Shown here one piece after another: positions 1 to 39,175 of a stretch of 39,175 bases of DNA; the first letter of the stretch is position 1; each line of letters starts with the position of its first letter. A program made the position numbers and the translations under genes. The notes below the pieces were generated by a model. That model was given only the letters and a program-made list of their open reading frames with translations, was not told where the DNA came from and made no database searches. Origin of the DNA: Flavobacteriales bacterium (GTDB lineage Bacteria; Bacteroidota; Bacteroidia; Flavobacteriales_F; PHOS-HE28); the NCBI GenBank assembly GCA_020847755.1, contig JADLBK010000130.1, positions 1 to 39,175 on the forward strand, read 5' to 3'.

Positions 1-161
1 CCCCCCCCATCCGGTCCGCCGAACGCTGCGCACACTGGCTGTAAGTGCGCATGGTCCGGTCGTTTAGTGCGGTGAAACTAGGGGGAGGGTGCAGTATTTC
101 CAAATCGATCTGAGGAACGGTCGATCGGTGGTCCGCAAGCGACCATCACCCGCATCCCTCC

Positions 162-3100
162 TCACAACGCGAACTGCCAATCGTGCACGCCGCGGCCCAG
201 GTTGGGGTTGTAGCAGGGATCGTCGTCCACGTAGCCTCGCCAGCGCTCCTGGAAGAGGGCCACTTCGCGCAGGTGCCGTTCGTAGCTCTCCTTGGTCATG
301 TGCGGATGACCACGGGTCAGCGACTCGAAGTGGTAGAGCGACACGTGCGGCAGGTATACGTTGTGGTAGCCGGCCTCGCGCAGGCGCAGGCAGAGGTCCA
401 CGTCGTTGTACTCCACGCTGAAGGCCTCCTCCCAGCCGCCGATGTGCTCGAGCTTGCGCCGCTCCACCATCATGCACGCGGCCGTCACCGCGCTGTAGTT
501 GTTGATGGTGTTGATGTAGTTGAAGTAGCCCGGGCCGTCCTTGTGGTAGCCCACGAAGGTGTGGCCGGCCACGCCGCCCAGGCCGATCACCACGCCGGCG
601 TGCTGGATGCTGTCGTTGGGGTATAGCAGCTTCACCCCCACGGCGCCGGTGGCGGGCCGCTGGCTCCAGCTGTGCATGGTGCGCAGCCAGTCGGCGTGGA
701 TCACCTCGGTGTCGTTGTTGAGGTAGCAGAGGTGCTCGCCCGTGGCCTTCGACGCACCGAAGTTCATGAGCCCGCTGAAGTTGAACGGCACGTCATGGCG
801 GTACCAGCGGAAGCGCCCGGGTTCGCGCGCGGCCATGTCGTCCAGCAGCTCGAAGAGCGCGCCCTCGCGGCTGTTGTTGCTGATCACGATCACCTCCAGG
901 TCCGGGTGGTCGGTGAGGGCGAAGAGCGAGCGCAGGCAGGTACCCAGCACCTCGGCCTTGTCCTTGGTGGGGATCAGCACGCTCACCCGGCCCTGCAGCG
1001 GCGCGGTGAAGCGGATGCCGTAGCCGCGGAAGCCGTCGAGGAAGCCCACCTCCGCCGGTTCGCCGCGCCGCTCGAGCGCCTCGGTGAGGGCCCGCTTGGC
1101 GGCGTCGTAGGCGTAGGGCTTCACCTCCTCGCTGCGCGCCGCGCTGCCCGCGTGGATGCGCCAGTGGTAGAGCACGCGCGGCACGTGCGCGATCCGCGCC
1201 GTGCGCTCGGTGACGCGCAGCAGCAGGTCGTAGTCCTGGCTGCCCTCGAAGCCGGGCCGGAAGCCGCCGACCTCGCGCAGCAGCGCCGTGCGCAGCACCA
1301 CCAGGTGGCCGAAGTAGTTGCGCGAGAGCAGGTGGTCCGGGCACCACTGCGGCTTGAAGTGCGCCTCGCTGTGCCGGCCCTGCTCGTCGTTCTTGTCCTC
1401 GTCGGTGTAGATGAGGTCGAGGTCGGGGTCGCGCTGCAGGCGCTTCACCACATGGAACAAGGCGTCCGGTGCCAGCAGGTCGTCGTGGTCCATCAGCGCC
1501 GTGAAGGCACCCTGCGCGAGCCCGAGCGCGCTGTTGCTCGCGCGGGCGATGTGGCCATTGCTGTCGCGGAAGACCACGCGGATGCGCTCGTCCTCCTTCA
1601 TCCAGCGCTCCAGGCAGCGGCGCACCTCGGCGTTCGGGCTGCGGTCGTCGGCGATGCAGAGCTCCCAGTGCGTGTACACCTGGTCCACCACGGAACGGAT
1701 GGCGGCGTCCAGCAGGTGCACCGGCGGGTCGTACACCGGCATCACCACGCTGATCAGCGGCCGGTGCGCGAAGCCCTCGACGAGGTCGGCGTACTCGCGC
1801 AGGTCGCTGGGGCGGGCGAAGTGGCGGGCCATCCACTGGTGGTAGGGATCGCCCTGCACGGCGAAGAGGTCCTGCTGCTGCTCGCCGACGAGGATGCGCA
1901 CGGGGCGTTCCTCAGTGAGCAGGTAGAGCGCACGGAACACCTTGGCCAGGAACTTCCGCAGGATGCGGCGCCCCTTGGCGGAGACGAGGAAGACCGCTCT
2001 ACGCAGCCACTTGAAGCCCCTGCTGGAGGTATCGCTCGAGGTGCGCATCAGCGCGCGCATCTTGTGGTAGGCCATGCGCATCCGCCACAGCCGGCTGCGC
2101 TCGATGGACTTGATGCGCGCTTCGTACTGGCCGATCAGCGCCTGCAGGGCACGGCCGTGCTCGCGCTGGGCGGACAGCGCCTGCATGGCCTTGTCCACCT
2201 CGCCCACCAGGCGATGGGCCTCGGCCGCCAGGATGTCCTTGTCGGCCTCCAGTTCCTCCAGTCGCGCGGCATCGCGATCGGCCCGTTCGCGCAGGCGCAG
2301 TTCGGCGGCTTTCGCTTCGGCCAGCTCTTGACGAAGCTCCCGGACTTCGGCGCGCGCCTGTTCGGAGGTGGTGCGGGCATCGGCGGCCTCCCCCTGGGCC
2401 AGTTCCGCTGAACGTTCCGCAGCGAGCGCGGCTTTGCGGGCCGCGTCAGTGGCCTGGACCGCCTGTGCTGTCCGCACCTCCAGTTCAGTCCGCAACCAGC
2501 GGTCATAGGCTTGAATGCGGTGAAGCTCCATCGCCACGGTGCCGGCGTGCCGGGCATAGAGCTCGGCGTGCTTGTCCACCACATGGCGCAGGATGCGGGC
2601 GCGCACCTCGGGGTCGTCCGCGCGCGACAGCAGCGAGCCGGAACGCACGCGATAGTCGAAGAGCGGCTCGGGGATGTGGTGGAAGCGTGCCCCTGCCGCA
2701 GCGGCCCGGATCCACAGTTCCCAGTCCTCGTAGCCGTCGCGCATGGCCTCGTCGTAGCCGCCGAGCCGTTCCAGGAGATCGCGGCGCACCAGCGCGCAGG
2801 CGTCGATGCGGTTGCCCACGAGCAGCCGTGGCAGATCGGTGGCGTGCTGACGCACCACGCCTTCGCGCAGCCCGAACTCGCGCTTGTCCGTGAAGAACAC
2901 ATCCGCCTTCGGGTCCTCCATCACGGCCGCGGCCAGCTTCGCCAGCAACTCCGGTCCCACCCGGTTGTCCGCGTCGAGGAAAAGCACGTGCGGAGCTGTG
3001 GTGGCACGCCAGCCGGTGTTGCGGGCCGCGGCGAGCCCACCGTTCGGCCGGTCGATCACACGCACCCCTTCCGCCCGTAACGTGGCGAGAAGCTGCAACG

Positions 3101-3263
3101 TGGCTTGATCGTCGGAGCCGTCGTTCACCACCACCACCTCGTCGGGCGCGCTGGTCAATGCCGCGATGCTGTCCAACGCCTCGCGCAGATAGGCGCCGTC
3201 CTTGTAGCAGGGGATCACAACAGCGATGCCTGTGGCCGGTGTTGGGTCCGCGACGTGTGCCAT
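162..3263 (-). CDS. Large bifunctional glycosyltransferase: N-terminal GT2, long coiled coil, C-terminal GT2 domains
   Basis: Translation MAHVADPTPATGIAVVIPCYKDGAYLREALDSI...VVVNDGSDD (GT2), Ala/Glu/Arg-rich heptad-like segment, then ISVVMPVYDPPVHLLDAAIRSVVDQ...DEDKND and a further VSVLIPTKDKAEVLGTCLRSL...NNDTEVI block. Start taken at the ATG at 3263, not the upstream extension of the ORF track. Confidence 0.88.
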   Translation of the reverse strand: MAHVADPTPATGIAVVIPCYKDGAYLREALDSIAALTSAPDEVVVVNDGSDDQATLQLLATLRAEGVRVIDRPNGGLAAARNTGWRATTAPHVLFLDADNRVGPELLAKLAAAVMEDPKADVFFTDKREFGLREGVVRQHATDLPRLLVGNRIDACALVRRDLLERLGGYDEAMRDGYEDWELWIRAAAAGARFHHIPEPLFDYRVRSGSLLSRADDPEVRARILRHVVDKHAELYARHAGTVAMELHRIQAYDRWLRTELEVRTAQAVQATDAARKAALAAERSAELAQGEAADARTTSEQARAEVRELRQELAEAKAAELRLRERADRDAARLEELEADKDILAAEAHRLVGEVDKAMQALSAQREHGRALQALIGQYEARIKSIERSRLWRMRMAYHKMRALMRTSSDTSSRGFKWLRRAVFLVSAKGRRILRKFLAKVFRALYLLTEERPVRILVGEQQQDLFAVQGDPYHQWMARHFARPSDLREYADLVEGFAHRPLISVVMPVYDPPVHLLDAAIRSVVDQVYTHWELCIADDRSPNAEVRRCLERWMKEDERIRVVFRDSNGHIARASNSALGLAQGAFTALMDHDDLLAPDALFHVVKRLQRDPDLDLIYTDEDKNDEQGRHSEAHFKPQWCPDHLLSRNYFGHLVVLRTALLREVGGFRPGFEGSQDYDLLLRVTERTARIAHVPRVLYHWRIHAGSAARSEEVKPYAYDAAKRALTEALERRGEPAEVGFLDGFRGYGIRFTAPLQGRVSVLIPTKDKAEVLGTCLRSLFALTDHPDLEVIVISNNSREGALFELLDDMAAREPGRFRWYRHDVPFNFSGLMNFGASKATGEHLCYLNNDTEVIHADWLRTMHSWSQRPATGAVGVKLLYPNDSIQHAGVVIGLGGVAGHTFVGYHKDGPGYFNYINTINNYSAVTAACMMVERRKLEHIGGWEEAFSVEYNDVDLCLRLREAGYHNVYLPHVSLYHFESLTRGHPHMTKESYERHLREVALFQERWRGYVDDDPCYNPNLGRGVHDWQFAL

Positions 3264-3265
3264 GC

Positions 3266-4021
3266 TCAGCCTTCCACCGGTATGCCCAACAGACCATGAT
3301 AGAAGACGCCCACCTCGTGGGTGCTGCCGACCTTCACCAGCCGCCCCGCCTCCATGCAGCCCGCGCGGTCGCAGATGCGCTGCACCTCGCCCAGGGCGTG
3401 CGACACGAAGACGATGGTGCCGCCCTTGCGCTTCAGTTCGTCGATGCGTTCGTAGCACTTCAGCTGGAAGCCCGCATCGCCCACCGCGAGGACTTCGTCG
3501 ATCAGCAGCACCTCCGGATCGTCGGTGGTGGCGATGGCGAAGCCGAGGCGGGCCATCATGCCCGTGCTGTAGCGCTTCACCGGCATGCGCAGGTCGTCGT
3601 CGCTCAGGCCTGCGAAGTGGCGCACATGGTCCACGGTGCGGTGCGTCGCGTTCCGGTCGCCGCCCATGAGGGCCGCGCAGAGCCGGGCGTTCTCCAGGCC
3701 GTTGAGCTCGGGCTCGAGGCCCACGCCCAGCGCCAGCATGGGGGCCACGCGGCCGCGCACCGTCACCGATCCGGCGGTGGGCTCCACGATGCCCGCGAGC
3801 ACGCGCAGCAGGGTGCTCTTGCCGCTGCCGTTGCGCCCCACGATGCCGAAGCACTCGCCTGCGGCGATGTCCAGGTCCACCTGCTCGATGATGCGCTTGC
3901 GCTCCAACAGGCCCTTGCCGCCGAACGACAGCAGGTACTCCTTGATCGACCGCGCCCCATGCCGCAGCACATGGTAGTCGGCCTGCAGGCCGCGCACTTC
4001 GATCATCAGCGGCGCGCTCAT
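3266..4021 (-). CDS. ABC transporter ATP-binding protein, polysaccharide export (Wzt/TagH/KpsT-like)
   Basis: Walker A GIVGRNGSGKSTLLRVLAG, signature YSTGMMARLGFA, Walker B LLIDEVLAVGD; IKEYLLSF N-terminal motif typical of polysaccharide exporters; adjacent to permease gene. Confidence 0.92.
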   Translation of the reverse strand: MSAPLMIEVRGLQADYHVLRHGARSIKEYLLSFGGKGLLERKRIIEQVDLDIAAGECFGIVGRNGSGKSTLLRVLAGIVEPTAGSVTVRGRVAPMLALGVGLEPELNGLENARLCAALMGGDRNATHRTVDHVRHFAGLSDDDLRMPVKRYSTGMMARLGFAIATTDDPEVLLIDEVLAVGDAGFQLKCYERIDELKRKGGTIVFVSHALGEVQRICDRAGCMEAGRLVKVGSTHEVGVFYHGLLGIPVEG

Positions 4022-4022
4022 C

Positions 4023-4808
4023 TCAATAGTTGGCGATCAGTCCGCGCCGCAGCGATCCGTACACGACCATGCCGAGCGCCAGCGAGGCCGCCGACAGCGC
4101 CGTCACGAGCACCATCGATCCGGCATCGGGCCATCCGCCGTCCACCACGATGGTGCGGAAGAGTCCGATGTACCAGTAGAGCGGGTCGAGCCCGGCGACC
4201 CAGCGCAGGTCGGCCGGCACCAGGTCCGGCGGATAGGCGATGGGCGTGATGTAGAAGAGCGCGGGGAGCAGCGCGTTCCACAGCAGGCCGATGTCGCGGA
4301 AGTAGACGTTGAGCGTGCTGAGGGCGAGCGACAGGCCGAACACGAACACGGCGAAGAGCACCAAGGTGGGCAGGGCCAGCAGATGCACCGGCTGCGGTCG
4401 CCAGCCGAAGGCGGCCAGCAGCAGCGCGAAGGGCAGCAGGGAGAACAGCAGGTTGATGAGCCCGGCGAAGAGCTGCGCCAGAGGGAACACCAGCGGCGGC
4501 ACAGCGAGAGAGCGCAGCACATGGGCGTTCTCCACCAGCGCCCCGAGCACGTGCGCCGAGGTGGTGGCGAAGAAGGTCCACAGGATGAGCCCGCTGAGGG
4601 CGAACACCGGGTAGTTGGCCACCTGCTCGAACGCCCGGCTGAAGATGAACAGGAAGATCGCCAGGTAGATCACCGGGTTGAGGAAGGTCCACACGAAGCC
4701 GAGGAGCGAGCTCTTGTAGCGGAGCCGGACGTTCTTCCAGGCCACCTGCAGCACCAGCGGCCAGGCGATGCGACGCCCCGGCGGGGCGTGGACGGCGGGC
4801 GCTGACAT
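4023..4808 (-). CDS. ABC transporter permease, polysaccharide export (Wzm/TagG-like)
   Basis: MSAPAVHAPPGRRIAWPLVLQVAWKNVRLRYKSSLLGFVWTFLNPVIYLAIFLFIFSRAF...; hydrophobic segments; only this C-terminal part of the 1137-aa ORF is plausible coding. Confidence 0.92.
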   Translation of the reverse strand: MSAPAVHAPPGRRIAWPLVLQVAWKNVRLRYKSSLLGFVWTFLNPVIYLAIFLFIFSRAFEQVANYPVFALSGLILWTFFATTSAHVLGALVENAHVLRSLAVPPLVFPLAQLFAGLINLLFSLLPFALLLAAFGWRPQPVHLLALPTLVLFAVFVFGLSLALSTLNVYFRDIGLLWNALLPALFYITPIAYPPDLVPADLRWVAGLDPLYWYIGLFRTIVVDGGWPDAGSMVLVTALSAASLALGMVVYGSLRRGLIANY

Positions 4809-4859
4809 GGCGCGCAAGTTAACCGGGCGCCGGCGGCCATGCGCTCTACCTTGGGCGGC

Positions 4860-5870
4860 ATGGCGCTGGTGCTCAACGGCCGCTGCATCCATCGTCCGGT
4901 GACCGGGGTGGAGCGCTACGCCCTGCAGCTGCACGGCGCACTGCAACGCCTCGGGATCCCGTTCCGCACCCTCGCGCCGCGCACCACGACCGGTGTCGCC
5001 GGGCACCTGTGGGAACAAGTGCTGCTGCCCCTCCGACTGCGCCGGGGCGAGGTGCTGCTCGGCCCGGCGAACACCGGCCCCTGGCTTGTGCGCGACCAGC
5101 TGCTCGTGGTGCACGACCTGGCATGGCTGGAACACCCCGCATGGTTCAGCGGCCTCTTCGCCGCGTGGTACCGGCTGCTGTTGCCCGCGCTCATCCCACG
5201 TGTCCGTGGCCTCCTCACCGTGAGCCGCACCATGGCCGATGACCTCACGCGCCACTTCCCAACCACCACCGGCCGCGTCCACGTGGTGCCGCCCGCCGTG
5301 GAGCTGCACCATGACCATGCGATCGTTCCCGGAGGCCCGCCCCTCTTCCTCTTCATGGGCCCCGGCGATCCACGCAAGGACGTGGGCACCTTCCAACGCG
5401 CCTTCGCCCTGCTCCGCGCACGGCACCCCGGAGCGCAGGCCTTCATCGTGGGCGAGGCCGGCCGCGTCTTCGCGCGGCGCGAGCTGAGGCCGGGGCCCGG
5501 CGAGACGTGGTCCGGACGCGTGGATGACGACGCGCTCTTCACCCTGATGCGCCGCGCGACCGCGCTGGTGATGCCCAGCCGCTATGAAGGCTTCGGACTG
5601 CCCATCCTGGAGGCGCTGGCCCGGGGATGCCCGGTGATCGCGAGCGACCTGCCGGTGTTCCGCGACACCTTCGGTGAGGCCCCCGTCCGCGTCCCTGCCG
5701 GGGATGCCGCTACCTTGGCCGACGCGATGAACGGGCTGATCGTCGATCCGCAGGCACGCACGACCCGCATCGGTGCGGGGCTCGCCGTTGCCGCCCGCTT
5801 CTCCTTTGCCGCGCAGGACGCCGCCTTGCAACAGGCCCTGCGTGCCCGGGTCCCCGAGCTGAGCCGTTGA
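4860..5870 (+). CDS. Glycosyltransferase family 1/4
   Basis: MALVLNGRCIHRPVTGVERYALQLHGAL...; FMGPGDPRKDV, ALVMPSRYEGFGLPILEALARGCPVIASDLPVFRDTFG motif of GT4. Confidence 0.9.
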   Translation: MALVLNGRCIHRPVTGVERYALQLHGALQRLGIPFRTLAPRTTTGVAGHLWEQVLLPLRLRRGEVLLGPANTGPWLVRDQLLVVHDLAWLEHPAWFSGLFAAWYRLLLPALIPRVRGLLTVSRTMADDLTRHFPTTTGRVHVVPPAVELHHDHAIVPGGPPLFLFMGPGDPRKDVGTFQRAFALLRARHPGAQAFIVGEAGRVFARRELRPGPGETWSGRVDDDALFTLMRRATALVMPSRYEGFGLPILEALARGCPVIASDLPVFRDTFGEAPVRVPAGDAATLADAMNGLIVDPQARTTRIGAGLAVAARFSFAAQDAALQQALRARVPELSR

Positions 5871-5873
5871 CCG

Positions 5874-6983
5874 ATGCGCATCGCCCTGGTGCATGACTGG
5901 CTGGCCGTGCAGGGCGGTGCCGAACGCGTGACCCGCGAACTGATCGACCTGTTCGACCCGGACGTGTTCGCGCTCGTGGACTTCCTGACGCCCGAGGCCC
6001 GGAAAGAAGTCCTGGGCGGTCGCCATGCACGCACCACCTTCATCCAGCACCTGCCCTTCGCCCGCACGCACTTCCGCAGCTACCTGCCGCTGTTCCCGAT
6101 GGCCATCGAGCGGCTCGACCTGCGCGGCTACGACCTGGTCCTCTCGGCCTCCTATGCCGTGGCCAAAGGGGTGCGCACGCATCCGGGGCAGGTACACCTC
6201 AGTTACATCCACACCCCCATGCGCTATGCCTGGGTGATGGAGGACGACTACCTGCGCGACCACGGCATGCACGGGCTGAAAGGCCTTCTCCTCCGCCAGG
6301 TGCTGCGACGGCTGCGCCGCTGGGACCGGGACCACACATCGCGTATCACCTGCCTGCTGGCCAACAGCCACAACACCGCCGACCGCATCCGCACCTGCTA
6401 CGGCAGGGAGTCCCGCGTGGTGCATCCGCCGGTGGACGTGGACCGCTTCACCCCGGGACCGGCATCGCGCGGCCACTATCTGGCCGTCTCGCGCCTGGTG
6501 CCCTACAAACGCGTCGACCGCATCATCGACGCGTTCCGCGGCCTGCCCGATCGCCGGCTCGTCCTCTGCGGGGACGGTCCGGAGCGCGCACGGTTGACCC
6601 GTTCGCTTCCGCCCAACGTGCGGTTCGTCGGCGAAGTGCCGCACACGGAGCTCGTGCAGCTGATGCGGGGGGCGCACGCGTTGATCGCCGCCGCGCACGA
6701 GGACTTCGGCCTCACGCCCCTGGAGGCCAACGCCTGTGGCACGCCCGTGCTCGCGCTCGCCGCCGGGGGCTACCTGGAGACGGTGGTGGACGGGGAGACG
6801 GGCCTCTTCTTTCCCGCTGCGGAAGCCCCGGCGATCCGCGATGCGGTGGAACGCTTCGAGCGTACAGGCGTGCGCTGCGGGCCCGAGGCCCTGCGGGCGC
6901 ATGCGCTGCGCTTCGGGCGCGAGGTGTTCCGCGCCGCCATGCGCGATGCCGTGGACCAATGCCTGCGCCATGCCCCGCAGTGA
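5874..6983 (+). CDS. Glycosyltransferase family 4 (WbaZ-like mannosyltransferase family)
   Basis: MRIALVHDWLAVQGGAERVTRELIDLFD...YIHTPMRYAWVMEDDYL...EDFGLTPLEANACGTPVLALAAGGYLETV. Confidence 0.9.
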   Translation: MRIALVHDWLAVQGGAERVTRELIDLFDPDVFALVDFLTPEARKEVLGGRHARTTFIQHLPFARTHFRSYLPLFPMAIERLDLRGYDLVLSASYAVAKGVRTHPGQVHLSYIHTPMRYAWVMEDDYLRDHGMHGLKGLLLRQVLRRLRRWDRDHTSRITCLLANSHNTADRIRTCYGRESRVVHPPVDVDRFTPGPASRGHYLAVSRLVPYKRVDRIIDAFRGLPDRRLVLCGDGPERARLTRSLPPNVRFVGEVPHTELVQLMRGAHALIAAAHEDFGLTPLEANACGTPVLALAAGGYLETVVDGETGLFFPAAEAPAIRDAVERFERTGVRCGPEALRAHALRFGREVFRAAMRDAVDQCLRHAPQ

Positions 6984-8175
6984 CCGCCCATTGGACCATG
7001 CGGCCAGCGGTCTGCTGCTGCTGCTCAGCGCGCAGGCCCTGTGGCCCCTGCCGCTCACCGGCGCCACCTTGATCGCCTTCGCCGCCGTGCAGCTGCTGCG
7101 CGGTGTTCGCCATGGCCACGCCTCGGCCAGGCGGCCCTGGCCTTGGGTCCTGGCCCTCGGTCTGCCCTTCCTGTTGCTCGCCGTGCGCGTGCCCTTTTGT
7201 GAGGAGCCAGTTGCCGCATGGCTCATCGCGGAACGCACGGTGCCGCTGTTGCTGCTGCCTGTGCTGCTGCTGTTGGTACCGTCGCCTCCACTGCCCCGCC
7301 AACTGCCGTTGGACGTGTTCAGCGGTGCCGCTCTGCTGCTGGGGCTGCGCGGTCTACTGCCCGCGCTCTTCGACCATCCGGGCCTGATCGACGAGCCTCG
7401 CGCGCTGCGGGAAACCTTCGCCGAGGCCACGGGCATGCACGCGGTGTATGCGGCCTACCACCTCTTCCTGGCCGCGCTGATCCAGACGGCCCTGATGCGG
7501 CGCCATCGCCATGCCCTGCGCATCGCCTTCTTGATGGCCTGCGCCGTGATGGGCGCGCTGCTGGCCTCGCGCATGCCCACCCTGGCCTTCCTGGTCGCCT
7601 TCGCGATGCTGTTGCCCCGTGGCTCCGGTGGAGCGTGGCGGCGCCTTCTGCTTCCCGTCGCGGGCCTGCTCGTGCTGCTGCTGCTCGCCGCCCCCACCCT
7701 CCGTGGGCGCTGGCTGGAGGCCTTCACCACACCGGCCACCGTGCCCACCGTCGCCGCTTCGGATACCGGTGAGCGCTGGGCGCTGGTGCATTGCGGGCTG
7801 GACCTGTTGGAGCGCAACGCCCTCACCGGCCTCGGGCCCGACCGGGTGCGGGGTGCCATGGACGAATGCCTGCGCGGTGTCGCCGGCGGGGCCTATGCCG
7901 ACGGCCACCACGGTCCCCACGACCAGCTGCTCCTTTGGTGGATCGGCCTGGGGTTGCCCGGTGCGGTGGCCTTCGTGCTGCTGTTCGCCGTGCCGCTGCG
8001 GGTCGCGATGCGCCGCAAGGATGCCCTGCATGCCGCTCTGCTGGTCTTCCTGGCCTTGTGCTGCCTCACCGAGGACCTGTTGGACCGCCAGTGGGGCGTG
8101 GTGCTGTTCGCCTTCCTGAACACCTGGGTGTTGGCGAGGCCGGAAGCCGCGGAGCGGAACAGCGCGGCCGGGTGA
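6970..8175 (+). CDS. O-antigen ligase/polymerase-like multi-pass membrane protein
   Basis: MPRSDRPLDHAASGLLLLLSAQALWPLPLTGATLIAFAAV..., many TM segments, periplasmic-loop-like HGPHDQLLLWWIGLGLPGAVAFVLL (typical Wzy_C/O-antigen ligase region). Confidence 0.72.
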   Translation: MPRSDRPLDHAASGLLLLLSAQALWPLPLTGATLIAFAAVQLLRGVRHGHASARRPWPWVLALGLPFLLLAVRVPFCEEPVAAWLIAERTVPLLLLPVLLLLVPSPPLPRQLPLDVFSGAALLLGLRGLLPALFDHPGLIDEPRALRETFAEATGMHAVYAAYHLFLAALIQTALMRRHRHALRIAFLMACAVMGALLASRMPTLAFLVAFAMLLPRGSGGAWRRLLLPVAGLLVLLLLAAPTLRGRWLEAFTTPATVPTVAASDTGERWALVHCGLDLLERNALTGLGPDRVRGAMDECLRGVAGGAYADGHHGPHDQLLLWWIGLGLPGAVAFVLLFAVPLRVAMRRKDALHAALLVFLALCCLTEDLLDRQWGVVLFAFLNTWVLARPEAAERNSAAG

Positions 8176-8262
8176 AGCCTGCGGTCCCGCCTTTTCAAAA
8201 GTTATCCACACGCTCCGGGCCACCCTTCCGCACCCGGCTACTTTCGCGGCGTCACACACCGC

Positions 8263-9144
8263 ATGCCAGCCCCCAACGCCGCACCCAGCAAGGCCTCCCG
8301 CGCATCCACCGACGACCTGGCGCGGACCTGCTCCCAGGTGCGCCGCGACATCATCCGCATGGTGCATGCCGTGCAGAGCGGGCATCCCGGCGGATCGCTC
8401 GGCTGCACCGAGTTCATGGTCGCCCTCTACTTCAAGGTGCTCCGCCACGACCCCGCCCACTGGAGCATGGACGGCGCTGGGCAGGACCTCTTCTTCCTCA
8501 GCAACGGCCACATCAGTCCGGTGTGGTACAGCGTGCTGGCGCGATCGGGCTACTTCCCGGTGCAGGAGCTGGCCACCTTCCGCCGCCTCGACAGCCGGCT
8601 GCAGGGCCACCCCACCACGCACGAAGGCCTGCCTGGTGTGCGCATGGCCTCCGGCTCCCTGGGCCAGGGCCTCAGCGTCGCCATCGGCGCCGCCATGGCC
8701 AAGCGCCTCAACGGCGACCCGCACCTGGTGTACAGCCTGCACGGCGATGGCGAGCTGCAGGAAGGCCAGGTCTGGGAGGCCGCCATGAGCGCCGCCGCGC
8801 ACAAGGTGGACAACCTCATCGCCACGGTGGACTGGAACGGCCGGCAGATCGACGGCGATGTGGACCAGGTGATGCCGCTGGGCGACCTGCCCGCCAAGTG
8901 GCGCGCCTTCGGCTGGGACGTGCTGGAGATGAACGGCAACGACCTCGCGGACGTGCTGCGCGGGCTGGACGAGGCCCGCTCCCGTACCGGTCATGGGCGC
9001 CCCGTGGCGATCCTGATGCGCACCGAAATGGGCCAGGGCGTGGACTTCATGACCGGCAGCCACCATTGGCACGGGGTGGCACCCAACGATGAGCAGGCCG
9101 CCCGCGCGCTGGCCCAACTGCCCGAAACACTGGGCGACTATTGA
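8263..9144 (+). CDS. Transketolase, N-terminal subunit
   Basis: VRRDIIRMVHAVQSGHPGGSLGCTEFMVALYF..., MASGSLGQGLSVAIGAAMAKRL, HGDGELQEGQVWEAAM, VDWNGRQIDG (TPP-binding). Confidence 0.95.
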   Translation: MPAPNAAPSKASRASTDDLARTCSQVRRDIIRMVHAVQSGHPGGSLGCTEFMVALYFKVLRHDPAHWSMDGAGQDLFFLSNGHISPVWYSVLARSGYFPVQELATFRRLDSRLQGHPTTHEGLPGVRMASGSLGQGLSVAIGAAMAKRLNGDPHLVYSLHGDGELQEGQVWEAAMSAAAHKVDNLIATVDWNGRQIDGDVDQVMPLGDLPAKWRAFGWDVLEMNGNDLADVLRGLDEARSRTGHGRPVAILMRTEMGQGVDFMTGSHHWHGVAPNDEQAARALAQLPETLGDY

Positions 9145-9167
9145 CCGGCCCTTCCGCTCCGTCCCCT

Positions 9168-10577
9168 ATGCCGCGCGCTCTGGTACCCCATTTGCTCCGG
9201 CGGGGACTGATGCGCGCTTCGCTCCTCGCCCCTCTGCTGTTCGGCGCCGCCACCCTTGCTGCGCAGACACCCGGGAAACCGCTCACCCGGATGCTCTTCG
9301 TGTTCGATGCGAGCAACAGCATGAACGCCTTCTGGGGCGACAAACCCAAGATCAACACCGCGCGCGAGCTGCTGCTGCGGTCGCTCGGTGAACTGCAGGG
9401 GCGCACCGACATCGAGCTCGCCCTGCGCCTCTACGGCCACCAGACCCCCATCGAACCGGGCAAGCAGGACTGCAACGACACGCGCCTGGAGGTGCCCTTC
9501 GGCGGCAACGCCATCCCGGCCATGCGCAAGGTGCTGGAGGGCGTGCGCTGCGTGGGCACCACCCCCATCGCCCGCTCCCTGGAAAAGGCCGGCGGCGATT
9601 TCCCCGAAGGCAAAGGCGTGCGCAACATCATCATCCTCATCACCGACGGCATCGAGGCCTGCGACGAGGACCCCTGCGCGGTGAGCCGGGCGCTGCAGGC
9701 GAAGGGCATCGTGCTCAAGCCGTTCGTCATCGGCGTGGGCATCGAAGAGGGCCAGCAGTACAGCCTGCGCTGCGTGGGCAACTACTACGACGCCAGTTCG
9801 CCGGAACTGTTCGCCCATGTGCTGAACGTGGTGGTGGCCCAGGCGCTGAACACCACCACCTGCCAGGTGGACCTGCTGACCACCGCCGGCAAACCCCTGG
9901 AGACCGATGTGGCCATGACCTTCACCGACCAGCGCACCGGTCAGGTCCAGCACCAGTTCGAGCACACGCTGAACGAACGGGGGCTGCCGGACACCCTCAC
10001 CGTGGACCCGCTGCTCACCTACCGGCTGGTGGTGCACACCATCCCGCCCGTGGTGCAGGAGAACCTGAAGCTGACGCCCGGTGCGCACACGGTGATCAAG
10101 GTGCCGGCGGGCCAGGGGCAACTGGAACTGAAGCTGGGCACCGGCATGGCCGATCCCTACGGCGTGCAGTGCCTGGTGCGCAAGGCCGGCGAGGCGGCCA
10201 CCCTGCACGTGCAGCGGGTGAACAGCACCGACCGCTACCTCGTGGGCACCTACGACCTGGAGGTCCTCACCCTGCCCCGGATGCTGGTGCCCGGTGTGCG
10301 CATCGAGCAGGGCGCCACCAACACGGTGCACATCCCGCAGGAGGGCGTGCTCAACGTACAGGCGGGCGCCCCGGGGCATGGCGCCCTCTTCGTGGTGCGC
10401 GGCAGCGAGCGGGAGTGGGTGGCCGACCTCGATCCGCGCGATGCCCAGGACCAGTTCCGCCTGCTGCCCGGCAGCTACGAAGTGGTGTACCGCAGCGCGA
10501 ACGCCCGCCGGACCGAGTACAGCATCCTCAAACCCGTCACCGTGGAGAGCGGCCGCTCCGTCACCCTCACCTTCTGA
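9168..10577 (+). CDS. Secreted von Willebrand factor type A domain protein
   Basis: Signal peptide ([19 protein letters not shown]; alternative start 9210), MIDAS-like [33 protein letters not shown]. Confidence 0.85.
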
Positions 10578-10588
10578 TCCCTCCGCCG

Positions 10589-11542
10589 ATGAACCCCTTC
10601 CCCAAGCTCGACGAAAAGGACACGCGCTCCGGCTTCGGCGCCGGCCTGCTCGAGGCCGGCCAGCGCGACCCCAACGTGGTGGCCCTGTGCGCCGACCTCA
10701 CGGGATCCCTGAAGATGGACGCCTTCGCCAAGGCCTTCCCCGACCGCTTCGTGCAGGTGGGCGTGGCCGAGGCCAACATGATGGGCATCGCCGCCGGGCT
10801 CACCATCGGGGGCAAGGTGCCCTTCACCGGCACCTTCGCCAACTTCAGCACCGGCCGCGTGTACGACCAGATCCGCCAGAGCATCGCCTACGCCGGCAAG
10901 AACGTGAAGATCTGCGCGAGCCACGCCGGGCTCACCCTCGGCGAGGACGGCGCCACGCACCAGATCCTGGAGGACATCGGCCTGATGCGCATGCTGCCCG
11001 GCATGAGCGTGGTGGTGCCCGCCGACTTCAACCAGACCCGGCAGGCCACCCTGGCCATCGCCGTGCATGAAGGCCCCGTGTACCTGCGCTTCGGGCGCCC
11101 CAAGTGGCCCGTCTTCATCCCCGCCGACATGCCCTTCGAGATCGGCAAGGCCCAGGTGCTCGTGCGCGGCACCGACGTCAGCATCTTCGCCTGCGGCCAC
11201 CTGGTGTGGCGCGCCCTGCAGGCCGCCGAGGCCCTTCAGGCCGAAGGCATCCGCGCCGAGGTGATCAACGTGCACACGATCAAACCGTTGGACGTGGCTG
11301 CGGTCCTAGACTCCGTCGAACGCACCGGATGCGCGGTCACCTGCGAGGAACACAACCGCCATGGCGGCCTGGGCGATGCCATCGCCCAGGTGCTGGCCTG
11401 CCATCGCCCCACGCCGCAAGAGTATGTCGCGGTGAACGACCTGTTCGGCGAGAGCGGCACCCCGGACCAGCTGCTCCGGAAGTACGGCCTCGACACCCCC
11501 GATATCGTGGCGGCCGTGCAGCGCGCGCTGACGCGAAAGTGA
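10589..11542 (+). CDS. Transketolase, C-terminal subunit
   Basis: [71 protein letters not shown]... Confidence 0.95.
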
Positions 11543-11560
11543 TAAGCCCGGGTCGCGTGG

Positions 11561-11606
11561 GGCGAGCAGCGAGTGGCAGTTCCTCGGATGCCACTCGCTG
11601 CTCGCC
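11561..11606. repeat. Perfect 18-bp inverted repeat with 10-nt loop (ggcgagcagcgagtggca / tgccactcgctgctcgcc)
   Basis: Read directly: left arm 11561-11578, loop gttcctcgga, right arm 11589-11606. Confidence 0.97.
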
Positions 11607-11632
11607 TCTCGTCACTCACCACTCCGCCAAGC

Positions 11633-12190
11633 ATGGCTGAGTTCTCCGATCGCGAACTGCTCGACCTCTTCCGCCAGGAGGGCTCGCGGCACTACGCCTT
11701 CAACCTGCTCGTGCGCCAGTACCAAGGCCGCTTGTACGCCTTCGTGCGCCGCATGGTCACCGACCCCGACGAGTCGAAGGACGTCCTCCAGAACGTCTTC
11801 CTCAAGGCCTGGAACGGCCTGGACCGCTTCCGCGAGGACGCGCAGTTGTACAGCTGGCTGTACCGCATCGCGCACAACGAGTGCATCACCCACCTGAAGC
11901 GGTTGCGGCGCGGGCTCTTCGTGAGCCAGGACCACGTGATCGAACGCCTCACGACCACCCTGGACAAGAGCGAGCACTTCACCGGCGACGCCATCCAGGC
12001 CGCCCTCCAACGAGCGGTGATGACCCTGCCCGACAAGCAGCGCGCGGTCTTCACCATGAAGTACTTCCAGGAGCTCAAGTACGAGGAGATCAGCGCCATC
12101 ACCGGCACGAGCGTGGGCGCGCTCAAGAGCAGCTACCACATCGCCGTGCGCAAGATCGAGGACCAGCTCACGCGCGATCGAACCAAATGA
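11633..12190 (+). CDS. ECF-type RNA polymerase sigma-70 factor
   Basis: LVRQYQGRLYAFVRRMVTDPDESKDVLQNVFLKAWNGLDRFRED..., region 4 LPDKQRAVFTMKYFQELKYEEISAITGTSVGALKSSYHIAVRKIE. Confidence 0.95.
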   Translation: MAEFSDRELLDLFRQEGSRHYAFNLLVRQYQGRLYAFVRRMVTDPDESKDVLQNVFLKAWNGLDRFREDAQLYSWLYRIAHNECITHLKRLRRGLFVSQDHVIERLTTTLDKSEHFTGDAIQAALQRAVMTLPDKQRAVFTMKYFQELKYEEISAITGTSVGALKSSYHIAVRKIEDQLTRDRTK

Positions 12191-12218
12191 CCGCCGCATT
12201 GTCCAACCCCTGACCGCC

Positions 12219-12671
12219 ATGGAGCACGCACCCGAGGACGACGACCTGGAGCGCATCGCCCCGATGCTGTCCCGCATTCCGCGCACGGATCCCTTTGTGG
12301 TGCCGGAAGGATTCCACGACCGGTTCGCCCAAGAGGTGCAGGGACGACTGCCGCGCACGGCCCGAACGCCTGTGTGGCGCCCATGGCTCTTGCGCACCGC
12401 CATGGCCCTACCCGTGGCGGCCCTCCTCGTCACCGGATGGTGGATGCTGCGGCCAAACCCGACCGAACCACAGAAGGCACCGGGCCTCGAAGCGGCGTCC
12501 GCCGACCTCGCGGAGGTGGTCTGGGAAGAGGACCTGCTCCAGGGCCTCACGGACGAGGAGCTCGCCGCCCTCTCCCCCATGCCCGAAGCCCCCGCCTTGT
12601 CCGTCGAAGAACTGGCCGACTACTACGAGCTCACCGGCACCGACCTCACCGACCTCATCGAAAGCCTATGA
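12219..12671 (+). CDS. Single-TM protein, putative anti-sigma factor
   Basis: Directly downstream of the ECF sigma gene; one TM segment (LLRTAMALPVAALLVTGWWML). Confidence 0.55.
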   Translation: MEHAPEDDDLERIAPMLSRIPRTDPFVVPEGFHDRFAQEVQGRLPRTARTPVWRPWLLRTAMALPVAALLVTGWWMLRPNPTEPQKAPGLEAASADLAEVVWEEDLLQGLTDEELAALSPMPEAPALSVEELADYYELTGTDLTDLIESL

Positions 12672-13162
12672 TCACCCGCCATCTCCTTCGCACCCTCCTC
12701 ATCGCTTGCGTGCTCGGCGCCGTCGTCAGCACCTCCGCCCAGGAGGATGAGCCGCCCATTCCGCCCGAGCGCCTCCAGGAAGTGAAGGCCCAGCGCAGCG
12801 CCTACCTCACCCAGAAGATGGGCCTGAGCCCGGAGGAATCACAACGCTTCTGGCCGGTGTACAACCAGTATGACAAGGAGCTGGAGACCCTGCGACGCGA
12901 ACGGCGCGAAGGGCATCGCGCGCTCCGGGCCGACACGGACCTCACCGACGCTGAAGCGACCGGTCACATCGACCGGGAGCTCGCCTCGCAACAACGCGAG
13001 CTCGACCTGCGCAAGCGGTACAGCGGCGAGTTCATCAAGCTCATCGGTGCGCGCAAGACCCTGGAGCTGCATCGGGCCGAGCGCGATTTCAACCGCGAAC
13101 TGCTGCGCCGCATGCGCGAGCGTCAAGGCGATCGCCCTGGCCCGCCCCCTCCGCGCCGTTGA
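12668..13162 (+). CDS. Periplasmic Spy/CpxP-like helical protein
   Basis: Signal peptide, then KAQRSAYLTQKMGLSPEESQRFWPVYNQYDKELETLRRERREG; ATG overlaps upstream stop (ATGA). Confidence 0.65.
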   Translation: MITRHLLRTLLIACVLGAVVSTSAQEDEPPIPPERLQEVKAQRSAYLTQKMGLSPEESQRFWPVYNQYDKELETLRRERREGHRALRADTDLTDAEATGHIDRELASQQRELDLRKRYSGEFIKLIGARKTLELHRAERDFNRELLRRMRERQGDRPGPPPPRR

Positions 13163-13202
13163 CCGCCGAGCGTGCACCTTTGCGCCGGCATCCCCGGCGA
13201 CC

Positions 13203-14393
13203 ATGAAGGACCTGCACCGCGCGTTCCACGACCACCTCGCCCAGACGAGCCCGCATCCCCTCTCCCTGGACATCGTCCATGCGGAGGGCTGCCACCTCAC
13301 CACGCGTGACGGCCGGCGCTACCTCGATCTGGTGTCCGGCCTGGCCGTGGCCAACGTGGGCCACCGGCATCCCCGGGTCGTGCAGGCGATCAAGGCACAG
13401 TGCGACCGCTACCTGCACGTGATCCCATACGGTGAGTTCATCCTGGAGCCGCAGGTGCGCTTCGCGGAACGCCTCACCGGCCTGCTGCCGCCCACGCTGG
13501 ACTCCGTGTACTTCGTGAACAGCGGCACCGAGGCGATCGAGGCCGCGGTGAAGCTGGCCAAACGCGTCACCGGGCGCACCCGGCTGATCGGCTGCCGCCG
13601 CAGCTATCACGGCAGCACCCACGGCTCGCTGAGCCTCACGGACAACGAAACGAAGAAGTACCGCAACCGCCCCCTGCTGCCCGACGTGGCGCACATCCGC
13701 TTCAACGAGCCGGGCGACCTGGAGCTGATCACCACCGAGGCCGCGTGCGTGGTGGTGGAACCCATCCAGGGCGACGCCGGCGTGCGGATCCCCGATGCGG
13801 ACTGGATGCTGGCCTTGCGGAAGCGGTGCACCGATGTGGGCGCGCTTCTCGTGTTCGACGAGGTGCAGACCGGCTTCGGTCGCACGGGCCGTCTTTTCGC
13901 CTTCGAGCACTTCGGCGTGGTACCGGACGTGCTGGTGCTGGGCAAGGCCTTGGGCGGCGGGCTGCCGATGGGCGCGTTCATCGCCTCGCGCGACCGCATG
14001 GCCCTATTCACCCACGACCCCGTGCTGGGCCACATCACCACCTTCGGCGGACACCCGCTTCCGTGCGTGGCCGGCCTGGCCGCGCTGGAGGTGCTGGAGC
14101 GCGAAGGGCTCGCGGCGAACGCCGACCGCATGGGTGCGCTCTTCAAGGAACTGCTCGTTCACCCGCTGATCCAGGAAGTACGCGGTGAGGGCCTGATGCT
14201 CGCCGTGGACCTGGGCGACGCAGACCTCGTGCAGCGGGTGGTGCATGGATGCCTCGACCGCGGAGTGCTGGGCTTCTGGTTCCTGAGCTGTCCCACGGCC
14301 TTCCGGATCGCACCGCCGTTGATGATCACGGAAGAGGAGGTGCGGCAGGCCTGCCGGGTGGTGCTGCAGAAGCTCGGCTTTGCGCATCAGTAG
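13203..14393 (+). CDS. Class III PLP-dependent aminotransferase (acetylornithine/ornithine aminotransferase-like)
   Basis: YLDLVSGLAVANVGHRHPRVVQAI, VYFVNSGTEAIEAAVKLAKRVTGR, LLVFDEVQTGFGRTGRLFAFEHFGVVPDVLVLGKALGGGLPMGAF. Confidence 0.93.
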   Translation: MKDLHRAFHDHLAQTSPHPLSLDIVHAEGCHLTTRDGRRYLDLVSGLAVANVGHRHPRVVQAIKAQCDRYLHVIPYGEFILEPQVRFAERLTGLLPPTLDSVYFVNSGTEAIEAAVKLAKRVTGRTRLIGCRRSYHGSTHGSLSLTDNETKKYRNRPLLPDVAHIRFNEPGDLELITTEAACVVVEPIQGDAGVRIPDADWMLALRKRCTDVGALLVFDEVQTGFGRTGRLFAFEHFGVVPDVLVLGKALGGGLPMGAFIASRDRMALFTHDPVLGHITTFGGHPLPCVAGLAALEVLEREGLAANADRMGALFKELLVHPLIQEVRGEGLMLAVDLGDADLVQRVVHGCLDRGVLGFWFLSCPTAFRIAPPLMITEEEVRQACRVVLQKLGFAHQ

Positions 14394-14752
14394 GTCCCCG
14401 CCGCCAGCATCACCAGCGTGCAACCCTCCACCACCTCGATGCCGCGACGGCGGGCTTCCTCCGCCAGGTGATGGTTCTCCGCTCCGGGGTTGAAGATGAT
14501 GCGCTGGGGGGAGAGGGCCAGCAACCGGTCATGCCAGACCTGCTGGTTGTGCGCATTGAGGTAGAGGGTGACCGTATGGCAACGGAACCCTTCGGGCAGG
14601 TCCGTCCGGATGATCTCCTCCCCGATGCGCCCGGCCCGTGCGCCCACGGCCACCACCGGATGACCCTGGGCCAGCAGCCTGCGCACCGCCCTGTTCGAGT
14701 AGCGATCGGGCTTCGGGCTCGCGCCGAGGACCAGGGTGGGAAGTCCCGACAT
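14387..14752 (-). CDS. CoA-binding (YccU-like) protein
   Basis: MSGLPTLVLGASPKPDRYSNRAVRRLLAQGHPVVAVG...IIFNPGAENHHLAEEARRRGIEVVEGCTLVMLAAGTY. Confidence 0.85.
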   Translation of the reverse strand: MSGLPTLVLGASPKPDRYSNRAVRRLLAQGHPVVAVGARAGRIGEEIIRTDLPEGFRCHTVTLYLNAHNQQVWHDRLLALSPQRIIFNPGAENHHLAEEARRRGIEVVEGCTLVMLAAGTY

Positions 14753-14772
14753 GGCCCGAAGATCGGGGATCC

Positions 14773-14791
14773 GTGCACAGGACCTGTGCAC
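14773..14791. promoter_or_regulatory. Odd-centred palindrome gtgcacagg-a-cctgtgcac between divergent genes
   Basis: Perfect 9-bp arms with 1-nt centre. Confidence 0.6.
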
Positions 14792-14857
14792 AGCGCACAG
14801 GATGGTCACATCGCCTTAACGCTGGGGCCATATGCCCGGGGCAGCTTCGCGCACTGA

Positions 14858-15646
14858 ATGAAGCGCCGCATCGATGTGCTCGTCCTGAGCGACCTGCACC
14901 TGGGCACTTACGGTTGCCGGGCCCGTGAGCTCAATGCCTACCTGCGCTCGGTGAAGCCCCGCCGGGTGATCCTCAACGGCGACATCATCGACATCTGGCA
15001 GTTCAAGAAGCGCTACTTCCCCAAGAGCCACATGCAGGTGGTGAAGCGCTTGCTGAAGCTGGCCGGCAAGGTGCCCGTGCACTACATCCCCGGCAACCAC
15101 GACGAGGCCTTGCGCCGCTACAGCCCGAGCGAACTCGGCAACCTGCACTTGGTGGACCGGCTGGAGCTGACCCTGGACGGGCAGCGCCATTGGTTCTTCC
15201 ACGGTGACCTGTTCGACGCCACGATGACGCATGCCAGGTGGCTGGCCCGGCTCGGTGGCTGGAGCTACGACCTGCTCATCCGCATCAACACGGTGGTGAA
15301 CTGGACGCTCGTTCGGCTCGGCCGTCCGCGGATGAGCCTCAGCCGCAAGGTGAAGAACAGCGTGAAGCGCGCCGTGAAGTTCATCAGCGATTTCGAGCGT
15401 ACCGCCGCCGATGTCGCCATCCACGAAGGCTTCGACCGGGTGGTCTGCGGCCACATCCACCAACCGGGCATGCGCACCATCACCACCGATCGGGGCCGCG
15501 TGGAGTACCTGAACTCCGGCGACTGGATCGAGCACCTCAGCGCGTTGGAGTACTACGACGGGGCCTGGCACCTGTACCTCCACGAGCGGGACGCCCTGCG
15601 AACGGCGCCCGATGCGCAACCCCTGCGGGAGGCCGCGCAGGGCTGA
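14858..15646 (+). CDS. Calcineurin-like phosphoesterase, UDP-2,3-diacylglucosamine diphosphatase (LpxH)-like
   Basis: VLVLSDLHLGTYGCRARELNAYL, ILNGDIIDIWQF, YIPGNHDEALRRY, FFHGDLFDATM, VVCGHIHQPGMR, YLNSGDWIEHLSALEYYDG. Confidence 0.88.
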   Translation: MKRRIDVLVLSDLHLGTYGCRARELNAYLRSVKPRRVILNGDIIDIWQFKKRYFPKSHMQVVKRLLKLAGKVPVHYIPGNHDEALRRYSPSELGNLHLVDRLELTLDGQRHWFFHGDLFDATMTHARWLARLGGWSYDLLIRINTVVNWTLVRLGRPRMSLSRKVKNSVKRAVKFISDFERTAADVAIHEGFDRVVCGHIHQPGMRTITTDRGRVEYLNSGDWIEHLSALEYYDGAWHLYLHERDALRTAPDAQPLREAAQG

Positions 15647-15649
15647 GGC

Positions 15650-17413
15650 TCACGAACCCTCGGCCATCCCCTTCCGCAGGTCCTCGACGGTACGCGGCGG
15701 CAGTTTGTGCAGGTCGAGCACCATCAGCCCGTCGAGCGCATCGTTGAAGTGGGGATCGCAGTTGAAGCCGATGATCTTGGCGTTCAGCAGCAGGTACTTC
15801 TTCAGAAGCACCGGCATGGCCGATTCATGCGGATCGATCTCGGCGATGAGCCGGTCCATCTTCTTCATGTCGGCCTCGGAGGCCTGCACCAAGGCCTCGC
15901 TGTCGGCGCCGTCGCGTTTCACGCGGAAGCGGTTCCGGGGTGTGACCATGGCGGCCATGTCGCGGTCGTAGTGGTGCCTCTCCACATAGGCCATGATCAG
16001 GGCGCGCGAGAAGTGGCTGTACGTGCTGCTGATGCTCACCGGTCCGATGAGATACTGGTGCGCGGGGTTCGAGGTGAGGTGGATGAGCAGGCCCCGCCAT
16101 AACATGAAGAGCGGGAGCCGATGCCGCTGGTACTCCTGCGCGATGAAGGACCGCCCCAGCTCGAAGCTGCGCCGCAGCACACGGTCCATCGCGCGGTCCA
16201 TGCGGAACAGGGTGCTCAGGTACAGTCCCCGCCGGCCGTAACGGGGCATGATGCGGGCGCCATCGCCGATGCGATAGGCGCCCACCAGGCGGCGCTTCTC
16301 CCGGTCCCACAGGAACAGGTGGTCGTAGTAGAGGTCGAACTCATCGAGGTCGATGCGCTTGTTGGTGCCCTCGCCCACGGCGCGGAAGGTGACCTCGCGC
16401 AACCGGCCGATCTCGCGGAGCATGACGGGGATCCGCTCACTGCCGGCCAGGTAGAGATCGAACTCGGCCTGCGAGTTGAGCTTCAGGTCCCGGATGCCGG
16501 CCAGTTCCTGCTCGAGCAAGCGTGGATCGGCGGCCTCCACCACTTCCTTCGGACGGCGTGGGAAAAGCAGGGGCTTGAACTGCTCGCGGCGCACCTGCAC
16601 GCCGGAGCCCAGCGCGTAGGTCTTGGCCCGGAGATAACGCCCCATCTGCTCGGCCGAGGTGAAGGCGGCCAGTTCCTTGGCCGGGATCGGTTTGCCGATC
16701 CGCATGCGCACCTGCCTGCCCCGCATCCGCAGCATTTCATTGGGCAGCGTCAGCGTGCGCAGGTTGGGGTGGATCATGCCCAGCATCTGGAACACCATGG
16801 AATTGGCACCGTCGAACCAGACCGGCACCACCGGGACACCGGCATGCTGCACCAGTTTCAACGCGGGCGCCTTCCACCGCGGATCGGCCACCGCCTTGAA
16901 CTCCGTGCGCCAGCTGCTGACCTCCCCGGCCGGGAACAGGGCCAGGGCCCCACCCTGTTTGACATGGGCAAGGGCGGCGCGCATGCCTTGGAAACTGCTC
17001 GCGCTCCGGAGCTGCTCGAACGGGTTCACCCCGATGAACCGGTGCCCCAGCGGCCTCAGCTGTTGCAACAGGAAGTTGGCCATCACCTTCAGGTCGGGCC
17101 GCAATTCGCCGAAAACCTTCACCAGCGCCATGCCATCGATGGCCCCATAGGGATGGTTCGCCACCAAGATCAAGCCTCCCTCATGCGGCACCTGGGCCAG
17201 CTGATCAGCCTGGACCTCCATCTCCAGTTCCAACTGCTGGAACACCGCCTTCACGAAAGCGATGTCGTGAAGATGACTGACCTCCTCATAGACCCGCTGC
17301 AGCCGCTTGAGCCCACTGACCTCCGTGAAGAGCGCCACGCGCGGGTCGCCCGGGCGCATGTGGCTGGCCTTGGCCAGTTCCACCGGGTCCACCAAGCGGT
17401 CGTTCGGGGGCAT
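15650..17413 (-). CDS. Bifunctional PlsC-type acyltransferase + OlsB-type N-acyltransferase (OlsF/GlsF-like aminolipid synthase)
   Basis: N-terminal VANHPYGAIDGMAL (acyltransferase HxxxxD variant), FPAGEVS; C-terminal GNAT-like region VGAYRIGDGARIMPRYGRRGLYLSTLFRMD...FELGRSFIAQEYQRHRLPLFMLWRGL. Confidence 0.8.
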   Translation of the reverse strand: MPPNDRLVDPVELAKASHMRPGDPRVALFTEVSGLKRLQRVYEEVSHLHDIAFVKAVFQQLELEMEVQADQLAQVPHEGGLILVANHPYGAIDGMALVKVFGELRPDLKVMANFLLQQLRPLGHRFIGVNPFEQLRSASSFQGMRAALAHVKQGGALALFPAGEVSSWRTEFKAVADPRWKAPALKLVQHAGVPVVPVWFDGANSMVFQMLGMIHPNLRTLTLPNEMLRMRGRQVRMRIGKPIPAKELAAFTSAEQMGRYLRAKTYALGSGVQVRREQFKPLLFPRRPKEVVEAADPRLLEQELAGIRDLKLNSQAEFDLYLAGSERIPVMLREIGRLREVTFRAVGEGTNKRIDLDEFDLYYDHLFLWDREKRRLVGAYRIGDGARIMPRYGRRGLYLSTLFRMDRAMDRVLRRSFELGRSFIAQEYQRHRLPLFMLWRGLLIHLTSNPAHQYLIGPVSISSTYSHFSRALIMAYVERHHYDRDMAAMVTPRNRFRVKRDGADSEALVQASEADMKKMDRLIAEIDPHESAMPVLLKKYLLLNAKIIGFNCDPHFNDALDGLMVLDLHKLPPRTVEDLRKGMAEGS

Positions 17414-17418
17414 CCCGT

Positions 17419-17426
17419 CAAAGGTA
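17419..17426 (-). promoter_or_regulatory. Bacteroidota -7 box TACCTTTG, 13 nt (from T) before the ATG at 17413
   Basis: Exact match to TAnnTTTG. Confidence 0.55.
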
Positions 17427-17501
17427 TCAACCGGACCGACCGGCCATGGGCTCTCCAAATGCCCGGGATGGACTACCTTGGGGCTCCCTATCCGACCGAC
17501 C

Positions 17502-20474
17502 ATGCGCCGTACGCTGACCCTTCTGCTGTCCACCAGCCTGCTCCTGTCCGCATCCCTGCTTTCCGCCCAGACCTATTGGGGCATGACCAGCACGGGCGGA
17601 ACGAGCGACATCGGCACGATCTATTCGATCACCGAAACGGGCACCTTCACCAAGAAGCACGACTTCTTCCGCGTGTCGGGCGGTGGCCCCAAGTGCGACC
17701 TCATGCAGGCAGGCAACGGGCGCCTTTATGGCGTCACCGAGTTCGGCGGCACCAACGGTGTGGGCACGCTCTTCGAGTTCAACCCCACCACCGGCGTCTT
17801 CACCACACTGGCCAGCTTCAGCACCACGCTGGGCGAACAACCGGTACGCGGTCTTGTCCAGCACACCAATGGAAGGCTCTACGGCACCTGCAGCGCGGGT
17901 GGGGCCAACGGCTTCGGAACCATCTTCGAATACAACATCACCACGGCCGTCCTGGTCAAACGCCACGATTTCGTGAACGTGGGGGCCAACCTCAACGGCA
18001 GGTCGCCCCGGGGAGGCCTTGTGCAGGCGGCCAACGGCAATCTCTATGGCACCACCCTGCTGGGGGGCGCCAACAACCAGGGCATCATCTACGAGTTCCA
18101 GCCCACCGGCAACAACTTCGTGAAGCGCGCCGACCTGACCCTGGCCAACGGGGCCCGGCCTTTCGCTGGTCTGATGCGCGCCAGCAACAACCTGCTGTAC
18201 GGCACCACCACCCAGGGCGGCGCCAACGGTGAGGGTGTGATCTTCAGCTTCAACAGCACCACCTTCGCCTACACCGTGCTGTTCAACCTCTCCTCGGCGG
18301 ACGGTTCGGTGCCCTATGGCGAGTTGATGCAGAACGGGACGGGCGGGCTCCTGTACGGGACCACCAGCGAAGGCGGCGCCAACGGACAGGGCGTGCTGTT
18401 CAGCTTCGACCTCACCACCAACCTCTATGCCCGCCTGGTCGACCTCTCGCCCGCGCTCGGTTACCGGCCGCTGGGCCGGCTGCGCCGTGCAGCGAGCGGC
18501 GTGCTGTACGGCACGACCAGCCTCGGTGGCACCTCGAGCCTGGGGGTGCTGTTCTCCTACGACCCCGCCAGCAGCACGTACTCCCTGCTCAAGAACCTGA
18601 GCGAGATCGGCACGAGCGGTTGCTGGAACGGCCTGTTCGAGGCGCCCACGGGCACCTTGAACGGCGTGGCGAGCTCGGGCGGCGACGGCGGCAGCGGGAC
18701 CCTGTTCCGCTATGTGGTGGCCGGCAACACGCTGACCGAAGCCGTGTCGTTCGCCTTCAGCAACGGCTCGCAGCCCAAGGGACGACTGGTGCGCGACGCG
18801 AACGGCAAGTTCTATGGACTGACCTCCGCTGGAGGGACGAACGGCAGCGGGATCTGCTTCTCCTTCGACCCCACCACGAACACGTTCAACCGCCTGGTGG
18901 ACCTCAACAGCACAACGGGCACTTTCCCCACCGGCTCGCTCACCCTGGCCAACGGCAAGTACTATGGGCTGTGCAACCTGGGGGGCTCCAGCAACGGAGG
19001 CACGTTGATCGAGTTCGATCCGGCCACCTCGGTCCTCACGGCCAAGGTGAACCTCGCCGGGGCCACCGGCACCCTGCCGCGCGCCGGGCTGCTCCTCGCT
19101 TCCAACGGCCTGCTGTACGGCAGCACCACGGCCGGCGGGGCCAACGGCTTCGGCACCCTGTTCAGCTATGCCCCGGGGGCCAACAGCGTCACACCATTGG
19201 TGGACTTCTCCCTGTCCTCAGGGATCGAACCGTTCGCCGACCTCGTGCAGGCCTCCAACGGCTTGTTGTACGGCACGCTCAGCGAGGAAGGCGCCTTCGA
19301 CAACGGCAGCCTGTTCTCCTTCAACACCAGCACCAACACCTTCACCAAGCTGTATGACTTCGACGGTCTGCAAGGCGGCAACCCGGCCGGTCGCCTCGTG
19401 CAGGCGAGCAATGGCGTGCTCTACGGCATGTGCCGGGAGGACGGCCTGTACTTCAACGGCACCCTGTACAGCTGGGACATCACCACCGGCACGTACACGC
19501 AGCTGTACGACATGGCCACCACCGAGGGCTCCGCATCGGAGAGCAACCTGATCCAGGGCACCGACGGCAACCTCTACGGGGTCTGTGTGCAGGGCGGCAC
19601 GAACGGCCTCGGCACCATCTTCCGGTACAACCCGACGAACAACGGCTTCACCGTGGTGCGCTCGATGGCCGTCACGGACGGAACGCTTCCCTTCGACGGG
19701 CTCGTCCCCGAGGCCATCCCGACACCACCCACCGGGGTCGGGCTATCGCTCAAGGTCTTCCTGGAAGGTCCCTACAACACGGGCACCGGTCTGATGAACG
19801 ATGCCCTGCGGCTGCAAGCCTCCTTCCCGCTCACCGAACCGTTCACGGCCCTCGGGTTCACGCATGTGGGCGGCGGTGGCGGCGAAACGATCGCACCGGC
19901 GGTGCTCACAGCCACCGGCAGCAACGCCATCACGGACTGGATCCTCGTGGAACTGCGGTCCAAGACCAACAGTGCCACCGTGCTGCACACCCGCAGCGCC
20001 CTGGTCCAGCGCGATGGCGATGTGGTCGGCCTCGACGGCACCTCGGCGTTGACGGTGAGCGCTCCGGCGGACGAATACTACGTAGCGGTGCGCCACAGGA
20101 ACCACCTGGCCTGCATGACGCTCAACACCGTGAACCTCGGAGCGGCGCCGACAGCGATCAACTTCACCGACGGCACCGTGCCCACCTTCGGGACCAACGC
20201 CCAGAAAGTGAACGGCAGCGTCCGGTTGCTCTGGGCAGGCAACGTGGTGCGCGACACGCAGCTCAAGTACGCGGGCGGATCGAACGACCGCGACCCCATC
20301 CTGGTGCGCATCGGAGGCACGGTACCCACGGCCACCGTCACCGGCTATTGGAGCGAGGACGTGAACATGGACGCTACCGTGAAGTACGCCGGCGGGGCGA
20401 ACGATCGCGACCCCATCCTGGTGAACGTGGGCGGTACGGTGCCCACCGCCACCCGCACCCAACAACTGCCCTGA
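17502..20474 (+). CDS. Secreted GloVer-type tandem-repeat protein with C-terminal double dockerin-like module
   Basis: Signal peptide MRRTLTLLLSTSLLLSASLLSAQ; about 14 repeats of type 'NGxLYGTTSxGGANGxGTLFSFDPTTNTFTxLxDL'; C-terminus WAGN...LKYAGGSNDRDPILVRIGG...EDVNMDATVKYAGGANDRDPILVNVGGTVPTATRTQQLP. Confidence 0.87.
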   Translation: MRRTLTLLLSTSLLLSASLLSAQTYWGMTSTGGTSDIGTIYSITETGTFTKKHDFFRVSGGGPKCDLMQAGNGRLYGVTEFGGTNGVGTLFEFNPTTGVFTTLASFSTTLGEQPVRGLVQHTNGRLYGTCSAGGANGFGTIFEYNITTAVLVKRHDFVNVGANLNGRSPRGGLVQAANGNLYGTTLLGGANNQGIIYEFQPTGNNFVKRADLTLANGARPFAGLMRASNNLLYGTTTQGGANGEGVIFSFNSTTFAYTVLFNLSSADGSVPYGELMQNGTGGLLYGTTSEGGANGQGVLFSFDLTTNLYARLVDLSPALGYRPLGRLRRAASGVLYGTTSLGGTSSLGVLFSYDPASSTYSLLKNLSEIGTSGCWNGLFEAPTGTLNGVASSGGDGGSGTLFRYVVAGNTLTEAVSFAFSNGSQPKGRLVRDANGKFYGLTSAGGTNGSGICFSFDPTTNTFNRLVDLNSTTGTFPTGSLTLANGKYYGLCNLGGSSNGGTLIEFDPATSVLTAKVNLAGATGTLPRAGLLLASNGLLYGSTTAGGANGFGTLFSYAPGANSVTPLVDFSLSSGIEPFADLVQASNGLLYGTLSEEGAFDNGSLFSFNTSTNTFTKLYDFDGLQGGNPAGRLVQASNGVLYGMCREDGLYFNGTLYSWDITTGTYTQLYDMATTEGSASESNLIQGTDGNLYGVCVQGGTNGLGTIFRYNPTNNGFTVVRSMAVTDGTLPFDGLVPEAIPTPPTGVGLSLKVFLEGPYNTGTGLMNDALRLQASFPLTEPFTALGFTHVGGGGGETIAPAVLTATGSNAITDWILVELRSKTNSATVLHTRSALVQRDGDVVGLDGTSALTVSAPADEYYVAVRHRNHLACMTLNTVNLGAAPTAINFTDGTVPTFGTNAQKVNGSVRLLWAGNVVRDTQLKYAGGSNDRDPILVRIGGTVPTATVTGYWSEDVNMDATVKYAGGANDRDPILVNVGGTVPTATRTQQLP

Positions 20475-20495
20475 CCACGGTCCCGCTCCCCCCGT

Positions 20496-20534
20496 GAACG
20501 GGGGTGATCCGCTGCGACCGGGTCACCCCCGTTC
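20496..20534 (+). terminator. Hairpin gaacgggggtga...tcacccccgttc downstream of GloVer protein gene
   Basis: Perfect 12-bp arms; only a weak T-tract follows. Confidence 0.6.
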
Positions 20535-20564
20535 GCCTGTTGAAACTATTTAACGACCACGGAC

Positions 20565-20594
20565 TTGCATGGTCCGGCCCCGCGGATAGATTTG
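20565..20594 (+). promoter_or_regulatory. Bacteroidota-type promoter TTG-N19-TAGATTTG
   Basis: TTG 20565-20567, TAGATTTG 20587-20594, ATG at 20601. Confidence 0.65.
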
Positions 20595-20600
20595 CGCGCC

Positions 20601-21494
20601 ATGCTCCGGAACGCGTCCATCACCGCACTCCTTCCCGCCCTGCTCGGATCGCCTGCGCTCGCGCAGGTGGACAGTGTGGCCATCGGTGGTGCCGAAGAGG
20701 TGGAGGCCTACGAGGAGGCGATCGAGGAACCGGGGTATGACGAGCTGGCGCTTCCGAGCCTTACCGGCAGTGGTGCGCTGACCCTGAAGGACAGCCTGTG
20801 GCTGATCCCCGGGTACGACCTGTACTGCGATTGGAACACCGAGAGCATCTTCGGGCATCACGACCAGACCCTGCCTGTGGCCCCTGCCACGCTTTGGCTG
20901 AGCCATGCCGCGTGCGATCATGAGATGCCGGTCTGCGGTCGGATCACCTCAGCGTTCGGGCCTCGCCACGGCCGCATGCACTATGGGGTCGACCTGAAGC
21001 TGGAGACCGGTGACCCCGTGGTGGCCGGATTTGCCGGCATGGTGCGCATCGCCCAGTACCACCGCTCCTTCGGTAATGTGGTCGTGATCCGCCACGCCAA
21101 TGGGCTCGAGACACTTTACGCCCACCTCAGCCGGATCAGCGTGGACGTGGGGCAGTTGGTGGAGGCGGGTGAACGCATCGGTCTGGGCGGGAACACCGGA
21201 AGAAGCACGGGCAGCCACCTGCACTTCGAGGTGCGGTACCTCGGCCGGCCCATCGATCCCGCGCGGGTCTTCAACCTCGCCGAGGGCGAGCTTACGGCCA
21301 GCACCCTTCGCTTGGACGCTTCGTTGTTCGAGCGGCCGGCCGCTGCCTCGTCCGCGTACTATCGCGTCAAGCGTGGTGACACCCTTTCGTCCATCGCGCG
21401 GCGCCATGGCACCACCGTCGCGCGTCTCTGCAAGTTGAACCGCCTCTCCACGCGGTCCATCCTGCGCATCGGCCAGCGCCTCCGCACTTCCTGA
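20601..21494 (+). CDS. Secreted M23 family metallopeptidase with C-terminal LysM domain
   Basis: ITSAFGPRHGRMHYGVDLKLETGDPVVAGFAG, GSHLHFEVRYLGRPIDP (M23 HxH), YYRVKRGDTLSSIARRHGTTVARLCKLN (LysM). Confidence 0.93.
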   Translation: MLRNASITALLPALLGSPALAQVDSVAIGGAEEVEAYEEAIEEPGYDELALPSLTGSGALTLKDSLWLIPGYDLYCDWNTESIFGHHDQTLPVAPATLWLSHAACDHEMPVCGRITSAFGPRHGRMHYGVDLKLETGDPVVAGFAGMVRIAQYHRSFGNVVVIRHANGLETLYAHLSRISVDVGQLVEAGERIGLGGNTGRSTGSHLHFEVRYLGRPIDPARVFNLAEGELTASTLRLDASLFERPAAASSAYYRVKRGDTLSSIARRHGTTVARLCKLNRLSTRSILRIGQRLRTS

Positions 21495-21495
21495 G

Positions 21496-22098
21496 CTACG
21501 CGGTGCGTGCCGTGCCCGTGTCCACCTCCGTGTAGTGGGCCCAGCAGCTCAGCGTGTCCACCAGGTCCTGGTTGTACACCGGGGAAAGCAGCAGCTGGCG
21601 CTGTCCCGTGAGCCGGAGTAGGACGAGGTCATCCTTGGAGTTGGGCAGCTGGTCGATCAGCCGGCGCCCCAACCCGAAGGTGAACGAGCTCAGGCCGATG
21701 TCCACACTGCAGAACCGGACGAACTCGCGCTCCAGGTCCCGCGCCCGGCTCCTGTCCGCCATGGCCTCGGCGATCTGCCGGATGTAATCGCGCGCGGCGG
21801 CACGGTCCACCAGGCTGGCATCCACGAACTCGGACCGCTGCACCCGGCGCGTGATCGCACCCGTGGTGAGCACGAGCGTGGCGCTGTCCACCAGATAGGC
21901 GCCCGTACTTCTGCGGTCGCGCTGGATGGCCAGCACGAAGCCCAGCACCACGAGACCCGCGCCGATGAAGGCGATGGGCAGAACGCGCAGCACGGCCGCC
22001 AGCACCAGGGAACCAAGCACCACCGCCACGCTCACATACGCCCACGCCTTGGTGTTGTACCAGAGGCGCTTGGTGCGGAAACGTTTCACGCGGTTCAT
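21496..22098 (-). CDS. Hypothetical membrane protein (two TM segments)
   Basis: MNRVKRFRTKRLWYNTKAWAYVSVAVVLGSLVLAAVLRVLPIAFIGAGLVVLGFVLAIQRDRRS...; start at 22098 favoured over 22107 by promoter spacing. Confidence 0.7.
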   Translation of the reverse strand: MNRVKRFRTKRLWYNTKAWAYVSVAVVLGSLVLAAVLRVLPIAFIGAGLVVLGFVLAIQRDRRSTGAYLVDSATLVLTTGAITRRVQRSEFVDASLVDRAAARDYIRQIAEAMADRSRARDLEREFVRFCSVDIGLSSFTFGLGRRLIDQLPNSKDDLVLLRLTGQRQLLLSPVYNQDLVDTLSCWAHYTEVDTGTARTA

Positions 22099-22143
22099 CA
22101 AGGTCAAAGGTAACCGTGCCCTGAGCGGGTTGCCCCGGAATGC

Positions 22144-22170
22144 GATCGGCCCGCCAGAGGCGGGCCGATC
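22144..22170 (-). terminator. 12-bp perfect hairpin (gatcggcccgcc aga ggcgggccgatc) just downstream of tRNA-Leu
   Basis: Read directly; 5 nt beyond the tRNA 3' end; no T-tract. Confidence 0.6.
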
Positions 22171-22175
22171 TGCTG

Positions 22176-22259
22176 TACCGGAGAAGGGACTCGAACCCTT
22201 ACAACCTTACGGTCACACGCCCCTGAAACGTGCGCGTCTACCAATTCCGCCACTCCGGT
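22176..22259 (-). tRNA. tRNA-Leu (anticodon CAG), CCA not encoded
   Basis: Minus strand ACCGGAGTGGCGGAATTGGTAGACGCGCACGTTTCAGGGGCGTG...AAGGGTTCGAGTCCCTTCTCCGGTA; acceptor ACCGGAG/CTCCGGT, TTCGA T-loop, class II variable arm TGACCGTAAGGTTGT. Confidence 0.95.
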
Positions 22260-22369
22260 GGGTGTGGACTTTTCTGCGTCAGGGGGTGCAAATATAGCGG
22301 TCGCGATCGATCCGGCGGACCGTCGTTCCCGGGTGTGCCCGTGGTACCTTCGGGGACATCGCGCGCAGC

Positions 22370-22867
22370 ATGACCGACTTCAGGCGAATGGCGGATGGCG
22401 GATCGGTGGAGCCCATCGCCCACCTGGGCGGCCTGCTGGCCGGCGCGCCGGACGCCCTGCTCCGCATCGGCAGCGACAGCCAGAACCTGGGCGACCGGAC
22501 CATCTACACCACCACGGTGGTGCTGCGCTACCGCGGCAACGGCGCCCATGTGATCTACCGCCGCGAGCGGGCCACGCGGATCACCGACATGTGGACGCGG
22601 CTGTGGGGCGAGGTGGAACGCAGCCTGGCCGTGGCGCGTTGGCTGAACCACGAAGGCCGCCTGCCCATCCACGGCATCGACCTGGACCTCAACCCCGACC
22701 CCGCCACCGGCAGCCATCGACTGCACAGCGCCGCCGTGGGCTTCGTGAAGGCGCACGGGTACGAGCCGCGGACCAAGCCCGACCTGCTGATGGCCACCTG
22801 GGCCGCCAACCTCCTGTGCAACCGGGCCGGCCGGACGCACGAAACCCCCCACCGGGCTGAGCCCTAG
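22370..22867 (+). CDS. Predicted RNase H-like YkuK (DUF458) family protein
   Basis: LLRIGSDSQNLGDRTIYTTTVVLRYRGNGAHVIYRRERATRI: DSQ motif and beta-strand pattern of YkuK family. Confidence 0.65.
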   Translation: MTDFRRMADGGSVEPIAHLGGLLAGAPDALLRIGSDSQNLGDRTIYTTTVVLRYRGNGAHVIYRRERATRITDMWTRLWGEVERSLAVARWLNHEGRLPIHGIDLDLNPDPATGSHRLHSAAVGFVKAHGYEPRTKPDLLMATWAANLLCNRAGRTHETPHRAEP

Positions 22868-23027
22868 GCAGGGGGTTCGTGACTCTTCAGATTGACCGTT
22901 GAACTACTTGGACAGGCCTTGTTACGCCTGCCCCGGACGCGGAGTTTCGTGAGTACCCCGGATACTCGACCGATCTCCTCCTGTGTTCGACCGATCCGCT
23001 GTTCCGGCCGACGGAGACCGGAACGGC

Positions 23028-25076
23028 TCAGTTCACATCGGGCAGGAAGCTGTGCTTCTCCCCGTAGTGGAGCATCTGCTTCACGAAGTCGTCCGGGAAC
23101 TCCAGCTTCACGTCGGTGATGCCCCCGGAGCCATCCGTGACCGGAACCATCTGCGGCTGGATGAACCCGGCATAGGGTGCGGTACGGATGCGCTCGGCGC
23201 GCTTCAGCACCTCGGCATGCACGGCGGGGTCCACCTTCACACCGTAGGTCTCCACCAGCGCTTTGCCCGCGGCATGGTCGCCCTGGCTCTTGATCCGCTG
23301 CACCTCGCGAAGCAGGTCGCCGAACAGTCCGCGGAGCTTGTCGTAGTCGCGGATGTCGTAGTAGATGGACCCATCACGGACCACTTTGGCCACGACACCC
23401 TCCTTCATGCCCTTCTCCACCACCCAGGCGCTCACCCACATCCGGTTGCGCATGTGGGCCTCCTCAATGTCCTTGCCCGGCTTGATCCGCCTCAGTTGCA
23501 CCAGCAGACCGTTGCGGAGGTAGCCATCGTACTCGGCCCTGCCCACTTCGAGGCTGGGCATCACCCCCAGCTCCACGAGCTTGGGGTCCATGATGAAGTA
23601 CAGTGCCACGAGGTCCGCACGGCCCTCTTCCAGGGTGCTGGCGTAGCTCTTGAGCGTCTGGTCCGTTTCGCCCACACCGGGCTCCAGCTGGCCACTGGCG
23701 TGGCCCACCACCTCGTGCAGGGCCGTGTGCAGCTTGCCGGCCAGCGCGCCGTGCGCCTTGGCCCGGGCGATCTCCTCGGCATCGTGGCAGAAGACCTCCA
23801 GCGTGCTGCTGCCCGCGCTCTTCTCGTAGGCCTCGCTGATGTTGCCCAGGCTCACGCTCTTGCTGCCATGGGCCGCTCGGATCCAGTTGGCGTTGGGCAG
23901 GTTGACCCCGATCGGCGTGCTGGGCGCCGCATCGCCGGACTCGCCGGCCGTGTTGATGAACCGGTAGGTGATGCCCACCACGTTCTTCTTCTTGTGCTCA
24001 GGCATCAGGGGGCTGTTGTCCTCGAACCACTGCGCGTTGCGCTGGATGGCCAGCATGTTGCGGGTGGCCTCCGGATCGTTCACCTCCACGATGCTCTCGT
24101 AGCTGCCGCGCTTGCCCAGCGGATCGTTGTACACCTCCACGAAACCGAGGATGAAGTCCACGCTGTTGGTGGTGTCCTTCACCCAGGCGATGTTGAAGTC
24201 GTCCCAGGTGCGCAGGTCGCCCGTGCGGTAGTACTGGATCAGCAGGTCGATCGCCTTGCGTTGCTGGGGGTTCTCCGCCACGGCAGCGGCCTTCTCGAGC
24301 CACTTGACGCTCTCTTCCAAGGCCGGTCCGTACAGGCCGCCCACCTTGTACACCTGCTCCTGCAGCCGGCCGTCCGCACCGCGCACGATGCGGCTGTTCA
24401 GTCCATGGGCCAGGGGCTTCGCGGGGTCGTCCTGCTTCTCACGCGCCGCGTAGAAGGCCTCCACCTCGGCCTGGGTGACGCCCGGGCCGTAGAAGTTCAC
24501 CGCGCTGGCCTGCACCAGGTCCTTGCCGGCCTCGAGGCTCACCTTCTTGGCGGCCACAGCGGGATCGAACATGGTGGTGAGCACCTCCGCCGGCAGGGTG
24601 GCGCCGCAGCCCTTGAGCAGTCCCTCGAAGTAGCCCCGGCTGAAGGCGGGCTCGTGCTTGTCGTTGCTGTAGTGGTGGTGGATGCCGTTGCTGAAGAAGA
24701 CCTGCTTGGCGTAGGTGAGGAAATGGTCCCAATCCGCTCCGGTGCGTTCCCCCTTGTGGTCGCGCAGGATGCGCTCCAGCGCGCGGCGCACCTGCAGGTT
24801 GTGCCGGTGGTTCTGGTCCCACAGGATGTCGCGCCCGGCCAGGCCGGCCATGTTGAGGTAGTAGGCCAGTTGCTTCTGCTGCAGGCTGAGCTGCTCCCAA
24901 CCCGGCACCTGATAGCGCAGGATGCGCACGTCGGCGAACTGGTCGGTCTGCCAGATGAAGCTGTCCGGCGCGGCCGCGATGGGCGTGGCGGTGCGGCCGC
25001 GCGCCTCCGGGCCACCATCGTGGAAGGCGGTGAGGATCGGCAGCAGGAGCAGCGGTAGGGCGTGAACGGTCTTCAT
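23028..25076 (-). CDS. M49 family dipeptidyl-peptidase III-like metallopeptidase
   Basis: HEVVGHASG (HExxGH) and EEGRADLVALYF second zinc motif, 682 aa with signal-like N-terminus. Confidence 0.88.
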   Translation of the reverse strand: MKTVHALPLLLLPILTAFHDGGPEARGRTATPIAAAPDSFIWQTDQFADVRILRYQVPGWEQLSLQQKQLAYYLNMAGLAGRDILWDQNHRHNLQVRRALERILRDHKGERTGADWDHFLTYAKQVFFSNGIHHHYSNDKHEPAFSRGYFEGLLKGCGATLPAEVLTTMFDPAVAAKKVSLEAGKDLVQASAVNFYGPGVTQAEVEAFYAAREKQDDPAKPLAHGLNSRIVRGADGRLQEQVYKVGGLYGPALEESVKWLEKAAAVAENPQQRKAIDLLIQYYRTGDLRTWDDFNIAWVKDTTNSVDFILGFVEVYNDPLGKRGSYESIVEVNDPEATRNMLAIQRNAQWFEDNSPLMPEHKKKNVVGITYRFINTAGESGDAAPSTPIGVNLPNANWIRAAHGSKSVSLGNISEAYEKSAGSSTLEVFCHDAEEIARAKAHGALAGKLHTALHEVVGHASGQLEPGVGETDQTLKSYASTLEEGRADLVALYFIMDPKLVELGVMPSLEVGRAEYDGYLRNGLLVQLRRIKPGKDIEEAHMRNRMWVSAWVVEKGMKEGVVAKVVRDGSIYYDIRDYDKLRGLFGDLLREVQRIKSQGDHAAGKALVETYGVKVDPAVHAEVLKRAERIRTAPYAGFIQPQMVPVTDGSGGITDVKLEFPDDFVKQMLHYGEKHSFLPDVN

Positions 25077-25121
25077 GGCGTTGGAGGTGCGGTGTGCGAT
25101 GGGACGTGCGATCGACGCGGG

Positions 25122-25592
25122 TCAGTGAATGACCATGTTGGCGCGGGCCTGCTCCACCAGTTTCTTCAACCGGTGGTAGGCGGCCAGCTGCTTGTTGTAA
25201 CGCTTCAGGTCGGCGTGGCTCAGGGTGTTCACGTGCAGCAGGTCCATCTTGTCGGCCAGGTCGTGCAGCTTCACACGGATGGCCAGGGGATCCTGCATCA
25301 CCCGTTCGATGTAGGCCTCATAGTCCTCGTCCGTGCGACGGCTGATGTGCACCAGCGCCTTGAGGATGCGCTCCGGGAACCCCTTCTCCTGCAGCTCGGT
25401 GACGGTGACACTGCTGCGCTCAAGGACGTCATGCAGGGCGCCCAGCACCTGTTCCTCCAGGTCATGACCGCGCATCATCACGCGCATCACATGCAGGATG
25501 TACGGTTTCTCGAAGCGGTCCACCTGGCCCTTGTGGACCTTGGCCGCCAGCCGGATGGCGCGCTCCAGCAGGTGTTCCTGCAACGGGTTCAC
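25122..25592 (-). CDS. HD-domain (p)ppGpp hydrolase-like protein
   Basis: AIRLAAKVHKGQVDRFEKPYILHVMRVMM...GALHDVLERSSVT...VKLHDLADKMDL; RelA/SpoT HD-like spacing. Confidence 0.75.
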   Translation of the reverse strand: MNPLQEHLLERAIRLAAKVHKGQVDRFEKPYILHVMRVMMRGHDLEEQVLGALHDVLERSSVTVTELQEKGFPERILKALVHISRRTDEDYEAYIERVMQDPLAIRVKLHDLADKMDLLHVNTLSHADLKRYNKQLAAYHRLKKLVEQARANMVIH

Positions 25593-26263
25593 TTGTCCAG
25601 GGTGATGCGGAGGTCGAGGGCCGTGGGATCCTTCATGATCACGCTCCAGTCCGTGTCGAGCTTCAACTGTCGGGGCTCGGGGCTCTCCTGGCCCACCCCT
25701 TCGGCCACCTGGCGATCGCGGATGGCCTCGGCGAACGTGAAGCTGTACTTGTAGTGCATGCTCTGCAGGAACGCCGTGGGGTCGGTGCTGTCGCCGGTGG
25801 CGTCGGCCCCCATGTCATCCCCCATCTCCAGGGCGTGCCGGTTGTTGGTGCGCACCAGCGTGCTGCCGTCCCAGCGGAAGAAGTCGTGCGTGGCCCCGGT
25901 GCTGTCCGGCATCAGCACATTGAGGGCGCCGTTCAGTGCGGCGATATCCTTGAAGCGGAACGTGAGGCGCTGGACATATTTCTCCTTGTTCTTCACCTTC
26001 ACCTTGCTGATGCCGGGGAGGGACTTGAGCGTGGCGGCCTGGTCCTTCATGTCCAGGTCGCCGGGCCCGCCCTCATCGCCTTTGCCTTCGCTCATGGCCT
26101 CGAGGCTCTTGAGCATCTCGCCCAGGGCGCTCATGTCCACCACGTACTCCATGGTGCCGCTGCCGTCCTTCTTGAAGGTGTAGTTCTCCTCGATGGTGAG
26201 GCAGCCGGTGAGCAGGAGAACGGCCGCCAAGGCTGACAGCAGGGGGCGCAGGGTGCGGGGCAT
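25589..26263 (-). CDS. Predicted lipoprotein of unknown function
   Basis: Lipobox LLLTGC in MPRTLRPLLSALAAVLLLTGCLTIEENYTFKKDGSGTMEYVVDMS; ATGA overlap with the HD gene. Confidence 0.8.
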   Translation of the reverse strand: MPRTLRPLLSALAAVLLLTGCLTIEENYTFKKDGSGTMEYVVDMSALGEMLKSLEAMSEGKGDEGGPGDLDMKDQAATLKSLPGISKVKVKNKEKYVQRLTFRFKDIAALNGALNVLMPDSTGATHDFFRWDGSTLVRTNNRHALEMGDDMGADATGDSTDPTAFLQSMHYKYSFTFAEAIRDRQVAEGVGQESPEPRQLKLDTDWSVIMKDPTALDLRITLDK

Positions 26264-26320
26264 GGCGCAATGTAGCACCACGGCCGAAAGTGCCCGGGGA
26301 CCGGCCGAACGGCCGGTGGA

Positions 26321-27148
26321 TCAGAACGCCAGCCGCCCCTGCTGCTCCATCGCCAGACGCAGCTGCCCCACCTCCTTGCGCAGCTCCACCACGCTGCGGG
26401 CCAGGTCGTCGCGGCTCATGTTGGGTTCGGGCAGTTCGGCACTGATGAAGTGCACGAACTTCCACACCTCCAGCACGTTGGTGACCTGCACCTCGAAGGG
26501 CGCATAGAGCGGGTTGGTGCTGCACAGCAGCAGGGTGCCCTTCTCCTTCAGCTGGTTGTACACCACCTTGAAGACGATGCCGTCGTCCTTGGTGACCACG
26601 ATGTAGGGTTGCCCGTCGCGGATGGTCTGCCAGTTCTGCACGTACTCGCCGGTCACCCAGGAGCCATCGGCCACGGGAGGCATGCTGTCCCCGCTGATCT
26701 GGAAGGTGCGGTACTTGCGGTCCTTGGCCAGAAAGGGCATCTGGAAGGTGGGCAGGATGCTGATGTACTCCGGATCGGCGTAGCCAAGCGCGTAGCCGGC
26801 CTTCGCCTTCTCGGGCACCAGCTCCACGTTCTCGCGGTCCTCGCGGTCCACCGTGGTGGCCAGCACGCGCAGTCGCCGTCCACTGAGGTCGATGTCGCCC
26901 CCGCGCTCCAGGATGCCGAGCTGGCTTTCGCTGAGGGCCGGAAGATCGTCCTTGAGCAGCTTGTCGATGCTCACCTTGAAGTATTCGCTCATGCGCACGA
27001 GCAGATCGAAGGACGGCTCGGCACTGCCGTTCTCGTAGCCGCTGTAACTGCTGCGCTTGACGTCGAGCGCGATGGCGACCTCCTCCTGCGAGCGACCGCG
27101 GCGCTGGCGGAGGAGCTTGATGTTGGAACCGAAGAGCGGGGTTGCCAT
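26321..27148 (-). CDS. XRE-family transcriptional regulator with S24 (LexA-type) peptidase domain
   Basis: HTH MATPLFGSNIKLLRQRRGRSQEEVAIALDVKRSSYSGYENG; AGY cleavage-like site, FQISGDSMPPVADGSWV (Ser), DGIVFKVVYN (Lys). Confidence 0.9.
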   Translation of the reverse strand: MATPLFGSNIKLLRQRRGRSQEEVAIALDVKRSSYSGYENGSAEPSFDLLVRMSEYFKVSIDKLLKDDLPALSESQLGILERGGDIDLSGRRLRVLATTVDREDRENVELVPEKAKAGYALGYADPEYISILPTFQMPFLAKDRKYRTFQISGDSMPPVADGSWVTGEYVQNWQTIRDGQPYIVVTKDDGIVFKVVYNQLKEKGTLLLCSTNPLYAPFEVQVTNVLEVWKFVHFISAELPEPNMSRDDLARSVVELRKEVGQLRLAMEQQGRLAF

Positions 27149-27169
27149 GGTGATGACGGTTAACGGTTG

Positions 27170-27826
27170 TCAGTGGTCGGTGCTGGAGGGCTTGAAGCCG
27201 ATCCGCTTGCGCGGCTCCGAAGGCGGAGCGAGCAGTTGCTTGAGATGATGGAAGAGCAGTTGGATATCGGCGCCCTGCTCCCCCACCCTGCGTTCCAACT
27301 GCTCCAGCCGCAGGAGGATGTCCTGGTGGGCGAGCATCACCTGGCGCATCCTCACAAAGAGGTCGATCACCCGGATGCTGACGGCGATGGCACGCGGGCT
27401 GCGCAGCAGGTTGGCGAGCATGAGGATGCCGTGCTCGGTGAAGGCGAAGGGCGGGTATTTGCCGTGCTCGCCCTGCTTTAAGGTCGCATTCTGCGACCTT
27501 AAAGCGTGGTCCTCCTCGAGCGTGAGCTCGAACATGAACGCTTCGGGGAAGCGCTCCATGTTCCGTCGCACCTGCTCCTTGAGCCGCTTGACCTCCACGC
27601 CATACAGCCCGGCCAGATCCCGATCGAGCATGACGCGCTGGCCCCGGATGAGGTGGAGCCGGCCCAGAAGCTGTTCATCGGTGGGAACCGGGGCGCCGTA
27701 GCCGGCAGGAGGCTCGGCCACCACGAGGTGCTCCACCGGCAGCAGGTCCGTGTGAGGCGACCTGAACGCAGGCCGTGCGCGGCGCAGGTCGGTGCGCGGG
27801 CGGCGGATCGTTGCCAGGGTTCCCAT
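27170..27826 (-). CDS. ORF6N (KilA-N-associated) domain protein
   Basis: IRGQRVMLDRDLAGLYGVEVKRLKEQVRRNMERFPEAFMFELTLEE...LRSQNATLKQGEHGKYPPFAFTEHGILMLANLLRS. Confidence 0.93.
   Translation of the reverse strand: MGTLATIRRPRTDLRRARPAFRSPHTDLLPVEHLVVAEPPAGYGAPVPTDEQLLGRLHLIRGQRVMLDRDLAGLYGVEVKRLKEQVRRNMERFPEAFMFELTLEEDHALRSQNATLKQGEHGKYPPFAFTEHGILMLANLLRSPRAIAVSIRVIDLFVRMRQVMLAHQDILLRLEQLERRVGEQGADIQLLFHHLKQLLAPPSEPRKRIGFKPSSTDH
27475..27505. repeat. 14-bp perfect inverted repeat inside the ORF6N gene (gctttaaggtcgca ttc tgcgaccttaaagc)
   Basis: Read directly; encodes ALRSQNATLK on the minus strand. Confidence 0.97.
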
Positions 27827-27844
27827 CAGATCACTGATCAGATC
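27825..27844. promoter_or_regulatory. Operator-like direct repeat ATCAGATC-ACTG-ATCAGATC at the ORF6N start codon
   Basis: Exact 8-nt repeats with 12-nt period, lying between predicted TSS and ATG. Confidence 0.5.
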
Positions 27845-27854
27845 TTCGACAGCG

Positions 27855-27884
27855 CAAACATAATGACTAATTTATCGGACGCAA
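27855..27884 (-). promoter_or_regulatory. Bacteroidota-type promoter TTG-N19-TATGTTTG for ORF6N gene
   Basis: Minus strand TTG 27884-27882, N19, TATGTTTG 27862-27855. Confidence 0.7.
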
Positions 27885-27944
27885 CATGACGGATATTTTG
27901 TCAGCGCGGAGCTGTTGGCCGGACGTGGGCTTCCGCCAGGGATG

Positions 27945-28054
27945 GCAGCGGCAGCCTGCCGCTGGACGGGCCTGCGGAAGGGTGCAGCGAGGAGGCGACC
28001 AGCGGAAGCCACCGGAGCGCCCCGGCCGCTGGACCGGACAAGGCAGCTACAGCG
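27945..28054 (+). repeat. Dispersed intergenic repeat element, copy A
   Basis: Blocks gcagcggcagcctgc (27945-27959), gtgcagcgaggaggc (27982-27996), gcagctacagcg (28043-28054) shared in order and near-identical spacing with copy B. Confidence 0.75.
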
Positions 28055-28177
28055 GACAGCCCGTTCCCGCCGCTTTGGGCGGGAGGCGGCCAAAGCACCC
28101 ACATGGATCGAAGCACCCGTAGCGTCGACCCACCGGGGTCGACCCGACCCAACGCCAGTCTGTGCAGGAGAATGAAA

Positions 28178-28202
28178 AATGTAGAATGATGAATGTAGAA
28201 TG
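28178..28202. repeat. AT-rich short direct repeat (aatgtagaatg x2, 14-nt period)
   Basis: 28178-28188 and 28192-28202 identical. Confidence 0.9.
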
Positions 28203-28241
28203 GAGAACAGGTAGCGCACCATCCTCCACCTCGACCTGTAA

Positions 28242-28261
28242 GGCCGCATCATGATGCGGCC
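28242..28261. promoter_or_regulatory. Perfect 20-bp palindrome GGCCGCATCATGATGCGGCC upstream of dinB
   Basis: Equals its own reverse complement. Confidence 0.6.
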
Positions 28262-28268
28262 CAACGCC

Positions 28269-29486
28269 ATGGAACGCACCATCCTCCACCTGGACCTCAA
28301 CACCTTCTTCGTTTCCGTGGAACGCCTGCGCGAGCCGCGGCTGAACGGCAAGCCCGTGCTGATCGGCAGCGACAGCGACCGCGGCGTGGTGGCATCGTGC
28401 AGCTACGAGGCGCGCGCCTTCGGCATACGCAGCGCCATGCCCATGAAGATGGCCAAGCAGCTGTGCCCGGAGGCGATCATCCTGCGCGGTGACAGCGGGG
28501 CCTACCTGAAGAAAAGCGATGAGGTGACGGAGATCATCCGCGCCAGCGTGCCGCTCTTCGAGAAGAGCAGCGTGGACGAGTTCTACGTGGACCTGAGCGG
28601 CACCGACCGCTTCCACGGCAGCCGCAAGCTGGCGGCGGAACTGCGGCAGCGCATCATCAAGGAAAGCGGACTGCCCAACAGCTTCGGCATGAGCATCAAC
28701 AAGACGGTGAGCAAGGTGGCCACCGGCGAGGCCAAGCAGGGGCCCGGCGAATGGTACGTGGAGCGCGGCACGGAGAAACCCTTTCTGGCGCCCATGCCCA
28801 TTGAGCGCATCCCCGGCGTGGGCGAGAAGACGGCACACCTGCTGCGCAGCATGGGCGTGGCGAAGATCCACACGCTGCAGGAGGTGCCGGTGGACCTGAT
28901 GCAGCGCCTGCTGGGCGAGCACGGGCCGGTGCTGTGGCGCAAGGCCAACGGCATCGACGACAGCCCCGTGGTGGCATGGCACGAGCGCAAGAGCATCAGC
29001 ACCGAACGCACCTTCGAGCGCGACACCATCGATGTGGTGAAGCTGCGCGGCCTGCTCACCGCCATGGCCGAGAGCCTGACCTTCCAGCTGCGCAAGGGCG
29101 CCAAGCTCACCAGTTGCGTGGCCGTGAAGATCCGCTACGCCGACTTCAACACGCACACGCGGCAGCAGCGCATTCCCTACACGGCGTGCGACCACCTGAT
29201 CCTGCCCACGGTGCACGAGCTGTTCCGCGCGCTGTACGACAGGCGGCAGCGCATCCGCCTCATCGGCGTGCGCTTCAGCCACCTGGTGGGCGGCGGGCAC
29301 CAGATGAACGTGTTCACCGACACCGAGGAGGCGATGAACCTGTACCAGGCGATGGACAAGATCCGCAAGCGCTTCGGTGACCGCACGGTGATGCGCGCAA
29401 GCGGCATGGATGCGAAGAGCATCGGGCGCATGGACAACCCCTTTGATGGGCAGGCGCCGGTGCTGTTGGCGAACAGGCGGACGTAA
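28269..29486 (+). CDS. dinB: DNA polymerase IV (Y-family)
   Basis: MERTILHLDLNTFFVSVERLREPRLNGKPVLIGSDSDRGVVASCSYEARAFGIRSAMPMKMAKQLCP..., SSVDEFYVDLSG catalytic motif. ORF-track start 28251 also possible. Confidence 0.95.
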   Translation: MERTILHLDLNTFFVSVERLREPRLNGKPVLIGSDSDRGVVASCSYEARAFGIRSAMPMKMAKQLCPEAIILRGDSGAYLKKSDEVTEIIRASVPLFEKSSVDEFYVDLSGTDRFHGSRKLAAELRQRIIKESGLPNSFGMSINKTVSKVATGEAKQGPGEWYVERGTEKPFLAPMPIERIPGVGEKTAHLLRSMGVAKIHTLQEVPVDLMQRLLGEHGPVLWRKANGIDDSPVVAWHERKSISTERTFERDTIDVVKLRGLLTAMAESLTFQLRKGAKLTSCVAVKIRYADFNTHTRQQRIPYTACDHLILPTVHELFRALYDRRQRIRLIGVRFSHLVGGGHQMNVFTDTEEAMNLYQAMDKIRKRFGDRTVMRASGMDAKSIGRMDNPFDGQAPVLLANRRT

Positions 29487-29496
29487 CAGGAATGAT

Positions 29497-29554
29497 CAAT
29501 GTCCGATCTTCCATGTCCGATGGGCAATTGGATCCGCGTATCGATCGGACATTG
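29497..29554. repeat. 12-bp inverted repeat caatgtccgatc / gatcggacattg downstream of dinB
   Basis: Left arm 29497-29508, right arm 29543-29554. Confidence 0.85.
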
Positions 29555-29782
29555 GGAATTGGATATTCCCGAGCAGGGCGTGACCCATCTCCGGTGATCC
29601 GGTCGCAGCATGACCCCTGGCTCGGCGATGAACCGCGCATTCCTGAGTACATTGCCAGGGATGTGTTCCGACCATGGGGTCGGGTCTGCGCGGTGGTTGC
29701 CGCCACAACCTGTGTTGAAGGTGGGGGGAGCAGCGCTTTCCCGGGATCCCTGGTCCCATAACGAATAACCTGTGTTCACGCC

Positions 29783-32770
29783 ATGGCCCGATCGATCCTC
29801 CTTCTCCCGGTCCTGATCCCGATCCTTCAGGTTGTCGCACAACCCGGTCATCTGGATCCGACGTTCAATCCCATCGACCATGGCCATGGTCATGGTGCAG
29901 GTGCGAACAATGTGGTGCTCAGTGCGCTTGCCCAGTCGGATGGGCGTACGATCATCGGAGGGCTTTTCACCCAATTCGAGGGCCAGAGCTGTCCGTACAT
30001 CGCACGGGTGAACGTGGATGGAACACATGACCCTGCGTTCCTGAACGGAGGAGGGCCCAATGCCGGTGTCTGGGCCCTGGCACAACAGCCCGATGGAAAG
30101 GTCGTGGTGGCTGGAAGCTTCACCGAGTACAATGGGGTGTCGCGCAGTCGTATCGCGCGGCTCTTCCCGGATGGCACCTTGGATCCTTCGTTCGATCCCG
30201 GGGTCGGCCCGAACGCCACGATCACCCGGATCATCATCGCCCCGGACGGGAGGATCCTGGTCCTGGGATCCTTCAGCTTCTACAACGGTGCGCTGCGCCC
30301 ACAGTTGGCGCGCCTGAACACCGATGGCACGTTGGACAATTCGCTGAACCCCGGCACCGGTTTCACTGGCGGGTTCGTCGGCCAGGCCCATGCCATGGCC
30401 CTCCAACCCGACGGGAAGATCCTGGTCGGTGGCGACTTCTCAACCTACAATGGCAACGCGCGGAACAACATCGTGCGGCTCAACAGCAACGGCACCCAGG
30501 ACTTCACCTTCGATGTGAACAACGGCGGGCCGAACGGCGAGGTCCGCACCATCGCCATCCAGAACGATGGTCGCATCATCGTAGGCGGAACTTTCAGCGA
30601 GTACAGCAGTGTGCCGCGCTCCAACATCGCCCGTTTGAACACGACCGGCCTTACGGATGCCACATTCACCGCAAGCGGTACGGATGGCGCTGTGAGCAGT
30701 TCCCATGTGCTGCCGGATGGCAAGATCCTCATCGGCGGGGCCTTCGAGAGCTACAATGGGACCCTGCGCCGGCGGCTCCTCAGGCTCAATGTGGACGGGA
30801 CCCTGGATCCAGGCTTCGATCCCGGGCGGGCCCATCGTTCGGGCACTGTACTGGCGTTCGCACCACATGCCGATGGCAGGACGGTACTGGGGGGTGACTT
30901 CGATTCGTTCGCCATCGTGGGGCACGCACACGTGCGGAGGATCAACGACAATGGCAGTGAGGACGTATCGTTCTCCGGAACCGGGGTGAGCCATCAGGTG
31001 ACCTGCATGGCGGTCCAGTCCGATGATAGGATGCTCATCGGCGGTCCGTTCGATGCACACAATGGATCGAACAGTGCGCACCTCGCACGTTTGCTGCCGG
31101 ATGGCGCGAAGGACCCGGCGTTCGAACCTGGCGCGGGAGTGGCCGGATCCTCGGTCAACGCGATCGTGGTGCAACCGGATGGGAAGATCCTCATCGGCGG
31201 GGAGTTCCTGATGTACGACCTTACGGTCCGCCGGCGCATCGCACGGCTCCATGCGAACGGCAGCCTGGACAACAGCTTCCTTCCCGGCTTCGGCCCCAAC
31301 GCCGAGGTGCGCGCCATCGCCGTACAGACCGATGGCAAGCTGGTGGTAGCGGGCGATTTCACCGATTGGAACGGTACCGCCTGCCAGCGCATCGTCCGCC
31401 TCAATGCCGATGGCAGCCTGGATGGCACCTTCTCCTTGAGCGGAGCGGACGGTCCGATCCATGCCGTGATCATCCGTTCGGACGGGCGTATGTACGTGGG
31501 CGGTGCGTTCACCACGATGAGCGGCTTCCCACGGAACCGGGTCGCACGGATCCAGGTCAACGGTGGCAACGACGCCGCCTTTACGCCTGGTACCGGTGCC
31601 GATGGCGAGGTGCATGCACTCGCGATCGATGGTGCCGGCGGCCTCCTCATCGGCGGCACGTTCACCAACTACAACGGCACGCCATGCGGCCGCATGGCGC
31701 GCCTCCTGGCGACCGGGGATCTCGATGCCTCCTATATCACCGGCAGCGGAGCGAACGACGCGGTGGAGGCCATCGTCATGCAGGCTGACGGCAAGGCGCT
31801 CGTCGCCGGCCACTTCATCGCCTTCAATGGCACGGCGCGCGAGCGGTTGGCGCGCCTGCAGACGAACGGGGCCCTGGATCCCACGTTCAGTTCAGGCGGT
31901 GTCATGAACGGGAGCGTGAACACGATCGCCCGGCAATCCACCGGAAAGGTCGTCATCGGTGGTGCCTTCACCGTCCATGATGGTGTTGGGCGCAATCGCA
32001 TCTCGCGCGTCCACGGGACCAACGACCTTGTGCGCCTGCGCCCCAGGCTTTGGCTCGAAGGGCCGTTCGACAGCGACTCCCTGCTCATGAGCGACGACCT
32101 TCGTTCATTGACGGAATTCCCATTGGAGGAACCTTACACCGCCCTGGGCTACGCGCATGCGATCGGCGGAGGGGCTGAACGCATGCCCACCTATCTGCTT
32201 CACACCAGCGGCGCGAACGCGATCGTGGATTGGGTGCTGGTCGAACTACGCAGCATCGTATCCCCCGGGATCGTCCTAAGCTCACGGTCAGGCCTGCTCC
32301 AGCGGGATGGTGATGTGGTGGACCTTGACGGAGTGAGCCCGTTGGTGTTCCCTGTCGCACCCGGCCTGTACAAGGTCGCAGTGAAGCATCGGAACCACCT
32401 CGGATGCATGACCGGCGGGAACATTTCCCTCCAGAACTCCTCCCTCACCACCGTGGACCTCAGAACCGGATTGACGAGCACCTTCGGCACGGACGCACGC
32501 AAGACCATCGGCTCGGCCCGTGCCCTCTGGGCCGGCGATGTCACCTTCAACGGCCAGATAAAGTATACAGGTGGAGGCAATGATCGCGACCCCATCCTGG
32601 TGCGTATCGGCGGCAACGTGCCGACCGCGGTCACCAGCGGCTACCATCAAGAGGATGTGAACATGACCGGCGAGGTGAAATACGCCGGTAGCGGCAACGA
32701 CCGCGACATCATCCTCCAGAACATCGGTGGAACGGTGCCCAGCAACGTGCGCGTGCAACAACTGCCATAG
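29783..32770 (+). CDS. Secreted delta-60 repeat protein with C-terminal double dockerin-like module
   Basis: Signal peptide; 14 repeats 'xPDGKILIGGxFxxYNGxxRxxIARLNxDGTLDxxF'; C-terminus WAGDVTFNGQIKYTGGGNDRDPILVRIGGN...EDVNMTGEVKYAGSGNDRDIILQNIGGTVPSNVRVQQLP. Confidence 0.9.
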   Translation: MARSILLLPVLIPILQVVAQPGHLDPTFNPIDHGHGHGAGANNVVLSALAQSDGRTIIGGLFTQFEGQSCPYIARVNVDGTHDPAFLNGGGPNAGVWALAQQPDGKVVVAGSFTEYNGVSRSRIARLFPDGTLDPSFDPGVGPNATITRIIIAPDGRILVLGSFSFYNGALRPQLARLNTDGTLDNSLNPGTGFTGGFVGQAHAMALQPDGKILVGGDFSTYNGNARNNIVRLNSNGTQDFTFDVNNGGPNGEVRTIAIQNDGRIIVGGTFSEYSSVPRSNIARLNTTGLTDATFTASGTDGAVSSSHVLPDGKILIGGAFESYNGTLRRRLLRLNVDGTLDPGFDPGRAHRSGTVLAFAPHADGRTVLGGDFDSFAIVGHAHVRRINDNGSEDVSFSGTGVSHQVTCMAVQSDDRMLIGGPFDAHNGSNSAHLARLLPDGAKDPAFEPGAGVAGSSVNAIVVQPDGKILIGGEFLMYDLTVRRRIARLHANGSLDNSFLPGFGPNAEVRAIAVQTDGKLVVAGDFTDWNGTACQRIVRLNADGSLDGTFSLSGADGPIHAVIIRSDGRMYVGGAFTTMSGFPRNRVARIQVNGGNDAAFTPGTGADGEVHALAIDGAGGLLIGGTFTNYNGTPCGRMARLLATGDLDASYITGSGANDAVEAIVMQADGKALVAGHFIAFNGTARERLARLQTNGALDPTFSSGGVMNGSVNTIARQSTGKVVIGGAFTVHDGVGRNRISRVHGTNDLVRLRPRLWLEGPFDSDSLLMSDDLRSLTEFPLEEPYTALGYAHAIGGGAERMPTYLLHTSGANAIVDWVLVELRSIVSPGIVLSSRSGLLQRDGDVVDLDGVSPLVFPVAPGLYKVAVKHRNHLGCMTGGNISLQNSSLTTVDLRTGLTSTFGTDARKTIGSARALWAGDVTFNGQIKYTGGGNDRDPILVRIGGNVPTAVTSGYHQEDVNMTGEVKYAGSGNDRDIILQNIGGTVPSNVRVQQLP

Positions 32771-32800
32771 CGTCAACCGCAGGGCACCCCCGGGGTAGCA

Positions 32801-32820
32801 CCCCCAGCGTTCGCTGTGGG
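32801..32820 (+). terminator. Short hairpin cccccagcg-tt-cgctgtggg after delta-60 gene
   Basis: Stem with one mismatch; 31 nt after the stop. Confidence 0.4.
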
Positions 32821-32967
32821 TCGCACAGCGCGACCAGGTTCCTCGCTCACCATCCTGAAGGGAAGGGCTTCGTGCGGATGGCCATGATGTGCTTCGCACA
32901 ACCTCCTGCCCCCAGTTCGCCCCAACGCCCGCTTATCCTTCTGCCCAGCGGCAGACATGGGAGGCCG

Positions 32968-33204
32968 ATGAGCTACCGGGTGGCCGGGCTGCTCGGCGAA
33001 GTGACCTTGCGCACCGTGAAGGACCGTGCCTATGCGGAGATCAGTGCCGCCGTGGGCCGGACGCTCTGCAAGATCGCGATCCACCTCCTCGACAACCAGG
33101 TGAACAGCCAGGCCAGGGCTTCTGAAAAGGATGGTGGGTTTAGCGAACGGTTGTACAAGGTGCGGAGTGCGGTGAAGAGGCAGCAGACAAAAGGCGGGGC
33201 GTAG
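32968..33204 (+). pseudogene. Probable truncated four-helix-bundle 'suffix' domain protein fragment
   Basis: Tail CKIAIHLLDNQVNSQARASEKDGGFSERLYKVRSAVKRQ resembles the four-helix bundle suffix domain; no intact preceding four-helix (IVS) domain found. Confidence 0.45.
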
Positions 33205-33257
33205 GTGTGGGCGTGCCCCCTCTTCCCTCCCACGGGCCAACGCGGGGTCCGGTGCTT

Positions 33258-33370
33258 CGCTGTAGCTGCTTCGGTCCGGCCTGCATCCACGGCGCTGCGG
33301 GGTCTGCTCCGATCGCAGCCTCCTCGCTGCACGTGGCTGCACGGCCGCTCCTTCAGCAGGCTGCCGCTGC
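33258..33370 (-). repeat. Dispersed intergenic repeat element, copy B (inverted relative to copy A)
   Basis: Minus strand blocks gcagcggcagcctgc (33370-33356), gtgcagcgaggaggc (33332-33318), gcagctacagcg (33269-33258). Confidence 0.75.
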
Positions 33371-33403
33371 GCCCCCTCACGCGGGGCATCACGTTACATT
33401 CTC

Positions 33404-33910
33404 TCAATACCCAATGACGAGGATATTCCTCAATGGAAGCTGGAGTCTTCCACTTGCATAAAGTGTCTCGAAAAATGTCGTCACCACTTCAAAGTCCTCG
33501 ACCTTTTGATAGGTGTTCCGAACAGCTATCACCAGATTGTCCACATCATGCATCATGCAAGCCTGGAACAAGTCCTTGAGGAACTGATTGTTCAACACGC
33601 CACGACCAGCTTCCACCTCGATCACTGTTCGAGTGTCCTTGTTGTATCCATCGGCGTCGAACGCCTTCTCAAGCTTGCCATTCCTCCCGAATAGCACTGG
33701 CACTCGGATCTTGTCCGGTCCTCGCTTGCTCCGTTCCACCCTGTATCCACACGCCTCCAGTCCATCCGCCACTTTCGCCAACACATCATCGCTACTCAGC
33801 CTCTTACTGCCCGAACCGATCTTCGGCTCAGCATCCCTGAAGACCTCAACGACTTGGAGGAGATGGTCCGGGATAGCATTCGATTTGGGGAAGAGTTGCC
33901 AGTTGATCAT
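33404..33910 (-). CDS. Hypothetical protein, possibly PD-(D/E)XK nuclease-like
   Basis: MINWQLFPKSNAIPDHLLQVVEVFRDAEPKI...DGYNKDTRTVIEVEAGRGVLNNQFLKDLFQACMMHDVDNLVIAVRNTY; start set by TACCTTGCGCC-ATG. Confidence 0.65.
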   Translation of the reverse strand: MINWQLFPKSNAIPDHLLQVVEVFRDAEPKIGSGSKRLSSDDVLAKVADGLEACGYRVERSKRGPDKIRVPVLFGRNGKLEKAFDADGYNKDTRTVIEVEAGRGVLNNQFLKDLFQACMMHDVDNLVIAVRNTYQKVEDFEVVTTFFETLYASGRLQLPLRNILVIGY

Positions 33911-34010
33911 GGCGCAAGGTATCGACCACGACCTCGGCGTCACCACCCAACGCACCTACTCCGTGAAGCGCATCGACAGCGACTTCTTTGGGGAGGATTG
34001 ACAGCCCGGC

Positions 34011-35393
34011 CTACACGGGCTCGAAGCGCGCGGTGAAGTGCCGCAGGAAGCGCGGCTCCTTGGTAATGCGGTAGCCCTTGGCGTGGTCCCGCTCCTTCAC
34101 CACGCGCCCGAAGCTCTGCACCACATGGTCGATGTGGCTCTGCGTGTACACGCGCCGCGGGATCGCCAGGCGCACCAGGTCCATGGCGGCGGGGATGAGC
34201 GCGCCGGCGGCATCGTACTTGCCGAACATCACCGAGCCCACCTCCACGCACCGGACGCCGCCGATGCGGTACAGCTCGCACACCAGCGCCTGGCCGGGGT
34301 ACTGGTCCACCGGGATGTGCGGGTACAGCCCGCGCGCGTCCACGTACACCGCATGACCGCCCACCGGCCGCATGATGGGCACGCCCAGCGCCATGAGGTG
34401 GTCGCCCAGGTAGCGTGTGCTGGTGATGCGGTAGTCGAGGTAATCGGGGTCGAACACCTCCTTCAGTCCCTGCGTCACGGCCTCCATGTCGCGGCCCGAG
34501 AGCCCGCCGTAGGTGGTGTAGCCCTCGGTGATGATGAGCAGCTGCGTGATCTCGTCCGCGAGCCTGTCGTCGCGCAGGGTGAGGAAGCCGCCCATGTTCA
34601 CCAACGCGTCCTTCTTGGCGCTCATGGTGGCGGCGTCGGCCAGGCCGAACATCTCCTGCGCGATGCTGCGGTAACCGCGGTCGGCGTATCCGGGCTCCCG
34701 GTCGCGGATGAACCATGCGTTCTCGGCGATGCGGCATGCATCGAGCACGAAGGGGATGCCATGGCGGCGGCACACGGCCTGCACGGCCTTCGCGTTGCCC
34801 ATGCTCACGGGCTGCCCGCCACCGCTGTTGTTGGTCACGGTAAGGATCACCGCCGCCACGTTGGCCGCGCCCTTCTCCGCGACCGTGCGTTCCAGCGCCT
34901 CCACGTCGAGGTTCCCCTTGAAGGCGTCGAGCGCCTGCGGATCGAGGCCCACGGCCACGGGCAGGTCGATGGCCTCGGCCCCGCTGAACTCGATGTTGGC
35001 GCGCGTGGTGTCGAAGTGCGTGTTGCTGATGAACACCTTCCCCCTGCCGCCCAGGTGGCCGTAGAGCAGTCGTTCGGCGGCGCGGCCTTGGTGCGTGGGC
35101 AGGATGTGCGGCATGCCGGTGAGGTCCTTCACCTCGGCCTCGAAGCGCTCCCAGCTGCGTGCGCCCGCGTACGATTCATCCCCGCGCATCATCGCGGCCC
35201 ATTGCTCGCTGCTCATCGCGCTGGTGCCGCTGTCGGTGAGCAGGTCGATGAGCACATCGTCACTGCGCAACAGGAACGGGTTGTAATGGGCGGCCTTCAG
35301 GAAGGCGGCTCGCTGATCCTCGGTGCTGAGCCGGATCGGCTCCACCATCTTGATCCGGAAGGGTTCGAACACGACGGGCTTCATGGGGCTCAA
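34011..35393 (-). CDS. tnaA: Tryptophanase
   Basis: LTVTNNSGGGQPVSMGNAKAV, SAKKDALVNMGGFLTLRD, PVGGHAVYVDA, CELYRIGGVRCVEVGSVMFGK, IPRRVYTQSHIDHV; closer to TnaA than to tyrosine phenol-lyase in the CELY..ExGS segment. Confidence 0.88.
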   Translation of the reverse strand: MSPMKPVVFEPFRIKMVEPIRLSTEDQRAAFLKAAHYNPFLLRSDDVLIDLLTDSGTSAMSSEQWAAMMRGDESYAGARSWERFEAEVKDLTGMPHILPTHQGRAAERLLYGHLGGRGKVFISNTHFDTTRANIEFSGAEAIDLPVAVGLDPQALDAFKGNLDVEALERTVAEKGAANVAAVILTVTNNSGGGQPVSMGNAKAVQAVCRRHGIPFVLDACRIAENAWFIRDREPGYADRGYRSIAQEMFGLADAATMSAKKDALVNMGGFLTLRDDRLADEITQLLIITEGYTTYGGLSGRDMEAVTQGLKEVFDPDYLDYRITSTRYLGDHLMALGVPIMRPVGGHAVYVDARGLYPHIPVDQYPGQALVCELYRIGGVRCVEVGSVMFGKYDAAGALIPAAMDLVRLAIPRRVYTQSHIDHVVQSFGRVVKERDHAKGYRITKEPRFLRHFTARFEPV

Positions 35394-35527
35394 GGAAGGC
35401 GCGCTGCGCGGGGGAATACATGACGACCATCATCCTTGGACCGGTCCACCCGTTCGGATGCCGCTCATGTGATCGGACCGCGGGGGGCCCGCTTCCTCCG
35501 CATCTTGCCGCACCGATCACAGCCCGC

Positions 35528-36418
35528 ATGGAACTCGTCATCAACGGCCTCAGCAAGACCTACGGCAACGGCGTGAAAGCGCTGGACAACGTGAGCCTCA
35601 CCATCCCCACCGGCATGTTCGGCCTGCTGGGACCCAACGGCGCGGGCAAGAGCACCCTGATGCGCATCCTCGCCACGCTGCAGGAGGCGGACAGCGGCAC
35701 GGCCGTCCTCGGCAGCATCGACGTGCTGAACGACAAACAGGCCGTGCGCCAGGTGCTGGGCTACCTGCCGCAGGAGTTCGGCGTGTACCCGCGGGTGAGC
35801 GCCTACGAGATGCTGGACCACATCGCCCTGCTGAAGGGTGTGGTGGACAAGGGGCCACGCAAGGAACTGGTGGAGGCCCTGCTGCACCGCGTGAACCTGT
35901 GGGAGCACCGCAAGCGGCGCATCAGCGGGTTCAGCGGCGGCATGAAGCAGCGCTTCGGCATCGCGCAATCGCTCATCGGTGATCCGAAGCTGATCATCGT
36001 GGACGAGCCCACCGCCGGCCTCGACCCCGGCGAGCGCAACCGCTTCTACAACCTGCTCACCGAGATCGGCGAGAACGTGGTGGTGATCCTCAGCACCCAC
36101 ATCGTGCAGGACGTGCAGGAGCTCTGCCGCAACATGGCGATCATCAACAAAGGGAAGCTGCTCTACGCCGGTTCGCCTGCCGATGCGCTCGCCGCCATGC
36201 GCGGAAAAGTGTGGGAAAAGGCGATCGGCAAGCATGAGCTGGAGCAGTACACGAACAGCCATGCGTTGATCAGCAACAAATCGGTGGCCGGCACGCCGAT
36301 CATCCACGTGATGAGCGCGAGCGACCCCGGCGATGGATTCGCGAGCGCGGAACCGAGCTTGGAGGATGTGTTCTTCGGTGCCATCCACCGCAGCAACCGC
36401 GAAACCGCAGCCGCATGA
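35528..36418 (+). CDS. ABC transporter ATP-binding protein
   Basis: GLLGPNGAGKSTLMRILATL, SGGMKQRFGIAQ, LIIVDEPTAGLDP. Confidence 0.95.
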   Translation: MELVINGLSKTYGNGVKALDNVSLTIPTGMFGLLGPNGAGKSTLMRILATLQEADSGTAVLGSIDVLNDKQAVRQVLGYLPQEFGVYPRVSAYEMLDHIALLKGVVDKGPRKELVEALLHRVNLWEHRKRRISGFSGGMKQRFGIAQSLIGDPKLIIVDEPTAGLDPGERNRFYNLLTEIGENVVVILSTHIVQDVQELCRNMAIINKGKLLYAGSPADALAAMRGKVWEKAIGKHELEQYTNSHALISNKSVAGTPIIHVMSASDPGDGFASAEPSLEDVFFGAIHRSNRETAAA

Positions 36419-39175
36419 TCCTCCGCTTCTTCCTCTTCGAGGTGCGCTACTGGCTGCGACAGCCCATGGCGTACATCTTCATGTTCATCAACGCCCTGTT
36501 GGTGTTCGGGGCCACCAGTTCCGATACCGTCCAGATCGGCGGTGGCGTGGGCAGTGTCTGGAAGAACGCGCCGTACGTCGTGTACATCTTCTATGGGATC
36601 ATGTCCTTCCTGGCGATGTTGATGGTGACGGCGTTCGTGAACGGCACGGCCATTCGCGACCACGTGAACAACACGGCACAGATCATCTTCTCCACCCCGA
36701 TCTCCAAGTCCGGCTACTTGATCGGAAGCTTCCTGGGCAGCACCTTCGTGGCCACCCTGCCGCTTGTCGGTGTCACCATCGGCATGGTCGTTGGCAGTTG
36801 GATGCCATGGGTGGATGAGCTTCGCACCGGACCGAACCAGCTGCTTCCGCACGTGCAGGCCTTCCTGATCCTGGGGCTTCCGAACGTCCTCTTCTCCGCC
36901 GCGATCATCTTCGCCGTGGCCATCCTGCAACGGAGCACCATGGCCTCCTTCATCACGGCCATCGCACTCTTCGTGGGCTACTCCATTTCCGGCAGCATGA
37001 TGGAGGATATGGAGAACCAGACGCTCGCCGCCATGCTGGACCCCTTCGGCACGACCGCAGTAAGTGAAGCGACCGAATACTGGACGGTCACCGAAAAGAA
37101 CTCGGCAGCCTTCCCGCTGAGCGGGCTTGTGCTGTGGAACAGGGTACTGTGGATCTCGGTGTCCATCATCATCTTCCTGATCGGCTATTTCCGGTTCTCC
37201 TTCACCGATCGTGTGCAGAAGGGTGCGCCTCTGCAAGCCGACCCAACCCCCAGGCCGAATTACAGGCCTGAACCGCTGCCGAAGGTGGACCAACGCTTCG
37301 ATGCCAAGGCCCGCCGCAACTGGTTCTTCAGCCTCTACTTCATCGACCTGAAAGCCATCCTCAAGAGCACGCCCTTCATCATCATCATGTCGCTCGGGTC
37401 GGTGCAGTTGTTCTCCTCGCTTGCGTTCGTCACCGAGCTGTACGGCAATACCACCTACCCGGTCACGTACAATGTGGTGGACATGGTGCAAGGTTCCTTG
37501 TTCATCTACCTCATCATCGTGGTCACATTCTACGGTGGCCAGCTGGTGTGGAAGGAACGTGACCCGCGCATGGACGGCATCACCAATGCCCTCCCGATGG
37601 CTTCCGGCACGGGGCTGCTGGCGAAGGTGGCAGCATTGATCAGCGTCGTGTTGGCGGTTCTGCTCCTCGGAATGGCAGCTGGCATGATCACTCAGGTCCT
37701 CAATGGGTACACGCACTTCCAGCCCATGGTGTACCTCACCTACCTCATCATTCCCGGACTGCTCGGCTTCACGTTCTTCGCTGTGCTGGCCGTTATGATC
37801 CATGTGTTGGTGAACAACAAGTACCTCGGCTTCTTCGTGTTCATCGTGGTGGTGCTGGCGAACACGTTCGCATGGAGCATTCCTGATGTGGAGTCGAATC
37901 TGGTGATCATGAACGGGTCATCGGGATTGCGCTATTCGGACATGAACGGATTCGGTCCATACCTGCCCGGTTGGATCTTCTTCCGCACCTACTGGATGGT
38001 CTTTGCGTGTATCCTCTTTCTGGTGGCATGGCTCTTCTTGGTACGCGGTAACGACACCGAATGGCGCTGGCGCTGGCACAATGCGAAACAACGGCTCGCC
38101 ACCGTCCGTGTGCCTACTCTGCTGCTTGTCCTCGTCTTCGCAGGAATGGCCGCATGGGGCTACTACAACACCAAGGTGCTGAACGAGTACACCACCAGCG
38201 ATGAGCAGGAACAACAACAGGTGGACTACGAGAAGGCCTACAAGCGCTTCGAGGGCATGCACCAGCCGCACTACACAGCGGTGGAATTCAAGATCGATCT
38301 GGAGCCCGAGAAGCGCACCCTGCGATACAGCGCCGACATCACCCTGCGCAACAAGGGCGAGCGGCCCATCGACACGCTGTGGCTGAGCCTGCCCGAACGT
38401 ATGGACCTGCAACTGGAGATCCCCGGCGCCACCGTCGCGCTGGACGATGACGACCTGAAGCAGCGCATGTATACCCTCTCCCCGCCCCTGGCGCCCGGTG
38501 CCGACCTGCGCTTCACCGTGCGCGGCGGCTTTGCGGCCAAGGGATTCGAGAACAGCGTATCCTTCACCGGGTTGGTGCAGAACGGCAGCTTCTTCAACAA
38601 TATGGACCTGTTGCCCGCGATCGGTTACCAAGCCGACTTGGAACTGACGGACCGCAACGATCGTCGCAAGCATGACCTACCACCGAACCGGCGCATGCCG
38701 TTGCTCTCCGAAGACCCTACGCAACGTCAGCATACCTACCTGTTGAAGCACAGCGATTGGGTCACGGTGAACACCACCATCAGTACCACGCCGGAACAGA
38801 TCGCCATTGCACCCGGCTCGCTGAAGAAAGAATGGACCGGGAACGGCCGCCGTTACTTCCGCTATGAGGTGGACCACCCTTCCATGAACTTCTACAGCTT
38901 CATGAGCGCGGACTACGAAGTGGCCCGCGAGAAGCACGGCGAGGTGGACATCGAAGTGTACTACCACAAGGACCACGGCGTGAACGTGCCACGCATGCTC
39001 AACAGCATGAAAAAGACGCTTGCCTACGCGAGTGAGCACTTCGGTCCGTACCGCCACAAGCAGGCGCGCATCATCGAGTTCCCGCGCTACGCCAGCTTCG
39101 CGCAGGCCTTCCCCGGCACCATGCCCTACAGCGAGGCCATCGGCTTCATCACCGACCTGCGCAAGCCCGAGGACA
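36415..39175 (+). CDS. ABC transporter permease fused to M1-family aminopeptidase-like domain (partial, runs off window end)
   Basis: MILRFFLFEVRYWLRQPMAYIFMFINALLVFG... multi-TM, then after ~550 aa an extracytoplasmic M1-like N-terminal region (YTAVEFKIDLEPEKRTLRYSADITLRNKGERPIDTLWLSL...PRYASFAQAFPGTMPYSEAIGFI). ATGA overlap with the ATPase gene. Confidence 0.85.
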   Translation, partial: MILRFFLFEVRYWLRQPMAYIFMFINALLVFGATSSDTVQIGGGVGSVWKNAPYVVYIFYGIMSFLAMLMVTAFVNGTAIRDHVNNTAQIIFSTPISKSGYLIGSFLGSTFVATLPLVGVTIGMVVGSWMPWVDELRTGPNQLLPHVQAFLILGLPNVLFSAAIIFAVAILQRSTMASFITAIALFVGYSISGSMMEDMENQTLAAMLDPFGTTAVSEATEYWTVTEKNSAAFPLSGLVLWNRVLWISVSIIIFLIGYFRFSFTDRVQKGAPLQADPTPRPNYRPEPLPKVDQRFDAKARRNWFFSLYFIDLKAILKSTPFIIIMSLGSVQLFSSLAFVTELYGNTTYPVTYNVVDMVQGSLFIYLIIVVTFYGGQLVWKERDPRMDGITNALPMASGTGLLAKVAALISVVLAVLLLGMAAGMITQVLNGYTHFQPMVYLTYLIIPGLLGFTFFAVLAVMIHVLVNNKYLGFFVFIVVVLANTFAWSIPDVESNLVIMNGSSGLRYSDMNGFGPYLPGWIFFRTYWMVFACILFLVAWLFLVRGNDTEWRWRWHNAKQRLATVRVPTLLLVLVFAGMAAWGYYNTKVLNEYTTSDEQEQQQVDYEKAYKRFEGMHQPHYTAVEFKIDLEPEKRTLRYSADITLRNKGERPIDTLWLSLPERMDLQLEIPGATVALDDDDLKQRMYTLSPPLAPGADLRFTVRGGFAAKGFENSVSFTGLVQNGSFFNNMDLLPAIGYQADLELTDRNDRRKHDLPPNRRMPLLSEDPTQRQHTYLLKHSDWVTVNTTISTTPEQIAIAPGSLKKEWTGNGRRYFRYEVDHPSMNFYSFMSADYEVAREKHGEVDIEVYYHKDHGVNVPRMLNSMKKTLAYASEHFGPYRHKQARIIEFPRYASFAQAFPGTMPYSEAIGFITDLRKPED

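Follow-up and report, generated by a model that had tools for sequence, protein, structure and literature searches.

A mobile structured repeat of wastewater Flavobacteriales as a possible boundary for accessory-gene exchange

Two copies of a GC-rich repeat in one contig

The DNA considered here (the window) is a stretch of 39,175 nucleotides from a Flavobacteriales bacterium, contig JADLBK010000130.1 of assembly GCA_020847755.1. It contains two copies, A and B, of a repeat whose fold has three parts: a closing stem (P1), a long imperfect hairpin (P2) and a third hairpin that can be swapped (P3). The copies and their neighbors are arranged as follows:

27170..27826, minus strand: ORF6N-domain gene, 5′ neighbor of copy A (variable side); Pfam ORF6N 1.7e-31; PADLOC candidate PDC-S05, 9e-51
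27933..28091, plus strand: copy A, full element of 159 nt, subtype 2 (P1 CCGCC/GGCGG); covariance-model match, ends from P1 pairing and alignment with L077/L078/L079
27933..27937, plus strand: copy A, P1 5′ strand CCGCC, paired with GGCGG at 28085-28089
27939..28063, plus strand: copy A, P2 long imperfect hairpin, approximate limits from alignment to the model (30-pair consensus)
28064..28084, plus strand: copy A, P3, the CCCGCCGCTTTGGGCGGG hairpin region, approximate limits, read in the sequence
28085..28089, plus strand: copy A, P1 3′ strand GGCGG, from P1 pairing
28251..29486, plus strand: dinB (Y-family polymerase), 3′ neighbor of copy A (recurrent side); Pfam IMS 2e-44; same site in other species
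32872..33204, plus strand: small four-helix-bundle-like gene, 3′ neighbor of copy B; BLAST cluster with the 3′ neighbors of 8 other copies
33209..33382, minus strand: copy B, full element of 174 nt, main type (P1 GCGTG/CACGC); covariance-model match, boundaries from transposed pairs
33211..33215, minus strand: copy B, P1 3′ strand CACGC, from P1 pairing
33378..33382, minus strand: copy B, P1 5′ strand GCGTG, paired with CACGC at 33211-33215
33404..33955, minus strand: gene for a 183-aa protein, 5′ neighbor of copy B; homologues lie 5′ of the element in genomes G008 and G010

The two copies point inward, with dinB, a DUF5122 repeat protein and the four-helix-bundle-like gene (whose stop codon lies 4 nt from the end of copy B) between them, and the ORF6N and 183-aa protein genes outside. 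No Pfam match was found for the four-helix-bundle-like protein of the window, and neither Pfam nor PADLOC gave a match for the 183-aa protein, which looks from its sequence like a fragment of a restriction endonuclease. The DUF5122 protein (29783-32770) is large, with 14 propeller repeats, and its gene carries tandem repeats of ~153 nt.

The initial annotation had described three blocks shared by the two copies in the same order on opposite strands, and this is exact: GCAGCGGCAGCCTGC is found at 27945 (plus) and 33356 (minus), GTGCAGCGAGGAGGC at 27982 (plus) and 33318 (minus), and GCAGCTACAGCG at 28043 (plus) and 33258 (minus), each occurring only twice in the window. The gaps between them are those originally given, 22 and 46 nt in copy A and 23 and 48 nt in copy B. 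Its coordinates delimit the core of each copy correctly but not the full extent, which is larger according to the boundaries of transposed copies. The resemblance is not due to chance, as copy B used as a BLAST query retrieves copy A with E = 9e-11, together with seven more copies in the same genome at E ≤ 1.8e-16 and one more at 0.006.

A covariance model, R1, built from 36 copies matches copy B at 33387-33241 (137.1 bits, E 7.9e-25) and copy A at 27928-28071 (119.2 bits, E 2e-21). Since both window copies belong to its training set, the informative part of this result is the gap to the next-best match in the window, at 12 bits; the model finds no copies in the window other than these two. 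The GC content of the element is 74-76%, compared with 66% for the window. Small repeats lie beside copy A at 28120-28250 (tgtagaatgatgaatgtagaatgg; GTCGACCC...GGGTCGACC) and also adjoin copies in other genomes.

Distribution, ends and fold of the family

The repeat had been taken for a dispersed element, and further copies do occur, both in the same genome and in almost all genus members. With R1, 15 matches are obtained in the genome of origin (E ≤ 0.01), and 38 of 39 genus members have matches as well. A sample of the order yielded 1-16 matches at E ≤ 0.001 in 43 of 45 members, all of which belong to the element’s genus; the overall range in these 43 is 1-17 copies, with ~10-15 copies per genome. 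No copies were found by BLAST in 24 genomes from other genera of the class. An exact scan of ~85,000 species for a 23-base motif from the 5′ part returned almost only metagenome bins of Flavobacteriales/Bacteroidota, and the few actinobacterial matches look like chance. Among the genomes searched, the element is confined to a single genus of wastewater Flavobacteriales. Phage and plasmid collections contained no match, a scan of nine loci against Rfam 15 with E up to 5 gave no match overlapping the element, and no description of it was found in the open-licence literature. A bin named Chryseobacterium gleum has the element on two contigs (L164 and L196; CAMCAZ010000036.1 and CAMCAZ010000093.1); as the repeat is otherwise confined to one genus, a wrong name or a binning error is probable.

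Copies with 93-98% identity are found in pairs whose flanks are unrelated, which identifies the element as a discrete mobile unit. Such pairs can be aligned from position 0, the G of GCGTGAG, to position ~137-195, where the variable third hairpin lies, and the limits of the element are YY|GCGTGAG and CACGCCC|. Pyrimidines occupy the two positions before the 5′ end in 85% and 95% of the copies. No target-site duplication was found, flank matches outside the element being no more frequent than in shuffled pairs. The element family is accordingly a small (~150-220 nt), genus-restricted mobile non-coding unit that moves with defined ends and without detectable target-site duplication.

RNAalifold applied to 36 copies gives a single long imperfect hairpin of 30 pairs, 19 of which show changes on both sides. 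Among 98 distinct copies, 96.4% of the P2 cells are paired compared with 78.2 ± 0.5% after shuffling, and both-side changes are seen at 24 of the 30 pairs (486 cells, compared with 140 after shuffling), figures that are favored by the fitting of the 98-copy alignment to the model and, in the shuffle comparison, inflated by relatedness. Sliding by 1-3 columns reduces P2 pairing to 31-37% of cells. P1 lies outside the model. This terminal pairing of ~5 bp covaries in four forms: GCGTG pairs with CACGC in 114 of 120 copies, CCGCC with GGCGG in 8/8, GCGTA with TACGC in 5/5 and GCGCC with GGCGC in 3/3. P3, which follows P2 and precedes the 3′ strand of P1, is often GC-rich and often exchanged among otherwise near-identical copies. 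On both sides of the internal loops, a total of 21 unpaired columns are conserved at 97% or more. G.U cells outnumber A.C cells by 50 to 21, which favors the given strand as the folded one, although G.T is also tolerable in single-stranded DNA.

Between the six copies that lie upstream of dinB, each in a different species, several pairs show changes on both sides, suggesting that the fold is maintained in place at this locus, unless the copies have been replaced by conversion. One strand of the element can thus fold as P1/P2/P3, and compensatory changes, found at the dinB locus too, show that this fold is conserved. Single sequences fold only weakly better than their shuffles (z −1.5 and −1.8), and single-sequence folding energy is uninformative at the GC content of the element.

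The initial annotation is therefore supported in viewing the repeat as a constrained dispersed element rather than a recent duplication, since copies move as a discrete unit and their fold is kept by compensatory change. The options it listed for such an element were a structured RNA, a MITE-like unit and a nucleoid or regulatory site. For the same reasons, the repeat can be called both structured and a mobile small repeat. It does not fit a classical MITE, as it lacks a target-site duplication, is rich in GC and has terminal repeats of only ~5 bp, and as the loci, RAYT regions and domain searches covered here revealed no transposase with matching ends. Taken together, the element is very probably a mobile structured element.

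One-sided turnover of neighboring genes

Called genes cover ~88% of the window. Across the family, overlap with a called gene never exceeds 40 nt among the ~110 non-redundant copies for which enough flank was available. The copies are intergenic in either orientation, and the orientations of the neighboring genes are mixed, which excludes a general role as a cis-regulatory leader, although the copy at dinB could still be one. The median distance to the element is 56 nt for the 3′ ends of facing genes and 136 nt for gene starts; about every second gene end that faces its 3′ side is no more than ~30-40 nt away. At clpB, several genomes that lack the element show an ordinary hairpin terminator behind the stop codon, and in carriers the element occupies this position. 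It is thus located between genes and often directly against the 3′ end of its 3′-side neighbor.

The two sides of the element differ in the genes they adjoin. When neighboring proteins were clustered, 109 pairs of copies shared only the 3′ neighbor, 11 only the 5′ neighbor and 19 both; among 102 copies there are 78 distinct neighbor families on the 5′ side and 48 on the 3′ side. Among the recurrent 3′ neighbors are dinB, clpB, carB, a methylmalonyl-CoA-mutase-like gene, acyl-CoA dehydrogenase, dxs, dnaE and the small four-helix-bundle gene, some of these names having been assigned from sequence reading. The 3′ neighbors are usually core genes, and the 5′ neighbors differ between species. Many of these diverse 5′ neighbors resemble restriction, toxin-antitoxin, Fic, helicase or ORF6N proteins, but metabolic proteins are found as well. 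For 61 5′ neighbors PADLOC gave matches to 303 families, and for 51 3′ neighbors to 51 families, a crude count that is inflated by broad helicase models; ten hand-picked neighbor proteins went through a separate PADLOC check. Exceptions occur in both directions, with core or metabolic genes 5′ of some copies (e.g., an iron-sulphur protein) and Fic or HipB-like genes 3′ of others. The flanks of copies A and B follow the same rule, variable on the 5′ side and recurrent on the 3′ side.

The asymmetry is also seen at the DNA level, where only the 3′ flank is common to 47 pairs and only the 5′ flank to 12, a number that includes several cases at contig ends. For at least a dozen 3′-sharing pairs, homology starts within a few bases of the element’s 5′ end, and the junctions in this comparison fall at position 0. 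Copy pairs are non-independent and poor alignability of intergenic DNA could account for part of this signal, and the gene-level count is safer. Different species thus usually have different genes on the 5′ side of the element at a given 3′ neighbor, and for many pairs homology begins at the 5′ end of the element.

The history of one site can be followed between the genes for thiolase and acyl-CoA dehydrogenase. The element is absent in genome G025, where the thiolase stop codon lies 6 nt before the acyl-CoA dehydrogenase start; many relatives have cargo plus the element between the two genes. Loci L277, L278 and L283 have cargo without the element, so this hotspot attracts cargo by itself and the element is not needed for it.

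Several other arrangements were observed. At L352 (G067:C4:586000-593500), the 3′ end of thiolase is present threefold upstream of acyl-CoA dehydrogenase (2690-2742, 3186-3238 and 3904-4059), as it is also repeated at L241, and the repeats are separated by differing DNA, as if each insertion had carried one copy of the gene end. Two species (L080 and L090) share an almost identical dinD, which is a DNA-damage-inducible gene; in both, this gene is fused at the same point inside divergent copies of the element. At L355, on contig C76 of the genome of origin, two inverted copies (687-825 and 4376-4514) have their 5′ ends facing the enclosed genes, a TetR regulator and two that resemble efflux-pump components; the 3′ end of a second dinB lies outside. 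An association with the PF05635 four-helix-bundle family is real at one recurrent site (9 copies), but genomes that lack the element commonly have this gene family too, and it was rejected as a partner of the element.

Mobilization, rival explanations and known relatives

The explanation that accounts best for these observations as a whole, and which is probably correct, is that of a genus-restricted mobile structured repeat that forms a boundary for accessory-gene exchange. The element would spread as a discrete unit, usually being placed behind a gene, where it may persist by giving the host gene a 3′ end that acts like a terminator or insulator. Its 5′ end would provide a breakpoint for the exchange of restriction, toxin-antitoxin, Fic, ORF6N, dinD and other accessory genes; an active role of this kind has slightly less than an even chance. 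The fold might be recognized during mobilization by an enzyme acting in trans on a single-stranded DNA or RNA form, a step proposed with considerable doubt.

Two rivals, each held to be a minority possibility of some substance, concern the nature of the fold. One is a non-autonomous, MITE-like derivative of an unrecognized insertion sequence, in which the fold would result merely from inverted repeats and the flank asymmetry from tolerated sites. It would account for a short, intergenic, multi-copy element with paired ends, and it is the usual reading of small bacterial mobile repeats (PMC2229807). However, the lack of target-site duplications, the GC content above that of the window and the short terminal pairing argue against it, as do the conserved unpaired columns and the double compensation within one locus. 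MITE membership itself was rejected on target-site duplication and A+T-richness. The other is a structured RNA that has spread, either a small RNA or an mRNA-end element (terminator, RNase III site or stability element), with selection acting on the transcript. This reading would fit the compensatory change in place at dinB, the excess of G.U over A.C, the proximity to gene 3′ ends and the replacement of the clpB terminator, but it is at odds with the lack of orientation bias toward neighbors, the lack of an Rfam match and the finding of no promoter or U-tract terminator at the window copies.

Other rivals concern the machinery. No linked transposase, integrase or reverse transcriptase was found: no tyrosine recombinase or integrase lies near copies by coordinates, and no transposase-coding element sharing the element’s ends was found in ~1.5 Mb of loci, RAYT regions and domain searches. 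RAYT-like proteins are present in most of the genus genomes searched, which would suit a REP/BIME-type repeat moved by a RAYT (Y1_Tnp) transposase. This is largely refuted and now very improbable, as none of 20 RAYT/Y1_Tnp regions carries the element nearby; linkage to RAYT was rejected because the REP that goes with these genes is a different one. The REP-like palindrome GCGCGAGCGTCCACGCTCGTGCC flanks several of them instead (L340 1079, 1133 and 1760; L341; L342). Retron non-coding RNAs have paired ends around a long hairpin, an outline that resembles the element. A retroelement remnant (retron msd, group II intron or DGR) is nevertheless hardly conceivable and is refuted for most genomes, as RVT_1 is absent from 14 of 16 carrier genomes (present in 2), on which ground a reverse transcriptase was also rejected as the mobilizer, and Rfam gave no match. 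Integron attC sites are long imperfect single-strand hairpins adjoining exchangeable genes, and the element possibly works alike. An attC-type site into which cargo inserts site-specifically at the 5′ end YY|GCGTGAG would explain the 5′-end breakpoints in many species pairs, the same-orientation gene-element-gene-element arrays at L137, L186 and L129, the 5′ ends truncated beside cargo (L080-L083, L086) and the efflux-like cargo enclosed on C76. Against it, there is no linked integrase, inspection of the ends YYGCGTGAG and CACGCCC revealed no R boxes (RYYYAAC/GTTRRRY), the element is dispersed rather than found in long arrays, and most cargos lack a second element at the far side within 4 kb; such a site is unlikely. 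A little less likely still is a dedicated recombination site that resembles attC but lacks an integron integrase, the 5′ end of the hairpin being cut and joined by a putative chromosomal recombinase. If this were true, defense, toxin-antitoxin and other accessory genes would be swapped beside core genes.

For the mobile structured repeat, the nearest known kinds by architecture would be BOX, YPAL/RU-2 and ERIC. ERIC is a long imperfect palindrome. Like these, the element is short, non-coding, intergenic, multi-copy and clade-restricted, with discrete ends and a conserved fold. BOX, from Streptococcus pneumoniae, is likewise small, modular, intergenic and confined to a species group, with paired termini and an exchangeable inner module, boxB, that is comparable to P3; it differs in making target-site duplications and in containing variable numbers of one module (PMC3049150). 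The element has no detectable target-site duplication, is GC-rich and combines a three-part fold with asymmetric flank exchange; its sequence relation to BOX was compared via Rfam only. YPAL/RU-2 from Yersinia is 168 bp long, not A+T-rich, lacks a terminal TA and is found at sites near dyad symmetries, but it makes duplications of 3-26 bp, whereas none were found for the element, and belongs to a different clade (PMC2229807). ERIC (RU-1) of enterobacteria is a conserved intergenic repeat of ~127 bp with many copies (PMC2229807), and differs from the element in length, ends and clade; neither PMC3049150 nor PMC2229807 describes it as marking where accessory genes are exchanged. SPRITE is similarly enriched beside gene 3′ ends and is possibly a terminator, but it is AT-rich with a U-rich tract (PMC3049150), in contrast to the GC-rich element, which has no such tract. 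The best reading is a GC-rich, ERIC/BOX/YPAL-like mobile structured element, new among the small mobile structured repeats.

Most descriptions of small mobile repeats come from well-studied pathogens, and the mode of movement of these repeats is mostly obscure. The present family offers more than 100 copies in ~45 related species, with a fold backed by covariation, sharp ends, element-free sites and one-sided turnover. Such a set makes it possible to test what mobilizes a structured element without a transposase and whether such elements steer the acquisition of defense genes. The elements should be marked in the annotation of these wastewater genomes.

A second, shorter class of elements was observed that has the same ends (GCGTGAG...CACGCC) and another hairpin core (e.g., GCGGAAAGCCC...GAGGACTTG). 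It is also present in the genome of origin, the only one to be returned by an exact-pattern search of 299 genomes of the phylum. Elements of this class lie at L329 227-346, L330 about 1425-1530, L303 1304, L305 1279, L268 (reverse) 6068, L233 7344 and L183 3582.
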